The translations under genes and the position numbers were made by a program. The notes beneath the pieces are model-generated. The model was given only the letters and a program-made list of their open reading frames with translations, was not told the DNA's origin and did not search any database. 64,000 bases of DNA from the NCBI RefSeq assembly GCF_030406905.1, contig NZ_CP129137.1:5414001-5478000 (forward strand). The letters are read 5' to 3'. Within the stretch, counting starts at the first letter, position 1. The number at the start of each line of letters is the position of its first letter. This stretch comes from Streptomyces sp. HUAS CB01 (GTDB taxonomy: Bacteria > Actinomycetota > Actinomycetes > Streptomycetales > Streptomycetaceae). Positions 1 through 64,000 of the stretch are shown here, in pieces.

Positions 1-570
1 GACCCGCGCGGCCTCGGCGCGGGCGGCGGCCAGTCCCTGCTCGGCCTCGGCGCGCGACTCGTCCAGCAGCCGGCGGGCCTGGGACTCGCTGCGGGCGCGG
101 AGCTGTTCGGCCCACGCCACGTTCTCGTTGACGTGCGCCTCGACGGTCTGCCTGCGCTCGGAAAGCTCCTGGTCGAGGCGCTGGCGGCGCTGGTTCGCCT
201 CCGCGTGCAACTCAGCCTGCAGCCGGGCCTGGTGCTCGGCGTGTTCCTGGAGGATGCGCTGTGTCTGGGCCCGGACCTCGCGGAGCTCCCGCTCGGCGTC
301 CGAGCGCAGCTGGTCGGCCTGGATCTGGGCGTTCCGGAGGAGCTGCTCGGCCTGGTAGCCGATGTCGGCGCTGTCGTAGGCGGGACGGGACGCGATGGTG
401 CGGCGCGCCTCGTGGAGCTTGGCGCGCAACACCTCGACCTGGTATCCGAGGTCCTCGGCGTGCTGGACGGCCTTCTCCCGCTCGGTCTTCAGCCGGTCCA
501 TCTCGGCTTCGAACCGCGAGAGGTGGTCGTCGTCAGCTCGGTGGCTCTCCTGGCGTTCGTAGCCCCGCAC
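1..570 (-). CDS. scy: Scy-like coiled-coil polarity scaffold protein (N-terminal 190 residues)
   Basis: Only the first 190 codons are present; the gene runs off the left edge. The protein starts MRGYERQESHRADDD and then becomes almost continuous heptad-type sequence rich in Glu, Arg, Gln and Ala, with blocks such as QAEQLLRNAQIQADQLRSDA. This is the N-terminus of the very long Streptomyces coiled-coil protein Scy (older label: cellulose-binding protein), which assembles the hyphal-tip polarisome with DivIVA and FilP. The GTG start is chosen because the family begins MRGYE, and a GGGAC stretch lies just upstream. It is followed on the same strand by the FilP side in known genomes, which lies outside this window. 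Confidence 0.85.
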   Translation of the reverse strand, partial: MRGYERQESHRADDDHLSRFEAEMDRLKTEREKAVQHAEDLGYQVEVLRAKLHEARRTIASRPAYDSADIGYQAEQLLRNAQIQADQLRSDAERELREVRAQTQRILQEHAEHQARLQAELHAEANQRRQRLDQELSERRQTVEAHVNENVAWAEQLRARSESQARRLLDESRAEAEQGLAAARAEAARV

Positions 571-692
571 TGCGCGGTCCCATCCGTCCCCTGGTCGCAA
601 CTCTCTACAGACGAGCACCGTTCGCCTGAACGGCCCCCCGGGGAAATGGTGTCAGATCAGTCACGAGGACGCGGCGCGGCCCCGGCCCGGCC

Positions 693-724
693 CCGGCCCG
701 GAGCGGCCCACTCTACCGGGCCGG
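693..724 (-). terminator. Hairpin after the epimerase gene
   Basis: Nine-base arms (ccggcccgg / ccgggccgg) separated by 14 bases lie just beyond the epimerase stop codon, between it and scy. No T-run follows, as is usual for GC-rich actinobacterial terminators. Confidence 0.5.
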
Positions 725-736
725 GAATCCCGGCGG

Positions 737-1177
737 TCAGTGCTCCGCTGAGGAGGGGTCGGCGGAAGTGACCAGTTCCGTGAGGACGCCGTGGCAGTCC
801 TTGGGGTGCAGGAACGTGATCCGGGAGCCCATCGAACCGATGCGCGGCTCGTCGTAGAGCACCCGTACGCCCTTGCCGCGGATGTCGTCGGCGGCACCGT
901 CCACGTCCGCCGTGCCGAAGGCGATGTGGTGGACGCCCTCGCCGTTCTTGGCCAGCCACTTCCCCACGGCGGAGTCCTCGCGGGTGGGCTCCAGGAGCTG
1001 GAGGTAGGAGGCGCCGCCGTCCGAGGTCTCGTTGATCTTGAGCATGGCCTCCCGCACGCCCTGCTCCTCGTTGACCTCCGTGTGGAAGACCTCGAAGCCG
1101 TACGTGGCCCGGTAGAACTCGACGGTCCTGTCGAGGTCGAAACAGGCGATCCCGATGTGGTCGATTCGCGTCAGCAT
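737..1177 (-). CDS. mce: Methylmalonyl-CoA epimerase
   Basis: Cytosolic enzyme interconverting (2R)- and (2S)-methylmalonyl-CoA, linking propionyl-CoA and methylmalonyl-CoA mutase metabolism. The 146-residue product is a two-module glyoxalase/VOC protein of normal family length. Metal ligands expected for the family are visible: His7 (RIDHIGIA), Gln60, His84 (GVHHIAF) and Glu134 (LTELV). The start MLTRIDHIG fits the family N-terminus. It is divergent from the thiolase gene, and meaB follows on the other strand, so this is an acyl-CoA/propionate cluster. Confidence 0.93.
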   Translation of the reverse strand: MLTRIDHIGIACFDLDRTVEFYRATYGFEVFHTEVNEEQGVREAMLKINETSDGGASYLQLLEPTREDSAVGKWLAKNGEGVHHIAFGTADVDGAADDIRGKGVRVLYDEPRIGSMGSRITFLHPKDCHGVLTELVTSADPSSAEH

Positions 1178-1272
1178 GGCTCCAGTGCAGCGCTCCCGGC
1201 GGTGGTTACGCAACGTGCGCGCGATCACACCGGCTGCCCGGTGACCCGAGCGCATACCGCTCAGTACAGTTC

Positions 1273-1292
1273 GAGTAAACCCTCGTTCACTC
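1273..1292. promoter_or_regulatory. Imperfect inverted repeat in the epimerase-thiolase divergent promoter region
   Basis: gagtaaac-cctc-gttcactc has eight-base arms with one mismatch and lies 34 bases before the thiolase start. Its size and form suit a TetR/FadR-type repressor operator. A second palindrome, aggggatcccct (1311-1322), covers the thiolase ribosome binding site. Function is inferred only. Confidence 0.4.
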
Positions 1293-1325
1293 CTCAGCCG
1301 CCGTGCTGGAAGGGGATCCCCTCTC

Positions 1326-2528
1326 ATGACTGGAACGAACAGCACCACATCCGTCATCGTCGCCGGGGCCCGTACGCCCATGGGCCGGCTGCTCGGCTCG
1401 CTGAAGTCCTTCTCGGGCGCCGACCTGGGCGGTTTCGCCATCAAGGCCGCACTGGACCGGGCCGGTATCGGCGGCGACCAGGTGCAGTACGTGATCATGG
1501 GCCAGGTGCTGCAGGCCGGGGCCGGGCAGATCCCGGCCCGCCAGGCGGCCGTCAAGGCCGGCATCCCCATGAACGTCCCGGCGCTCACGATCAACAAGGT
1601 GTGTCTGTCCGGACTCGACGCGATCGCCCTCGCCGACCAGCTGATCCGTGCGGGTGAATTCGACATCGTCGTCGCCGGCGGCCAGGAGTCCATGACCAAC
1701 GCGCCGCACCTGCTGCCGAAGTCCCGCGAGGGCTTCAAGTACGGCGCGATCGAGATGCTCGACGCGATGGCGCACGACGGTCTCACCGACGCGTTCGAGG
1801 GCATCGCCATGGGCGAGTCCACCGAGAAGCACAACACCCGCCTCGGCATCGCCCGCCCCGAGCAGGACGAGATCGCCGCGCTCTCCCACCAGCGCGCCGC
1901 CGCCGCGCAGAAGAACGGCCTGTTCGAGGCCGAGATCACGCCCGTCGAGATCCCGCAGCGCAAGGGCGAGCCGGTCGTCTTCAGCAAGGACGAGGGCATT
2001 CGCGCCGAGACCACCGTCGAGTCGCTCGGCAGGCTGCGCCCCGCGTTCGCCAAGGACGGCACGATCACGGCCGGCACGTCCTCGCAGATCTCCGACGGCG
2101 CGGCCGCCGTCGTCGTGATGAGCAAGGCCAAGGCCGAGGAGCTCGGTCTGGACTGGATCGCCGAGATCGGCGCCCACGGGAACGTCGCGGGCCCGGACAA
2201 CTCGCTGCAGTCCCAGCCGTCCAACGCGATCGCGCACGCCCTGAAGAAGGACGGCCTGGAGGTCTCGGACCTCGACCTCATCGAGATCAACGAGGCGTTC
2301 GCCGCGGTCGCCGTGCAGTCGATGAAGGACCTCGGGGTATCCCCGGAAAAGGTGAACGTCAACGGCGGTGCGATCGCCCTCGGTCACCCGATCGGCATGT
2401 CCGGTGCGCGGATCGTCCTGCACCTGGCGCTGGAGCTGAAGCGGCGCGGCGGCGGGACCGGCGCGGCGGCGCTGTGCGGCGGCGGTGGTCAGGGCGACGC
2501 GCTGATCGTCCGCGTACCCGCGAAGTAA
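1326..2528 (+). CDS. Acetyl-CoA C-acetyltransferase (thiolase)
   Basis: Cytosolic thiolase II that condenses two acetyl-CoA to acetoacetyl-CoA or runs in reverse. The 400-residue length is standard. Catalytic residues are visible: Cys93 in NKVCLSGL, the [17 protein letters not shown] histidine motif and the C-terminal [11 protein letters not shown] cysteine motif. The ATG is preceded by AGGGGA. meaB follows after 26 bases on the same strand, suggesting co-transcription. Likely roles are acetoacetyl-CoA supply for butyrate/ethylmalonyl-CoA metabolism or fatty-acid oxidation; the sequence alone does not decide between them. Confidence 0.93.
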
Positions 2529-2554
2529 GCCCTTCAGAGATCGGAGCACGCACG

Positions 2555-3511
2555 ATGGTGGACGTCCCCCAGCTGGTCGCCCAGGCGAGGGAGGGCAGGC
2601 CGCGGGCCGTGGCCCGGCTGATCTCGCTCGTCGAGGGGGCGTCCCCGCAGCTCCGCGAGGTCATGGCGGAGCTCGCGCCGCTGACCGGCGGCGCGTACGT
2701 GGTGGGCCTGACCGGATCGCCGGGCGTCGGCAAGTCCACGTCGACCTCGGCGCTGGTGACGGCGTACCGGAAGGCCGGCAAGCGCGTCGGCGTGCTCGCC
2801 GTCGACCCGTCCTCCCCGTTCAGCGGCGGTGCGCTGCTGGGGGACCGGGTGCGGATGTCCGACCACGCCTCCGATCCGGGCGTGTACATCCGCTCGATGG
2901 CCACCCGCGGTCATCTCGGCGGACTGGCCTGGGCCGCGCCGCAGGCGATCCGCGTCCTCGACGCGGCCGGCTGCGACGTGGTCCTCGTCGAGACGGTCGG
3001 GGTCGGCCAGTCGGAGGTGGAGATCGCCTCCCAGGCCGACACGTCCGTGGTGCTGCTGGCGCCCGGCATGGGCGACGGCATCCAGGCCGCGAAGGCGGGG
3101 ATCCTGGAGATCGGCGACGTGTACGTGGTCAACAAGGCCGACCGCGACGGCGCCGACGCCACCGCACGCGAGCTCAACCACATGCTGGGGCTGGGCGAGT
3201 CCCGGGCGCCCGGTGACTGGCGTCCGCCGATCGTCAAGACGGTCGCCGCGCGGGCGCAGGGCGTCGACGAGGTCGTGGAGGCCCTGGAGAAGCACCGTGC
3301 CTGGATGGAGGAGCACGGCGTCCTCGCCGAACGCCGTGCCCGCCGTGCCGCGCACGAGGTGGAGACGATCGCGGTCACCGCCCTCCGCGAGCGCATCGGC
3401 GACCTCCGCGGCGACCGCCGCCTGGACGCGCTCGCGGAGCGCATCGTCGCGGGCGAACTGGACCCGTACGCGGCGGCGGACGAGCTGGTGGCGGGGCTGA
3501 CGGGGGACTGA
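2555..3511 (+). CDS. meaB: MeaB-type GTPase chaperone of B12-dependent acyl-CoA mutases
   Basis: G3E-family GTPase that protects methylmalonyl-CoA mutase and gates cofactor loading. Product is 318 residues. Visible: P-loop GSPGVGKST (residues 54-62), VDPSSPFSGG, the ETVGVGQSE switch motif, VNKAD for guanine recognition and a C-terminal helical dimerisation arm. The ATG at 2555 is chosen over the longer in-frame start at 2474 because it follows the thiolase stop with a GGAG motif and matches the family N-terminus. A client mutase, icmA, lies 8 kb downstream; the methylmalonyl-CoA mutase genes themselves are not in this window. Confidence 0.93.
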   Translation: MVDVPQLVAQAREGRPRAVARLISLVEGASPQLREVMAELAPLTGGAYVVGLTGSPGVGKSTSTSALVTAYRKAGKRVGVLAVDPSSPFSGGALLGDRVRMSDHASDPGVYIRSMATRGHLGGLAWAAPQAIRVLDAAGCDVVLVETVGVGQSEVEIASQADTSVVLLAPGMGDGIQAAKAGILEIGDVYVVNKADRDGADATARELNHMLGLGESRAPGDWRPPIVKTVAARAQGVDEVVEALEKHRAWMEEHGVLAERRARRAAHEVETIAVTALRERIGDLRGDRRLDALAERIVAGELDPYAAADELVAGLTGD

Positions 3512-3529
3512 GCGGGACCGTGCCTCCCA

Positions 3530-3763
3530 CCGGCCACGCGGCGCGGTACCCCGGACCGGACCGCCGCGCGGCGGCCCGGCGGGGCACCGGCTCGTGGGTA
3601 GAGCTCCGTTCCCCGCTTCGGGTAGGCGTGTCCCTACGGCTTTTCCGGTGCACGGCTCGCGAGCCGTGCACCGCGGGGCAGGTCGCGGCGCGCCGCGCGT
3701 TCCCGCGGCCCCGGGCACGTCCGGCCACGCGGCGCGGCACCCGGCCGCCGCGCGGCGGCCCGG
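3530..3763. repeat. Convergent intergenic region with a 26-bp perfect palindrome between two direct repeats
   Basis: A copy at 3530-3579 and one at 3721-3763 share a 17-base block (ccggccacgcggcgcgg) and a 19-base block (ccgccgcgcggcggcccgg), the second copy lacking about 7 bases between them. Between them, at 3647-3672, is a perfect 26-bp palindrome with half-site ggtgcacggctcg. The position between meaB and the PepSY gene, which converge, suggests a bidirectional terminator. The duplicated flanks are not explained by that. Confidence 0.6.
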
Positions 3764-3772
3764 TGGGTCCCG

Positions 3773-4387
3773 TCAGTCGTGGTCGCCGTCGTGGTCGCCG
3801 GAGTCACCGTGCTCGTCCGCGTCCCCGTCCGACTCCGCTCCGGCGGCCTTCCGCGCCTCCGTCGAGACCTTCGCGGACTTCGCGTCCACGGTGAGTTCGT
3901 GCTCCCGGCCGTCCAGGCCCTGGACCTCGGCCTCCCAGACGAGGGCGTCGCCCGGGCCGTCCGCGCGGTCGAGTTCGACGGAGGTGACGGTGCCGGGGAC
4001 GGCCGACTCGGCGGCCTCGGCCGCGCGGGCGGCCGTCACCGGCGCGTCCTTCGCCGACGGTGCGTGACCGTCGCCGTCCGAGCGCTCGGTCGAGGTGATC
4101 TTCCCGGTGGCCGCGTCCAGCGTCACGTCGTGCCGGGCGCCGTCCCTGCCGTGGATGTCGACCTCCCACTCGGCGTCGTCCAGGCCGGCGCCGGTGACCG
4201 TCCCCGGCGCCGCGCCCAGGGCCGTGTCGATCGCCTGGGAGACGGTGACCTTCGCCGCCCGTGCCTGCGCGGCGTCACCGCGGTCCCCGTCCCCGTCACC
4301 GTCCTGGACGGCGAACGCGGCGGCGGTGCCCCCGCCGGCGAGAACGGCCGCGGTGAGGGTCGCGATGGCCAGCTTGCGTCGCTTCAT
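3773..4387 (-). CDS. PepSY domain-containing exported or membrane-anchored protein
   Basis: 204 residues: basic start MKRRK, hydrophobic segment about 7-28 (signal peptide or anchor), an Asp/Gly-rich linker, then two PepSY-type repeats (about 46-102 and 112-186), each ending in a sequence like 'hDVTLDAATGKI' or 'hELTVDAKSAKV'. The tail is acidic and His/Asp-rich. PepSY domains are thought to inhibit proteases or act as envelope sensors or accessory modules. It is divergent from an OmpR-type two-component system and separated from it by direct repeats, so it is probably a target of that system and may feed back on the kinase. The function is inferred from context. Confidence 0.8.
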   Translation of the reverse strand: MKRRKLAIATLTAAVLAGGGTAAAFAVQDGDGDGDRGDAAQARAAKVTVSQAIDTALGAAPGTVTGAGLDDAEWEVDIHGRDGARHDVTLDAATGKITSTERSDGDGHAPSAKDAPVTAARAAEAAESAVPGTVTSVELDRADGPGDALVWEAEVQGLDGREHELTVDAKSAKVSTEARKAAGAESDGDADEHGDSGDHDGDHD

Positions 4388-4444
4388 GGGTCATGCCTTC
4401 CGGTGACGGGTCGTGATGACGGGATCCACCCTGCCCGGGCAACG

Positions 4445-4482
4445 CTGAAGCCCGCCTGAAGGCACCTGAAGGCGCCTTCAGG
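4445..4482. promoter_or_regulatory. Direct repeats for an OmpR-type response regulator
   Basis: CTGAAG occurs at 4445, 4456 and 4466, i.e. at 11- and 10-base spacing on one face of the helix. The last copy is part of an 18-bp perfect palindrome (cctgaaggc/gccttcagg, 4465-4482). The array lies between the divergent PepSY and response-regulator genes, the usual place for an autoregulatory site. Confidence 0.6.
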
Positions 4483-4504
4483 TTCCGTTTGCGACGCTGT
4501 GCGC

Positions 4505-5170
4505 ATGAGGCTGTTGATCGTGGAGGACGAGAGGCGACTCGCGCGGTCCCTCGCCGCCGGGCTCACCGCGGAGGGCTACGCCGTCGACGTGGTGCACGAC
4601 GGCCTGGAGGCACTGCACCGCGCCGGCGAGTGCCCGTACGACCTCGTCGTCCTCGACATCATGCTGCCGGGCATGAACGGCTACCGCGTCTGCGGCGCCC
4701 TCCGCGCCGCCGGGAACGACGTGCCGATCCTGATGCTGACCGCGAAGGACGGGGAGTACGACGAGGCCGAGGGCCTCGACACCGGTGCCGACGACTATCT
4801 GACCAAGCCGTTCTCGTACGTCGTCCTCGTCGCCCGGATCAAGGCGCTGCTGCGCCGCCGCGGGCGTGCCGACAGTGCCTCGCCGGTGCTGCGGGCCGGG
4901 GACCTCGCCGTCGACACCGCCGCCCGCCGGGTCCACCGGGGCGACGACGAGATCGCCCTCACCGCCAAGGAGTTCGCCGTGCTCGAGCAGCTCGCGCGGC
5001 GGCCCGGGGAAGTCGTCGGCAAGCCGGAGATCCTCGAGCACGTCTGGGACTTCGCCTACGACGGCGACCCGAACATCGTCGAGGTCTACGTCAGCTCGCT
5101 GCGCCGCAAGCTGGGCGCCTCGGTGATCCAGACGGTGCGCGGCGCCGGTTACCGGCTGGCGGACCGGTGA
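4505..5170 (+). CDS. OmpR/PhoB-family response regulator
   Basis: 221 residues. Receiver domain with acidic pair Glu7-Asp8, phospho-acceptor Asp51 (VVLDIMLPGMNG), Thr79 and Lys101, followed by a winged-helix Trans_Reg_C domain ending VIQTVRGAGYRLADR. ATG at 4505 is preferred; a GTG two codons upstream is also in frame. No strong ribosome binding site is visible, so the transcript may be leaderless. Its stop overlaps the kinase start by four bases (GTGA). It likely controls the divergent PepSY gene. Confidence 0.92.
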   Translation: MRLLIVEDERRLARSLAAGLTAEGYAVDVVHDGLEALHRAGECPYDLVVLDIMLPGMNGYRVCGALRAAGNDVPILMLTAKDGEYDEAEGLDTGADDYLTKPFSYVVLVARIKALLRRRGRADSASPVLRAGDLAVDTAARRVHRGDDEIALTAKEFAVLEQLARRPGEVVGKPEILEHVWDFAYDGDPNIVEVYVSSLRRKLGASVIQTVRGAGYRLADR

Positions 5171-6507
5171 GCTCGGTACGGGCGAGAGCGGCGCTCGGCG
5201 CCACGCTCGTCGTCGCGGTCGCACTGATCGGTGCCGGGCTGGCCGTGCTGTTCGTGCTGCGCGCCAACCTGACCGACCAGGCCGGGCTCCAGGCCGAGGT
5301 CACCGCCCGGAACGTCGCGACGCAGCTCGACCTGGACGTGCCCTACGACCGGCTGGACCTGCCCGACGGCGAGGACCGCCCGGTGCGCGTGACCGGCGAG
5401 GACGGCCGCGTGCGCGCGGCGAGCGAGGACCTGGAGTCCATGACCGGGACGCCCTCCGTCCCGGGCGACGACGAGGACCGGCCGAGCTTCGGCAACGGCA
5501 CGGCGACGGTGGACGGCGAGACGGCGGACTACCGCTTCGCGGTCGTCCGGGCCGACGGCCGCGACGGCGGAACCGTCACCGTGGCCGCCGGCGCCCCTCT
5601 GGCCGCCGAGCACCGGGCGGTCGACACGGTGCGGGACGCCATGCTCATCGGGCTGCCCGTGCTGCTGGTCGTCGTGGCGGGGGTGACGTGGCTGGTGACG
5701 CGTCGCGCGCTGCGCCCCGTGGAGGGCATCCGCAGCGAGATGGCGGCGATCACCGCGTCCGAGGACCTCTCCCGGCGGGTACCCGAGCCGGACTCGCGCG
5801 ACGAGATCGCCCGGCTGGCGCGCACCACCAACGAGACCCTCGCCGCGCTGGAGGCGTCGGTCGAGCGGCAGCGGCGCTTCGTCGCGGACGCGTCGCACGA
5901 GTTGCGCAGTCCCATCGCGTCCCTGCGCACCCAGCTGGAGGTGGGCGCCGCTCACCCGGGGCTGCTGGACGTGCCCGGCGCGGTGGCCGACACCGTCCGT
6001 CTGCAGCAACTGGCCGCCGATCTGCTGCTGCTGGCCCGGCTGGACGCGGGGGAGCGGCCCGGGCGGGCCCGTCTGGACCTGGCGGCGACGGTCCGCGAGG
6101 AGGTGGCGCAGCGGGGTGCGGGTGACCGGCTGCCGGTGGCCGTGGACGCCGAGGAGTCCGCGGAGGTGGCGGGGTCGCGCGGGCAGTTGGCCCGGGTCCT
6201 CGGCAATCTGCTGGACAACGCGCAGCGGCATGCGCGCGGCGCGGTGTCCGTGACGGTACGGCGCGAGGGCGGCGACGCCGTGCTCACCGTGGCGGACGAC
6301 GGTCCGGGGGTGCCGGGGCCGGAGCGCGAACGGATCTTCGAACGGTTCGTCCGCCTCGACGACGCCCGCACCCGTGACGCGGGCGGAGCGGGCCTCGGTC
6401 TGGCGATCGCCCGCGACGTCGCCCAGCGCCACGGCGGGACGCTGACGGTCTCCGAGACGGCCGGTGGCGGCGCGCTCTTCGTGCTCCGACTGCCCCTGGC
6501 GGCCTGA
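5167..6507 (+). CDS. Sensor histidine kinase paired with the upstream regulator
   Basis: 446 residues: TM1 about 9-32, an extracellular loop of roughly 120 residues, TM2 about 158-178, HAMP, dimerisation helix with phospho-acceptor His244 (DASHELRSPIASL), N box with Asn351 (LLDNAQRHA), DDGPGVP and GGAGLGLAIARD ATP-binding motifs. The GTG start overlaps the regulator stop. The signal is unknown; the PepSY neighbour suggests an envelope cue. Confidence 0.92.
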   Translation: MSSVRARAALGATLVVAVALIGAGLAVLFVLRANLTDQAGLQAEVTARNVATQLDLDVPYDRLDLPDGEDRPVRVTGEDGRVRAASEDLESMTGTPSVPGDDEDRPSFGNGTATVDGETADYRFAVVRADGRDGGTVTVAAGAPLAAEHRAVDTVRDAMLIGLPVLLVVVAGVTWLVTRRALRPVEGIRSEMAAITASEDLSRRVPEPDSRDEIARLARTTNETLAALEASVERQRRFVADASHELRSPIASLRTQLEVGAAHPGLLDVPGAVADTVRLQQLAADLLLLARLDAGERPGRARLDLAATVREEVAQRGAGDRLPVAVDAEESAEVAGSRGQLARVLGNLLDNAQRHARGAVSVTVRREGGDAVLTVADDGPGVPGPERERIFERFVRLDDARTRDAGGAGLGLAIARDVAQRHGGTLTVSETAGGGALFVLRLPLAA

Positions 6508-6530
6508 GCCGACTGTGTCCTGATCGAACG

Positions 6531-6562
6531 GCGGGCCGAGAGTAGGGCGGGCCGAGAGTAAG
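6531..6562. repeat. Two tandem copies of a 16-bp unit
   Basis: The unit gcgggccgagagtagg begins at 6531 and 6547 (the second copy has an extra a). It lies just downstream of the kinase stop. No function is apparent. Confidence 0.6.
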
Positions 6563-6761
6563 GAGGGCTGGGCCGGACGGTGCCTGCAGCCGGCCGTGTG
6601 CGCCGGGCGCGCCCGCCCGCACCGCGCCGGCTCCGCCCCGTGCCCATTCCCCGAGGGCACGTGGTGCGGCGGCGCAGCGCGGGGCGTGCGCGGACGTCCG
6701 GTGCGGACCGGGCCCGCGCTTCAGAGGTCGGAGCCCGCGCCGGCAGCGCGTACAGGCCCTC

Positions 6762-7238
6762 TCAGACTCTGCCGCGGCGGCCGCGCAGGTGCTCCGCCAC
6801 CGGCTTCAGGGATTCGTGGAGGTCGGCGAGCGCCTCCGGGGACAGCAGGTCGATGAAGTGCTGGCGCACGGACTCGACGTGGTGCGGTGCGACCTTCTGC
6901 ATGGTCTCCATGCCCTGGTCGGTAAGCACGGCGTACAGCCCGCGGCGGTCGGACTCGCAGTTCTCCCGGCGCACCAGGCCCGCGTTCTCCATGCGGGTGA
7001 TCTGGTGGGAGAGCCGGCTCTTCGACTGCAGCGTGGCCGCCGCCAGATCGCTCATCCTCATCCGCCGCTCGGGGGACTCCGAGAGGTTGACGAGGATCTC
7101 GTAGTCGTTGTTGGTCAGGCCGAACGGTTGCAGATCCTTTTCCATCTGGTACGTCAGCAGCCTGTTGACGTCCAGATAAGTGCGCCAGGCGCACTGCTCC
7201 GTATCGCTCAGCCAGCGCGTGGCCGTCTCGGTCTCCAT
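6762..7238 (-). CDS. absC: MarR-family regulator, AbsC-like
   Basis: 158 residues with a central winged-helix region (SDLAAATLQSKSRLSHQITRMENAGLVRRENCESDRRGLYAVLTDQG). The position beside the preceding two-component system and the sequence match what I recall of S. coelicolor AbsC (SCO5405), a zinc-responsive MarR repressor with pleiotropic effects on antibiotic production and zinc uptake. The symbol rests on memory and synteny. A 12-bp palindrome, tccatatatgga (7234-7245), overlaps the start codon, and TAGGGT lies about 11 bases upstream, so the transcript may be leaderless and autoregulated. Confidence 0.75.
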   Translation of the reverse strand: METETATRWLSDTEQCAWRTYLDVNRLLTYQMEKDLQPFGLTNNDYEILVNLSESPERRMRMSDLAAATLQSKSRLSHQITRMENAGLVRRENCESDRRGLYAVLTDQGMETMQKVAPHHVESVRQHFIDLLSPEALADLHESLKPVAEHLRGRRGRV

Positions 7239-7245
7239 ATATGGA
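7234..7245. promoter_or_regulatory. AT-rich palindrome over the absC-like start codon
   Basis: tccatatatgga is a perfect 12-bp palindrome in otherwise GC-rich DNA and includes the ATG. AbsC-type MarR proteins bind AT-rich inverted repeats, so autoregulation is a reasonable inference. Confidence 0.4.
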
Positions 7246-7356
7246 TGCTACCCTAAGAAGTTGAAATCCGGACGAAGGCGGGGACGGTCACATCCGGCAC
7301 CCCGAGTCCCCCGAGAAGGGTGCAGACGTTCGACGTCACACTCCGCAGCCTACCGC

Positions 7357-8130
7357 TCACAAGCCGAAGCGACGCTGGAGGTCCCCCAGCTGACCGGGCA
7401 GACGCGGGGCGGAGCCGTGTTGACCAGGCCCGTGGCCACCGCCCGGCACGCCGTCCGCATGCGGGACCGCGCCGGTCGCCTGTTCGGGCATGAGCGTCTC
7501 GGTCGACTGCAGCAGCACCGTGCCCGCGCCCACGAACTCGAACTGGTGCTCCTCGCCGGACGCTCCGCCGATCCCGGACAGCTGCCGCAGACCGCCCATC
7601 ACCCCGCTCATGTACCCGTGGTCGTAGTGGTGGCACGGGGAGGGGCAGTCCGCCCAGCCCACCAGCGCCTGCGGGTCCACCCGGACCGGTGGCTCCATGA
7701 AGACCACGGGCCCGTTCGACGCCGCGACGAACTTCCCCGTGCCGATGAGCGTGAGGAAGCCCGGCACGATCGACTGCTTCAGGGCGAGCGAGGGCTGGTA
7801 CGCCAGCAGGTTCCCGGCCCGGATCGTCAGGTTGCCCTCGTCGAGGTCGAAGGAGTTGACGTCGAAGGCCCGGTCCGCGAGCAGCATCTTGCCGCTGCCC
7901 TCGGCCACCACCCAGTCGCTCGCGTGGAGCGGCGAGTGGAAGCTGGTGCGCATCAGCCGGTCCAGCCGGCCGTGGCCGATCCCGTTGAAGTCGATCCGCC
8001 CGTAGTAGGCGATCATCTTCCCCTTCTGCAGGAACCACTGGGAGCCCTTGAGCTCCACGCAGAAGGTGTAGGGGTTGACGTTGTCGTCGCTCGGCAGCGT
8101 CATCGGGTCATGAATCACCGGCGTGCTCAC
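7357..8130 (-). CDS. AIM24-family protein, third gene of a tandem set
   Basis: 257 residues of the AIM24/DUF124 beta-prism family, named after a yeast mitochondrial protein; its bacterial role is unknown. The repeated beta-strand pattern (VELKGSQWFLQKGKMIAYYG, GSGKMLLADRAFDVNSFDL, GTGKFVAASNG) is clear. It is longer than its two neighbours and has a Cys/His-bearing insert (ADCPSPCHHYDHGYMSG) and a Gly/Pro/His-rich tail. The GTG start overlaps the upstream stop (GTGA) and has an AGGAGA site. Last gene of a three-gene operon. Confidence 0.85.
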   Translation of the reverse strand: MSTPVIHDPMTLPSDDNVNPYTFCVELKGSQWFLQKGKMIAYYGRIDFNGIGHGRLDRLMRTSFHSPLHASDWVVAEGSGKMLLADRAFDVNSFDLDEGNLTIRAGNLLAYQPSLALKQSIVPGFLTLIGTGKFVAASNGPVVFMEPPVRVDPQALVGWADCPSPCHHYDHGYMSGVMGGLRQLSGIGGASGEEHQFEFVGAGTVLLQSTETLMPEQATGAVPHADGVPGGGHGPGQHGSAPRLPGQLGDLQRRFGL

Positions 8131-8777
8131 AGCTTCTCCTCCGACGCCTGGACGTACACCGCACCACTGCCGCTCAGTTCGAGCTGGAACGCCTCGCCCG
8201 AGCCGCGTCCCACCATGTCGCGCCAGCCCAGCGCGGTGGAGAGCTTGTTCCGTACGTCGCCGTGGTGCGCGACGTACGCCTGCGGGTCGACATGGACCGG
8301 CCGGCCGGGAGTGATGGGCAGTTCGATCACGCCGCCGTGCGCCATGACCGCGACCGCGCCGTGCCCCTTGAGGGTGGTGGTGAACAGGCCCTGGCCGGTG
8401 ATCTGGCCGCGCACCATCCCCATGACCCCGCCCTGCGAGCCCATGAACATCGTGCCCTGCTCCAGCGTGCCGTCGAAGGCGAGCAGCCGGTCGGCCTCGA
8501 CGTACAGGGTGTCGCCCGTGAGGTTGACGACCTGGATGTGGTGGCCCCCGTGGCCGAACATCACCGTGCCGGAGCCCTCGACCGTCATCAGCGGAGTCGC
8601 CTCGTCGGCGACCCGCCGGCCGATCATCGACATCAGGCCGCCCTGGCCGCCGGTGATGTTCGGGGTGAAGGAGACATCGCCCTGGTAGGCGAGCATCGCG
8701 CCGCGCTGGCTGTACATCCTCTGGCCGGGGACCACCGTCGCCTCGACCATCTTCGAATTGATCTCGCGGAACGGCAT
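8127..8777 (-). CDS. AIM24-family protein, second gene of a tandem set
   Basis: 216 residues: AIM24 fold with MLAYQGDVSFTPNITGGQGGLM near the N-terminus and GLFTTTLKGHGAVAVMAHGGVIELPI in the second half. Its start overlaps the upstream stop by one base (TGATG) and its stop overlaps the next start, so the three genes are translationally coupled. No signal peptide or membrane segment is seen; probably cytosolic. Confidence 0.88.
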   Translation of the reverse strand: MPFREINSKMVEATVVPGQRMYSQRGAMLAYQGDVSFTPNITGGQGGLMSMIGRRVADEATPLMTVEGSGTVMFGHGGHHIQVVNLTGDTLYVEADRLLAFDGTLEQGTMFMGSQGGVMGMVRGQITGQGLFTTTLKGHGAVAVMAHGGVIELPITPGRPVHVDPQAYVAHHGDVRNKLSTALGWRDMVGRGSGEAFQLELSGSGAVYVQASEEKL

Positions 8778-9415
8778 CAGACGTCACCTCCGACGGTGTT
8801 CCGCTCGCTGGGCTGCACGTACACGAGCCCGTCGCCCTCGAACCGGATCTGGAAGGCCTCGCCGCCGCCCTCGCCCATGAGCGTCCGGAAGGTCACCCCG
8901 GACTGGAACTGCTGCTGGAGATTGCCCTGGTGCGCCACGTAGGCGCCCGGGTCGACGGAGAGCGGGTACTGGGGCGTCACACGCAGCACCACCGCCGGCC
9001 CGTCCGACATGATCGCGGCCTGGCCCGTGCCCTCCACCGTCGTGGTGAACAGCCCGTTGCCCGTCGCGCCGCCACGCATTCCGGTGAAACTCGTGCCGGT
9101 GCGCAGCCCGCCGTCGGTGCAGAGGAGATTGCTCGACTCGACGTAGAGCTTGTCGCCGTGCAGCGAGACGAGATTGATCTCGGAGGCGCGGTCGGCGAAA
9201 TAGCAGGTGCCCTGGCCCTTCACCTCCATCAGGGTCATCTGCTCGCCGGTGAGGCGGCGGGTCACCATGCCGCGCAGACCCTCACCGCCGCCGGAGAGTT
9301 TCTTGAAGTCCATGTGACCGTCGTACGCGACCATGGACCCGTTCTTCGCCTTGACGGAGTCCCCGGTCATGTCGACGGCGAGCACTTTGCTGCCTTGAAG
9401 TCGGAACATTGCCAC
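8777..9415 (-). CDS. AIM24-family protein, first gene of a tandem set
   Basis: 212 residues, [20 protein letters not shown] start, with the same strand pattern as its neighbours ([26 protein letters not shown]). It is the first gene of the AIM24 operon, so its promoter must lie in 9416-9589, shared divergently with the DUF3817 gene. The three paralogues are clearly diverged from each other, so this is an old duplication and not a recent one. Confidence 0.88.
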
Positions 9416-9589
9416 GGGGTGAAGGTACTGGGCGGGGTGCGTATTCGGACAGGCCCCCAGGAATGAACACGACCCTGACCCGACCCCGAGGCCACCCGGG
9501 CAAAGGGCGGGAAAAGAGCGATGCCAGAATGGCTACGCTTGTGCGTCCATTCACAAGACCATCGCCCCCTCCCCCTGAAGGTGCCTCCC

Positions 9590-9934
9590 GTGGACATCAA
9601 GACCGCCTCCGCCCTCCACCGCCTCCGGCTCGTCTCCGGTCCCGAGGCCGTGTCCTTCCTGCTGCTGCTCGTCTGCTCGGTGCTCAAGCGCACGACGGAG
9701 TTCAACGCGGTCCCGGTCATGGGTGCGATCCACGGCGTCCTCTTCGTCCTGTACGTGATCTTCTGGCTGGACGCCTGGAACCGCACCAAGTGGGACGTCA
9801 AGACGGCCGCGCTCTACTTCGTCCTGTCGGTGCTGCCGTTCGGCGGCTTCTACGCCGACCGCAAGCTCAAGCGCGCCGCCGAGGACGCGGTCATCGCCTC
9901 CCGCGCCCGCCGCGAGGGCACGGTGAACGCGTGA
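9590..9934 (+). CDS. DUF3817 membrane protein (copy 1)
   Basis: 114 residues with three predicted membrane segments (about 16-34, 43-61, 72-90). DUF3817 features visible: [12 protein letters not shown], a central TKWD and a terminal FYADRK. Function unknown. The GTG at 9590 is chosen because AAGG lies about ten bases upstream and the resulting [14 protein letters not shown] start fits the family; an ATG at 9521 is possible. The next gene overlaps by four bases. A related protein lies at 11061. Confidence 0.82.
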
Positions 9935-10224
9935 TCGTCGCCTTCTCCGTCACTCCGCTCGGCGTGGGCGAGGACGTCGGCGAGTACGTCGCCGACGCGG
10001 TCCGCGTCGTCCGGGAGTCGGGACTGCCGAACCGCACGGACGCGATGTTCACCTCCGTCGAGGGCGAGTGGGACGAGGTCATGGACGTCGTCAGGCGCGC
10101 GGTCGCGGCGGTCGAGGCACGCGCCCCGCGCGTCTCGCTCGTCCTCAAGGCCGACATCAGGCCGGGCGTCACGGACGGCCTGACGAGCAAGGTCGAGACC
10201 GTGGAACGCCACCTCTCCGCCTGA
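9931..10224 (+). CDS. MTH1187/YkoF-type thiamine-binding protein
   Basis: 97 residues, DUF77/MTH1187 ferredoxin-like fold: [24 protein letters not shown] at the start, [13 protein letters not shown] in the middle, and the [13 protein letters not shown] strand followed by KVETVERHL. Members bind thiamine or hydroxymethylpyrimidine and are believed to be carrier or sensor proteins. The GTG overlaps the DUF3817 stop (GTGA), so the two are translationally coupled. Confidence 0.85.
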
Positions 10225-10249
10225 CCGGACCCCACACCGACGACCTCGG

Positions 10250-10277
10250 GCAGCCCCGGCCGAACGGCCGGGGCTGC
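10250..10277 (+). terminator. Terminator after the thiamine-binding-type gene
   Basis: A perfect 12-base stem (gcagccccggcc / ggccggggctgc) with a gaac loop, followed by ttc, 25 bases after the stop codon. Confidence 0.8.
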
Positions 10278-10428
10278 TTCGGACCCGTCGGCCGCCGGTC
10301 GCCCGGCTCGCGGTACGGCACCGACTTCGGCGGGGCGCGCGGCGGGAGGCGGCCGGGTCGCGGGCGGGGGAGGACCGAAGTTCGAGACGGGGCTGACCAG
10401 CATGTGACCAGTGGGTAAGGTCGGTGCC

Positions 10429-10938
10429 GTGCCGAAGCCGCTCAGCCTTCCCTTCGACCCCATCGCCAGAGCCGACGAGCTCTGGCAGCAGCGCTGGGGC
10501 CCCGTGCCCTCGATGGCCGCGATCACCTCGATCATGCGGGCCCACCAGATCCTGCTCGCCGAGGTCGACGCCGTCGTCAAGCCGTACGGGCTGACCTTCG
10601 CACGCTACGAGGCGCTGGTGCTGCTCACCTTCTCCAGGGCCGGAGAGCTGCCGATGTCCAAGATCGGCGAGCGGCTCATGGTCCACCCGACCTCCGTCAC
10701 GAACACCGTGGACCGGCTGGTGCGGTCCGGTCTCGTCGCCAAGCGGCCCAACCCCAACGACGGCCGCGGCACCCTCGCCTCCATCACGGACAAGGGGCGC
10801 GAGGTCGTCGAGGCGGCCACCCGGGACCTCATGGAGATGGACTTCGGGCTCGGCGCCTACGACGCCGAGGAGTGTGCGGAGATCTTCGCGCTGCTGCGGC
10901 CGCTGAGGGTCGCCGCGCACGACTTCGACGAGGGCTGA
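10429..10938 (+). CDS. MarR-family transcriptional regulator
   Basis: 169 residues with a MarR winged helix: LPMSKIGERLMVHPTSVTNTVDRLVRSGLV recognition region and the NPNDGRGTLASITDKGREV wing. The GTG at 10429 is chosen because GTAAGG sits eight bases upstream; an earlier in-frame GTG at 10411 lacks a site. It lies between two DUF3817 genes and 0.5 kb before icmA, so acyl-CoA metabolism is a possible regulon, but the sequence does not show this. Confidence 0.88.
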   Translation: MPKPLSLPFDPIARADELWQQRWGPVPSMAAITSIMRAHQILLAEVDAVVKPYGLTFARYEALVLLTFSRAGELPMSKIGERLMVHPTSVTNTVDRLVRSGLVAKRPNPNDGRGTLASITDKGREVVEAATRDLMEMDFGLGAYDAEECAEIFALLRPLRVAAHDFDEG

Positions 10939-11060
10939 CCGGGCCGGACCGGGCGCCCCGGGCCGCCGCGGCAGGCCTTCTCCGGGCGGGCGCCGGGCCC
11001 GCCGGCCGCAGGGCCGACCCGCCCGAAGATCGCCCAAAGCGGACCGTTACCCTCATCGCC

Positions 11061-11393
11061 ATGAAGAAGAGCGTCCTGACCCGCTACCGGGTGATGGCCT
11101 ACGTCACCGCCGTCATGCTGCTCGTGCTGTGCACCTGCATGGTGTTCAAGTACGGCTTCGGCACGGGTGAGGACATCACCTTCGCCGTCTCCCAGGCGCA
11201 CGGTGTCCTGTACATCATCTACCTGATCTTCGCCTTCGACCTCGGCTCCAAGGCCAAGTGGCCGTTCGGCAAGCTGCTGTGGGTGCTGCTCTCCGGGACG
11301 ATCCCCTTCGTCGCCTTCTTCGTCGAGCGCAATGTCACACGTTCGGTCGCGCCGCTGGTCAGTGAGCCGGCCGGGGCGCCCGTCAAGGTGTGA
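11061..11393 (+). CDS. DUF3817 membrane protein (copy 2)
   Basis: 110 residues with three hydrophobic segments and the same signature as copy 1 (QAHGVLYIIYLIF, AKW, FVERN). Paralogue of the gene at 9590, with the MarR gene between them. Function unknown. A strong palindromic terminator follows immediately. Confidence 0.85.
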   Translation: MKKSVLTRYRVMAYVTAVMLLVLCTCMVFKYGFGTGEDITFAVSQAHGVLYIIYLIFAFDLGSKAKWPFGKLLWVLLSGTIPFVAFFVERNVTRSVAPLVSEPAGAPVKV

Positions 11394-11397
11394 CCGC

Positions 11398-11423
11398 ACC
11401 GCCGTACGCGCGCGTACGGCGGT
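11398..11423 (+). terminator. Palindromic terminator after DUF3817 copy 2
   Basis: A 26-bp perfect palindrome with half-site accgccgtacgcg begins four bases after the stop codon. Confidence 0.65.
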
Positions 11424-11435
11424 CTGCCATCGACA

Positions 11436-11457
11436 TTTACTAGGACGTCCTAGTAAA
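11436..11457. promoter_or_regulatory. 22-bp perfect palindrome at the icmA promoter (putative operator)
   Basis: Half-site tttactaggac, mirrored without a spacer, ends nine bases before the icmA ATG. It is AT-richer than the surroundings and could overlap a -10 element. Its length and perfect symmetry suit a TetR- or MarR-type dimer. The nearest candidate binder is the MarR gene at 10429; this is inference. Confidence 0.7.
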
Positions 11458-11466
11458 TTCGTGGGT

Positions 11467-13167
11467 ATGGACGCTGACGCCATCGAGGAGGGCCGCCGAC
11501 GCTGGCAGGCCCGCTACGACTCCGCGAAGAAGCGGAACGCCGACTTCACCACGCTCTCCGGTGATCCGGTCGAGCCGGTCTACGGGCCCCGGCCCGGCGA
11601 CACCTACGACGGCTTCGAGCGGATCGGGTGGCCGGGCGAGTACCCGTTCACACGCGGTCTGTACCCGACGGGCTACCGCGGCCGGACCTGGACCATCCGC
11701 CAGTTCGCCGGCTTCGGCAACGCCGAGCAGACCAACGAGCGGTACAAGATGATCCTGGCCGCCGGCGGCGGCGGGCTCAGCGTCGCCTTCGACATGCCGA
11801 CCCTGATGGGCCGCGACTCCGACGACCCCCGCTCGCTCGGCGAGGTCGGCCACTGCGGGGTCGCCATCGACTCGGCCGCCGACATGGAGATCCTCTTCAA
11901 GGACATCCCGCTCGGCGACGTCACCACCTCGATGACGATCAGCGGCCCCGCCGTCCCGGCCTTCTGCATGTACCTCGTCGCGGCCGAGCGGCAGGGTGTC
12001 GACCCGGGCGTCCTGAACGGCACGCTCCAGACCGACATCTTCAAGGAGTACATCGCCCAGAAGGAGTGGCTCTTCGAGCCCGAGCCCCATCTGCGCCTGA
12101 TCGGCGACCTGATGGAGTACTGCGCCCGCGGCATCCCGGCCTACAAGCCGCTCTCCGTCTCCGGCTACCACATCCGCGAGGCGGGCGCGACGGCCGCGCA
12201 GGAGCTGGCGTACACCCTCGCCGACGGTTTCGGGTACGTCGAGCTCGGCCTCAGCCGCGGTCTGGACGTGGACGTCTTCGCCCCCGGACTGTCCTTCTTC
12301 TTCGACGCGCACCTGGACTTCTTCGAGGAGATCGCCAAGTTCCGCGCCGCCCGCCGCATCTGGGCCCGCTGGATGAAGGAGGTCTACGGTGCCAAGACCG
12401 ACAAGGCGCAGTGGCTGCGGTTCCACACCCAGACCGCCGGTGTCTCGCTGACCGCGCAGCAGCCGTACAACAACGTCGTGCGCACGGCCGTCGAAGCCCT
12501 CGCGGCCGTGCTCGGCGGCACGAACTCGCTGCACACCAACGCCCTGGACGAGACCCTGGCGCTGCCGTCGGAGCAGGCCGCCGAGATCGCCCTGCGCACC
12601 CAGCAGGTGCTGATGGAGGAGACCGGCGTCGCCAACGTGGCCGACCCGCTCGGCGGTGCCTGGTACGTGGAGCAGCTCACGGACCGCATCGAGGCGGACG
12701 CCGAGAAGGTCTTCGACCAGATCAGGGAGCGCGGACTGCGCGCCCACCCGGACGGCAAGCACCCCATCGGACCCATCACCTCCGGCATCCTGCGCGGCAT
12801 CGAGGACGGATGGTTCACCGGCGAGATCGCCGAGTCGGCCTTCCGCTACCAGCAGTCGCTGGAGAAGGGCGACAAGCGGGTCGTCGGCGTCAACGTCCAC
12901 CACGGCTCCGTCACCGGCGACCTGGAGATCCTCCGCGTCAGCCACGAGGTCGAGCGGGAGCAGGTCCGCATCCTCGGCGACCGCAAGGCCCGCCGCGACG
13001 ACGCCCGCGTCAAGACGTCGCTGGAGAAGATGCTGGCCGCCGCCCGCGACGGCTCGAACATGATCGAGCCGATGCTCGACGCGGTCCGTGCCGAGGCCAC
13101 GCTCGGCGAGATCTGCAACGCGCTGCGGGACGAGTGGGGCACGTACACCGAGCCCCCGGGCTTCTGA
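11467..13167 (+). CDS. icmA: Isobutyryl-CoA mutase large subunit
   Basis: Adenosylcobalamin-dependent radical enzyme subunit interconverting isobutyryl-CoA and n-butyryl-CoA, linking valine catabolism to butyryl-CoA used in polyketide building blocks. Length is 566 residues, as for known IcmA. Two specificity positions identify it: Phe80 (TIRQFAGF; Tyr in methylmalonyl-CoA mutase) and Gln198 (EYIAQKE; Arg in methylmalonyl-CoA mutase). The B12-binding domain is absent, as expected, because it is on the small subunit IcmB, which is not in this window. No clear ribosome binding site; possibly leaderless. MeaB at 2555 is a plausible chaperone. Confidence 0.93.
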
Positions 13168-13184
13168 GCCGTACCCGACCGGTC

Positions 13185-13230
13185 GAGGACCGGCCGCCAC
13201 GCCGCCGCAGCGGCCGGGCGGCCGGTCCTC
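13185..13230. terminator. Bidirectional terminator between icmA and a kinase gene
   Basis: A perfect 14-base stem (gaggaccggccgcc / ggcggccggtcctc) with an 18-base loop lies between two convergent genes. Confidence 0.8.
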
Positions 13231-13248
13231 CGCGTTTCCGCCGGTGCC

Positions 13249-14640
13249 TCACGCCGCCGTCCCGCCGAACGTGAGGCGGAACAGCGCGCCGCCGTCCGGC
13301 GCGTGCTCGGCCGTCAGTTCCGCACCGTGCGCCCGCGCGATCTGGCGCGCCATCGCCAGGCCCAGCCCGGAACCGGGCAGTGCCCGGGCCGACTCCGACC
13401 GGTAGAAACGGTCGAAGACGTAGGGCAGGTCCTCCGGCGGGACGCCCGGGCCGTGGTCCCGCACGGTGAGGTCCGCGGTGGTCAGGGCCACCTCCACCGC
13501 CGCGCCGCCCGGGCTGAACTTGGCCGCGTTGTCGAGCAGGTTCGTCAGCAGCCGGGACAGCCGCGCCGGCACGCCCGGCAGGGTGAGGTCCAGCGCCGCG
13601 TCCTCCACCCAGAGCGTGAACGGCGTCCGCGGCCAGTGGGCGCGTGCGGCGTCCACCGCGTGCTCGGTCAGCGGCCGCAGCGCCACCGCCTCCAGCAGCG
13701 GATCCGGCTCCTCGTCCCTTGCCAGCTCGATCAGGTCGTTCACCAGACCCGTCACCTCGCGCAGCTGCCGGGCGAGCGCCCCCGACGCCCGGTCGCGCTG
13801 GGGCACGGTGAGCCGGTCGGCCCGGGCGAGCAGCTCCGCGTTGGTCCGCAGCGCCGTCAGCGGAGTGCGCAGCTCGTGGGAGGCGTCCGCCACCAGCCGG
13901 CGCTGCGCCGTGACCGACTGCTCCAGCTCCCCCAGCATGGTGTTGAACGTCGCCGCGAGCCGCGTCACCTCGTCCTCGCGCCCCGGCGGGCCGGGCGGCA
14001 GCTCGATACGGTGGCGGGGGTCGCGGGTCGCGGCGATGCGCTCGGCGGTCGCGGTGAGCCGGGCCACGGGCGCCAGCCCGGTGCGCGACACCGCGTACCC
14101 GAGGGCACCGGCCAGCAGCACCCCGGCGCCGCCCACCATCGACAGCAGCCAGGCCGCCTGCCGGACCCCCTTCTGCACGGTGTCGGAGCGCAGCGCGACC
14201 TGGAGCGCCTTGCCCTCGCCGAAGTTCGTCGTGAACATGCGTGCCGGCGCGCCCGCGACGGTGGTGTTGCTGAAGTACGGTGCCCGCTCGCCCGCCGCGA
14301 CCTCGCGCACGGGAGGGGACACCGGCAGCGGATGGGGCTTGCGGGAGCCAGCCGCGGGGTCGGCGGGGACGATCTGAGCACAGGCCGGGGCGGACAGGTA
14401 ACGGCACTCGCCGGCCAGCACGTCCGGCGCCGCCCCCCGGTGCTGCTGCACGACCTGGGTCGCCGACTGTGTCAGGTTCAGGTCGAGCTGGCGGTACATC
14501 GCGTAGCGCAGGACCACGAAGGCGGCCGCGCACACGCCGACCGCCACCACGGCGACGGCCGCCGACGCGGCGAGCGCGAGCCGTGTGCGCACGGGCCTGC
14601 GGCGGCGCCAGCGGGCGCCCAGCCTGCGGGCGCCGCTCAC
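13249..14640 (-). CDS. Sensor histidine kinase
   Basis: 463 residues: basic N-terminus, TM1 about 25-47, extracellular domain of roughly 115 residues, TM2 about 163-184, HAMP, phospho-acceptor His255 (DASHELRTPLTAL), N box LLTNLLDNAAKFSP, DHGPGVP and GSGLGLAMARQ. The GTG start overlaps the regulator stop (GTGA). It is the sensor for the regulator at 14637. Confidence 0.92.
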   Translation of the reverse strand: MSGARRLGARWRRRRPVRTRLALAASAAVAVVAVGVCAAAFVVLRYAMYRQLDLNLTQSATQVVQQHRGAAPDVLAGECRYLSAPACAQIVPADPAAGSRKPHPLPVSPPVREVAAGERAPYFSNTTVAGAPARMFTTNFGEGKALQVALRSDTVQKGVRQAAWLLSMVGGAGVLLAGALGYAVSRTGLAPVARLTATAERIAATRDPRHRIELPPGPPGREDEVTRLAATFNTMLGELEQSVTAQRRLVADASHELRTPLTALRTNAELLARADRLTVPQRDRASGALARQLREVTGLVNDLIELARDEEPDPLLEAVALRPLTEHAVDAARAHWPRTPFTLWVEDAALDLTLPGVPARLSRLLTNLLDNAAKFSPGGAAVEVALTTADLTVRDHGPGVPPEDLPYVFDRFYRSESARALPGSGLGLAMARQIARAHGAELTAEHAPDGGALFRLTFGGTAA

Positions 14641-15326
14641 CCGAGGTCCAGCCGGTAGCCCACGCCGTGGACCGTGTGCACCAGCCGCGGTTCGCCGCCC
14701 GCCTCCAGCTTGCGCCGCAGATAGCCCACGTACACCGCGAGCGAGTTGGAGTCCGGCCCGAAGTCACGGCCCCAGACCCGCTCGTGGATCAGCTCCCGGG
14801 TCAGCACCTGCCGGGGGTGGTGCAGCAGCAGCTCCAGCAGCGCGCACTCGGTACGGCTGAACTCCAGCGGACGCCCACCGCGGGTGCCGGTGCGCGCCGC
14901 CGGGTCGACGGCGAGGTCGGCGAAGCGGAGTTCCGCGGGGTCGTCCGGACCGTCCGGAGCCGCCCGGCGCAGCAGGGCCCGCACCCGAGCGGTCAGCTCG
15001 TCCAGCGCGAACGGCTTCACGAGGTAGTCGTCGGCGCCCGCGTCCAGTCCGTCCACACGGTCGCTCACCGCGTCCAGCGCGGTCAGCACGATCACCGGCG
15101 TACGGTCCTCCAGCGCACGCAGCCGCCGGCACACGGCGAGCCCGTCGAGGACCGGCATCCGCACGTCGAGCACCAGCGCGTCGGGCTGCCAGGCGGCCGT
15201 CTCCGACAGCGCGGCCAGCCCGTCGGCCGCCTCCCGCACCTCGTAGCCCTCGACGCTCAGGCCGTCGGCCACCGCCGCCCGTACCTCCGGGTCGTCGTCG
15301 ACGACCAGGATCCTCGCTGCTCCCAT
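14637..15326 (-). CDS. OmpR-family response regulator
   Basis: 229 residues: receiver with Asp10-Asp11-Asp12, phospho-acceptor Asp54 (LVLDVRMPVLDG), Thr82, Lys104, then a winged-helix DNA-binding domain ending LVHTVHGVGYRLDLG; overall it looks like an MprA/PrrA-type regulator. ATG at 15326 has GAGGG upstream. Direct repeats lie in the divergent region before the MurG-like gene, so this system probably controls the adjacent glycosyltransferase pair. Confidence 0.92.
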   Translation of the reverse strand: MGAARILVVDDDPEVRAAVADGLSVEGYEVREAADGLAALSETAAWQPDALVLDVRMPVLDGLAVCRRLRALEDRTPVIVLTALDAVSDRVDGLDAGADDYLVKPFALDELTARVRALLRRAAPDGPDDPAELRFADLAVDPAARTGTRGGRPLEFSRTECALLELLLHHPRQVLTRELIHERVWGRDFGPDSNSLAVYVGYLRRKLEAGGEPRLVHTVHGVGYRLDLG

Positions 15327-15349
15327 GCCCTCAAGACTGCCAAACCGGA

Positions 15350-15367
15350 CTCTTAGAACCCTCTTAG
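15350..15367. promoter_or_regulatory. Direct repeat between the regulator and the MurG-like gene
   Basis: CTCTTAG occurs at 15350 and 15361, exactly one helical turn apart, 22 bases before the MurG-like ATG and 24 bases from the regulator ATG. This is the typical layout of an OmpR-family half-site pair. Confidence 0.6.
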
Positions 15368-15389
15368 GGCGTTCCGCGAGCGTGCGTCC

Positions 15390-16583
15390 ATGCACACACC
15401 ACCACCCGTGCCCCGTCCGGAGGGCGCCCCGCCGGACCGCCCGTGGACCGCCGCCGAACCGCTGTCCGTCGTGATCGGCGCCGGCGGCACCGGCGGGCAC
15501 ATCTATCCGGGTCTCGCGCTCGCCGAGGCACTGCGCAGGGCCGTGCCCGAGGCGGTGATCTCGTTCGTGGGCACGACCCGCGGGCTGGAGACCGAGCTGA
15601 TACCGGCCGCGGGCCACCGGCTGCACACCGTCGACATGATCCCCTTCGACCCCTCGCTGGGAGCCAGGCGGTATCTGCTCCCCGCCGCCCTGCTGAAGTC
15701 CGGCGCCCAGTGCCGCGCGATCCTGAAGGAGCAGCGCGCGCACATCGCCGTGGGCATGGGCGGCTACCCCAGCGCCCCCGTCATCGTCGGCGCCAGGATG
15801 GCGGGGCTGCCCAGCCTCATCCACGAGTCCAACGCCGTGCCGGGCCGGGCCAACCGGTTCGCGGCCCGGCTGACCGGCAATCTCGCGGTCGCCTTCGACC
15901 GCAGCCGCGCCCATCTGTCGGGCGGCGAGGACGCGCTCACGACGGGGATGCCGATCGCCGCCGCGCTCGCCTCGCTGGACCGCACCGCCCTGCGCACCCG
16001 CGCCCGCGCGGAGTTCGGCGTCCCGGACGGAGCACGGCTGCTGCTCGTCAACGGCGGCAGTCTCGGAGCCGCCCGGCTCACCGAGGCCGCCGTCGGGCTC
16101 GCGCACCGGCTGCGCGACCGCCCCGGAGTCCATCTGCTGATCAAGACGGGACCGGCAGCGCTGGAGGAGACCCGCCGCCGCCTCGGCGACTCGCCCGTCG
16201 CGCGGGCCGTTCCGTACCTCGACCGGATGGACCTCGCCTACGCGGCCGCCGATCTCGTCGTGTCCCGGGCCGGTGCGGCGACCGTCGCCGAGCTGGCGAC
16301 CACCGGCGTCCCGGCCGTCCTCGTGCCCTATCCGCACGCGCCCGGCGACCACCAGACGCACAACGCCCGGGTCCTCACCGACGCCGGGGCGGCACTGCTG
16401 CTCCCCGACGCCGAGACCACCGCCGAACGTCTCGACGCGCTCACCGCGCCGCTGCTCGCCGATCCGGTGCGGCTGGCGGCGATGGGCGCGGCGGCCGACC
16501 CCGGGCCGCACGCCCGCGCCGCGGACCTGCTGGCCGCCCGCGTCCTCGAACTCGCCTCGCCCGCCAAGGAGTACGCAGCATGA
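15390..16583 (+). CDS. MurG-like UDP-GlcNAc:undecaprenyl-lipid glycosyltransferase (accessory copy)
   Basis: 397 residues, GT28/GT-B fold. MurG motifs are visible: GAGGTGGHIYPGLALAEALR near residue 30, the MGGYPSAP and HESNAVPGRANR motifs, NGGSLGAARL at the start of the C-domain and VSRAGAATVAELATTGVPAVLVPYP donor-site region. MurG normally adds GlcNAc to lipid I; the housekeeping murG sits in the division/cell-wall cluster, so this copy outside that cluster is probably accessory. It overlaps the following SDR gene (ATGA). The divergent two-component system suggests it is induced, perhaps by envelope stress. The acceptor could also be another polyprenyl-linked sugar. Confidence 0.82.
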   Translation: MHTPPPVPRPEGAPPDRPWTAAEPLSVVIGAGGTGGHIYPGLALAEALRRAVPEAVISFVGTTRGLETELIPAAGHRLHTVDMIPFDPSLGARRYLLPAALLKSGAQCRAILKEQRAHIAVGMGGYPSAPVIVGARMAGLPSLIHESNAVPGRANRFAARLTGNLAVAFDRSRAHLSGGEDALTTGMPIAAALASLDRTALRTRARAEFGVPDGARLLLVNGGSLGAARLTEAAVGLAHRLRDRPGVHLLIKTGPAALEETRRRLGDSPVARAVPYLDRMDLAYAAADLVVSRAGAATVAELATTGVPAVLVPYPHAPGDHQTHNARVLTDAGAALLLPDAETTAERLDALTAPLLADPVRLAAMGAAADPGPHARAADLLAARVLELASPAKEYAA

Positions 16584-17599
16584 CCACGACCACCACGACC
16601 TCGCACAACGGTCTCACCACGGACTGGTCCGACCGCACCGTCCTCGTCACCGGAGCCGAGGGATTCATCGGCTCCACGCTCGTCGACCTGCTCGTGGAAC
16701 GCGGGGCGCGGGTGAGGGCGTTCGCCCACTACAAGCCGTACGCGGAGAAGGGCCATCTCGCGCACCGGGCGGAGGATGTGGAGCTGATCGCGGGCGACGT
16801 GCGCGACGCGGGCCGGGTCATGGACGCGGTCGCCGGCTGCGACACCGTCTTCCACCTCGCCGCGCTCATCGGCATCCCGTACAGCTACGACTCGCCCGGC
16901 GCGTACGTCCAGGTCAACGTCAACGGCACCGAGAACATCGCCGAGGCGTGCCGCAGGCACGCGGTCCGCCGGCTCGTCCACACCTCGACCAGCGAGGTGT
17001 ACGGCACGGCCCTGACAGCCCCGATCGCGGAGAGCCACCCGCTGCAGCCGCAGTCCCCGTACTCGGCGTCGAAGATCGGCGCGGACATGATGGCGCTCTC
17101 GCACTGGCACGCCTTCGAGCTGCCGGTGACGGTGGTACGGCCCTTCAACACCTACGGCCCCCGGCAGTCGGCGCGCGCCGTCATCCCCACGATCCTCGCC
17201 CAACTGCACGCCGGGGCAAGCGAGATCAGGCTCGGCTCGCTCAGCCCGACGCGTGACTTCACCTATGTCACGGACACGGCCCGGGGATTCCTCGCACTGG
17301 CGGACTGCGACCGCGCCCTCGGACAGGTCGTCAATCTCGGTACGGGCCAGGAGATCGCCATCGGCGAGCTGGCGCGGATGCTCGTCGACGCCTCGGGCAG
17401 CCGCGCGGAGATCGTGGTGGACCCGGCACGGCTGCGGCCCACGGGGAGCGAGGTGGAGCGGCTTCTGTCCGACAACCGCCGGGCGCGGGAGTGGGCGGGC
17501 TGGGAGCCGGAAGTCACCCTGGAGGAGGGGCTGAAGCGCACGTCGGAGTGGGTGGCGGAGAATCTCCGCCTCTTCGCGACGGGCCGGTACGAGGTCTGA
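16580..17599 (+). CDS. NAD-dependent sugar-nucleotide epimerase/4,6-dehydratase (SDR)
   Basis: 339 residues, extended SDR. Nucleotide motif GAEGFIGS (25-32), FHLAALIG, TSTSEVYG (about 135-142), and catalytic Tyr161-x3-Lys165 (SPYSASKIG), with RPFNTYGPRQSARAVIP for sugar-nucleotide binding. The TSTSEVYG form resembles GDP-mannose or UDP-GlcNAc 4,6-dehydratases (LegB-like) more than simple epimerases. AAGGAG upstream, start overlaps the MurG-like stop. It may make the modified sugar that the MurG-like enzyme transfers, or modify its donor; this is inferred from the coupling. Confidence 0.85.
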   Translation: MTTTTTTSHNGLTTDWSDRTVLVTGAEGFIGSTLVDLLVERGARVRAFAHYKPYAEKGHLAHRAEDVELIAGDVRDAGRVMDAVAGCDTVFHLAALIGIPYSYDSPGAYVQVNVNGTENIAEACRRHAVRRLVHTSTSEVYGTALTAPIAESHPLQPQSPYSASKIGADMMALSHWHAFELPVTVVRPFNTYGPRQSARAVIPTILAQLHAGASEIRLGSLSPTRDFTYVTDTARGFLALADCDRALGQVVNLGTGQEIAIGELARMLVDASGSRAEIVVDPARLRPTGSEVERLLSDNRRAREWAGWEPEVTLEEGLKRTSEWVAENLRLFATGRYEV

Positions 17600-17693
17600 G
17601 ACGGGGCGGCGTCTCCGGCGGGCGCGGCTCCGGCTGTCCAGGGGCTCCGGCGGAGTGGACCCTGGATGTCCGGGACCCCGCCGGGACCCGGCG

Positions 17694-18323
17694 TCAGGCC
17701 TCCGCCGCCGACCCCAGCCCGCCCAGCAGGACCGCGGTGAAGCGGCGGACCCAGTCCTCGTCGACGGGTCCGCAGCTCACCAGCGCACGGTGCACGACCG
17801 CGCCGGCGATCACATCGAAGATCAGGTCGGCGGTGCGGGCGGCCGCCGCCGGGTCGGTCTCCTCCGGGAGCTCGCCCCGCGCCTGGGCCCGGGCGCGACC
17901 CTCCAGAACCAGCCGTTTCTGCCGGTCCACGATCGAGACCCTGATCCGCTCGCGCAACGGCTCGTCGGTCGTCGACTCCGCGACCACGGCCATCAGCGCG
18001 GTCCTGGCCTCGGGCCGCTCCAGGAGCGCGGCGAACTGGAGCACCACGCCCTCGATGTCCGCCGCCAGGCTGCCCCGGTCGGGGAGCTCCAGTTCGTCGA
18101 AGAGCTCCGCGACCGCGTCCACGACCAGCTCGCTCTTGCCCGCCCAGCGCCGGTAGACGGTCGTCTTCGCCACCCCGGCCCGGGTCGCCACGTCGCCGAG
18201 CGTCAGCTTCGACCACCCCAGCTCCACCAGGGCCGCCCTGGTGGCGTCGAGGATGGCGGCGTCCGCCTCGGCGCTGCGGGGACGGCCGGTACGGGCCGTG
18301 TTCCGGCGACGGTGACTGCACAT
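17694..18323 (-). CDS. TetR-family transcriptional regulator
   Basis: 209 residues: N-terminal TetR helix-turn-helix (ILDATRAALVELGWSKLTLGDVATRAGVAKTTVYRRWAGKSELV) and a TetR_C-type ligand domain. Starts at 18323 (MCSHRRR) and 18335 are both possible; neither has a good ribosome binding site. It is divergent from the thioredoxin-like gene and faces a 17-bp palindrome that may be its operator. Confidence 0.88.
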   Translation of the reverse strand: MCSHRRRNTARTGRPRSAEADAAILDATRAALVELGWSKLTLGDVATRAGVAKTTVYRRWAGKSELVVDAVAELFDELELPDRGSLAADIEGVVLQFAALLERPEARTALMAVVAESTTDEPLRERIRVSIVDRQKRLVLEGRARAQARGELPEETDPAAAARTADLIFDVIAGAVVHRALVSCGPVDEDWVRRFTAVLLGGLGSAAEA

Positions 18324-18407
18324 GGAGGCGACCATACCGGCCAGTAGGGGGATCGCTGTGAGCCACTTCACCGGGGGAAGCGCCCCGGCCCCGCATCGGA
18401 CCAGTTA

Positions 18408-18424
18408 CGCTACGACTCGTAGCG
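18408..18424. promoter_or_regulatory. Putative TetR operator
   Basis: cgctacga-c-tcgtagcg is a perfect inverted repeat with one central base, between the TetR gene and the divergent thioredoxin-like gene. Confidence 0.55.
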
Positions 18425-18541
18425 AAAGCGACAGCCGCTGGCGCCGGGTGGGGACCCGGCGCGGGCGCGCGGGGCCGGTGTTCACGGGCCCGGCGCACCG
18501 ACTTTTTTCACTCGCGCGCGCGGAGGGGGGAGGATGTACTC

Positions 18542-19519
18542 ATGCAGCCTAGGAACATGTCCATGAGTGGCGTCGTCGACCTCGCCGCGGTGAAGGCGGC
18601 CGGTGAGGCCAAGGCCAAGGCCGAGCAGACGCGCGCGGAGAACGCCCGGCAGGGCGGCGGCGGTGCGGTGCCCCCGTCCGCCCTGGTGATCGACGTCGAC
18701 GAGGCGGGCTTCGAGCGGGACGTACTCCAGCGTTCCGCGGAGGTCCCGGTCGTCCTCGACTTCTGGGCCGAGTGGTGCGAGCCCTGCAAGCAGCTGAGCC
18801 CGGTACTGGAGCGGCTGGCCCGCGAGTACAACGGCCGCTTCGTGCTCGCCAAGATCGACGTCGAAGCCAACCAGATGCTGATGCAGCAGTTCGGGATCCA
18901 GGGCATCCCGGCTGTGTTCGCGGTCGTCGCCGGCCAGGCGCTGCCGCTCTTCCAGGGCCTGGCGCCGGAGCCCCAGATCCGCGAGACCCTCGACCAGCTG
19001 ATCCAGGTCGGTGAGCAGCGCTTCGGCCTCACCGGTCTGACCGTCGACGCGGACGCCGACGAGTCCGCGGTCGCCGCCCCCGCCCCCGCCCCCGCCCCCG
19101 GCCCGCACGACGCGGCCCTCGAGGCGGCGGTCGACGCGCTCGACGCGGGAGACCTCGGCGGTGCCATCCGGGCGTACCGGAACGTCCTCTCCGACGACCC
19201 CGCGAACTCCGAGGCGAAGCTCGGCCTCGCGCAGGCGGAACTGCTGTCCCGGGTGCAGGAGATGGATCCGCAGAAGGTGCGCCAGGAGGCCGCCGACCGT
19301 CCGGACGACGTGCAGGCGCAGATCGCCGCCGCGGACCTGGACCTCGCCGGAGGTCATGTGCAGGACGCGTTCGGCCGGCTCGTCGAGACCGTGCGCCGTA
19401 CGGCGGGCGAGGACCGCGACGCCGCCCGGCTGCGGCTGCTGGAGCTCTTCGAGGTGATCGGTCCGGACGACCCGCGGGTGACGGCGGCACGCACCGCGCT
19501 CGCGAGGGTCCTCTTCTGA
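18542..19519 (+). CDS. Thioredoxin-domain co-chaperone with TPR-like C-terminus (CnoX/YbbN-like)
   Basis: 325 residues: Ala/Lys-rich N-terminus, thioredoxin domain about 50-160 with redox motif Cys79-Glu-Pro-Cys82 (FWAEWCEPCKQL) and cis-Pro GIPAVF, a linker with an Ala-Pro run, then TPR-type helices (about 185-325). This is the layout of CnoX/YbbN, a chaperedoxin that protects proteins from oxidative aggregation and passes them to GroEL or DnaK. Unlike E. coli YbbN, which has SxxC, a full CxxC is present, so oxidoreductase activity is likely. A 7-base GC hairpin (gccgggg / ccccggc, 19524-19550) follows the stop. Confidence 0.87.
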   Translation: MQPRNMSMSGVVDLAAVKAAGEAKAKAEQTRAENARQGGGGAVPPSALVIDVDEAGFERDVLQRSAEVPVVLDFWAEWCEPCKQLSPVLERLAREYNGRFVLAKIDVEANQMLMQQFGIQGIPAVFAVVAGQALPLFQGLAPEPQIRETLDQLIQVGEQRFGLTGLTVDADADESAVAAPAPAPAPGPHDAALEAAVDALDAGDLGGAIRAYRNVLSDDPANSEAKLGLAQAELLSRVQEMDPQKVRQEAADRPDDVQAQIAAADLDLAGGHVQDAFGRLVETVRRTAGEDRDAARLRLLELFEVIGPDDPRVTAARTALARVLF

Positions 19520-20154
19520 CGGTGCCGGGGCCGGGCTCCGGTACCCCGGCTCGGGGCGGAGCCCTCCGGCGCGTATCGCCGGACGCGCGGGCCGATTTGG
19601 CGACACAGTGACAAACAGCGGTCGCGCTTTGCCAAAACTTGGTAAACGCGGCCGCTGTTACTCGTAGTAAATCAACCGCGTTGTTCTGTCCGCTTTTTCC
19701 CTCCATTCTCCGGATCTGGCGAGCCCTTCCGGGGCACCCTGTGTTGCCGGGCGACATCACCCCGTCGTGGCGTGGTTATCGGTCCGTTACTAGTGAGTAA
19801 CGAACCCCCTTGTGCCCCGGCGCGTAATGCACCACGATCGGCCACGCTCGGTCCATCACCGCACCAGCTCGGCAGCCAGCCTCGTACCGCGGTCCTGGGT
19901 CCCCACCGAGCCGGCCGGCGGCAGAGGCGCCGGCCGCGGACAGGGGGGTTCCTGCCCCGACCGGCAGGGCCTGTCCAAAGAGGTTGCGCGAAGGCGTGGC
20001 CAGTGGTTGTCGCTCGGGGGTGATCGCCGGTGATTCGGACGCGGCTCGCGCCTGAGGCACGGCGCTCTCCTTCCCGAGGACGTAGCACTTCTCCCATCCC
20101 AGGGCGGACTTGACGGTCCGCGCCGGAGATGTACGTCCGAGAAGGAGGAAAATT
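19520..20154. other. 635-base noncoding region
   Basis: No convincing gene is seen. It holds the terminator hairpin of the preceding gene, an AT-richer stretch at about 19590-19700, and an inverted repeat cgttact-agtg-agtaacg (19784-19801) that could be an operator. A strong GAAGGAGGA ribosome binding site for the DUF6230 gene ends it. The length leaves room for a long leader or a small RNA. Confidence 0.6.
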
Positions 20155-20784
20155 ATGTCCCAGGTTCGTGGTGGGACCAGATGGAAGCGGTTCGCCGTCG
20201 TCATGGTGCCGTCGGTGGCCGCGACGGCCGCGATCGGTGTGGGCCTGGCCCAGGGCGCGCTGGCGGCTTCGTTCAGCGTCTCCGGCCAGAGCTTCAAGGT
20301 GACGGCGGACAAGCTCGACGGTACGGACTTCTTCCAGTACGGAAGTCTCGCCCAGGGCACCGACCTCAAGGGCAACAAGACGCTGCACCCCGTCGCGGTG
20401 TCGTCCTTCGGGACCGCAACGATCACCAACATGTGCCAGTCGGTCGTCACCCCTGACGTCCCGATCTTCGGCAGCGTCAGCCTCGAGCTGCGCGCCGGTG
20501 GCAAGGGCACGCCGGTCGAGGCGGAGAACCTGTACCTCGACGTCGCCGAGCTCGAGGCGAACGCCACCTTCAACAACATCGACATCGGCGTCGCCGCCGG
20601 CGACAAGGCCAACAAGCCGGGCATCCAGCCGGGCACGCAGGCGAACCCCTACGGCTTCGCCCAGCGCGCCAAGGAAGCCCACCTGACCAAGGTCAAGCAG
20701 ACGGCGTGGGCGACCACTGCCGGCACCTTCAAGCTGAGCGGTCTCAGCATGAAGCTGCACAAGGGCGTCAAGGAGTGCTACTAA
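20155..20784 (+). CDS. DUF6230 family exported protein
   Basis: 209 residues: basic start, one hydrophobic signal/anchor segment (about 14-36, ending in an ALAAS cleavage-like site), then a beta-rich domain (FSVSGQSFKVTADKLDGTDFFQYGS) with two Cys (NMCQSVV and the final KECY) that may form a disulfide. DUF6230 proteins in Streptomyces are sometimes labelled cholesterol esterase without evidence. First of a co-oriented trio with a DUF6114 membrane protein and a Pro/Glu-rich protein. Function unknown; an envelope or spore-surface role is inferred. Confidence 0.82.
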   Translation: MSQVRGGTRWKRFAVVMVPSVAATAAIGVGLAQGALAASFSVSGQSFKVTADKLDGTDFFQYGSLAQGTDLKGNKTLHPVAVSSFGTATITNMCQSVVTPDVPIFGSVSLELRAGGKGTPVEAENLYLDVAELEANATFNNIDIGVAAGDKANKPGIQPGTQANPYGFAQRAKEAHLTKVKQTAWATTAGTFKLSGLSMKLHKGVKECY

Positions 20785-20881
20785 GCACTCGCCAGGGCGG
20801 ACGGGAACGCCGGAAGGCGGGCTCGTCCGCCCGATCCTCACACTTTCTTCGAGCAACACCGGTTCCAGGGAGCTGTTTTCC

Positions 20882-21424
20882 ATGAGCGCCGAGTCCCCGG
20901 GGCAGCAGAACGAGCACTTCCTCCGAGTCATCAAGCGGCGTTTCCGCGACTGGCGCGGACAGCGGCCTTTCTGGGCCGGCCTGTTGACCATTCTCGGCGG
21001 TATTCCGATCGCCTACTTCCCGTACGCAAGCCTCAAGATCGGCCATATGACGCTGGCCATGGCCACGACGGCGGGTGCGGGCTCGCTGATCATCGGCGTG
21101 CTTCTGGTGACGCTGGGGCTGACCATGTGGTTCCACCACATCGTCCGGGTGTTCGCCGGTGTCGCCGCGATCCTGCTGGCACTGATCTCCCTGCCGGTCT
21201 CCAACATCGGCGGCTTCCTCATCGGTTTCCTGTTCGCCCTGATCGGCGGCGCGCTGTCGATCGCCTGGGCACCGGGCAAGGCCGCGGAGGCGGAGGCTCC
21301 GGCATCGTCCGCACCGGCGGACGGGCCGGACGTGCCGCTGGTGCCGGGGCCGCAGGTGGGCGACAGCACGATCACGCAGAAGACCAGTGCCCACGCCGAA
21401 GGCGGGAGGAACAGTGCGGGGTGA
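20882..21424 (+). CDS. DUF6114 integral membrane protein
   Basis: 180 residues: cytosolic N-terminus with VIKRRFRDWRGQRPFWAGLL, then four hydrophobic segments (about 31-50, 58-80, 88-108, 110-130) and a soluble Ala/Pro-rich tail. AGGGAG lies upstream. Its 3' end overlaps the next gene. DUF6114 and DUF6230 occur together in Streptomyces, so a membrane partner of the exported protein is likely. Confidence 0.85.
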   Translation: MSAESPGQQNEHFLRVIKRRFRDWRGQRPFWAGLLTILGGIPIAYFPYASLKIGHMTLAMATTAGAGSLIIGVLLVTLGLTMWFHHIVRVFAGVAAILLALISLPVSNIGGFLIGFLFALIGGALSIAWAPGKAAEAEAPASSAPADGPDVPLVPGPQVGDSTITQKTSAHAEGGRNSAG

Positions 21425-22724
21425 TCAGATGCGGCCGGAGGCGGACTCCGGTCCCGACGGGCAGACGCCCAGAGGACCGCGCCACGCCGCTCCCCGGAAG
21501 AGATTGTTCACGAAGCTGCAGATACCCGCCGGCAAGGCGATGGCCATCGCCGCCATGCCCACCGCGGTCTTCGTGGGCATGAGCCTGACCCCGAAGCTGG
21601 CACTGGCCGACGACAAGCAGGAGTTCCCGTTCGCCCCCGGTCCCTGTGTGACGCGGTCGGACGAACCCAGCGAGTCGGCGTCGCCCTCCGCCTCGGAGTC
21701 GGCGAAGCCGTCCGAGGAGGAGACGGACAAGCCCGAGCCGTCCCCGAGCGGTTCCGAGGTCGAGCAGACCGACGAGCCGAAGCCCGGCGAGAGCCCCTCC
21801 GCCTCCGAGCCCGGCCGTACGGACGAGGAACCGCCCGAGCAGGCGGACCCGTCCCCGACGCCCACCCCGAGCGAGTCCGAGACCCGGAACCCGCTCGACC
21901 CGCTGGGTGTCGGCGACGCCATCAAGGACCTCTTCGACGGACCCGACGAGGAGCCGGAGGCCGCCCCGGCCCCGAGCGAGTCGGCCGAGCCCGCCGAGGA
22001 GCCGTCGAAGCCGGCCGAGGACACCGCCTCGAAGCCCACCGAGCCGGTGGAGGACGCGGTCTCGGACGTGACCGACGAGGCCGACAAGGCCACGGACAAG
22101 ACCAAGGAAGCCATCAAGGACGCCGCCGAGAAGGCCGGCGCCGAGGTGGAGGAGCTGGACGACAAGGTCAAGGGCCTCGACCCCGTCAAGGACGAGGACA
22201 TCCCCGAGGGCGCCGACGGCAAGCCGCGCTTCCCGTGCCCGACCGCCGATCCGGAGGCACTCGCCAACGCCAAGGCGGAGCCGGGCATCCCGGCGCTGCC
22301 GGACGAGCCGTGGGTGCTGGAGAGCTCCCGGCTGACCCTGACGGGCCTCGACTACAAGGGCATCGTCGAGGTGCAGACCGGCAGCGGCAAGGTCAAGAAG
22401 GTGCTGAAGTTCACCGCCTCGGGCGTGGACATCAAGGACCTCCACCAGCTGGTGCAGGGCCCCAACGGCACCACGGCCCACGTCAAGGCGCAGCAGGGCT
22501 CCACCTCCACCATCCGCAACGGCACGGTGACCATGTACACGGAGGAGCTGAAGGGCAACCTCTTCGGCATCATCCCGGTCACCTTCAGCCCGAAGACCCC
22601 GCCGCCGCTGAACGTCCCGTTCGCGATGTTCACCGACGTCAAGGTGACCCAGGCCGGCCAGTTCGGCGGCACGCTGTCCGTGCCCGGCCTGCACAACTAC
22701 TTCACCGGCGGGAACGCCGGCTGA
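21414..22724 (+). CDS. Exported Pro/Ser/Glu-rich stalk protein with a C-terminal globular domain
   Basis: 436 residues. A cytosolic N-terminus of about 35 residues (RKRLFTKLQ), one hydrophobic segment about 42-65 (AMAIAAMPTAVFVGMSLT), an acidic low-complexity stalk (about 80-270, with repeated ESESASPSASES-like and PAEEPSKPAED-like blocks), then a beta-rich C-domain (about 290-436: LESSRLTLTGLDYKGIVEV...) recalling the DUF6230 partner. GTG at 21414 is chosen for the GGGAGGA site; ATG at 21429 is the alternative. It overlaps the DUF6114 gene by 11 bases. The stalk looks suited to crossing peptidoglycan. Confidence 0.75.
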   Translation: MRGDQMRPEADSGPDGQTPRGPRHAAPRKRLFTKLQIPAGKAMAIAAMPTAVFVGMSLTPKLALADDKQEFPFAPGPCVTRSDEPSESASPSASESAKPSEEETDKPEPSPSGSEVEQTDEPKPGESPSASEPGRTDEEPPEQADPSPTPTPSESETRNPLDPLGVGDAIKDLFDGPDEEPEAAPAPSESAEPAEEPSKPAEDTASKPTEPVEDAVSDVTDEADKATDKTKEAIKDAAEKAGAEVEELDDKVKGLDPVKDEDIPEGADGKPRFPCPTADPEALANAKAEPGIPALPDEPWVLESSRLTLTGLDYKGIVEVQTGSGKVKKVLKFTASGVDIKDLHQLVQGPNGTTAHVKAQQGSTSTIRNGTVTMYTEELKGNLFGIIPVTFSPKTPPPLNVPFAMFTDVKVTQAGQFGGTLSVPGLHNYFTGGNAG

Positions 22725-22746
22725 TCTTCCGGGAGCCGCGGAAAGA

Positions 22747-22786
22747 GACTGCGGGCCGCACCCTTGCGGGGGTGCGGCCCGCAGTC
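22747..22786 (+). terminator. Strong terminator after the DUF6230/DUF6114 trio
   Basis: Perfect 17-base stem with left arm 22747-22763 (gactgcgggccgcaccc), a six-base loop and right arm 22770-22786, followed by gttc. Confidence 0.85.
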
Positions 22787-22805
22787 GTTCAGCAGCCCGT
22801 CGATG

Positions 22806-23000
22806 GTGCGGGACCACCGGCGTGACGCCTACGACGTCGATCACCTCGGCCCGACAACGGTGTGCTGATCGTGGACGAGACCGGCTTCGTGAAGAAGGGC
22901 CGGGCTTCGGCGGGCGTCCAGCGGCAGGACCCCGGCACCGCCGGGCACCCCCGGGTCGGTGCCTTCCTCGCCTACCACCAAGCAACAGTTCGGCGCAGCC
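22806..23000 (+). pseudogene. IS701-type DDE transposase remnant
   Basis: The reading frame [28 protein letters not shown]...AFLAYH (22862-22984) is a clear match to the [13 protein letters not shown]...SAGVQRQYSGTAG signature of IS701-family transposases, including one catalytic Asp. The preceding [16 protein letters not shown] segment is in another frame, so there is a frameshift near 22855, and all of the rest of the enzyme is missing. Downstream sequence to 23137 remains open but is not recognisable. It marks the left part of an accessory island. Confidence 0.75.
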
Positions 23001-23183
23001 ACTATCGACGACGGTCGGCCGACGAGACGGCGGAGGCGCCCGACGGTATCGGCGTGACCGGCCCCGGGCCGGACCGCGCTCGTACTCGCCGAGCGTTGGA
23101 AGCGTTCGGGCCCCGGATCGAGGGGCCGGCAGGCTGAGCCCGATTCGCGGCCCTGTGACACGGCACGTGCCCGGCTGTGCCGA

Positions 23184-23218
23184 GGCCCCGGCGGAAGGTG
23201 GTGCCTTCCGCCGGGGCC
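23184..23218 (-). terminator. Terminator of the immunity-like gene
   Basis: Perfect 15-base stem (ggccccggcggaagg / ccttccgccggggcc) with a five-base loop, 20 bases beyond the stop codon of the gene at 23239. Confidence 0.8.
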
Positions 23219-23238
23219 CGGTGGGCGGGTGCCCGGGG

Positions 23239-23595
23239 TCAGTGGTCCTCGTCCTCCTCGTCGTCGAACTGCGGTAGGACGTTCGTGTCCATGCCGTACT
23301 TGGCGAAGAGGTCGACCAAGGCTCTGGTCATGGCGTCCAGACCGCCTTCACGGACGATCACGAGGTCAGGGATCCGCAGGTACAGCCCGTCGGCGTACCC
23401 GACGGTGGTGGACCGGTTGTCCATCACCTCGGCGATCTTCCGAGGGGTCATGCACGTCGCGGTCCACCCATTGCCGTCACGAGCGCGGATGACCACGTCG
23501 ACGTCCTCGACGGTGTCGGCGTCGTCATCCAGGGCGAGTACATAGGTGACGGAGAAATCGGCCGTCTCCACCGTAACCAGCGGCTCATGAGCCAT
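23239..23595 (-). CDS. Probable immunity protein of a polymorphic toxin
   Basis: 118 residues, acidic, soluble, ending in DDEEDEDH. I do not recognise the family. It starts 11 bases inside the end of the toxin-tail frame (ATG at 23595, toxin stop 23585-23587), the usual tight toxin-immunity coupling, and it ends at a strong terminator. Base composition is less GC-extreme than in core genes. It could instead be a generic DUF immunity of the SUKH/Imm type; this was not tested. The reading frame itself is intact. Confidence 0.7.
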   Translation of the reverse strand: MAHEPLVTVETADFSVTYVLALDDDADTVEDVDVVIRARDGNGWTATCMTPRKIAEVMDNRSTTVGYADGLYLRIPDLVIVREGGLDAMTRALVDLFAKYGMDTNVLPQFDDEEDEDH

Positions 23596-24530
23596 AGATC
23601 TTCAGCAGCTCCTTGATGACGTTCGGCTCGTTCGGCTTGTCCGACTTACCGATGATCTCGAAGCCGCCGTCGACCTCGCGGAAGAAGAGCCGTGCCCCAG
23701 CGTCGCCTCGAAGGTACCGGATGCCGTGTGACAGCGCCCTGGAACCCCTGCCCGGCTGGTCGTTGCCGTCCATGAGCTTATTGATGAGCTGGTTCATCTC
23801 GCGCTGTACGGCCTGGTTCTTCGTGGATTTCTCGGCGAGCTTGGCGAGCCTGCTGTTCTTGCCGAGCGCCGAGGGTCACGCAGATCTTCGGCTTCCCGGC
23901 GGAGGCGGCAGCGGGGGCCTTGCCGGACGACGCGACGGTGAACTCCCCGGCCTTCGCAGAGGCACCGTGGAACGCGGCCCGCCGGGCGGCGGCACCTTCA
24001 GCGATCGGAACGAGGCACGCTACGGCGCTCTGGCCCTTCTTGACGCGGTCCAGGACCGTGCGCAGCCGGTCCAGGGTGTCCTTAGCCTTGTCCAGGCCCT
24101 CCCAGAAGGAGTGGATGCCGCTGCTGACCCGGTAGATCGCCTTGGCGACGGCCGGGATCTTGGTGACGGCCGCGCCGACGAGGATGACGTTGACCAGCGT
24201 CCACAGGCAGCTCTCGACGTCGCGCTGGGCGAAGCACTTCTTCGCGTCGGTGTAGCCCAGCTCGTCGAGGAGGATCTGGCCGCCGTTGGCGATGACCCAG
24301 TCGATGACGTCCATGGCCAGGAGCTGCTTGGCCTTGCGGAACTCCTCCACACAGGACTGGCCGCAGTGGGCGAGGAGCAGGGCTTGCTCGTCCTGGGTGA
24401 GGTCCGGCCCCGTTTCGGGCTTGGGGCCCGCCATCGCGGCCTTGCGGGCTTCCTCCTGCTCCTTGAGGAACTCCGCCTCGGCACGGTCGGCACTGACCCC
24501 GGGGGGCTTCCGCCGCTGAGGCCTCCCGTT
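23585..24530 (-). pseudogene. Frameshifted C-terminal fragment of a polymorphic toxin
   Basis: Two frames join into one protein tail. The upstream frame carries a pre-toxin region (EFRKAKQLLAMDVIDWVIA..., ELGYTDAKKCFAQRDVESCLWTLVNVI, AAVTKIPAVAKAIYRVSSGI), which is common before C-terminal toxins of Rhs and other secreted Streptomyces proteins. At about 23861-23875 a 1-base insertion, or a 7-base tandem copy of ctcggcg, shifts the frame. The downstream frame continues GKNSRLAKLAEKSTKNQAVQREMNQLINKLMDGN... and ends LFFREVDGGFEIIGKSDKPNEPNVIKELLKIYGS, which looks like a RelE-like toxin tail. The delivery part of the protein is missing at the 5' end, roughly beyond 24530. Probably inactive. Confidence 0.7.
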
Positions 24531-24860
24531 TCCCTCTCGTCGACCGCCGTTTCCCCGTGACGTTGGACCCTCGATCTCTATGCCGCGAGGGCGTGTTGGT
24601 GCGCTGCCTGGTCTCGACGAGAACACACCGACCGGATCGCGCTATCCGGGCTCCGCGACACATCGGGAGGGTCCCGGGACGCGGAACTACCGCACGGGGG
24701 TGGCTCTGACGTTGTTCAGTGGCCCCGGCGTGTTGGCTTCCAGCGGCCCCGGTTGGAGGGTCGCACGGGTGTATTGAGGGGTGGTGACGGGGCGAAGTGC
24801 CCCACCCCGGTTCTTGCAGTGAGACGGTTCCCGTGGTCTCTGGCAGGGGCGGTGCTGTCT

Positions 24861-25110
24861 ATGTCTTTGTCAAAACAGGAGCTGTTTGACCGGACCCGGC
24901 GGGACAGCTGGCAGCAACTGTCGATACGCGCTCTGTCGAAGAGGTACGGCGTTCACCGCCGCCTCGTACGGGAGGCACTCTCTCGCCGGTCCCCACCCTG
25001 CGCCGCCGGCCGGTGCGGACGTCACCTCGGATGGAGCCGTACATGAAGACCGTCGACGCCTGGCTGAGGGCTGATCTAAGGCTCCGCGCAAGCCGCAGCA
25101 CACCGTGCGG
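24861..25110 (+). pseudogene. IS21-type (IstA) transposase N-terminal remnant
   Basis: MSLSKQELFDRTRRDSWQQLSIRALSKRYGVHRRLVREAL is the characteristic N-terminal helix-turn-helix of IstA. A different frame continues SPRMEPYMKTVDAWLRADL and then APRKPQHTVRRV-like sequence, so at least two frameshifts are present and the DDE domain is gone. Upstream, 24714-24765 has two related blocks (cagtggccccggcg and cagcggccccggtt), plausible repeats of an IS21 left end, and a hairpin at about 24778-24808 (ggggtgg / ccacccc). No matching right end or istB is visible. Confidence 0.7.
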
Positions 25111-25243
25111 CGGGTGGGCCCTCCGGGTGCAATCGGCACTCCCGCTGATATCTCCGCTGTCGCCCCCAGGCTTTGCCGTGTGCACCGCTCTGACACGGCA
25201 GCGGCAGGAGGCCAGGGACCGGGGCGACCACTCCGCCGACGGT

Positions 25244-25501
25244 TCAGTAGTGGTAGCGGGCCTTGATGATGACGACCTGCTTGTCGTCGGCTCGGTAGAC
25301 GAGGCGGTGCTCGTCGTCGATGCGACGGGACCAGTACCCCGACAGATCGCCCTTCAGCGGTTCAGGCTTGCCGATTCCGGTGAAGGGGTCCCGCTGGATC
25401 TCGCTGATCAGCCTGTTGATCTTCTTCGCCAACTGCTTGTTGGTGGTCTGCCAGTAGAGGTAGTCCTCCCAGCCCGTGGGCCGGAACCGTACGTCCCTCA
25501 C
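25244..25501 (-). CDS. yoeB: YoeB/Txe-family toxin (ribosome-dependent mRNA endonuclease)
   Basis: 85 residues, the normal YoeB length. RelE fold with WEDYLYWQ at the start and catalytic residues shifted by one from E. coli YoeB: Glu47 (KPEPLK), Arg66 (DDEHRLVYR), His84-Tyr85 (RYHY at the C-terminus). The GTG overlaps the antitoxin stop (GTGA). When free it cleaves mRNA in the ribosomal A site; YefM neutralises it. The gene is intact and is the only complete element of the island besides its antitoxin and the immunity-like gene. Confidence 0.93.
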
Positions 25502-25776
25502 TCTTCGTCCTCCAGCATGGCGTCGAGCTCCTCCATGGTCTTCTCGATCACGGGGGTCTCGGTCGCCTTGTCCGCGGCGACGGCGGCCATGAGGCGCGCG
25601 GCATTGGCGGGGGAGCGCAGGAGGTAGACGGTCTCCTGCCAGGAACGGTAGTCGTCGGCGGACATCAGGACGGCATTGCCGCCCTTGGAGGCGATCTCCA
25701 CGGGTTCGTGGTCGTCGTTGACCTGCTGGATCAGTGGGAACAGCTTGGCGCGGGCCTCGCTGGCGGAGATGGCCAC
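25498..25776 (-). CDS. yefM: YefM/Phd-family antitoxin
   Basis: 92 residues: [53 protein letters not shown] is the Phd/YefM DNA-binding and dimerisation domain; the acidic C-terminus ([15 protein letters not shown]) wraps the toxin. GTG at 25776 is chosen because AGGAGG sits eight bases upstream; the longer in-frame extension crosses the inverted repeat. Antitoxin precedes toxin, so autorepression by YefM and YefM-YoeB is expected. Confidence 0.93.
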
Positions 25777-25793
25777 GTCGCTCCTCCTTCGGC

Positions 25794-25845
25794 AGTGGTA
25801 CAGGAACACCGTACCGCAATGGCGGTACGGTGTTCCTGTACCACT
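25794..25845. promoter_or_regulatory. Long inverted repeat upstream of yefM (probable operator)
   Basis: Perfect 24-base arms (25794-25817 and 25822-25845, core tacaggaacaccgtaccgc) around an aatg loop, starting 17 bases before the yefM start. YefM-type antitoxins bind palindromes at this place. The arms are unusually long, and a cruciform or a MITE origin is also possible. Confidence 0.75.
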
Positions 25846-25896
25846 CATGCTTTCCGGATGCCCATCCAGCCACCGGGGCGTGTGCGGTCTGCAGAA

Positions 25897-25940
25897 GCGC
25901 CTGCGGGCCGCACCCCTCGAGGGGTGCGGCCCACAGGCGC
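25897..25940 (-). terminator. Terminator of the pyruvate kinase gene
   Basis: Interrupted stem gcgcctg(c)gggccgcacccctc / gaggggtgcggccc(a)caggcgc, about 21 pairs with one mismatch and no loop bases to spare, 16 bases beyond the stop codon. Confidence 0.85.
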
Positions 25941-25956
25941 GAGCGGGCAGGTCCGG

Positions 25957-27390
25957 TCAGGACGGGTGCTTGTCGCCGCCCAGGTGGTGCACGCGGACCA
26001 TGTTCGTCGTGCCGGGGATGCCCGGAGGAGAACCCGCGGTGATGATCATGACGTCGCCCTCGCTGTAGCGCTGGAGCTTCAGCAGCGCCGCGTCCACGAG
26101 GTCGACCATCGCGTCGGTGGTCTCCACGAACGGGGCGATGAAGGGCTCGACGCCCCAGCTCAGGGTGAGCTGGTTGCGGGTGGAGTCGTCCGTGGTGAAG
26201 GCGAGGATCGGCTGCTCGGCGCGGTAGCGGGAGAGTCGGCGGGCGGTGTCGCCGGACTTGGTGAAGGCGACCAGTGCCTTGCCGCCGAGGAAGTCGGCGA
26301 TCTCGGCGGCGGCGCGGGCGACCGAACCGCCCTGGGTGCGCGGCTTCTTGCCCGGGACCAGGGGCTGCAGGCCCTTGGAGAGGAGCTCCTCCTCCGCCGC
26401 GCTGACGATCTTGGACATCGTCTTGACGGTCTCGATCGGGTACGCGCCCACCGAGGACTCGGCCGAGAGCATGACCGCGTCCGCGCCGTCCAGGATCGCG
26501 TTGGCGACGTCGGACGCCTCGGCGCGGGTCGGGCGGGAGTTGGTGATCATCGACTCCATCATCTGGGTCGCGACGATCACCGGCTTGGCGTTGCGCCGGC
26601 ACAGCTCGATCAGCCGCTTCTGCACCATCGGGACCCGCTCCAGCGGGTACTCGACGGCCAGGTCGCCGCGCGCCACCATCACACCGTCGAAGGCCATGAC
26701 GACGTCCGCCATGTTCTCGACGGCCTGGGGCTTCTCCACCTTGGCGATGACGGGGACCCGGCGGCCCTCCTCGTCCATCACCTTGTGGACGTCCTTGACG
26801 TCGCCGGCGTCCCGCACGAAGGAGAGCGCGACCAGGTCGCAGCCCATGCGCAGCGCGAAGCGGAGGTCCTCGACGTCCTTCTCCGACAGGGCGGGGACGT
26901 TCACGGCCGCACCGGGCAGGTTGATGCCCTTGTGGTCGGAGATGACGCCGCCCTCGATGACGACGGTCTTCACCCTCGGTCCCTCGATCTCGACCGCGCG
27001 CAGCTCGACGTTGCCGTCGTTGATCAGGATCTGGTCGCCCTTGGAGACGTCGCCGGGCAGGCCCTTGTACGTCGTGCCGCAGATCGACTTGTCACCCGGC
27101 ACGTCCTCGGTGGTGATCGTGAACTCGTCACCGCGGACCAGCTCGACCGGTCCCTCGGCGAAGGTCTCCAGACGGATCTTCGGGCCCTGGAGGTCGGCGA
27201 GCACGCCCACGGCGCGGCCGGTCTCCGCCGTCGCGCGGCGGAGACGGTCGTACCGCTCCTGGTGCTCCGCGTGGGTCCCGTGGCTCATGTTGAAACGGGC
27301 CACGTTCATGCCGGCCTCGATGAGCGCTTTCAGCTGCTCGTAGGAGTCGACGGCTGGGCCCAGTGTGCAGACGATTTTGGAACGGCGCAT
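25957..27390 (-). CDS. pyk: Pyruvate kinase
   Basis: Last glycolytic step: phosphoenolpyruvate + ADP to pyruvate + ATP, cytosolic tetramer. 477 residues. TIM barrel with Arg32/Asn34 (ARFNMSHG), DLQGPKIR, active-site Lys217 ([12 protein letters not shown]), [46 protein letters not shown] domain about 70-165 and an allosteric C-domain from about 350. Corresponds by synteny to S. coelicolor pyk2. It shares its strand with ackA-pta. A 10-bp palindrome, ggaatattcc (27421-27430), lies in its upstream region. Confidence 0.96.
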
Positions 27391-27481
27391 GAGGCGGATC
27401 CTATCGGTTTGTTTCTACGCGGAATATTCCGTCTGGTGGAATGTACAAATGGGCACCCGGCCGCTCAGGCGTTGCTCTTTC

Positions 27482-28723
27482 TCACTCCGCTCGGCCGCGA
27501 CCCTCACGGCCCGCGCCGACCAGCGCGAAGGTCTGCCGGGCGATCTCCAGTTCCTCGTCGGTCGGCACCACGGCGACCGCCACCCGTGCGTGGTCGGGCG
27601 AGACGAGCCGCGGCACGTCCGACCGTACGGCGTTGAGGTCCGCGTCCACCACGAGCCCCAGCTCCTCCAGGCCGGCGACGGCAGCCTCGCGCACGGGGGC
27701 GGAGTTCTCGCCCACCCCCGCCGTGAAAACCACCGCGTCCACCCGTCCGAGCACCGCGTAGTAGGCACCGATGTACTTCTTCAGCCGGTGGACGTAGATC
27801 TCGAAGGCGAGCCGGGCGCTCTCGTCCCCCTCCTCGATCCGCCGCCGGATCTCCCGCATGTCGTTGTCACCGCACAGGCCGACCAGGCCGCTCCTCTTGT
27901 TGAGCAGCACGTCGACGTCGTCCTCGGACATCCCGGCCACCCGCTTGAGGTGGAACGTGACCGCCGGGTCGATGTCACCGGAGCGGGTACCCATCACCAG
28001 CCCCTCCAAGGGGGTCAGCCCCATCGACGTGTCCACGCAGCGCCCGCCCCGGACCGCGGACGCCGACGCGCCGTTGCCCAGGTGCAGCACGATCACGTTC
28101 ACCTCCTCCGGATCCTTGCCCAGGAGCGCGGCGGCCCGGCGCGACACGTACGCGTGCGAGGTGCCGTGGAAGCCGTAGCGGCGGATCCGGTGCGCGTCCG
28201 CCGTCTCCACGTCGATCGCGTAGCGCGCCGCGTACTCCGGCATGGTCGTGTGGAACGCGGTGTCGAAGACGGCGACCTGGGGCAGGTCGGGGCGGAGCGC
28301 CCGGGCCGTGCGGATGCCGGTGATGTTGGCCGGGTTGTGCAGCGGCGCCACCGGGACCAGGCGCTCGATCTCCGCCAGGACCTCGTCGGTGATCAGGGTG
28401 GGGGCGGAGAACTTCAGCCCTCCGTGCACCACCCGGTGGCCGATCGCCGCCAGCTCGGGGGAGTCCAGGCCCAGTCCGTCGTGCGCCAGTTCGTCGGCGA
28501 CCGCCTTCAGCGCGGCGGCGTGGTCCGGGATCGGGCCGGTGCGCTCGCGCTTCCCGGCGCCGGCCGGCCCGGTGTGCACCACCCGGGAGGTCTCCTCCCC
28601 GATCCGCTCGACGAGACCGACGGCCGGCCGGGTGCCGTCCTCCATGTCGAGCAGCTGGTACTTCACCGACGAGGAGCCGGAGTTGAGGACCAGAACACGA
28701 GTGGCGGTGGCGGAACCGGTCAT
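27482..28723 (-). CDS. ackA: Acetate kinase
   Basis: Converts acetyl phosphate + ADP to acetate + ATP and the reverse, for overflow and re-use of acetate. 413 residues of the ASKHA fold: VLVLNSGSSSVKYQLL near the start, GHRVVHGG, FDTAFHTTMP, RRYGFHGTSHAYVS, HLGNGAS and TPLEGLVMGTRSGDIDP signatures are all present. Start overlaps the pta stop (ATGA). Ends 91 bases before the pyruvate kinase gene. Confidence 0.96.
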   Translation of the reverse strand: MTGSATATRVLVLNSGSSSVKYQLLDMEDGTRPAVGLVERIGEETSRVVHTGPAGAGKRERTGPIPDHAAALKAVADELAHDGLGLDSPELAAIGHRVVHGGLKFSAPTLITDEVLAEIERLVPVAPLHNPANITGIRTARALRPDLPQVAVFDTAFHTTMPEYAARYAIDVETADAHRIRRYGFHGTSHAYVSRRAAALLGKDPEEVNVIVLHLGNGASASAVRGGRCVDTSMGLTPLEGLVMGTRSGDIDPAVTFHLKRVAGMSEDDVDVLLNKRSGLVGLCGDNDMREIRRRIEEGDESARLAFEIYVHRLKKYIGAYYAVLGRVDAVVFTAGVGENSAPVREAAVAGLEELGLVVDADLNAVRSDVPRLVSPDHARVAVAVVPTDEELEIARQTFALVGAGREGRGRAE

Positions 28724-30801
28724 GCGGTGGACTCCTGGATCTGGGACTGGATCGCGGTGATCGCGACCGTGTTGACGATGTCGCTGACGAGCGCGCCGCG
28801 CGAGAGGTCGTTGACCGGCTTGCGCAGGCCCTGGAGCACCGGGCCCACCGCGACCGCGCCGGCCGAACGCTGCACGGCCTTGTAGGTGTTGTTGCCGGTG
28901 TTGAGGTCGGGGAAGATCAGGACGGTCGCCTGGCCCGCGACCTCGGAGTCCGGCAGCTTGGTCGCGGCGACCGACGGCTCGACGGCGGCGTCGTACTGGA
29001 TCGGACCCTCGATCCTGAGTCCGGGATGGCGCTCGCGCACGAGTTTGGTCGCTTCCCGTACCTTGTCCACGTCGGCGCCGGAGCCGGAGGTACCGGTGGA
29101 GTACGACAGCATCGCGATCCGCGGCTCGACGCCGAAGCGGGCGGCCGTGGCCGCCGACTGCACCGCGATGTCCGCGAGCTGCTCGGCGTCCGGGTCCGGA
29201 TTGACCGCGCAGTCGCCGTACACGAGCACCTTGTCGGCCAGGCACATGAAGAACACGGACGAGACGATCGACGCCCCGGGCTTCGTCTTGATGATCTCGA
29301 AGGCGGGGCGGATCGTGGCGGCGGTGGAGTGGACCGAGCCGGACACCATGCCGTCGGCCAGGCCCTCCTGGACCATCAGCGTGCCGAAGTAGTTGACGTC
29401 GGAGACGACGTCGTGGGCGAGTTCCACCGTGACGCCCTTGTGGGCCCGCATCTGCGCGTACAGCTCGGCGAAGCGCGGCCGCAGCTCGGAGGTCGCGGGG
29501 TCGATCAGCCGGACGTCGCCCAGGTCGATGCCGAGGTCGGCGGCCTTCTTGCGGATGACGTCGGTGTCACCGAGCAGCGTCAGGTCGCAGACGTCGCGGC
29601 GCACCAGCACGTCCGCGGCGCGCAGCACGCGCTCCTCGGTGCCCTCGGGCAGCACCACACGGCGGCGGTCGGCACGGGCCTGCTCCAGCAGGTCGTGCTC
29701 GAACATCATGGGGGTGACCCGTCCCGTACGGGCGACCTCCAGCCGCGCGAGCAGGCCCGCGGTGTCGACATGGCGCTCGAAGAGCCCCAGTGCCGTCTCC
29801 GCCTTGCGCGGGGTGGCGGCGTTCAACTTGCCTTCCAGCGAGAACAGTTCGGCGGCGGTGGGCCAGGAGCCGCCGGGCACCGAGATGACCGGGGTGCCGG
29901 GGGCCAGCCGGGACGCCAGGGTGAGGATCGAGTCCCCGGGGCGCTCGTCGAGGGTCAGCAGCAGACCAGCGATGGGCGGGGTGCCCGCGGAGTGGGCCGC
30001 CAGGGCGCCCACCACCAGGTCGGCGCGGTCCCCGGGGGTGACCAGCATGCAGCCGGGCTTCAGGGCGTTCAGCACGTTCGGGAGCATCGCGCCGCCGAAG
30101 ACGAAGTCGAGCGCGTCACGGGCGAGCCCGGAGTCGTCGCCGAGCAGCACGGTGGCCCCCAGGGCCTGGCTGACCTGGGCGACCGTGGGCGCGGCCAGGG
30201 CCGGCTCGTCCGGCAGGACGTAGCAGGGGACGGGGAGCCGGGCCGTGAGCCGCTCGGCGATCGCGTCGCGGTCCTCGGCCGCCACCCGGTTCACGATCAT
30301 CGCGAGGACGTCGCAGCCCAGCACCTCGTAGGCGCGGTGGGCGTTGCGGGCCTCCGCGCGTACCGACTCGGCGGTCTGGCCCTTGCCGCCGACCACGGGT
30401 ATCACCGAGGCGCCGAACTCGTTGGCCAGCCGGGCGTTGAGCGCCAGCTCGTCGGGGAGCTGGGTGGCGCGGAAGTCGGTGCCCAGGACGAGGACGACCT
30501 CGTAGTCGCGGGCCACCTCGTGGAAGCGGTCGACCAGCCGGGACACCAGCTCGTCGGTGCCCTTCTCGGCCTGCAGCGCGGCCGCCTCGTGGTAGTCCAT
30601 GCCGTACGCGGTCGCGGGGTCCTGGGAGAGCCGGTAGCGCACACGCAGCAGATCGAACAGGCGATCGGGTCCGTCGTGCACAAGGGGCCGGAACACCCCC
30701 ACACGGTCCACCTGGCGGGTCAGGAGCTCCATGACTCCCAGGTCCACCACCTGGCGGCCGTCCCCGCGGTCGATCCCGGTCACGTACACGCTGCGCGTCA
30801 C
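28720..30801 (-). CDS. pta: Phosphate acetyltransferase (long form)
   Basis: Acetyl-CoA + phosphate to acetyl phosphate. 693 residues: N-terminal P-loop-like domain (1-210, but with VYVTGIDRGDG in place of a full Walker A), DRTGG domain (about 215-330) and catalytic PTA_PTB domain (about 370-693: RRVVLPEGTEERVLRAA, SGSVHSTAATIRPAFEIIK, SYSTGTSGSGADVDKVREA, IFPDLNTGNNTYKAVQRSAGA). GTG at 30801 has AGGAGAG upstream. Forms an operon with ackA. Confidence 0.95.
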   Translation of the reverse strand: MTRSVYVTGIDRGDGRQVVDLGVMELLTRQVDRVGVFRPLVHDGPDRLFDLLRVRYRLSQDPATAYGMDYHEAAALQAEKGTDELVSRLVDRFHEVARDYEVVLVLGTDFRATQLPDELALNARLANEFGASVIPVVGGKGQTAESVRAEARNAHRAYEVLGCDVLAMIVNRVAAEDRDAIAERLTARLPVPCYVLPDEPALAAPTVAQVSQALGATVLLGDDSGLARDALDFVFGGAMLPNVLNALKPGCMLVTPGDRADLVVGALAAHSAGTPPIAGLLLTLDERPGDSILTLASRLAPGTPVISVPGGSWPTAAELFSLEGKLNAATPRKAETALGLFERHVDTAGLLARLEVARTGRVTPMMFEHDLLEQARADRRRVVLPEGTEERVLRAADVLVRRDVCDLTLLGDTDVIRKKAADLGIDLGDVRLIDPATSELRPRFAELYAQMRAHKGVTVELAHDVVSDVNYFGTLMVQEGLADGMVSGSVHSTAATIRPAFEIIKTKPGASIVSSVFFMCLADKVLVYGDCAVNPDPDAEQLADIAVQSAATAARFGVEPRIAMLSYSTGTSGSGADVDKVREATKLVRERHPGLRIEGPIQYDAAVEPSVAATKLPDSEVAGQATVLIFPDLNTGNNTYKAVQRSAGAVAVGPVLQGLRKPVNDLSRGALVSDIVNTVAITAIQSQIQESTA

Positions 30802-30873
30802 GCGGTGCTCTCCTGTCCTGCTGGGCTGTGGCCGAGCGCGGGGTCCTGGGTGCGCTCGGGGGCTCAAGAAAAC

Positions 30874-30902
30874 TCGATAGGGTGGCAATATCCCCTTGAC
30901 AA
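30874..30902 (-). promoter_or_regulatory. Sigma-70-type promoter for pta-ackA
   Basis: On the minus strand TTGTCA, a 17-base spacer and TATCGA point toward pta, whose start is 73 bases further. The -35 overlaps a plus-strand TTGACA (30896-30901) that could serve pfkA, so the two divergent promoters may interfere. Confidence 0.55.
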
Positions 30903-31037
30903 TACCTCTACGGCTGGGTTAAGCGCCCGCCGGGTCGGGGCTGACGGGAGGGCTGCCGGACCGGCGTGCACCCGGCCCTGCGTGTGAGAATCGGAATGAG
31001 GCTCACCGGTACCACGAGCGAGCAGGAGACACGCACG

Positions 31038-32063
31038 ATGCGCATCGGAATTCTGACCGCAGGCGGCGACTGCCCCGGCCTCAACGCAGTGATCCGGTCG
31101 GTCGTGCACCGTGCGCTGACCGGTTACGGGGACGAAGTCATCGGATTCGAGGACGGGTTCAAGGGGCTGCTCGAGGGCCACTACCGCACCCTGGACCTCA
31201 ACGCCGTGAGCGGCATCCTCGCCCGCGGCGGCACGATCCTCGGCTCGGCCCGGCTGGAACGCTCCCGGCTCCGCGAAGCCGCCGAGAACGGTGCCGAGTT
31301 GGCCCGGAAGCACGGCCTGGACGCCCTCATCCCGGTGGGCGGCGAGGGTACGCTCACCGCCGCGCGGATGCTGTCGGACGCCGGGATGCCCGTCGTCGGC
31401 GTCCCGAAGACCATCGACAACGACATCTCCTCCACGGACCGCACCTTCGGCTTCGACACCGCCGTCATGGTGGCCACGGAGGCCATCGACCGGCTCAAGA
31501 CCACGGCGGAGTCCCACCAGCGGGTCATGGTCGTGGAGGTCATGGGCCGGCACGCGGGCTGGATCGCGCTGGAGTCCGGCATGGCCAGCGGCGCGCACGG
31601 CATCTGCCTGCCCGAGCGTCCCTTCCTGGTCGAGGACCTGGTGAAGATGGTCGAGGAACGCTTCGCCCGGGGCAAGAAGTTCGCCGTCATCTGCGTCGCC
31701 GAGGGAGCGCACCCGGCCGAGGGCTCCATGGAGTACAAGAAGGGCGAGATCGACCAGTACGGGCACGAGCGGTTCACCGGCATCGGCACCCGGCTGGCCG
31801 CCGAGCTGGAGCGGCGGATGGGCAAGGAGGCCCGGCCGGTCATCCTCGGCCACGTGCAGCGCGGCGGCACGCCCACCGCCTACGACCGGGTGCTCGCCAA
31901 CCGCTTCGGCTGGCACGCGGTGGAGGCCGTGCACCGCGGCGAGTTCGGGAGGATGACCGCCCTGCGCGGCACCGAGGTGATCACCGTGCCGCTCGCGGAG
32001 GCGGTGACCCGGCTGAAGACGGTGCCGGAGGACCGGGTCCGCGAGGCCGAGTCGGTCTTCTGA
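31038..32063 (+). CDS. pfkA: 6-phosphofructokinase
   Basis: Phosphorylates fructose 6-phosphate to the 1,6-bisphosphate. 341 residues: GGDCPGLNAVIR (9-20), GGEGTLTAAR (101-110), catalytic TIDND (Asp127), MGRHAGWIA, VQRGGTPTAYDR. Gly104 favours ATP as donor while Lys124 is a pyrophosphate-type residue; actinobacterial ATP enzymes can have this mix, so ATP is the likely donor but is not proven. GCAGGAGA upstream. Divergent from pta. Confidence 0.93.
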   Translation: MRIGILTAGGDCPGLNAVIRSVVHRALTGYGDEVIGFEDGFKGLLEGHYRTLDLNAVSGILARGGTILGSARLERSRLREAAENGAELARKHGLDALIPVGGEGTLTAARMLSDAGMPVVGVPKTIDNDISSTDRTFGFDTAVMVATEAIDRLKTTAESHQRVMVVEVMGRHAGWIALESGMASGAHGICLPERPFLVEDLVKMVEERFARGKKFAVICVAEGAHPAEGSMEYKKGEIDQYGHERFTGIGTRLAAELERRMGKEARPVILGHVQRGGTPTAYDRVLANRFGWHAVEAVHRGEFGRMTALRGTEVITVPLAEAVTRLKTVPEDRVREAESVF

Positions 32064-32085
32064 CCCGCCTCGCACGCGGAGCGGG

Positions 32086-32131
32086 TCCGTCCGCCGGTCC
32101 GGGTGCGGTGCGACCCGGGCCGGCGGACGGA
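32086..32131. terminator. Bidirectional terminator between pfkA and the phosphatase gene
   Basis: 19-base arms (32086-32104 and 32113-32131, one G-U pair) with an eight-base loop between convergent genes. Confidence 0.85.
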
Positions 32132-32160
32132 GGGAACCCGCGCGGGCGGCGCGGACCGCG

Positions 32161-32835
32161 TCAGGACAGCTTGCCGTCGTAGTCGGGCAGCTTGAACGTG
32201 CGCTCGGCGTGGCCGCCGACGAGGTCGCTGGGCCGGTTGCCGACATTGGCGACGATCGTGTAGCCCTTGGCCTCGATCTCCGCGCGCTTGCCGGTCTTGT
32301 AGGCGCTGACCTCGTCGAACAGGTCCGGCAGGCTGCGCACGTACAGACCGTCGACCGGGTACCCGGCCTTCTTGAGGTTGTACGACGTCAGCGACTCGAT
32401 GATGTCGGGCCGGGCGGTGACGAAGAAGATGTCGACCCCGCGGGAGTCGGCGTAGCGCACGAGGTCCAGCACCTGCCTGACGGCGGGCGTCGGGTACTCC
32501 CAGAAGTAGTGGAAGTCCGTCTCCAGCGAGGTGTTGTCGATGTCCAGCACCATGGCCAGACGCTGCCCGGACGCGCCGGCCGTGCGCTGCTCGATGTAGG
32601 GGCGGGCGGTGGCGAGGGCCGCCGTGACATCCCGCTGCCAGGTCGCGTAGTCGATTCCGGCCAGCCCGGCGGCGGTGATGTCCGTCGGCTGCGGTGCGTG
32701 CGCGGGGGCGGCCGCGGAGGCGGCCTTCGGCGCAGCGCTCACGGTCGCGGCCGAGGCCGTGGCCGTCATGGTCGCGGCGAGGGCCAGTGCGGCGGCCGGG
32801 ACCGCGGCGCGGGTGGTCCATCTGCGTACATGCAT
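32161..32835 (-). CDS. Secreted HAD-family acid phosphatase (class IIIB)
   Basis: 224 residues. Signal peptide about 1-30 with Ala-rich cleavage region. HAD motifs: nucleophile Asp98 and Asp100 in MVLDIDNTSLET, VDIFFVTARPDII (motif 2 Thr), Lys in YKTGKRAEIE, and ANVGNRPSDLVGGH (motif 4). This is the acid phosphatase class B-like subgroup acting outside the membrane on organic phosphate esters. A single gene with its own terminator. Confidence 0.88.
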   Translation of the reverse strand: MHVRRWTTRAAVPAAALALAATMTATASAATVSAAPKAASAAAPAHAPQPTDITAAGLAGIDYATWQRDVTAALATARPYIEQRTAGASGQRLAMVLDIDNTSLETDFHYFWEYPTPAVRQVLDLVRYADSRGVDIFFVTARPDIIESLTSYNLKKAGYPVDGLYVRSLPDLFDEVSAYKTGKRAEIEAKGYTIVANVGNRPSDLVGGHAERTFKLPDYDGKLS

Positions 32836-32989
32836 GGGGGGTTCGCTCCTGAGGAGGTCCGGTGGACGCCCTTCGGCCGGGGAGAACCGGAGGGCCTTGG
32901 CATGTTCGCGTTCAACGATGGACGGAATGAAGCGTTCTATCTACCCTCTGGTAACTACGTAATGTCGGGAGGGGATTTCGGGCCCGGGA

Positions 32990-33691
32990 TCACGCCTGGC
33001 CGGGAGTGAGTGCCCAGAAGTGCTCGACGATCCCGTCGAGGAATTCCCTGCCCGACTCCCCGGAGCCGGCCGAGGCACCCCAGCTGGAGGTGGCCGCCAT
33101 CCGCGCGTGGTAGTCCGTGTGCAACCGCTGCAGCGCACCCTCCAGCTGCCGTACGGGGAGCGGCAGCATCCTCGCCACCGGGCGCACGTACGCCTGCCAG
33201 CGGGTGGTCGCCGCGCTGCGCAGCAGCTCCGCCAGTTCCTCGGCGCGGCCGGTCGCGATCAGCAGCTCGCGCGGGGTCAGGGACAGCGCCTCGGCGAGCG
33301 CGGCCGTCTGGCGCGCGTTGCCGCGCCAGCGGTCGCCCTCCTCCACGCGCCGGTACACGGACGGGTCCATCCCCACCCGCCGGGCCAGTTCGTCGGCCCC
33401 CAGGGCGCGGGCGATGCGGTGCTCGCGCAGGCTCTGCGGACGGCCGAGCAGCTCGCCGGGCGAACACCACAGCACTCCCGCGAGCGCGGTCAGTTCCCGG
33501 GAGTCCGGCGCCAGGAGGCCCCGCTCCCAGGCGACCACGGTGTCCGGGGTGACCCGGAGTCCGTACTGGGCCTGGAGTCCGTAGGCGACATGGCCCGGCG
33601 CCATCCCCAGGCCCTCGCGCAGTCGGCGGGCGGCGGGAGCGTTGAAAGGCGGGGTGGAGTGCACGGGCACACCGTAGAAGCGGAGAGTCAT
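32990..33691 (-). CDS. Regulator with two XRE-type helix-turn-helix segments
   Basis: 233 residues. First HTH about 20-80 (ARRLREGLGMAPGHVAYGLQAQYGLRVTPDTVVAWERG), second about 88-145 (REHRIARALGADELARRVGMDPSVYRRVEEGDRWRG), then a helical C-terminus. The duplicated XRE layout is common in Streptomyces. The start ATG at 33691 has only a weak GGA site. Flanked by the phosphatase and the ABC importer; its target is unknown. Confidence 0.82.
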   Translation of the reverse strand: MTLRFYGVPVHSTPPFNAPAARRLREGLGMAPGHVAYGLQAQYGLRVTPDTVVAWERGLLAPDSRELTALAGVLWCSPGELLGRPQSLREHRIARALGADELARRVGMDPSVYRRVEEGDRWRGNARQTAALAEALSLTPRELLIATGRAEELAELLRSAATTRWQAYVRPVARMLPLPVRQLEGALQRLHTDYHARMAATSSWGASAGSGESGREFLDGIVEHFWALTPGQA

Positions 33692-33872
33692 TTCCGGCCA
33701 CGGTGCGTTTGCCCAAGGTGGGATTCCGTAGGAAGGTCCAGCGGGCGGTCCGGCGGTGGTCCTCCGTTCCCACGAGGGCAACGGCGCTACGCGCGTCACG
33801 CGGGCCACCGCAGCCTACCCGCGGGCAGGACACCGGGTCGATCACCGCCCGCCCCCCATCGGCCGCCGCGGA

Positions 33873-34709
33873 TCACCCCTTCACCGCCCCGCCCAGCGTG
33901 AAACCGCCCCCGAGCCGGCGGGCGATCAGCACGTACAGCACCAGCACCGGCAGCGAGTAGAGGATCGAGAACGCCGCCAACTGCCCGTAGACCACGGAGC
34001 CGTGGTTGCCGAAGAGCGTGAAGACCGAGACGGACGCGGGGAGCTGCTCGGGGGAGAGCAGCAGCATGAACGGGACGAAGAAGTTCCCCCAGAGCATGAT
34101 GAAGGTGTAGATCATCACGACCGCGACCCCCGGGCCCATCAGCGGCAGCACCACCCGGGTGAGGGTCTGCGCCGTCGACGCCCCGTCCGTCCAGGCCGCC
34201 TCCTCCAGCACCCGCGGCACACCGTCCATGAAGTTCTTCATCAGCCAGACGGCGAAAGGGAGTTGGGAGGTGGCCAGGAACAGCGCCGTCCCGTGCATCG
34301 TGTCGATCAGCTCGACCTGCACGAACAGCCCGTACACCGGCACCATCACGGCCGTGATCGGCAGACACGTGGTGAAGAGGATCGTCAGCAGGAACGGGCG
34401 GTTGAACCGCGACCGGTGGCGCGACAGCGGATACGCGGCGAGCGCCGCGCACACGACCGTGACCAGGGTCGCGCCGCCGCACAGCAGCACACTGTTGAGC
34501 ATCGGTGTGAAGGTGATCTCGTCCGTCAGCACGGCGTCGAAGTGCCCGGCCGTGACCGGACCGGGCAGCCGCACCCGCAGATCCGCGTCGGCGTCCACCG
34601 ACGCCAGCACCAGCCAGAGCAGCGGGAGTGCGAACCCCGCCGCGGTGAGCAGCAGCGCGGCGTCCGCGGCGAGCCTGCGCCGTGTCGCGCGACGTACGTG
34701 CGGCGCCAT
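33873..34709 (-). CDS. Carbohydrate ABC transporter permease (MalG type)
   Basis: 278 residues, about six membrane helices; the EAA loop EEAAWTDGASTAQTLTRVVLPLMGPG contacts the ATPase. The ATG at 34709 is favoured (GGAGG four bases upstream) over a GTG three bases earlier; either way it touches the stop of the preceding permease. Last gene of the importer operon. No ATPase gene is linked; in Streptomyces the shared ATPase MsiK usually serves such importers. Confidence 0.9.
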   Translation of the reverse strand: MAPHVRRATRRRLAADAALLLTAAGFALPLLWLVLASVDADADLRVRLPGPVTAGHFDAVLTDEITFTPMLNSVLLCGGATLVTVVCAALAAYPLSRHRSRFNRPFLLTILFTTCLPITAVMVPVYGLFVQVELIDTMHGTALFLATSQLPFAVWLMKNFMDGVPRVLEEAAWTDGASTAQTLTRVVLPLMGPGVAVVMIYTFIMLWGNFFVPFMLLLSPEQLPASVSVFTLFGNHGSVVYGQLAAFSILYSLPVLVLYVLIARRLGGGFTLGGAVKG

Positions 34710-35581
34710 CACACCTCCACCTTCAGCAGCCGCAGGTACACGGCCGAGAAGAGCGAGCCCACCAGGAGCAGCAGCAGCGCCACCGCCGTGCCGTACCCGA
34801 TCAGGCTCTTCAGGAACGCCTGGTCGTACATGAACACCGGCAGCGTCTGGCTGCGGTTGCCCGGCCCCCCGCGCGTCATGGCCCAGATGAGGCCGAAGAC
34901 GGAGAGCGTGGAGAGGGTGTTGAGCATCAGCGTGGTCCCGATGGAGCGGCGGAGCAACGGCAGGGTGATGTACCGCAGCCGGTGGAGCCCGTCCGCACCG
35001 TCGACGGCGGCCGCCTCGGTGACGTCCCGCGGGATCTCCGCGAGCGCCGCCGAGTACACGAGCATCGAGAACGCCGTTCCGCGCCAGACGTTGGCGAACG
35101 ACACGGCGAGGACCGGCAGGGTGAACAGCCAGTTCTGGGACGGCAGATGCAGCCAGTCCAGCACCGCGTTGAGCGTGCCCTCGCGGCGGAAGAACGCGTA
35201 CAGCAGGAACGCGGCGACGATCTCCGGGAGCACCCAGGCCGTGACGACGAGCGCTCCCGTGAGCGTGCGCACCGGCCGGGACGAGGCCCGCATCAGCCCG
35301 GCGAGCACCAGCCCCAGGGTGTTCTGCCCGAGGACCGCCGAGACCACCGTGAAGACCAGCGTGAGCCACACCGCGTTGCGGAAGTCCTCGTCGGCGAAGG
35401 CGCGGCGGAAGTTGTCCAGGCCGACGAAGTCCGTCCCGGACGCCCCGGTCAGCTGGGCGTCGGTGAAGGCGATCCACACGCAGTAGCCGATCGGGCCGGC
35501 GAGGAACAGCAGCAGGAGGACCGTGGCCGGGGCGAGCGGCAGCCACCGCCACGCCCCGGCACCGCGAGCACCGCGGCTCAC
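34709..35581 (-). CDS. Carbohydrate ABC transporter permease (MalF type)
   Basis: 290 residues, six predicted helices. EAA motif: TEAAAVDGADGLHRLRYITLPLLR. GTG start overlaps the binding-protein stop (GTGA). Pairs with the MalG-type permease to form the membrane channel. Confidence 0.9.
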   Translation of the reverse strand: MSRGARGAGAWRWLPLAPATVLLLLFLAGPIGYCVWIAFTDAQLTGASGTDFVGLDNFRRAFADEDFRNAVWLTLVFTVVSAVLGQNTLGLVLAGLMRASSRPVRTLTGALVVTAWVLPEIVAAFLLYAFFRREGTLNAVLDWLHLPSQNWLFTLPVLAVSFANVWRGTAFSMLVYSAALAEIPRDVTEAAAVDGADGLHRLRYITLPLLRRSIGTTLMLNTLSTLSVFGLIWAMTRGGPGNRSQTLPVFMYDQAFLKSLIGYGTAVALLLLLVGSLFSAVYLRLLKVEV

Positions 35582-36945
35582 CTGCGCACGACCGCGCCGT
35601 CGGTGATGGCTCCCAGCTGCTCGTCGTACGCCTTCGCCGCCGCCTCGGGCGAGGCGTCACCCGTCGTCACCTTCTCCATGGCCTCGCCGATGGCCGAGGA
35701 CACCTGGGGGTACACCGGCAGCGCCGGCCGGTAGTGGGTGTAGGGGACGAGCTGGGTGAAGAACCTGATGCCCGGCATGGACGAGAGGTACCGCCGGTCC
35801 GCCGCCACGTCCTTGCGCACCGCGATCTGGGCGCCGACGACGTCCCAGCGCACGGCGTTCTCCCGCGACTGCAGCGTCTTGACGAACTCCCAGGCCAGAT
35901 CGGGGTTTCCGGCCTTCTGCGGAATGGCCCACGTCCAGCCGCCGGACATGGAGACCCTGCCCGGGGCCTGACCGTGCTGGGTCGGCATCGGGGCCTGCGC
36001 CAGATCCGTCTTCCAGGCCGGCCACTCCTTCGGTCCCTCGTTGATCCAGTTCTGGCCCATCCACGAGCCGTCGAGGGAGATGGCGAGCCTGCCCTCCGGG
36101 AAGAACTCGGTGGCGACGCGGGTACCGATGTTGGGGTCGAGTGCGTCGGACACGTCGGGGCCGAGCTTCTCCGCGTACACGGTCCGCACGAACCCGAGGG
36201 CGTCCCGGAAGCCCTTGCCGCCCGCGACCCACTTCCTGGCGGCCGGGTCGTACAGGGGGTCCTCGCCCGTGCCGTACAGCAGCATCTCGAATCCCTGCAT
36301 CACAGCGGCCTCGCCGGGGCCCTTGCCGGTGTAGACGTTGAGCGGGATGACGCCGGGAACCTCGCGCTTGACCGTGCGCGCGGCGTCGAGGACCTCGTCC
36401 CAGTTCCTCGGCCGCCAGTCGGTGGGCAGACCCGCCTCGGCGAAGATCTTCTTGTTGAACCAGAGGCCGCGGGTGTCGGTCCCGTCCGGGATGCCGTAGG
36501 TCCTGCCGTCCTCGGCCCTGGCGGCCTCCCGCGCCGTGGGGACGAACTGGTCCCAGGCGTCCCACTCGGCGACGTAGTCGTCGAGGGGCCTCAGGTACCC
36601 GGCCTCGATGTCGGAGTTGATGCGGAAGGTGTCCTCGTAGACCAGGTCGGGCGCGGTCCTGGGGGAGCGCATCATCTGCTGCGCCTTGGTGGCGTAGTCG
36701 TTGTCCGGGGCCTGGACCGGGACGAGCTTGACCGTCTTGCCGGGGTGCGCCTTCTCGAACTGTTTCTTCACGGACTCGAGGAAGGCGTCCTTGAAACGGA
36801 TGTTGTTGTCGGTCGAGCGGTTGTAGACCACCTCGACGGTGTCGGGGTCGCCCGCGCCGGAGCCGCCGCCGCAGGCGGTGAGGACGAGGGCGAGGGCGAG
36901 CAGCGGGGAAGCGAGGACCGGTGGGGCGGTGGGGCGCACGGGCAC
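35578..36945 (-). CDS. Extracellular sugar-binding lipoprotein
   Basis: 455 residues, family 1 solute-binding protein. Lipobox LTAC at about 22-25 followed by a Gly/Ser linker. Core features such as APDLVYEDTFRINSDIEAGYLRPLDDYV and SLDGSWMGQNWINEGP are typical of sugar-binding proteins. GTG start with GAGGAGG. First gene of the three-gene importer. The sugar is not evident; no LacI/ROK regulator or glycosidase is linked, and no CebR-like box was seen upstream. Confidence 0.9.
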   Translation of the reverse strand: MPVRPTAPPVLASPLLALALVLTACGGGSGAGDPDTVEVVYNRSTDNNIRFKDAFLESVKKQFEKAHPGKTVKLVPVQAPDNDYATKAQQMMRSPRTAPDLVYEDTFRINSDIEAGYLRPLDDYVAEWDAWDQFVPTAREAARAEDGRTYGIPDGTDTRGLWFNKKIFAEAGLPTDWRPRNWDEVLDAARTVKREVPGVIPLNVYTGKGPGEAAVMQGFEMLLYGTGEDPLYDPAARKWVAGGKGFRDALGFVRTVYAEKLGPDVSDALDPNIGTRVATEFFPEGRLAISLDGSWMGQNWINEGPKEWPAWKTDLAQAPMPTQHGQAPGRVSMSGGWTWAIPQKAGNPDLAWEFVKTLQSRENAVRWDVVGAQIAVRKDVAADRRYLSSMPGIRFFTQLVPYTHYRPALPVYPQVSSAIGEAMEKVTTGDASPEAAAKAYDEQLGAITDGAVVRR

Positions 36946-37063
36946 GACCTCCTCTGTCAGCCGTGGGGGCTGCCCGGTGACCGTAGGTCCGGCCGCGGAA
37001 CAAGGTCAATGCCCGTGCGCGGAAAGGGCTTTCGGTCTTGCGGCGCCCGGGTGGAGGAGCTGG

Positions 37064-37753
37064 TCAGCGGCCGGAGCGGAGCCAGCGGTACTGCAGCTCG
37101 GGCCGGCCGATCTGGCCGTACTGAGGGCTGCGCACCGCCCGTCCGGCGGTGACGAGGTGCTCCAGGTAGCGGCGCGCGGTGATCCGCGAGATCCCCACCG
37201 CGGCACCCGCTTCGGCCGCCGTCAGCCCGCCGTCGGTGTCGCGGAGCGTACGGGTGACCGCCTCCAGGGTCGGTGCGCTGAGGCCCTTGGGGAGCGCGGC
37301 GGGCTGCGGGGTCCGCAGGGTCGCCAGGGCCCGGTCCACCTCGTCCTGCCCGGACGCCTCGCCGGCGGTGGCGCGGAACTCGGCGTACCGGTCGAGGCGG
37401 TCGCGCAGCGTGGCGAACGTGAACGGCTTCAGGACGTACTGGACGACACCGAGCGACACGCCCTCACGGACGACCGCCAGATCGCGCGCGGAGGTCACGG
37501 CGATCACGTCGGCGGAGTGCCCGGCGGCGCGCAGGGCGCGCAGCAGCTGGAGTCCGTGCCCGTCCGGCAGGTAGAGGTCGAGGAGGATCAGGTCCACGGG
37601 CGTGCGTTCCAGCACCCGGTACGCCTCGGCCCGCGAGTGGGCGACGCCCGCCACGGTGAACCCCGGTACGCGGCCCACGTACAGGGCGTGTGCGTCGGCG
37701 GCGACGGGGTCGTCCTCGACGACGAGCACCCGGATCCCGGCGGGAGCGGTCAC
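37064..37753 (-). CDS. CitB/DcuR-family response regulator
   Basis: 229 residues. Receiver with Asp14-Asp15, phospho-acceptor Asp59 (LILLDLYLPDGHG), Thr/Ser and Lys (YVLKPF), and a C-terminal winged-helix (about 165-225: LTAAEAGAAVGISRITARRYLEHLVTAGRA) of the CitB/DpiA type. GTG with GGAGG seven bases upstream. Partner of the kinase at 37794. The divergent dctA gene is the obvious target. Confidence 0.9.
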   Translation of the reverse strand: MTAPAGIRVLVVEDDPVAADAHALYVGRVPGFTVAGVAHSRAEAYRVLERTPVDLILLDLYLPDGHGLQLLRALRAAGHSADVIAVTSARDLAVVREGVSLGVVQYVLKPFTFATLRDRLDRYAEFRATAGEASGQDEVDRALATLRTPQPAALPKGLSAPTLEAVTRTLRDTDGGLTAAEAGAAVGISRITARRYLEHLVTAGRAVRSPQYGQIGRPELQYRWLRSGR

Positions 37754-37793
37754 CTCGCCACCTCCGTGCCAGGTCTCCGGCCGGGGCGTCCGT

Positions 37794-40064
37794 TCATGTG
37801 TCGACCTCCGTGATGCGCAGGGGCAGCCGTACGGTGAACTCCGCGCCACCGTACGGTCCTTGGGCCGCCTCGACCGTGCCCCGTCCCCGGTGCGCGGCCT
37901 GTCGCACCAGCGCGAGCCCGAGCCCCCGGCCGGGGCCCCTGGTCGACCAGCCCCGCTCGAACACGGCCTCCGCGTCCCCGGGACCGAGCCCCGGTCCCGT
38001 GTCGCTGACGCGCAGCACCAACTCGTCCTCGTCCGCACGGGCGGTGACGACGACGCGCGGGCGCGCGCCGGCGGCACGGGCGTGCGTCGCGGTCGTGTGC
38101 CCACCTTGCCCTTCGGGCACCTCGCGCGCGGCGGGGACGGGGGCGGGGTGCCCGTGGGGGTGGTCCCGCGGCCCGGTGGCGGCCGCTCCGCCGGGGACGG
38201 CGGCCGCGCCCTCCGCTTCCGTCGCGGTCGTGGCACCGATGCCCGCCTCCGCGCCGGGCGCGTCCTGCGCGCCGGAGGTGTCCTCCGGTCCCGTCGCGGG
38301 CACGCGGCCCGTGCCGGGGCCGCCGGCGCGGTCCGCGTGCTCGGCCCGTCCGTCGTCCCCGGTGGGCACCTCGCGCGTGGGAGGGACGGAGGGCCGGGGA
38401 CCCTCTGCGTCCTGCCGGGTCGCCGAACGGGCGCCCGGGACGTTCGCCGGTCGGCCCGCGCCGGTCCGTACATCCCGCACGTCCCGCACGTCCCGCACGT
38501 CCCGCACGTCCCGCACGTCCCGCACGTCCCGTACGGGCGGGACGGCGGCTCCGGGCTCGTCGAGGCGCGGCCCGGAGAGGGGCCGTGGTGCGGTGTCTCC
38601 GGCCCGTACGGCGTGCGGCGCTGCCGACCGGTGCGGGCCGAGGGCGGTGCTCGTGACCGCCGCTCCGGTGGCGACGGGCGCGGACCCGCCCACGAGGCCG
38701 CCCCCGGCCCGGTGCGGTTCCGCCTCGCGCGCCGCCGGTCGCGTCGCCGACGACGCCTCGACCGCGTTGTCGATCAGGTTGCCGAGGATGGTGACCAGGT
38801 CCCGGGGCGGCAGCCAGGGCGGCAGGACGCCGTCGTCCATGCGGCTGTCGTCGGTCAGGACGAGTTCGACGCCGCTCTCGTTGGCCTGCGCCGCCTTGCC
38901 GAGGAGCAGGGCCGCGAGGACCGGCTCGCCGACCGCCGTCACCACACGGTCCGTGAGCACCTGCGCCAGTTCGAGCTCCGCCGTGGCGAACTCGACCGCC
39001 TCGTCCGCGCGGCCCAGCTCGATGAGGGAGACGACGGTGTGCAGCCGGTTGGCCGCCTCGTGGGCCTGGGCGCGCAGCGCCTGGGTGAAGCCGCGCTCGG
39101 AGTCCAGCTCACCGGTCAGCGACTGCAGTTCGGTGTGGTCCCGCAGCGTCACGACCGTGCCGCGACGCTCGCCGCCGACCACCGGCTGGGTGGAGACGAC
39201 GAGCACCCGGTCGGCCGTGAGGTGCAGTTCGTCGACGCGCGGCTCGCTCGCCAGCAGAGCCCCGGTCAGCCCGGGCGGCAGGCCCAGCTCGTCGGGGCCC
39301 CGGCCGACCACGTCCGCGCAGAGTCCCAGCAGCTCCCGCGCCCCGTCGTTGATCAGCGCGATGCGCCGGTGCCCGTCGAGCATCAGCAGGCCCTCGCGTA
39401 CCGCGTGCAGCGTGGCCTCGTGGTAGTCGTGCATGCGGCTCAGCTCCGCCGCGTTCATCCCGTGCGTGTGCCGCCGCAGCCGGGCGTTGATCACGTACGT
39501 GCCGAGTCCGCCCAGCGCCAGAGCCGCGCCGGCCATCCCCAGCAGCGCGGTGACCTGCTTGCCGAGCTGCTCGCTGATCTTGTCGATGGTGATGCCCGCG
39601 CTGACGAGCGCGACGATCCGGCCGGAGTCGTCCCGTACCGGCGCCACCGTCCGCACCGACGGCCCCAGCGTCCCCGTGTAGGTCTCCGACACCGTGCGTC
39701 CCTGCCGCGCCTCGTCGATGTGACCCAGATAGATGTGTCCTATTTCACCCGGTTCGGGGTGGGTCCAGCGCCTGCCGTCCGGCGTCATGATCACCACGAA
39801 GTCGACGCCCGCGTCCTTCCGCAGCCGCTCCGCGTACGGCTGCAGCCGCGCCGTGGGGTCGGGGGAGCGGACCGCCGTCACCACCGACGGGAAGTCCGCC
39901 ACCGCCGCAGCGGTCGCCGTCGTCTGCCGGCGCGCGGTCTCCTCGGCCTGCGCGCGGTCCGTGACGTACGAGAACAGCGCGAAGCCGGCCACGATCGCGG
40001 CGACCAGCACGACCTGCATCGCGAAGAGCTGGCCGGCGAGGCTCCGTGGACGGGGGATGTGCAT
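37794..40064 (-). CDS. CitA/DcuS-family sensor kinase with a large insertion in the ATPase domain
   Basis: 756 residues; relatives are usually about 530. TM1 about 10-32, periplasmic PAS-like (sCACHE) domain about 35-170, TM2 about 172-192, cytosolic PAS, phospho-acceptor His335 (AQAHEAANRLHTVVSLI), N box with Asn433 (NLIDNAVEAS). The expected next strand (RVVVTARADEDELVL, about 669) and SDTGPGLG follow only after a disordered Ala/Gly/Pro/Thr-rich insert of about 230 residues that includes seven RDV tripeptides in tandem. The remaining G motifs (GPGRGLGLALVRQ) are intact, so it is probably still a working kinase for C4-dicarboxylates or citrate. Confidence 0.88.
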   Translation of the reverse strand: MHIPRPRSLAGQLFAMQVVLVAAIVAGFALFSYVTDRAQAEETARRQTTATAAAVADFPSVVTAVRSPDPTARLQPYAERLRKDAGVDFVVIMTPDGRRWTHPEPGEIGHIYLGHIDEARQGRTVSETYTGTLGPSVRTVAPVRDDSGRIVALVSAGITIDKISEQLGKQVTALLGMAGAALALGGLGTYVINARLRRHTHGMNAAELSRMHDYHEATLHAVREGLLMLDGHRRIALINDGARELLGLCADVVGRGPDELGLPPGLTGALLASEPRVDELHLTADRVLVVSTQPVVGGERRGTVVTLRDHTELQSLTGELDSERGFTQALRAQAHEAANRLHTVVSLIELGRADEAVEFATAELELAQVLTDRVVTAVGEPVLAALLLGKAAQANESGVELVLTDDSRMDDGVLPPWLPPRDLVTILGNLIDNAVEASSATRPAAREAEPHRAGGGLVGGSAPVATGAAVTSTALGPHRSAAPHAVRAGDTAPRPLSGPRLDEPGAAVPPVRDVRDVRDVRDVRDVRDVRDVRTGAGRPANVPGARSATRQDAEGPRPSVPPTREVPTGDDGRAEHADRAGGPGTGRVPATGPEDTSGAQDAPGAEAGIGATTATEAEGAAAVPGGAAATGPRDHPHGHPAPVPAAREVPEGQGGHTTATHARAAGARPRVVVTARADEDELVLRVSDTGPGLGPGDAEAVFERGWSTRGPGRGLGLALVRQAAHRGRGTVEAAQGPYGGAEFTVRLPLRITEVDT
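38474..38527. repeat. Six tandem copies of a 9-bp unit inside the sensor-kinase gene
   Basis: The unit cccgcacgt is repeated perfectly six times with degenerate flanking copies on both sides. In the coding strand it gives a run of Arg-Asp-Val. Perfect short repeats of this kind change copy number readily, in frame. Confidence 0.95.
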
Positions 40065-40146
40065 GGCTCAAGTCTGCCTGGCCGATTTCGTGTGAACGAA
40101 ACGAACGCAACGGTGACCGGGGTCACAGGGTGCTGAATAGTCACGG

Positions 40147-40168
40147 GCATCCACCGGGACGTGGATGC
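40147..40168. promoter_or_regulatory. Inverted repeat upstream of dctA
   Basis: gcatccac-cgggac-gtggatgc, perfect eight-base arms, 25 bases before the dctA start. It could be an operator or a leader hairpin between the divergent kinase and transporter genes. Confidence 0.5.
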
Positions 40169-40192
40169 ACATCAGGCCGAGGAGGAATCCCC

Positions 40193-41569
40193 GTGGCAAC
40201 CGCTCCAGCAGCCGCAAGGCGGGACCGCACCCATTATCTGTATCTCGCCGTCATCGGCGCCGTCGTCCTCGGCGTCATCGTGGGCTTCGCCGCCCCCGGC
40301 GTCGCCGTCGAACTCAAGCCGATCGGCACCGGGTTCGTGAACCTGATCAAGATGATGATCTCCCCGATCATCTTCTGCACGATCGTGCTCGGTGTCGGCT
40401 CGGTCCGCAAGGCGGCCAAGGTCGGTGCCGTCGGCGGTCTGGCACTCGGCTACTTCCTGGCCATGTCGACGGTCGCGCTGGCCATCGGCCTGATCGTGGG
40501 CAACGTCCTCGACCCGGGGCACGGACTGCAGCTCACGGACGCGGCGAGGGCCGCGGGCGAGAAGCAGGCCGAGGGGGCCAGCGAGGGCACCGTGGACTTC
40601 CTCCTCGGGGTCATCCCGACCACCCTGGTCTCCGCCTTCACCGAGGGTGAGGTGCTGCAGACGCTGCTGGTCGCGCTGCTCGCGGGCTTCGCGCTGCAGG
40701 CCATGGGCTCCGCCGGGGAGCCCGTCCTGCGCGGCATCGGCCACCTCCAGAAGCTGGTCTTCCGCATCCTCGCGATGATCATGTGGGCGGCCCCCGTGGG
40801 CGCCTTCGGAGCGATCGCGGCCGTCGTCGGCGAGACCGGTGTCGACGCCCTGAAGTCGCTCGCGGTCATCATGATCGGCTTCTACGTCACCTGTGCGCTG
40901 TTCGTGGTCCTCGTCCTCGGCACCCTGCTGCGGGTCGTCGCCGGGGTGAACCTGTTCGCGCTGCTGAAGTACCTGGGCCGCGAGTTCCTGCTGATCCTGT
41001 CCACCTCGTCGTCCGAGTCCGCGCTGCCGCGGCTCATCGCGAAGATGGAGCACCTGGGGGTCTCGAAGCCCGTCGTCGGCATCACCGTTCCCACCGGCTA
41101 CTCCTTCAACCTGGACGGCACCGCGATCTATCTGACGATGGGCTCGCTGTTCGTCGCCGAGGCGATGGGCACCCCGCTCTCGGTCAGTGAGCAGATCTCG
41201 CTGCTGGTCTTCATGATCATCGCCTCGAAGGGCGCGGCGGGTGTCACCGGCGCCGGCCTCGCGACCCTCGCCGGCGGCCTCCAGTCGCACAAGCCCGCCC
41301 TGGTCGACGGCGTCGGACTGATCGTCGGCATCGACCGCTTCATGAGCGAGGCCCGCGCCCTCACCAACTTCGCGGGCAACGCCGTCGCCACCGTCCTGGT
41401 CGGCACCTGGACGAAGGAGATCGACAAGGAGCGCGCCGCCGAGGTCCTCGCCGGCCGCATCCCGTTCGACGAGTCGACCTTCGTCGACGACCACGCCCCG
41501 GCAGCGGCCGCCGCCGAGGTGCCGGAGCAGCGGGACGAGACCCGCCGGGAGCCGGCCGTCAAGGTCTGA
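40193..41569 (+). CDS. dctA: C4-dicarboxylate:cation symporter (DctA family)
   Basis: 458 residues, DAACS family. About eight membrane helices and two re-entrant hairpins. The serine-rich hairpin LILSTSSSESALPRLI, GYSFNLDGTAIYLTM and the substrate motif region GIDRFMSEARALTNFAGNAVATVLV are typical. Imports succinate, fumarate or malate with protons or sodium. GTG start after GAGGAGG. Divergent from a CitA/CitB-type system, which probably induces it. Confidence 0.94.
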   Translation: MATAPAAARRDRTHYLYLAVIGAVVLGVIVGFAAPGVAVELKPIGTGFVNLIKMMISPIIFCTIVLGVGSVRKAAKVGAVGGLALGYFLAMSTVALAIGLIVGNVLDPGHGLQLTDAARAAGEKQAEGASEGTVDFLLGVIPTTLVSAFTEGEVLQTLLVALLAGFALQAMGSAGEPVLRGIGHLQKLVFRILAMIMWAAPVGAFGAIAAVVGETGVDALKSLAVIMIGFYVTCALFVVLVLGTLLRVVAGVNLFALLKYLGREFLLILSTSSSESALPRLIAKMEHLGVSKPVVGITVPTGYSFNLDGTAIYLTMGSLFVAEAMGTPLSVSEQISLLVFMIIASKGAAGVTGAGLATLAGGLQSHKPALVDGVGLIVGIDRFMSEARALTNFAGNAVATVLVGTWTKEIDKERAAEVLAGRIPFDESTFVDDHAPAAAAAEVPEQRDETRREPAVKV

Positions 41570-41589
41570 CACCACCGCCGTGACCGTTC

Positions 41590-41618
41590 GGGCCCGGGGC
41601 GCACACCGCCCCGGGCCC
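41590..41618 (+). terminator. Terminator after dctA
   Basis: Perfect 11-base stem gggcccggggc / gccccgggccc with a seven-base loop, 20 bases after the stop. Confidence 0.8.
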
Positions 41619-41639
41619 GCACGTGCGTCCCGCCCCGGC

Positions 41640-42057
41640 TCAGCCGGCCGGGAAGGAGAAGACCGCGGTCGACGTCCCGGACGCGTGGGGTTTCCCGGAC
41701 TCGACGCCCGCCACCCGCGCCCCGGCCGTCGCCGTCGTGCGCCCGACGTGCAGCGCCGTGCCGGTGACCCGCAGCGGCGGGGTGTCCGCGCACACCGGGC
41801 GGAGGAGGTGCAGACCGAGCTGCGTCGTGGCGCACGTGGAGCCGGCGGGCAGCCTGCTCGTCACCGCCGAGCCGAGCACCGCGTCCATGACCGACGCCCG
41901 ATGGCCGCCGTGCACGCTGCCCATCGGGTGGTGGAGGTGCTCGCCGTGAGCCGGTCTCGAACACCGCGAGACCGTCCCCGAGGCGTGTGGCCCTCGCGCC
42001 CGGCCGTCCGGGCGCGGCCCGGAACCCCGCCCGGCCCCCTCCGGCTGGCCGGAGCAC
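41640..42057 (-). pseudogene. Frameshifted PaaI-type hotdog thioesterase
   Basis: One frame gives GEHLHHPMGSVHGGHRASVMDAVLGSAVTSRLPAG...LHLLRPVCADTPPLRVTGTALHVGRTTATAGARV, a clear PaaI-family hotdog domain with the HGG helix motif. The expected N-terminal part RLGDGLAVFETGS is in another frame; the break is one base near 41945-41955. A normal N-terminus is hard to find. The gene is therefore broken unless the sequence has an error. Confidence 0.7.
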
Positions 42058-42104
42058 GGCCGGTGCCGAAAGGTGGACCCCAAGGCGATCGACGGGAGAG
42101 ACGG

Positions 42105-42425
42105 ATGCCCAAATACCTGATCCAGGCGAGCTACAGCGCCGAGGGCACCAAGGGCCTGCTCACCGAGGGCGGTACGGGCCGCCGGCAGGCAGTGGAGCAG
42201 GTCCTCCGTTCCTGCGGCGGCACCCTCGAATGGATGTACTTCGCGTTCGGCGACGACGACCTGTACATCGTGGTGGACATGCCCGACGCCGTCTCGATGG
42301 TGGCCACCTCCATGAAGGTCCGTGCCACGGGCGCGATCACGTCCAGGGCCGTGCCCCTGCTCAGCCCCGAGGACATCGACGCGGCGGCTCGGAAGCAGGT
42401 CGACTTCCGCGCACCCGGCGCCTGA
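42105..42425 (+). CDS. GYD domain protein
   Basis: 106 residues, dimeric alpha/beta-barrel-like GYD domain: MPKYLIQASYSAEGTKGLLTEGGTGRRQAVEQVLRSCGGTLEWMYFAFGDDDLYIVVDMPD. Members are small cytosolic proteins of unknown function. ATG with GGGAGAG upstream. Single gene followed by a hairpin. Confidence 0.88.
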   Translation: MPKYLIQASYSAEGTKGLLTEGGTGRRQAVEQVLRSCGGTLEWMYFAFGDDDLYIVVDMPDAVSMVATSMKVRATGAITSRAVPLLSPEDIDAAARKQVDFRAPGA

Positions 42426-42443
42426 CCCGCCGGGCACACGGAA

Positions 42444-42473
42444 GTGCCGCCGGGGTGGGGGACCCGGCGGCAC
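42444..42473. terminator. Bidirectional terminator between the GYD and DUF1996 genes
   Basis: Perfect 11-base stem gtgccgccggg / cccggcggcac with an eight-base loop between convergent genes. Confidence 0.75.
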
Positions 42474-42526
42474 CGGTCGTGGGCCCGAGGCGCGGCCCGT
42501 GTCGGACCGGGCCGCCGCCCACCGGC

Positions 42527-43447
42527 TCACTGCTCGATGGGGCGTCCGTCCGTTCCGCAGATGTAGCCCGCCACGATGCAGTCCCGCACCCGGCGCTCCA
42601 GCTCCGCCTGGTCCCAGGCGTTGAAGAAGTCGCCGTGGAAGGTGTGGCCGGGGGCGTCGGTCACATTGACCCCGCCCCGGGTCCCGGCCAGCGTGAGCCC
42701 GCCGCCGTGCACCGGCCAGGTGATCAGCAGCTCCAGCCGCGGCACGACCACCGGATGACTCGACGGACACGTCTGCCCCGTCGCGTACGCCATGTGGTCC
42801 CGGTGGTTGGCGCTGTCCAGGTTCTTCCCGTCCCAGCAGGTGGGGAAGTCCAGGTAGTTCTCCAGCTTCGTGCCCGGCGGGCAGTTCATGAAGTCCCGGC
42901 TGGACTCGGGGCGTCCGACGCAGGACCAGCGCGCGGCCGGGTTCTGGTCGGGGGAGGTGGCGAGGGCGTTCCCGACGACGTACCGCAGTCCGCGCGGATG
43001 GGCGACGGCGCGGGCGCGGTCGGTGATGCCCTGGTAGTAGACGGTGACCCGCTCCGGGGCCACGGGCACTCCGTTCTGGTAGAGGGTCGGTGTCCAGTAG
43101 GACGAAAGGTCCGTGTCCGGTGTGCAGTTGGTGGTGCCGGCGCTCAAGGACTGAAGTGTCGACGAGGCGTTCGCCGTCCTGTTGCCGTAGAACTCGTGGA
43201 TGTGCGAGCGGCCGGCCTGACCGGGGAAGACGATCGGGTCGTCGCCCCGCCGGTGGCTGGAGAAGCAGTCCGCCCGGAACTCGCTCCCGCGCAGCGGGGC
43301 CGCCGCCTGGGCCTTGCTGTACGTGTACGCGTGGGCCCTGTGGCCCACGGGGGCGTGGCCGTCGCCGTGGACGTCGGCACCGGCGCAGCCCGCGGTGGCC
43401 AGGAAGAGCAGGGCCGCCGCGCCCGCGAGCGCTCTGCGGATCAGCAT
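42527..43447 (-). CDS. DUF1996 lipoprotein
   Basis: 306 residues. Lipobox TAGC at about 18-21. The DUF1996 domain is clear: FRADCFSSHRRGDDPIVFPGQAGRSHIHEFYGN, then SYWTPTLYQNG, WSCVGRPESSRDFMNCPPG, DFPTCWDGKNLDSANHRDHMAY. The conserved His and Cys residues suggest a metal- or sugar-binding extracellular domain, but no activity is established. It lies 15 bases behind the GH16 gene on the same strand, so it is probably co-expressed and may assist glucan binding. Confidence 0.85.
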   Translation of the reverse strand: MLIRRALAGAAALLFLATAGCAGADVHGDGHAPVGHRAHAYTYSKAQAAAPLRGSEFRADCFSSHRRGDDPIVFPGQAGRSHIHEFYGNRTANASSTLQSLSAGTTNCTPDTDLSSYWTPTLYQNGVPVAPERVTVYYQGITDRARAVAHPRGLRYVVGNALATSPDQNPAARWSCVGRPESSRDFMNCPPGTKLENYLDFPTCWDGKNLDSANHRDHMAYATGQTCPSSHPVVVPRLELLITWPVHGGGLTLAGTRGGVNVTDAPGHTFHGDFFNAWDQAELERRVRDCIVAGYICGTDGRPIEQ

Positions 43448-43462
43448 GGCCTTCCCTCCCGC

Positions 43463-44920
43463 TCAGCCGAAGGGGATGCGGACGAAGGACTGGTTGCCGA
43501 TGCCGACGGTGCTGGCGCCGTTGCCGATGGCGTTCCACACCTCGATGCGCACCCTGCCGTTCGTCAGATCACCGTGTGTGCCGGTGGCGGACCGCAGGCC
43601 ACGTGCCTGGGTGTAGTGCTCGTAGCCCGGGACCGGATCGGTGGCGAAGTAGTGGTACGTCTCGGTGCGGTCCCAGGTGCCGTCGCCCGTGCGGTCGTAA
43701 CTCACCCGAACCTGCTGGCCGTTGGCGACGGTGGCGCCGGCGTCCACGAAGAGGTCGAACTGCGTCGAACCGCCGTTGTACGCCCGGGTGACCGGGCCGG
43801 AGGTGAACACCTGCGGACTGTGCGGGGTGCCGTCGTGGTTCGCGCCGCCCGCCGACGCGAGCGTCACGGTGGAGCCGGAGCCGGTCGCGTCCCCGGCGAC
43901 GCCGCTGCCGCGCAGGTACAGCTGCGAGGAGCCGGTCGGCGGGTCGGTCGGCGGCGGGGCCGTGCCACCGCCGCGGGTCCACACGGCGACGTAGTCGACG
44001 AGCATCGGCCGGCCCGGGACGGTCGCGGCGGTCGGGGTCCTGCCGGCCAGCGCGTCCGGGAAGGCGCCGCCGATCGCGACGTTGAGGAGGATGAAGTAGC
44101 CCGCGTGCTCCGTCATGTTGGCCCAGGTGGCGGCGTCCATCTGGTTCTGGTTCACGCTGTGGTAGAGCTGGTCGTCCACGTACCAGCGCAGGGCGTTGGG
44201 CGAGGCGGAGCGGTCCCACTCGAAGCGGTAGGTGTGGAACGCCGACTGGCAGCTCGCGCCGGGGCAGGTGCGGCTGGCGCCGAGGCCGCTGGTCTCGTTG
44301 CACGGCCCGCCGGGGTTCACCCCGCAGTGGAGGACGCCCCAGACGGAGTTGAGGCCGTTGACGTTCTCCATGATGTCGAACTCGCCGATGCCGGGCCAGT
44401 TCCAGTAGTTGCCCCGGTACGGCGCCCCGAGCGCCCAGAACGCGGGCCAGTAGCCGAGCGCCGCGTCCCCGGTCACGTTGGGCATCCGGATGCGGCCCTC
44501 GATGCGCAGGGTGCCGCCGGCGGGGGCCTTGAAGTCGGCGCGGTGGGTCTCGATCCGCGCGGACGTCCAGTTGCCCGCCCCGTCGCGCAGCGGGGTGATG
44601 CGCAGATTGCCGCCGCCGTCGAGGCTGACGTTGTCCGGGCTGCCCGTGTAGTTCTGGATCTCGCCGGTGCCCCAGTTGCCGGGGCCGCCCGGATAGCCGT
44701 GACCGGTGTCGATCCGCCAGTCGGCGGAGGACGGCAGGGACCGGTCGGGACCGTTGAAGTCGTCGCTCCACTGCAGGTTCCAGCCGGGCGCCGGGGGCAC
44801 GTCCGCGTTGGCCGGGCCCGCGGGGCCGAGGGCGAGGAACCCGGTGAGGGCGACGGCCAGGGCCGTGAACGCCGTGAGGAGCGGGGTACGGGAGAGTCTG
44901 CTGATGCGGCTCGTGCTCAA
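43463..44920 (-). CDS. Secreted GH16 endo-beta-1,3(4)-glucanase with C-terminal carbohydrate-binding-type domain
   Basis: 485 residues. Signal peptide about 1-39 (ANADVPPAPG). GH16 catalytic domain about 45-310 with nucleophile/acid motif Glu180-Phe-Asp182-Ile-Met-Glu185 (GEFDIMEN). A Thr/Pro linker (about 312-325) leads to a beta-rich domain (about 328-485: LYLRGSGVAGDATGSGSTVTLAS...) seen in actinobacterial beta-1,3-glucanases. It hydrolyses laminarin-type glucans outside the cell. TTG start with GGAGG upstream. A CebR-like palindrome lies 38 bases upstream. Confidence 0.9.
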   Translation of the reverse strand: MSTSRISRLSRTPLLTAFTALAVALTGFLALGPAGPANADVPPAPGWNLQWSDDFNGPDRSLPSSADWRIDTGHGYPGGPGNWGTGEIQNYTGSPDNVSLDGGGNLRITPLRDGAGNWTSARIETHRADFKAPAGGTLRIEGRIRMPNVTGDAALGYWPAFWALGAPYRGNYWNWPGIGEFDIMENVNGLNSVWGVLHCGVNPGGPCNETSGLGASRTCPGASCQSAFHTYRFEWDRSASPNALRWYVDDQLYHSVNQNQMDAATWANMTEHAGYFILLNVAIGGAFPDALAGRTPTAATVPGRPMLVDYVAVWTRGGGTAPPPTDPPTGSSQLYLRGSGVAGDATGSGSTVTLASAGGANHDGTPHSPQVFTSGPVTRAYNGGSTQFDLFVDAGATVANGQQVRVSYDRTGDGTWDRTETYHYFATDPVPGYEHYTQARGLRSATGTHGDLTNGRVRIEVWNAIGNGASTVGIGNQSFVRIPFG

Positions 44921-44957
44921 GGAAGACCTCCGGGAGGGGGGTGGTGCCGGAAGTGAT

Positions 44958-44971
44958 TGAGAGCGCTCTCA
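44958..44971. promoter_or_regulatory. CebR/LacI-type operator before the GH16 gene
   Basis: tgagagcgctctca is a perfect 14-bp palindrome and differs from the published CebR consensus TGGGAGCGCTCCCA at two symmetric positions. This suggests repression by CebR or a paralogous LacI regulator and induction by beta-glucan oligosaccharides. Confidence 0.75.
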
Positions 44972-45061
44972 CCGTGTTGTGTAGATGGAGACAGGACGGT
45001 CGTCAATGCCTTGCGTGCGTTGACTTCCCGAAGGCACGGGCCACTTGGGCGGACGTGCCGG

Positions 45062-46672
45062 TCAGTAGTTCCGCCACTCGTGCCGGGTGTACTCCAGCAC
45101 CACGGGATCCATCAGCGTGCTGGCCCGCACCTTCTGCGGGCGGCGGTCCAGCGGGAAGACCGTCGCGGCCCGCAGGACCGCGTCGTCCAGGAACCGCAGC
45201 CGCGGGGCGTCCCCGGCCAGACGCAGGGCAGGCGCCGTGCCGTCCCTGCCGGGAGTGGCCAGCACGTAGCCCCAGTTGCCGAAGCTGGGGACGTCCACCT
45301 GGTACGCGGTGGTGCGGTAGCCGGCCGCGCCGATCGTCGTGGCGACCGACCAGAAGGACTTCGGGGCGAAGAACGGGGACCCGGCCTGCACCACGACCTG
45401 GCTCCCGGGCTTCAGCACCTTCCCCAGCAGGTGGTAGAACTCGACCGAGTAGAGCTTGGCCAGCGCGGCCGTGTCCGGGTCGGGGAAGTCGATGACGACC
45501 GTGTCGTACCGCTCCCGCGCGTCCCGCAGCCAGTTGAAGGCGTCGGCGTTGACGGCCGTGACCCGCGGGTCCGCGAGCGCACGGCCGTTGAGCTCGCTGA
45601 GCGGCGCGAAGCCCCGGGCCAGCCGCGTCATGGCAGGGTCCAGATCCACCAGCGTCACCTTCTCGACGCGGTCGTAGCGCAGCACCTCCCGCAGGGCCAG
45701 CGCGTCCCCGCCGCCGAGGATCAGCACGGACGTGTGCCGCCCCGACATGGCGGGGTGCACCAGGGCCTCGTGGTAGCGGTACTCGTCGACGGAGGAGAAC
45801 TGCAGGTCGCCGTTGAGGAAGAGCCGGGTGTCGGGCTCCCCGGTGAAGGCGGTGGACCGGGTCACCACGATGTCCTGGTACGGCGTCGTCTCGGCGTGGA
45901 TGATCGGGTCGCGGTAGAGCTGCTGCCGCGCGGTGACCTCGATGTCGTCGGCCAGCACGTACACCGTGCCGAGTACCGCGAGGACCGCGGCGACCACGAC
46001 GAGCAGCCCGGTGCGCACGGCGCGGCGGGTCTGCCGGCGGAAGATCCACAGGACGACCACGACCCCGGCCAGGGCGTTGACCGCCCCCACCACCAGGGCG
46101 CCCTTGAGCTGGCCGAAGGTCGGCAGGAGCAGCAGGGGGAAGCACAGGCCGCCGATGAGGGCGCCGATGTAGTCGACGGCGAACATGTCGGCGACCGCGC
46201 TGCCGGCCTCCTGGCGGCGGATGCGCTGCAACAGCGTCATCAGCAGCGGGATCTCGGCCCCGATGAGGAGACCGACGACGAACGAGACGACCACCATCGC
46301 CGGCATGTAGACGCGCAGCCAGGCGAACGACAGGTACAGCACGAGCACCGACAGGCCGCCGACGAGCGCCAGCAGCGCCTCCACGGCGGCGAAGGCGCCG
46401 ACGGCACGCCGCTGCAGCGGTTTGGCCGCGAGCGATCCGACGCCCATGGCGAAGACCATGACGGAGATGACCACCGAGGTCTGCATCACGGAGTTGCCGA
46501 TGAGGTAACTGCCCAGCGCCGTCAGGGCCAGTTCGTACACCAGGCCGCAGGCCGCGCAGAGGAACACCGAGAACAGCAGCAGCACCCGCGCCCCCCGGGA
46601 CCTGACGGGGGACTCGGGTGCGGTGGCTGTACGTTCCTGCGCGGCTGTGCGGTCCTGCACGGTGGTGCTCAC
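45062..46672 (-). CDS. Membrane-anchored polyamine aminopropyltransferase (spermidine synthase-like)
   Basis: 536 residues: N-terminal membrane domain with about seven helices (30-240), then a Rossmann aminopropyltransferase domain (265-536) with TPYQDIVVTRS, SVDEYRYHEALVHPAM, the AdoMet-binding ILGGGDALALREVLRY, VDLDP, and DFPDPDTAALAKLYSVEFY. Such fusions are common in actinobacteria; the acceptor amine is not known. GTG start. Last gene of a four-gene operon with DUF350, DUF4247 and DUF2617 proteins. Confidence 0.88.
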   Translation of the reverse strand: MSTTVQDRTAAQERTATAPESPVRSRGARVLLLFSVFLCAACGLVYELALTALGSYLIGNSVMQTSVVISVMVFAMGVGSLAAKPLQRRAVGAFAAVEALLALVGGLSVLVLYLSFAWLRVYMPAMVVVSFVVGLLIGAEIPLLMTLLQRIRRQEAGSAVADMFAVDYIGALIGGLCFPLLLLPTFGQLKGALVVGAVNALAGVVVVLWIFRRQTRRAVRTGLLVVVAAVLAVLGTVYVLADDIEVTARQQLYRDPIIHAETTPYQDIVVTRSTAFTGEPDTRLFLNGDLQFSSVDEYRYHEALVHPAMSGRHTSVLILGGGDALALREVLRYDRVEKVTLVDLDPAMTRLARGFAPLSELNGRALADPRVTAVNADAFNWLRDARERYDTVVIDFPDPDTAALAKLYSVEFYHLLGKVLKPGSQVVVQAGSPFFAPKSFWSVATTIGAAGYRTTAYQVDVPSFGNWGYVLATPGRDGTAPALRLAGDAPRLRFLDDAVLRAATVFPLDRRPQKVRASTLMDPVVLEYTRHEWRNY

Positions 46673-46679
46673 GGGGTGG

Positions 46680-47117
46680 TCAGGAGACCGCGGCGCCGAC
46701 CATGAAGGCCGTGCCGATGTACATCGCGGCCTGCACCCAGGCGGCGGGGTGCGGACGGTCCCCGTTGTCGTCGAGCACGGCCTCGCCGAGGCGGCCCGGC
46801 GTCAGCAGGCCGACGATGCAGGACACGAGCGTCATCACGACGACGCCGGCGAGGCCGTACAGCAGGGTGCTGAACAGGCCGAGGCCGAGGCCCTGTTCGG
46901 ACTCGCTCGCCCGGATGGACTGGTCGATGACGAGGCCGATGGCGATGGTCTGCCCGGCGAGGAGGACCGCCGCGCCGCGGTTGCGCTCCGTCCACACCAC
47001 GTGGACGAGCTTGCCGGGGGTCACCAGGTCGAGCGCGACGAAGCCCACGACCATCACGATGAAGCCGGTGAGGCCGTAGAGCAGGGCGGTGCCTGCGGAC
47101 TCGAGGATCTCTGCCAC
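46680..47117 (-). CDS. DUF350 membrane protein
   Basis: 145 residues, four membrane segments in two repeats (each ending near LVTPGKL / LLTPGRL, the DUF350 duplication). Function unknown; genomic association with aminopropyltransferases is widespread. GTG start, AAAGG upstream. Ends eight bases before the transferase start. Confidence 0.88.
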   Translation of the reverse strand: MAEILESAGTALLYGLTGFIVMVVGFVALDLVTPGKLVHVVWTERNRGAAVLLAGQTIAIGLVIDQSIRASESEQGLGLGLFSTLLYGLAGVVVMTLVSCIVGLLTPGRLGEAVLDDNGDRPHPAAWVQAAMYIGTAFMVGAAVS

Positions 47118-47171
47118 GGGGGTGCCTTTCGGGGACGTCGTCGGGAGTCGGGTGGGCGGATTCGCGGGGGA

Positions 47172-47576
47172 CTACTTGCCGGAGCCGGGGCCGCCGCCGC
47201 GGAACGCGTCGCTCTCGGGGTCCGGCCAGACGTTGCCGATGCGGGACTTCCAGCGGTGGTGGCCGGTGCGGTAGTCGTCGATCTCGATCCGGCTGCCCTG
47301 GAGGAACGGGCTGATCGCGACGATGTCGTCCCGGTACCGCAGGAAGACCATGTCGCCGTCGGCGACGCGGTCCACGGACGCGGTGTGCCCGTGTATCTCG
47401 TCACCGACCGCGGAGACCCGGTCCGAGGGGTCGGTGTATCCGGGGCCGCTGCCGCCGTACTGCTGGCGGATCCAGGAGGACGGGACGGCGTTGCCGTCGT
47501 CGTCCGGCTCGTCGGAGCACGCGGTGAGCGCGGCCATGGCGAGCATCGTCGCGGTGAGGAGTCGGACGGTCTTCAA
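47172..47576 (-). CDS. DUF4247 lipoprotein
   Basis: 134 residues with a TTG start: GGAGG sits five bases upstream and the start overlaps the DUF2617 stop (GTTGA). Lipobox LTAC at about 16-19 (MAALTACSDEP). The domain shows FLRYRDDIVAISPFLQGSRIEIDDYRTGHHRW. Function unknown; surface-anchored member of the operon. Confidence 0.85.
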   Translation of the reverse strand: MKTVRLLTATMLAMAALTACSDEPDDDGNAVPSSWIRQQYGGSGPGYTDPSDRVSAVGDEIHGHTASVDRVADGDMVFLRYRDDIVAISPFLQGSRIEIDDYRTGHHRWKSRIGNVWPDPESDAFRGGGPGSGK

Positions 47577-48067
47577 CGGGCCTCCAGCCGGGTCTGCGTC
47601 GCCACGATCTGGCGGCTCTGCGGATAGGTGTGCCAAGTGCGCCAGCTCAGCCCGGAGCCGTGCGGCGCGACGGCCAGCGCGGTGACGGCGTCCGGGGAAC
47701 CGGGGAAGACCCCGCAGAGCGACCGGGCGTCACCGTCGCAGCGGGCGAGCACGGCGGCCACCCGCTCGGTGAACTCGCCGGCGGAGCAGTGCAGTACGCG
47801 GGCGCCGAAGTGGTAGCGCCAGTCGTCGAACTCGTGCGTCGCGGACTCCGGCAGCCCGCCCTCGACGCCGGGCAGGCAGGCCACCGTCTCCCGGACCGGA
47901 CCGGCGATGACCTGGTGCGAGGCACCGAGCAGCCGCAGTTGTACGACGGTCCCGGCGACGGTGAGGTCGCGCACGGCTAGCGCCGGGTGCTCGGGCCGGC
48001 CCAGCGTGAACGACAGCTGGTCGGCTCCGGTGTCCAGATAGGGCGTCGCGAGGGGTATGCCGGTCAC
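47573..48067 (-). CDS. DUF2617 family protein
   Basis: 164 residues, soluble. DUF2617 features: LSFTLGRPEHPALAVRDLTV, RLLGASHQVIAG, THEFDDWRYHFGARV and a C-terminal LSWRTWHTYPQ. Function unknown. GTG start overlaps the stop of a short upstream frame (GTGA). Part of the aminopropyltransferase operon. Confidence 0.85.
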   Translation of the reverse strand: MTGIPLATPYLDTGADQLSFTLGRPEHPALAVRDLTVAGTVVQLRLLGASHQVIAGPVRETVACLPGVEGGLPESATHEFDDWRYHFGARVLHCSAGEFTERVAAVLARCDGDARSLCGVFPGSPDAVTALAVAPHGSGLSWRTWHTYPQSRQIVATQTRLEAR

Positions 48068-48219
48068 GCGCCGCCGCCCGCGCGGATCTCACGGGCCGGC
48101 GCCGCGGGGGCCGCCGCGGGTGCGGGCGGCAGGAGCGGCGCGGCACCGACGGCGCCAACGGCGCCGGCCACGGCGGGCACGGACTTCACGGACGATCCCC
48201 AGGACTTCGGTACGGGCAT
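48064..48219 (-). CDS. Short Ala/Pro-rich frame upstream of the DUF2617 gene (possible remnant)
   Basis: 51 codons from ATG 48219, ending in a TGA that overlaps the DUF2617 GTG by four bases. Third positions are strongly GC in the second half, as in real genes here, but the content (VPAVAGAVGAVGAAPLLPPAPAAAP) is low complexity. A different frame just upstream (start GTG about 48288: VTIEVRELPEPVPERCAILGALNARTEVLGIVREV) also looks coding, so this may be the two ends of one frameshifted gene. Not recognised. Confidence 0.3.
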   Translation of the reverse strand: MPVPKSWGSSVKSVPAVAGAVGAVGAAPLLPPAPAAAPAAPAREIRAGGGA

Positions 48220-48346
48220 TGAGCGCGCCGAGTATGGCACAGCGCTCGGGCACAGGTTCGGGCAGTTCACGGACCTCGATCGTCACCCTCAGGTGGGTAT
48301 CCGACTTTTTCGTCGGTACTTGTGGGGGTACGAGCGCCGGATCAGC

Positions 48347-49252
48347 ATGATCCCCATGTCCATCGAGAACACCACCCCCGCTTCCCCCGCAGCCCCCGTG
48401 TCCGTGATCGGCCTCGGCGCCATGGGCCGTGCCCTCGCCGGCGCGTTCCTGGACGCGGGTCATCCCACCACCGTCTGGAACCGCTCCCCGGGCAGGGCGG
48501 GCGAACTCGCCGGACGCGGCGCCGTGCTCGCCGTCACCGCCGAGGAGGCCGTCCGCGCGAGCGGGCTCGTCGTGGTCTGCGTCGTCGACCACGAGGCGGC
48601 CCGCGCGGTGCTCGAACCGCTCGCCGCGGCGCTCCGGGGCCGGGTCCTGGTCAACCTCACCTCCGACACCCCGGAACGCTCCCGGGAGGCGGCGGACTGG
48701 GCCGCCGCGCACTCCGTGGCCTATCTGGACGGAGCGGTGATGGTGCCGACCCCGGTCGTCGGGACGCCCGAAGCGCTGCTGTTCCACTCCGGTTCCCGCG
48801 AGGCGTTCGAGCGTCACGAGTCCACGCTCAGGGCGCTGGGCGGGAGGACCGTCTTCGTCGGCGAGGACCCCGGACTCGCCGCGCTCTACGACCTCTGCCT
48901 GCTCGACTTCTTCTACGGCGGCATGGCGGGCCTTGTGCACGCCTTCGCGCTGGCGACGGCCGACGGGGTGAAGGCTGCCGACATCGTGCCGTACCTCGGC
49001 ACCATCGTGGAGATCCTGCCGCCGATCGCCGCGCACACCGCGGCCGCCGTCGACGCCCGCAGCTATCCGGGCGGGGAGGCCAACCTCGCGATGATGGCGA
49101 CCGGGGTCGGCCATGTCCTGCACGCCGCCCGCACGCGCGGCCTCGACGTCGGCCACCTGGAGGCGATCCGCGCGGTGGCGGAGCGGGCGGTGGCCGGGGG
49201 ACACGGCCAGGACGACTGGTCGAGCACGGTGGAGGCGGTACGGGGAGCGTAG
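48347..49252 (+). CDS. NAD(P)-dependent beta-hydroxyacid dehydrogenase/imine-reductase-like oxidoreductase
   Basis: 301 residues from ATG 48347 (298 if ATG 48356 is used; no clear ribosome binding site). Rossmann motif GLGAMGRALAGAFLDAGHPTTVWNRSPGRA with an Arg that favours NADPH, VNLTSDTPERSREAADWA, and a helical C-domain (ALYDLCLLDFFYGGMAGLVHAFALA) resembling imine reductases. The substrate is unknown. Upstream, a hairpin ccgac-tttttc-gtcgg (48303-48316 region) and gtgggtatcc / gtgggggtac repeats may be regulatory. Confidence 0.82.
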   Translation: MIPMSIENTTPASPAAPVSVIGLGAMGRALAGAFLDAGHPTTVWNRSPGRAGELAGRGAVLAVTAEEAVRASGLVVVCVVDHEAARAVLEPLAAALRGRVLVNLTSDTPERSREAADWAAAHSVAYLDGAVMVPTPVVGTPEALLFHSGSREAFERHESTLRALGGRTVFVGEDPGLAALYDLCLLDFFYGGMAGLVHAFALATADGVKAADIVPYLGTIVEILPPIAAHTAAAVDARSYPGGEANLAMMATGVGHVLHAARTRGLDVGHLEAIRAVAERAVAGGHGQDDWSSTVEAVRGA

Positions 49253-49426
49253 GCGCTGTCCCGTCACCGGTGGATCAGCGCGGCGTCAGATGCGGTGCAT
49301 CGTAAGGCGGAGGGTCGCCCTCGTACCGGGTGGGTTCGGGCGATCCGGCAACGCGGCGAGGCGCCGTAGCTGCCGTCGTGCGCCCGCTGGGGACTACGGG
49401 ACAGCCCTTGAGCCGGTGGCGACGGG

Positions 49427-50686
49427 CTACGCCGCCCTTCCGTACATCAGCCGCCGCAGCAGGGTCTCGGCGGGGCCGCGGCGGCCCCGGCGCTCCAGCG
49501 CGTACGCACCGGCGACCGTCACCAGCCAGACGGCGGTGCCGAAGAGGGCCATCGAGGCGCTGCCCAGATGCTCGCCGAGGCCGAGACCCCAGGCCGCGAG
49601 CACCGGCGCGAAGAGCAGGGAGTGAGCGAGGTAGCACGACAACGACCGCTTCCCGACGGCGGCGAGGGCCGGGACGACGGGCAGGCCGCCCCGCTGCGGA
49701 CGGGAGGCCCACCAGTGGGCGAAGAGGGCGATGGCGGCGACATAGCCGAGCCCGGCCACGTTTCCGGTGACGTCCCGCAGCGCGGTGAGCGCTCCCGACT
49801 CGCTCTGCGCGGCGTCGGGTACGCGCAGCACGCCGACGTGGGCGAGCGCGGCGGGCAGTGCGCCGAGCCAGCCCACGGCGATGCCGACGACGGCGGTACG
49901 GCGCAGCAGCGGCAGATGGCTGCCCGGCTCCTCCAGGACGCGCCGGCGGGCCGCCCAGAAGCCCAGCAGGAAGATGACGTAACCGCCGGCGACGAGACTG
50001 AGCGGGGCCGCGCCGAAGGTGAGGAGCAGACCGGTGGAGAGCCGGGTGCCGACCGCCTCGAGCCAGTTCTCCTCTCCGCTCGCGTACGCGACGTACCCCG
50101 GCTCGGCCCCGGGATCCCCGATCGCGCCCAACCCGCCGTCGAGCACGGCGAACAGGGCGGGGCCCGCGGTCACGAGGACCAGTTGCACCGCGGCGATGCG
50201 GATCCACCACGTGAGGGCACGGTCGCTGCGGCGCAGGAACAGCCGGCCGAGCAGGAGGCTCAACATCCCGTAGTAGCCGAGGATGTCACCGGCCATCAGC
50301 AGTATCGCGTGGGCGAGCCCCAGGGCGACCAGCCACAGACTGCGCCGGCGCAGTATCGCGGCGGCGTCGCGCTCCGTGGTGCCGGCGGCCGTCTGCCGCA
50401 GGAAGAGCTGCGTCATCCCGTAGCCGAAGAGGAACGCGAAGAGCGGATAGACGCGCATGTCCAGCACCACGATCATCGTGAACTGCACCGCCTGATCGAG
50501 CCGCGATCCGTCGACGGGGTGCCAGCCGGACGGCCCCCGACGGGCGGCCCACAGGTGGTAGGCGGTGTTGGACAGCACGATGAGCAGGAGCATCAGCCCC
50601 CGCGCGACATCGGGGGCGAGCGCGCGCTCGTCGCCTCGTACGGCCCCTCGCCGCACCGGCCCTGCGGTGGTGGTCTCCACGGTCAT
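49427..50686 (-). CDS. DUF418 integral membrane protein
   Basis: 419 residues with about ten hydrophobic segments. N-terminal RGLMLLLIVLSNTAYHLW and MRVYPLFAFLFGYGMTQLFLRQ, and C-terminal AVGKRSLSCYLAHSLLFAPVL, are DUF418 signatures, related to acyltransferase-3-type membrane proteins. Function unknown. Single gene with a 174-base gap downstream in which nothing was recognised. Confidence 0.88.
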   Translation of the reverse strand: MTVETTTAGPVRRGAVRGDERALAPDVARGLMLLLIVLSNTAYHLWAARRGPSGWHPVDGSRLDQAVQFTMIVVLDMRVYPLFAFLFGYGMTQLFLRQTAAGTTERDAAAILRRRSLWLVALGLAHAILLMAGDILGYYGMLSLLLGRLFLRRSDRALTWWIRIAAVQLVLVTAGPALFAVLDGGLGAIGDPGAEPGYVAYASGEENWLEAVGTRLSTGLLLTFGAAPLSLVAGGYVIFLLGFWAARRRVLEEPGSHLPLLRRTAVVGIAVGWLGALPAALAHVGVLRVPDAAQSESGALTALRDVTGNVAGLGYVAAIALFAHWWASRPQRGGLPVVPALAAVGKRSLSCYLAHSLLFAPVLAAWGLGLGEHLGSASMALFGTAVWLVTVAGAYALERRGRRGPAETLLRRLMYGRAA

Positions 50687-50862
50687 GCCGCAACGCTAGA
50701 ACGGTGGGAGGGGCGGGCGGGATCCGTCTTCCGTCGACGGCCGGGCGACGAAAGTGTCGGCGCCGGTCGCCGGGATCGGTCGATGTGTCCCGGAGCACAA
50801 AAAATCCCGGTCCGAATGTGACGGGCCGGGTATTTCTCCGCGTATATTGAATAGTTCCGCGT

Positions 50863-50892
50863 TTCGCGTTCGGATGGAACAAGGAACGCGAA
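50863..50892. promoter_or_regulatory. Inverted repeat in the helD leader
   Basis: ttcgcgttc and gaacgcgaa, perfect nine-base arms 12 bases apart, 40 bases before the TTG start, behind an AT-rich -10-like tatatt near 50853. The 19-bp rifamycin-associated element known from some helR promoters was not seen. Confidence 0.5.
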
Positions 50893-53113
50893 GCACTTCA
50901 ATAAACGTACTGTAGCGCGTCAGGAGCTGAATTGTCAACCGAGGAAATGCGGCAGGAACAACAATTCGTCTCCCTCGCCCATGAGCGGCTCGATCAGCTG
51001 CGGGGGGAGGCCGAGTCCGCCGTGCGTGCCACGATGGCGCAGGTCAGCACCGGTCGGCAGGCGCGGGTGGAACGCGATATCGAGGTGGCGGAGCACTCCG
51101 CCTCGCTCGCCGCGCTGAATGCCGCCGACTCCGGACTCTGTTTCGGGCGCATCGACCGGCGCGACGGAGTGACGTACCACATCGGGCGGACGGGAATCCG
51201 CAGGGACGACGCCGAACGCACGCCGCTGCTGATCGACTGGCGGGCGCCCGTGGCGCGCCCGTTCTATCTCGCGACCGGGTACGAACCGCTGGGCCTGCGC
51301 AGGCGCAGGCACATCACCACCGAGGGCCGCACCGTCACCGGGCTGCACGACGAGATCATGGACCTCGCCGACCCGACCCGCACCGGCCATGAGTCGCACG
51401 ACGCCGACGAGGTGCTGCTCGCCGCCCTCAACAGCGCCCGCACCGGGCGGATGGCCGACATCGTCTCCACCATCCAGGCCGAGCAGGACCACATCATCCG
51501 CGCCCCGCAGCACGGAGTCCTCGTCGTCGAGGGCGGCCCCGGCACCGGCAAGACGGCCGTCGCACTGCACCGTGCCGCGTACCTCCTCTACGCTCACCGC
51601 GAGCAGCTCGCCAAGCGGGCCGTGCTGATCGTCGGGCCCAACCCGGCGTTCCTCGGCTACATCGGCGAGGTGCTGCCGTCCCTCGGCGAGACCGGCGTCC
51701 TGCTGTCGACCGTCGGCGAGCTGTACCCCGGGATCCACGCCACCGGCACCGACAGCCCCGCGGCCGCGGCCGTCAAGGGCCGCGCGGACATGGCGGGCGT
51801 GCTCGCCGAGGCCGTACGGGACCGGCAGCAGGTGCCCGAGAAGGGCGAGCCGATCGTCATCGCGCACGACGACGGCGAGCTGGTCCTCGACTGGGACATC
51901 GCCGTGGAGGCGCGGCACAAGGCCCGCGAGACCGGGCTGCCGCACAACCTCGCCCGCCCCTACTTCGCCTTCCGCATCATCGACGACCTCACCACCCAAC
52001 TCGCCGACCGCATCGGCGAGGACCCCTACGGCGGCCCCAACTTCCTCGGCCCGGACGACATCGCCCAGCTCGGCAAGGCCGTGGCCGCCAGTGCCGAGGT
52101 GCACGCCGCGATCGCGTCGCTGTGGCCCCCGCTCACCCCCGAGGAGTTCCTCGCCGACTACCTCGCGGATCCCACGCACCTGGACGGGGCGGACGCGGAC
52201 CTGATCAGACGCACCGGCGGACCGTGGACCCCCGCGGACGTGCCCCTCCTCGACGAGGCGGCGGAACTCCTCGGCGAGGACGACTCCGCGGCCCGCGCCG
52301 CCGCCGAGGCCGAGCGCGCCCGCCAGATCGCCTACGCGCAGGGCGTGCTGGACGTCTCGTACGCCTCCCGCACGTACGAGTTCGAGGACAAGGAGGACGT
52401 CGACGCCGACGCCTCCGAGGTGCTGTCCGCCCACGACATCATCGACGCCGAGCGCATGGCCGAACGGCAGGAGGAGACCGACCACCGCAGCGCCGCGGAG
52501 CGTGCCGCAGCCGACCGGACCTGGGCGTTCGGGCACATCATCGTCGACGAGGCCCAGGAGCTGTCCGCCATGGCCTGGCGGCTGCTGATGCGCCGCTGCC
52601 CGACCCGCTCGATGACCCTCGTGGGCGACCCGGCCCAGACCGGGGACCTGGCCGGGTGCGACTCCTGGGAGCGGATCCTCGCCCCGTACGTCGAGGACCG
52701 CTGGCAGCTGGCGCGGCTCGGGGTCAACTACCGCACGCCCGCCGAGATCATGGAGTACGCGGCCGAGCGGCGCCGGAGCACCGACCCCGGCTTCACCCCG
52801 CCGCGCTCCATCCGGTCCACCGGCGTCGCCCCCTGGGAGCGCACCGTGGAGCTCGCCGGCGTGGCGGCCCTCGCCGCCGCCGAGGCGCCGGAGGAGGGCC
52901 GGCTCGCCGTCATCGCCCCGCGCGAGCTCCACGCCGGACTCACCGGACTCGCCGGCGACGGGCCGCTCGACCTCTCCCGGCCCGTCGTCCTGCTCGACCC
53001 GCGCCAGGCCAAGGGCCTGGAGTTCGACACGGTGCTGGTGGTGGCGCCCGAGCGGATGCAGCCCAACGACCTCTACGTCGCGCTGACGAGGGCCACCCAG
53101 CGGCTCGGCGTCG

Positions 53114-55324
<2,211 letters not shown>

Positions 55325-55391
55325 GGGGGACGGCCTCCTTGTGCTCAGGGGGAGATCGGGTCAGGGGGCGCGGTGCGGGGGCGACGCGGCG

Positions 55392-56804
55392 TCAGCCCGC
55401 CGGGCCGGCCAGTCGCTGGATGGCGGACATGGGGACGGGCAGCCAGTCCGGCCGGTGGCGGGCCTCGTACACGACCTCGTACACGGCCTTGTCGGTCTCG
55501 TAGGCGCGCAGCAGTTCCGCCTCGGCGCGCGGGTCGGAGCCCGACGCGTCGGCGTAGCCCTCGCAGTACGCGGCACGGCAGCGCGCCGCCCAGGCGGGGT
55601 TCCAGGGGCGGTGCGTGCGGGCCGCGTAGTCGAAGGAGCGCAGTATCCCCGCGATGTCGCGCACCGGCGGCTGCACCCGGCGGCGTTCGTCGAGCGGACG
55701 AGCCGGCTCCCCCTCGAAGTCGATGACGGACCAGCCGCCGTCGGGAGTGCGCAGCGCCTGGCCGAGGTGCAGGTCGCCGTGGATGCGCTGGGCCCTGCCG
55801 TCGCCGTCGAAGGTCGCCCCGGCGATCGCGTCGAAGGCTGCGCGCAGCCCCCGGACGTACGGCAGCAGCGCGGGTACGGCCCGGAGCGCCGCGTCGAGCC
55901 GCTCGTTCATCGCCGTCGCCAGGTGCTCGGTCTGGGGCCCGCTCAGCGAGACGGTGGGCAGCGCGGCCGCGAGCGCGGTGTGCACCTCTGCCGTGGCCCT
56001 GCCCAGGGCCTGCGCCTCCTCGGTGAAGTCGTCGCCCTCGGCGAGTGCCTTGAGCGCCAGCTGCCAGCCGTCCTGGGAGCCGCGCAGAAACGGCTGGAGG
56101 ACGCCGAGGGTGCAGGGCTCGGGGGTGTCCGACTCGAACCAGGCGACGGGTGCGGGCACCCGGTCGCAGCCCGCGCGGGCGAGCGCGAGGGGCAGCTCCA
56201 GATCGGGATTGACGCCCGGGTACACCCGCCGGAAGATCTTGAGGATGTACGAATCCCCGTACACCAGCGAGGAGTTGGACTGCTCGGCGTCGAGCACGCG
56301 GGCGGGCAGTCCGCCCGGCACGGGAGTCGCACGGTCGAACCGGAGCGGGCCGAACCGGCCGGGCGTGCGCAGCCGCTCCAGCAGCAGCCCCGCGAGCCGG
56401 GGGTCGTGCAGTCCCTCGTAGACGGTCCGGCCGGCGAGCGGCCCTTCGTCGACCCGGCCGATCATCGCCTGGGCGAGGTAGGGGGGCAGCGCGGTGCGTA
56501 CGCCGAGCAGCAGCTGGTAGCAGTCGCCGCCGGTACCGGAGTCGCGCTTCCCGGCCGGGGTCCGGCCGCCGGCGGTCCTGGAGCCCACGGCCTGGCCGGG
56601 CTGCTTGACGCGCAGCAGCAGATGCAGCAGTCCGGGGCCGGTCGAGTCGACCGGCAGCAGTTCGACCGCCGCCACCAGCGCGAAGCCGGTGACCGGGCGC
56701 CCCTTTCCCGCGAACCACCGCTGCCGGGGCAGCCACTCGCGCAGCAGGGGCGAGAGCGAAGGCAGCAGGGCGACGGGGGTCCGGGTGGATGCAGCCTCCG
56801 ACAT
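55392..56804 (-). CDS. mak: Maltokinase (Pep2)
   Basis: 470 residues. Phosphorylates maltose to maltose 1-phosphate, the substrate of GlgE. Aminoglycoside-phosphotransferase-like fold: LPRQRWFAGKGRPV N-terminal cap, SNSSLVYGDSYILKIFRR, catalytic IHGDLHLGQ and IDFEGEPARPLDERR. Start MSEAAS follows GGAAAGGA. It acts with TreS, which makes the maltose from trehalose. Confidence 0.93.
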   Translation of the reverse strand: MSEAASTRTPVALLPSLSPLLREWLPRQRWFAGKGRPVTGFALVAAVELLPVDSTGPGLLHLLLRVKQPGQAVGSRTAGGRTPAGKRDSGTGGDCYQLLLGVRTALPPYLAQAMIGRVDEGPLAGRTVYEGLHDPRLAGLLLERLRTPGRFGPLRFDRATPVPGGLPARVLDAEQSNSSLVYGDSYILKIFRRVYPGVNPDLELPLALARAGCDRVPAPVAWFESDTPEPCTLGVLQPFLRGSQDGWQLALKALAEGDDFTEEAQALGRATAEVHTALAAALPTVSLSGPQTEHLATAMNERLDAALRAVPALLPYVRGLRAAFDAIAGATFDGDGRAQRIHGDLHLGQALRTPDGGWSVIDFEGEPARPLDERRRVQPPVRDIAGILRSFDYAARTHRPWNPAWAARCRAAYCEGYADASGSDPRAEAELLRAYETDKAVYEVVYEARHRPDWLPVPMSAIQRLAGPAG

Positions 56805-56889
56805 GGCATCGCGTCCTTTCCCCGGGCACACCACAGGTTGCGAAGAGTGTCCCGGATTGCGGCAAATAATAGCTGTCCGGGCTGTGCGT

Positions 56890-56917
56890 GGGGGTCCCCC
56901 CGCCGCAGGCAGGGGGA
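56890..56917. repeat. Streptomyces-type gggggtcccccc/gggggag intergenic element
   Basis: A 'ggggg-tcccccc' block followed after ten bases by 'gggggag' lies in the 225-base gap between treS and mak. Similar elements occur in many Streptomyces intergenic regions; folding could modulate read-through in the operon. Confidence 0.5.
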
Positions 56918-57029
56918 GTGTCGGCGGAGGATGGTCCGTACGGACTCGGACCGGGTCTCGATATGAGGGGAATCGTGCCCCGTGCGGGACGGCCCAACCG
57001 CCCCGCACACGACATGGCATGTGCCGGAA

Positions 57030-58805
57030 TCACACGCCCTTGGGCGCCGGGGCCTTGCGCGCGGCGCCGTTGGCGGCGGTCTCGGCGGGCACCGGCTCCT
57101 TGCGCAGCCGGAACCAGTAGAAGCCGTGCCCGGCCAGGGTCAGCAGGTACGGCCACTCGCCGATCGCGGGGAAGCGGACACCGCCGATCAGCTCCACCGG
57201 ATGCCGGCCGTTGTACCGGCGCAGGTCCAGCTCCGTCGGCTGGGCGAACCGGGAGAAGTTGTTCACGCACAGCACCAGGTCGTCCGAGCCGTCGTCGGTC
57301 GCCGGCGCCTCGCGCAGGTACGCCAGCACGGCCGGGTTCGACGAGGGGAGTTCGGTGAAGGTGCCGAGGCCGAAGGCCCGGTTCTGCTTTCTGATCTCGA
57401 TCATCCGCCGGGTCCAGTGCAGCAGCGACGAGGGGGACGCCATGGACGCCTCGACATTGGTGACCTGGTAGCCGTAGACGGGGTCCATGATGGTCGGCAG
57501 ATAGAGCCGGCCGGGATCGCAGGACGAGAAACCGGCGTTGCGGTCCGGCGTCCACTGCATCGGGGTGCGCACCGCGTCGCGGTCGCCCAGCCAGATGTTG
57601 TCGCCCATCCCGATCTCGTCGCCGTAGTAGAGGATCGGGGAGCCGGGCAGGGACAGCAGCAGCGCGGTGAACAGCTCGATCTGGTTGCGGTCGTTGTCGA
57701 GCAGCGGGGCCAGTCGGCGACGGATGCCGATGTTCGCCCGCATCCGCGGGTCCTTGGCGTACTCGGCGTACATGTAGTCGCGCTCCTCGTCGGTGACCAT
57801 CTCCAGGGTCAGCTCGTCGTGGTTGCGCAGGAAGATGCCCCACTGGCAGTTCTTGGGGATCTCCGGGGTCTTGGCCAGGATCTCGGAGACCGGGTAGCGG
57901 GACTCCCGCCGCACCGCCATGAAGATGCGGGGCATCACGGGGAAGTGGAAGGCCATGTGGCACTCGTCGCCGCCCGACGGGTAGTCGCCGAAGTAGTCGA
58001 CGACGTCCTCGGGCCACTGGTTGGCCTCGGCCAGCAGCACCGTGTCCGGGTAGTGGGCGTCGATCTCCCGGCGGACCCGCCTGAGGAAGGAGTGGGTGGC
58101 CGGGAGGTTCTCGCAGTTGGTGCCCTCCTCCTGGTACAGGTACGGCACGGCGTCCAGCCGGAAGCCGTCGATGCCGAGGTCCAGCCAGAAGCGCAGCGCG
58201 GAGATGATCTCCTCCTGCACTGCCGGGTTCTCGTAGTTGAGGTCCGGCTGGTGTGAGAAGAAGCGGTGCCAGTAGTACTGCTTGCGGACCGGGTCGAACG
58301 TCCAGTTGGAGGTCTCCGTGTCGACGAAGATGATCCGGGCGTCCTGGAACTGCTTGTCGTCGTCGGCCCAGACGTAGTAGTCGCCGTACGGCCCGTCCGG
58401 GTTGCTGCGGGACTCCTGGAACCACGGGTGCTGGTCGCTCGTGTGGTTCATGACGAAGTCGATGATGACCCGCATCCCGCGCTGGTGCGAGGCGTCGACG
58501 AACTCGACGAAGTCGGCCAGGTCGCCGAACTCCGGAAGCACCGAGGTGTAGTCCGCGACGTCGTAACCGCCGTCGCGCAGCGGGGACTTGAAGAACGGCG
58601 GCAGCCACAGGCAGTCGACGCCCAGCCACTGCAGATAGTCCAGTTTGGCGGTGAGGCCCTTGAGGTCGCCGATGCCGTCGCCGTTGCTGTCCTGGAAGGT
58701 GCGGACGAGGACCTCGTAGAACACGGCGCGTTTGAACCAGTCGGGGTCACGGTCCTTGGCGGGGGTGTCCTCGAAGGTGTCGTGGACGGGCTCGTTGACG
58801 ATCAT
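57030..58805 (-). CDS. treS: Trehalose synthase (maltose-forming trehalose isomerase, GH13)
   Basis: 591 residues. Interconverts trehalose and maltose. GH13 motifs: [24 protein letters not shown] with nucleophile Asp218, [11 protein letters not shown] with Glu260, [13 protein letters not shown]. The [30 protein letters not shown]-terminus is typical. It lacks a fused maltokinase, which is the next gene. ATGA overlap with glgE. The C-terminal tail ([18 protein letters not shown]) is short and Ala/Lys-rich. Confidence 0.95.
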
Positions 58806-60907
58806 GATGTGGGTGACCCTCCGGTCGGCGGGGACGGTCGCAGGACGACGATGTGCGCAGGCGTGACGCCCGGCTCGAGGCGCACATAGTTGGCCCTGCC
58901 CCAGTGATAGGTCTCGCCGGTGAGCTCGTCGCGCACCGGTACGGTCTCGTGCCGTTCGAGGCCGAGCTCCGGCATGTCAAACGAGACCGTCGCCTCCTGG
59001 GTGTGGTGGGGGTCGAGATTGACGACCACCAGAACGGTGTTCGAACCCGTTCGCTTGCTGTAGACGATCACGGCGTCGTTGTCGGCGTGATGGAAGCGGA
59101 GGTTCCGCAGCTGCTGCAGTGCCGGATGGCGGCGCCTGACGCGGTTGAGCGTGGTGATCAGCGGGGCGATGCTGCGCCCCTCCCGCTCGGCCGACTCCCA
59201 GTCGCGGGGCCGCAGTTCGTACTTCTCCGAGTCCAGGTACTCCTCGCTGCCGGGCCGCAGCGGGGTGTTCTCGCACAGCTCGTACCCCGCGTACATCCCC
59301 CAGGTGGGCGAGAGGGTCGCCGCGAGCACCGCGCGCACCTCGAACGCCGGCCGGCCGCCCTCCTGGAGGTACGCGTGGAGGATGTCCGGGGTGTTCACGA
59401 AGAAGTTGGGCCGCATGCAGGCGGCGGCCTCGCCCGACAGCTCCGTCAGGTACTCGGTCAGCTCCTGCTTGGTGTTGCGCCACGTGAAGTACGTGTACGA
59501 CTGCTGGAAGCCGATCGCGCCGAGCGTGCGCATCATCGCCGGGCGGGTGAAGGCCTCCGCGAGGAAGATCACGTCCGGGTCGGTCCGGTTGATCTCGCCG
59601 ATGACCTTCTCCCAGAACACCACGGGTTTGGTGTGGGGATTGTCGACACGGAAGATCCGCACCCCGTGCGCCATCCAGTGGCGCAGCACCCGCACCGTCT
59701 CCTTGACCAGACCCTTCATGTCGCGGTCGAAGGCGATGGGATAGATGTCCTGGTACTTCTTCGGCGGGTTCTCCGCGTAGGCGATGCTGCCGTCCGCCCG
59801 GTGGTGGAACCACTCGGGGTGCTCGGTCACCCACGGGTGGTCGGGCGAGCACTGCAGGGCGAAGTCCAGGGCGACCTCCATCCGCAGGTCCCGGGCGCAA
59901 CGCACGAACGCGTCGAAGTCCTCCAGCGTGCCGAGGTCGGGGTGGACCGCGTCGTGGCCGCCCTCGGCCGAGCCGATCGCCCAGGGCACCCCGACGTCGT
60001 GCCGGCCGGCCTCGAGCGTGTTGTTCGGGCCCTTGCGGAAGGTGCTGCCGATGGGGTGGACCGGTGGCAGGTACACCACGTCGAAGCCCATCGCGGCGAC
60101 GGCCGGCAGCCGCTGCGCCGCCGTCCGGAACGTGCCGGAGACGAGTCTGCCGCCCGTGACCCGGGCACCCTCGGAGCGCGGGAAGAACTCGTACCAGGAG
60201 CCGAACAGCGCTCGGGTGCGCTCCACCTGGAGCGGCAACGGGGGCGAGGCGGTGACCAGTTCGCGCAGCGGATGGCGGGCGAGCGCCGCGAGCGCGTCCG
60301 GGGCGAGCGCGGCCTCCAGCCGTTCGCGGTCCGGCCGGTCCTTGTCGCGCAGGCCGTCGGCGGCGGCGAGCACGGCCTCCCGGCCCGCCTTCTTGGGGAC
60401 GCCCGCGGCGGCGCGCTCGTGGAGCTCCGCGCCCTCGGCGAGGACCAGGTCCGTGTCGATCCCGGCCGGGATCTTGATGCCGGCGTGGTGCCGCCAGGTG
60501 GCCAGCGGATCGCTCCACGCCTCGACGCTGTAGGTCCACCGTCCCTCGGCGTCCGGGGTGACCTCGGCGCCCCAGCGGTCGGTTCCCGGCGCGAGTTCGC
60601 GCATCGGGGTCCAGGGGCCGGGCCGGCCCCCGGGATCCCGCAGGACGACATTGGCGGCCACCGCGTCGTGCCCTTCGCGGAACACGGTGGCGGTGATCTG
60701 GAACGTTTCGCCGACGGTCGATTTCGCGGGCCTTCGGCCGCAGTCGACGAGGGGGCGTACGTCCAGCACGGGAATGCGGCCAATCAGCGGGTTCACGGCA
60801 TCACCTGGGGGCTGTGCGGGCTCGGCGGGTCGAACGGGCGGTCCCTCTTCACGGGGGGCGGGTGTTCTTTGTAGCTGCTCCGTTGACGACTGACGGGCTG
60901 CGGGCAT
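58802..60907 (-). CDS. glgE: Alpha-1,4-glucan:maltose-1-phosphate maltosyltransferase
   Basis: 701 residues. Extends alpha-glucan using maltose 1-phosphate. Catalytic residues align with those known for S. coelicolor GlgE1 at an offset of 28: nucleophile Asp422 ([10 protein letters not shown]) and acid/base Glu451 (FLAEAFTRP). Also [21 protein letters not shown] and the C-terminal [18 protein letters not shown]. The start MPAARQSST is used because the homologous protein begins in the same way. First gene of glgE-treS-mak-glgB. Confidence 0.95.
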
Positions 60908-61465
60908 GGCCGCTCCTGTCCGCGTTCACTCGAATGGAAGGGTCGCGAGTGCGTTCCGGTGCGTACCGGGGGAGCCTTCCCACGCGCTTCGGGTCGGCAA
61001 TCCGGTGGTGCGTTAACTACTAGGGCGTAGGTTGCGGCACAAGGCCGCGGCCGTCCGGGGGCCGGGCGCGGCCGCATCCGGAACCGTTCCGGTCCTGCGG
61101 GGAGCGGCCGTCATGAACATTTGAAGTCAACTTCGGTCATCTTCTTACCGTGTTGAGTTCGCTAATTCCTGATTACTCATACAGAATCGATCGCCTGCGA
61201 TTCTTTTTGGCCAATCGCTGAGGTCGCCGGAATGATCGCGGAACGCGGCGGCCGACTTTTGTTGAAAGGTTGCGAAAAAAGCTGCGTTCCCCTCCACGGG
61301 ATGATTACTGTGAAGCCTCATCCGGAGTGGGGACTCCGGGTTCCGACGATCAGTCATGCGTGCATCCTCACCTGGGCACATCCATGCCTGCATCACGTTC
61401 GAAAAGCCGCGACGGCCGGCCGTGCCCAGCGCACTCGGCGCGATCGCATCGGGGGGTGGGGGACA
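60908..61465. other. 558-base divergent region with AT-rich segment and terminator-like hairpin
   Basis: It holds the glgE promoter side (60908-61040) and, at 61110-61290, a clearly AT-richer stretch. Within that, gaagt-ca-acttc (61123-61134) is a small palindrome, and agaatcg-atcgcctg-cgattct followed by five T (61183-61208) is a canonical intrinsic terminator on the plus strand. The latter is unusual here, since no gene ends upstream on that strand; an attenuator or a short RNA is possible. No protein-coding gene is seen. Confidence 0.6.
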
Positions 61466-63358
61466 ATGCACCCGGACCATGCGGGAATCGGCATCGAGGA
61501 CGATCTTCGAGCCGCGCTCCGCGCCGTGGACGTCATGGAAGGCGGACCCGCAGCGCGCGCCGACCGCCCGCCCGCCGGGGCGGACCCGGCCGCGGCACCG
61601 GACCACCGCCGGGCGGCCCGTCTGATACCCGGCACCGGCACCCCTCCCGACCCCCACGCATGGAAGCGGGCCTGGCGCGACGTCCTCGCCCGGGAGAGCG
61701 CCCGCACCACCCGCTCGGGACTGGGCTGGGCGCTCACCTCCCTCGCCTGCGGGCGGTTCGCCGCACTGGACGTCCTCGAGATCGGCTGCGAGCGGCTGCG
61801 CCTGAGCCGGCTGGCCTACGGCGGCGACGGCCACGCCCCCGAGGCCCGGCCGCTCGCCGACTCCGCCTGGGGCGAGTTCACGGACGGCACCGACGGCACC
61901 GACGGCCGGCCCGGCCCCCCGGCGCTCCCCGCCGAGCGGCTGCGGCGGCTCTTCGTCCTCGCCGGAGGAACCGGCCCCGCCGCCGCGGACGTCACGGATC
62001 CGCTCACCCGGGCGCTGCACACCTTCGTGCGCGGGACCCCGCTCGGCACGGCCCCGCTCCTGGTCGTCGTCCGGGCCGCCGGCTGGCGGCCCGTCGAGCA
62101 GGCGGCCGACACCCTGCGCCCGGAAACCGCCGCGGTCCTCCGGCTGCGACTGCCCGCGCACTGGCCCGGGCACCCCGGCGACCTGATCGACGCCCTCCCG
62201 CTGCGCCACGCCATCTGGCTGGCCGCGGCCGACATCGACGGAACCTCGGGCACGGTCGGACTCGTGCGGCGCCCGCTCTTCCCGGCCGGCAGCCGTAGCG
62301 GCGAGCCGGCCGGCGGCGAACCCGGGGCCGTCGTACGGGTACCCGTGGCCGCGCCGCCGCACGGTGCCACCACGGGGGAGAGCGCCGCCGTCGTCGTCTC
62401 CGCGGGCCCCGGCGAACCGCCCTCGCGATGGCGCCCCGTGCGGGCCGACCGCCTCGAACTCCCGCCGGGCTCCCGCGCGGCGCTCCACTACCGGCTGCGC
62501 GGTCCTGACCGGGTGGACCTCGCCTACGACGGACACCACGAACCGGAGACCGCGCCCTGGACGGCCCTGGCGCACACCACGCCCCGGCGGCTCTCCCGGC
62601 CGCGGCCCGTGGACCTCGTGCTCGCCGTGGAGGTCGCCGGTCCGCAGGCGGGCGGCGGCACGGCCGTCGAGGAGCGCCTGCAGGAGGCGGCCGCCGTCGT
62701 CGCCGCCGTACGGCACGCCGTCGGCGGCGACGACACGCTCCGCGTCGGGCTCATCGGCTACCGCGACCACGCCCCCCTCGACCGCCCGCACCACAGCGAC
62801 CCCATCGTGCACCGGCTCGGCATGGCGACCGCGCAGGCCGCCGAACGCGCACTGACGGGCTGGCACCACAGCCCGCTGCGGCACGACTTCGCCACCGGAC
62901 TGGAGCACGTGCCCCACGAACTCGCCGCCCGCCGCCATCTGTGGCGGCCGGACAGCCACCGGGTGCTCCTCGTGATCGGCTCCCGCCCTCCCCATCCGCG
63001 CGCCGCTCCGCCGCAGGTGCTGCGGCGCAGCGCGGCGGTGCGGATCTGCCCCGACCGGGTCGAGTGGGAGGCCGCGCTCGACGAGCTGCGCCACTACGAC
63101 GGCGTCGCCTGCGTGGCGGTCGTGGACGAGCCCGCGTGGATGGACCACCTGGAGGGGGAACCCCATCTCGCACGCTGGGCGGACCGCGCGTGGGACCTCT
63201 TCGGCGCCGACGGCCGGTTCACCGCCGGCCACGATCCGCGCCGCGTCGCCTCCGCCGTGACGGCACCGGCGCTCTGCCTCCCCGAGGACGGCGCCCCCAT
63301 CCGGCTCGTCGTCCCCGACGGCGCGAGCGGGGAGTGGCTGCACGAGGCCGCCGGCTGA
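61466..63358 (+). CDS. Large protein with a degenerate vWA-like domain (possible conflict-system component)
   Basis: 630 residues from ATG 61466 (GGGGG region upstream; longer in-frame starts exist back to 61232 but cross the AT-rich region). I do not recognise the N-terminal 370 residues, which are Ala/Arg/Gly-rich with several predicted strands. Residues about 380-620 read like a von Willebrand A fold: PVDLVLAVEVAG where the metal-site DxSxS should be, LRVGLIGYRDH, HDFATGLEHVPHELAARR, HRVLLVIGSRPPHP. The metal-binding residues are mostly missing. No signal peptide or membrane segment. It is followed on the same strand by a P-loop protein. Confidence 0.65.
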   Translation: MHPDHAGIGIEDDLRAALRAVDVMEGGPAARADRPPAGADPAAAPDHRRAARLIPGTGTPPDPHAWKRAWRDVLARESARTTRSGLGWALTSLACGRFAALDVLEIGCERLRLSRLAYGGDGHAPEARPLADSAWGEFTDGTDGTDGRPGPPALPAERLRRLFVLAGGTGPAAADVTDPLTRALHTFVRGTPLGTAPLLVVVRAAGWRPVEQAADTLRPETAAVLRLRLPAHWPGHPGDLIDALPLRHAIWLAAADIDGTSGTVGLVRRPLFPAGSRSGEPAGGEPGAVVRVPVAAPPHGATTGESAAVVVSAGPGEPPSRWRPVRADRLELPPGSRAALHYRLRGPDRVDLAYDGHHEPETAPWTALAHTTPRRLSRPRPVDLVLAVEVAGPQAGGGTAVEERLQEAAAVVAAVRHAVGGDDTLRVGLIGYRDHAPLDRPHHSDPIVHRLGMATAQAAERALTGWHHSPLRHDFATGLEHVPHELAARRHLWRPDSHRVLLVIGSRPPHPRAAPPQVLRRSAAVRICPDRVEWEAALDELRHYDGVACVAVVDEPAWMDHLEGEPHLARWADRAWDLFGADGRFTAGHDPRRVASAVTAPALCLPEDGAPIRLVVPDGASGEWLHEAAG

Positions 63359-63459
63359 GGACCACGGCACACCAACCGTGCGCCCCGGAGGGCGTGCGGG
63401 TCCGGACAACGACCGTGCGGCGGACCTCACTCCGCCGCCACGACTGGGGGAGCCCCACC

Positions 63460-64000
63460 ATGCCCGAGGACGAAAAGCGCCCCGAAGGCACGCCGAAGGA
63501 CGCCAAGCAGGACCGCACCAGGGACGACCGGGCCGCGGAGGGGCCGTTCGCCGTGTGGGACCCGTCCACACTCGTCGGAGGCCGGGCAGCGCTGCCGCCG
63601 GTACCGGCCCCGCCACCGGCCCGGTCCGCACCGCCGAACGGCGCGTCACCCGGTGCCCCGGCCGCTCCCGCGCCCCCGGCGCCGCGCGAGGACACGGCAC
63701 GGGCCCCCGGGACACCGCCCGCGGACCCCGGCCGGCCGGCCGAGCCCCCGCCCGGCGGATTCGCGGAGAGGTTCGGCGGCCCCGAGGCCATCGACAAGTC
63801 CGCCAAACCCGCGAAACCGGACAAGCCCGCGAAACTCGCGCGGAAGGCGGCGGCCGCCGACAGGGCGGTCCCCCAGGACGAGGAACGCCAGGAGCCCGAG
63901 GCCCCGGCGTCGGCACCCGAGTCGACCATCACCCTCTGGGGCGGCATGGGCAGCGGGAAGTCCACACTGCTGGCGGCGCTGTCCCGCGCCGTGCAGGACC
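63460..64000 (+). CDS. P-loop NTPase with proline-rich N-terminus, partial (possible double-GTPase type)
   Basis: First 180 residues; runs off the right edge. Residues 1-155 are disordered and rich in Pro, Ala, Lys and Glu. At about 160 a strand and Walker A appear (ITLWGGMGSGKSTLLAALSRAVQD). This layout occurs in DO-GTPase proteins of actinobacterial NTP-dependent conflict systems, but with only the Walker A visible an ABC- or STAND-type NTPase cannot be excluded. ATG with GGGGGAG upstream, 101 bases after the vWA-like gene. Confidence 0.7.
   Translation, partial: MPEDEKRPEGTPKDAKQDRTRDDRAAEGPFAVWDPSTLVGGRAALPPVPAPPPARSAPPNGASPGAPAAPAPPAPREDTARAPGTPPADPGRPAEPPPGGFAERFGGPEAIDKSAKPAKPDKPAKLARKAAAADRAVPQDEERQEPEAPASAPESTITLWGGMGSGKSTLLAALSRAVQD

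Follow-up and report, generated by a model that had tools for sequence, protein, structure and literature searches.

Organisation of the locus

The locus lies at the end of a stretch of 64,000 nucleotides (the window; C1:5414001-5478000) in the 8.1-Mb genome of Streptomyces sp. HUAS CB01, and we read it on beyond the window end, where L007 coordinates plus 60499 give window coordinates. Five same-strand genes form a cassette of ~10 kb (Table 1), which encodes a protein with a C-terminal von Willebrand factor A-like fold (vWA1), a P-loop GTPase, a large GAP1-like protein, an extracytoplasmic vWA protein and a kinase. The original prediction, which saw only the first two of these genes in the window, was right in its account of the window end and in taking them for the first part of a larger locus next to glgE; three more follow, and then glgP. 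The AT-richer stretch that it noted separates the divergently read glgE and vWA1 genes, and within it positions 61065-61464 have a GC content of 0.595 and fall at the 0.16th percentile of the window's 400-bp stretches. The label glgE is taken from an earlier finding and from the neighbouring genes, with no family search behind the name.

Table 1. Features of the cassette and its flanks in window coordinates
Feature	Position	Strand	Description
glgE	58802..60907	-	ORF of 701 aa; divergent flank, outside the cassette
Divergent intergenic region	60908..61465		AT-richer; GC 0.62
vWA1	61466..63358	+	630 aa; unassigned N-terminal and beta-rich parts, C-terminal vWA fold
GTPase (P-loop, DO-GTPase2 relative)	63460..64000	+	Cut by the window end; extends to 64890; 476 aa
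GAP1-like	64926-67520	+	864 aa; beyond the window
Extracytoplasmic vWA	67773-69380	+	535 aa; beyond the window
Kinase with beta-propeller	69862-71832	+	Ser/Thr kinase, 656 aa; beyond the window
glgP	72081-74669	+	Beyond the window, after the kinase gene

None of the first three cassette proteins has a Pfam family above cut-off, and the database names listed for them are 'hypothetical' or generic (vWA domain-containing, ATP-binding, PE-PGRS). In PADLOC vWA1, the GAP1-like protein and the extracytoplasmic vWA were unmatched, while the GTPase gave marginal P-loop matches and the kinase gave kinase-domain matches. The original prediction would have been supported by an effector or a GAP1-like gene downstream; the GAP1-like gene is there, and no effector gene was recognised among the cassette's genes. 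Short GC-rich near-tandem repeats, seen by eye (L007:7022-7273 and 8882-9362), occur in the intergenic spaces that precede the extracytoplasmic vWA and kinase genes.

Distribution and genomic context

The GAP1-like protein is matched in 18 of 392 Streptomyces genomes, and in 11 of these, HUAS CB01 included, the match is full-length, with the five-gene order identical in all 11 loci. Only three of the 11 full cassettes occupy the glgE/glgP site, the other eight lying elsewhere; the genes are not conserved at this place throughout Streptomyces. Six of the remaining genomes hold distant loci (see below), and the last, G261, is counted only among the 18: its 45-residue match contains a stop, and no cassette protein occurs in its 20 kb. 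Four of the full cassettes (L052, L053, L055 and L056; Ns were stripped from L055 for script alignments) have an oxidoreductase-type gene on one side in common, read by eye with one Pfam-checked, and on the opposite side, at a greater distance, L052, L053 and L056 share by eye one CoA-ligase-type gene.

The mobile context at issue in the original prediction is found for other copies, none having been recognised next to the HUAS CB01 cassette. Two transposase-type genes lie in the flank of the L053 cassette, and all five genes occur in order on NZ_CP109366.1, a linear 678-kb plasmid of Streptomyces sp. NBC_01558, with proteins 58-75% identical to those of HUAS CB01. Of 72,556 plasmid records searched with the GTPase at E 1e-5, only this plasmid matched; it is typed non-mobilizable, and the neighbours of its cassette resemble by eye those of the chromosomal locus L051. 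No GTPase match was obtained in 50,697 phage records.

In a wider survey, the GAP1-like profile matches 22 of 296 genomes of the class, in 8 of 114 genera; the GAP1-N2 profile matches 31 genomes of apparently the same 296, in 12 of 114 genera, and the five genomes with both families carry them at separate places. A scan of named genomes listed at least 27 loci, at least two of them from genomes already counted, and in 22 of those listed the gene immediately before the GTPase is vWA1, with GAP1-like downstream of it in 23 and neither in L182, L191 and L202. The loci listed include ones from Actinomadura, Streptosporangium, Herbidospora, Microbispora and Lentzea, and one from Frankia with GAP1-like only. 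In two loci (L149:12543-15261 and L151:14111-16904) a gene for a hydrophobic-looking protein and a kinase gene lie divergent from the vWA1-GTPase-GAP1-like triad, and a kinase match at that place recurs in Herbidospora, Microbispora, Streptosporangium, Actinoallomurus and Actinomadura rayongensis loci. We conclude that the cassette is accessory, patchy and present at several genomic sites, that it apparently moves horizontally, and that it constitutes a concrete, unnamed cassette across several Actinomycete families.

The glgE-glgP interval (L080-L121) is itself a variable site in Streptomyces. Of 31 genomes, 28 gave a strong glgP match, and in 13 of these glgE is divergent from and adjacent to glgP, with an estimated gap of 0.34-1.21 kb and no separate gene called. 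The interval otherwise holds one subtilase-type gene (six genomes; two Pfam-checked, four by eye), a cassette of NmrA-like, HpaB, MFS and FAD-dependent genes (four; one Pfam-checked, three by eye), an MmyB-like regulator (one) or the present cassette (one, HUAS CB01). G025 has similar NmrA/HpaB/MFS/FAD genes without glgE in the 15 kb read, and contig edges end the interval in two genomes.

Distant forms and VMAP-joined relatives

The six distant Streptomyces loci retain vWA1, the GTPase, the GAP1-like protein and an extracytoplasmic vWA. Identities are about 26-36%, and for the GAP1-like protein the match spans the N-terminal part only. Three of them (L059, L060 and L062) additionally carry HSP70-like, radical-SAM and coiled-coil-type genes, and in L060 and L062, where the stretch reaches, there is an additional large gene (AAA+ in L062; in L060 by eye). 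Both the HSP70-like genes (E 7.8e-8) and the radical-SAM genes (E 1.7e-32) of this form have homologues in canonical GAP1-N2 loci; the coiled-coil-type genes were compared in the same way and gave no match (P 0.18). In the canonical loci L073 and L074 radical-SAM genes lie beside HSP70, GTPase and GAP1 genes, and the 'radical SAM' passage found in the available part of Kaur et al. 2020 (PMC7159879) is about ternary systems with FtsH.

A second GTPase, anticipated by the original prediction, is absent from the HUAS CB01 locus and present in two of these distant relatives, both joined to a VMAP system. In L061 and L064 (genomes G095 and G142) two GTPase and two GAP1-like genes are followed by an alpha/beta-hydrolase-type gene, a VMAP gene and an AAA+ gene. 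The VMAP proteins match VMAP-M18 (E 2.3e-35 and 3.6e-74) and carry a caspase domain, and the L061 AAA+ gene has, by eye, both N-terminal motifs that the accessible text of PMC7159879 gives for VMAP MoxR proteins. A further protein of L061/L064 has a DO-GTPase2-like C-terminus (E 7e-5, below cut-off) and an N-terminal part that is vWA-type by eye, with no Pfam VWA match. In the VMAP systems of G095 (L122:1334-7417) and G142 (L123:3265-9227) this vWA-type component with its DO-GTPase2-like C-terminus is succeeded by a short GAP1-like protein. The fusion is a possible new output module for ternary systems; the portions of PMC7159879 that we could draw on name AP-GTPase, and no other GTPase, as connected with the vWA component of VMAP systems. 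Together with its neighbourhood the fusion is the strongest pointer to conflict biology, and the joining of distant forms to a caspase-bearing VMAP system in G095 and G142 suggests a role against invaders.

The GTPase and the vWA proteins

The GTPase has a Pro/Ala-rich head. Profile-profile comparison of its family with DO-GTPase2 by hhalign gives E 1.4e-17 over 266 columns, and on this sequence evidence the GTPase is homologous to DO-GTPase2 and belongs within the DO-GTPase (TRAFAC) family relationship. The HUAS CB01 protein alone reaches only E 0.078, under the Pfam cut-off; at E up to 1, Pfam DO-GTPase2 gives a sub-threshold match to 13 of 19 members, the lowest E being 1.2e-5, and generic AAA_16 is matched in 12 of the 19. 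A housekeeping identity for this P-loop protein was rejected, no curated family scoring above its cut-off. Its Walker B motif reads DLPGE, with a Glu that may be the conserved one meant in PMC7159879. All 11 full cassettes, as well as L059, L060 and L062, have Glu after the Walker B Gly, and the same position is Gly or His in L061, L063 and L064.

The metal-site-poor vWA-like domain of the original prediction corresponds to the C-terminal vWA fold of vWA1 (residues 378-604; 62597-63277). Canonical MIDAS vWA domains have the metal-site motif DxSxS. By eye this is absent from vWA1, which has EVAGPQ at its place and GSRP after strand 4, and vWA1 gave no match in family profile searches (Pfam, PADLOC, NCBIfam). 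It matched neither the vWA-type protein of G095/G142 (P 0.087, 34 columns) nor, in six canonical loci, the protein encoded upstream of the GTPase. An HSP70-like domain was considered for its N-terminal part (residues 96-376), as DnaK ranked top in Foldseek for the vWA1 model (E 1.6e-7) with a TM of only 0.14; the ranking is without sequence support, since profile comparison with HSP70-like proteins of relatives and canonical loci gave P 0.19 or worse. The N-terminal part diverges faster than the GTPase core. In L052 (6711-7332) it appears out of frame relative to its relatives, and the presumed database counterpart is short too (412 aa); L052 was omitted from one vWA1 comparison because of this apparent frameshift, and was retained in the divergence table.

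The extracytoplasmic vWA matches Pfam VWA_2, has by eye a signal-peptide-like start and a DTSSS motif, and is predicted to have one membrane span near residue 410 and a cytosolic tail. The kinase matches Pfam Pkinase and PQQ-type repeats, with HRD and DFG motifs by eye, and its best NCBIfam match is AfsK at 185.4 bits, under the cut-off of 1300. The kinase also gave a sub-threshold TCAD9 match (E 3e-5), which spans residues 129-171 only and was set aside.

The GAP1-like protein

The GAP1-like gene directly follows the P-loop gene, where such a gene had been expected. Its relationship to canonical GAP1 is suggestive, on sequence grounds, for the N+M part. The GAP1-N2 profile (PF20013) has no match in the HUAS CB01 genome; GAP1-M is marginal in 3 of 19 GAP1-like proteins (best 0.026) and in 7 of the 24 proteins of set A7, 12 of which are GAP1-like (best 0.017). 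Colinear hhalign alignments of the N+M part with canonical GAP1 gave P 0.0011 and 0.007, and a further run gave 0.00059 and 0.0084 in the two directions, against 0.092 or worse for ten decoy pairs and 0.25-0.26 for reversed alignments; of 150 block permutations one scored above the observed alignment (32.1 vs 27.3 in the same direction). The C-terminal parts do not match (hhalign P 0.52), and the alpha-solenoid of the GAP1-like protein diverges faster than the GTPase core.

Structurally, TagF is the top match of the N-terminal part in VIA-align and is among the best by probability in Foldseek. Sequence searches against solved structures gave no match for this N-terminal part, one irrelevant match for canonical GAP1 (E 0.25) and six for the full-length GAP1-like profile (E 0.02 or worse; five are named as designed proteins or binders, the sixth as 'three helix bundle'). 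The viral fold library gave no match at E 0.001, and no sequence similarity to the DENN module was found. We tentatively raise a bolder reading, which we doubt more than we trust: GAP1-like proteins, and perhaps by colinearity the whole GAP1 family, may be putative bacterial longin-DENN exchange factors or regulators of DO-type GTPases, and a vWA-GTPase-DENN triad may form a third core type, beside MoxR-vWA-VMAP and GTPase-GAP1, that can plug into VMAP systems as an output module. If so, bacteria would possess the tripartite DENN architecture, within mobile conflict systems and with a GTPase of its own as partner, and one could test there how a family of eukaryotic exchange factors arose.

Proposed function

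What role does such a cassette play? We lean, with somewhat more confidence than doubt, towards a conflict-type, NTP-dependent signalling cassette that is accessory in Actinomycetes and apparently moves horizontally, a new form of GTPase-centric systems. In favour are the constant five-gene order, the patchy presence with a plasmid copy, the triad in other families, the DO-GTPase2 homology, the VMAP-joined relatives and the HSP70-like and radical-SAM homologues; counting against it are the want of a recognised effector gene, the sparse PADLOC and absent phage matches, the silent GAP1-N2 profile, the AfsK-type kinase match, the Gly or His near Walker B in three members and the non-mobilizable typing of the plasmid. 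The GTPase/GAP1-like core and the patchy distribution agree with the NTP-dependent conflict system originally predicted. The extracytoplasmic vWA would sense an envelope or ligand event and the kinase would relay it by phosphorylation, its beta-propeller serving as a docking part. The GTPase and its dedicated GAP1-like partner would form the core switch, with the longin/DENN-like N-terminal part binding the GTPase and setting its nucleotide state, and the faster-diverging solenoid recognising a trigger or client. Cytosolic vWA1 may hold peptides and serve as the adaptor between the switch and a client or effector. For simple forms like the present cassette, the effector may be encoded elsewhere, or the assembly itself may be the effector.

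It is rather unlikely that the cassette serves developmental or envelope signalling instead, the vWA sensing wall or surface and an AfsK-like kinase and the GTPase relaying to growth, branching and metabolism with no anti-invader role. The best kinase match, far below cut-off as it is, the singly membrane-spanning extracytoplasmic vWA and the want of a recognised effector gene would all suit such a role, but the few Streptomyces genomes with GAP1-like matches, the plasmid copy, the VMAP-caspase linkage of distant forms in two genomes, and the faster divergence of solenoid and vWA1 N-terminal part relative to the GTPase core argue against it.

We think it unlikely, too, that the cassette is a diverged member of the described GAP1-N2/DO-GTPase2 class, with its actinobacterial kinase-PP2C-vWA theme, that Pfam has missed. 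The C-terminal parts are unmatched, one of 150 block permutations beat the N+M alignment, both families occupy separate places in five genomes, and vWA1 has no profile match to the protein upstream of the canonical GTPase. Moreover, none of the five proteins matches fn3 (FNIII) at E 0.1, PP2C and zinc-ribbon are unmatched in the HUAS CB01 cassette, and PF20013 is silent in that genome. In favour of membership stand the DO-GTPase2 homology, the shared kinase, vWA and partner gene positions, the marginal GAP1-M matches and the colinear N+M alignment itself.

It is improbable that the cassette regulates secretion or injection in the way that the TagF-PpkA-PppA threonine-phosphorylation pathway acts on type VI secretion: a kinase and an extracytoplasmic vWA beside a TagF-like part parallel PpkA, but reading by eye near the cassettes (in part for L057 and L058) recognised no secretion or contractile-injection gene, and to our knowledge no GTPase is part of that pathway. 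A regulator of the GlgE glucan pathway, kept for that reason between divergent glgE and glgP in three genomes, is scarcely credible and is rejected on cassette placement, with 8 of the 11 full cassettes elsewhere and glgE-glgP adjacent without a called gene, or separated by unrelated genes, in other genomes.

Comparison with known systems

The locus is close to the GAP1-N2/DO-GTPase2 systems (Kaur et al. 2020, PMC7159879), in which a related GTPase gene is likewise followed at once by a large partner gene, with kinase and vWA genes in the neighbourhood; one form of the present family also has HSP70-like and radical-SAM homologues. It differs in its silent GAP1-N2 profile, in the Pro/Ala-rich GTPase head and in the degenerate-vWA protein that recurs as a third core partner. 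Because FNIII is unmatched and the GAP1 evidence is ambiguous, membership is not claimed; single cassette members may already be within the supplementary locus list of PMC7159879. The MoxR-vWA-VMAP ternary systems of the same paper likewise have a vWA component, and the G095/G142 form is physically joined to one; in contrast, the glgE-glgP interval here consists of five cassette genes, none matching MoxR or VMAP (L007 genes outside it were read by eye only).

Unlike the DENN module of longin-DENN-dDENN Rab exchange factors (PMC3521125), the GAP1-like protein is bacterial and a long alpha-solenoid follows. The kinase resembles the Ser/Thr kinase AfsK in joining a kinase domain to PQQ-type repeats, but lies far under the AfsK cut-off (185 vs 1300 bits). 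TagF, a type VI secretion repressor, is much shorter (matched chain 324 aa, compared with 864), and we know of no GTPase partner for it. The cassette brings together three subjects that have been described apart: the conflict systems centred on GTPases, the MoxR-vWA-VMAP systems and, as a putative link, a GTPase partner of longin/DENN type.
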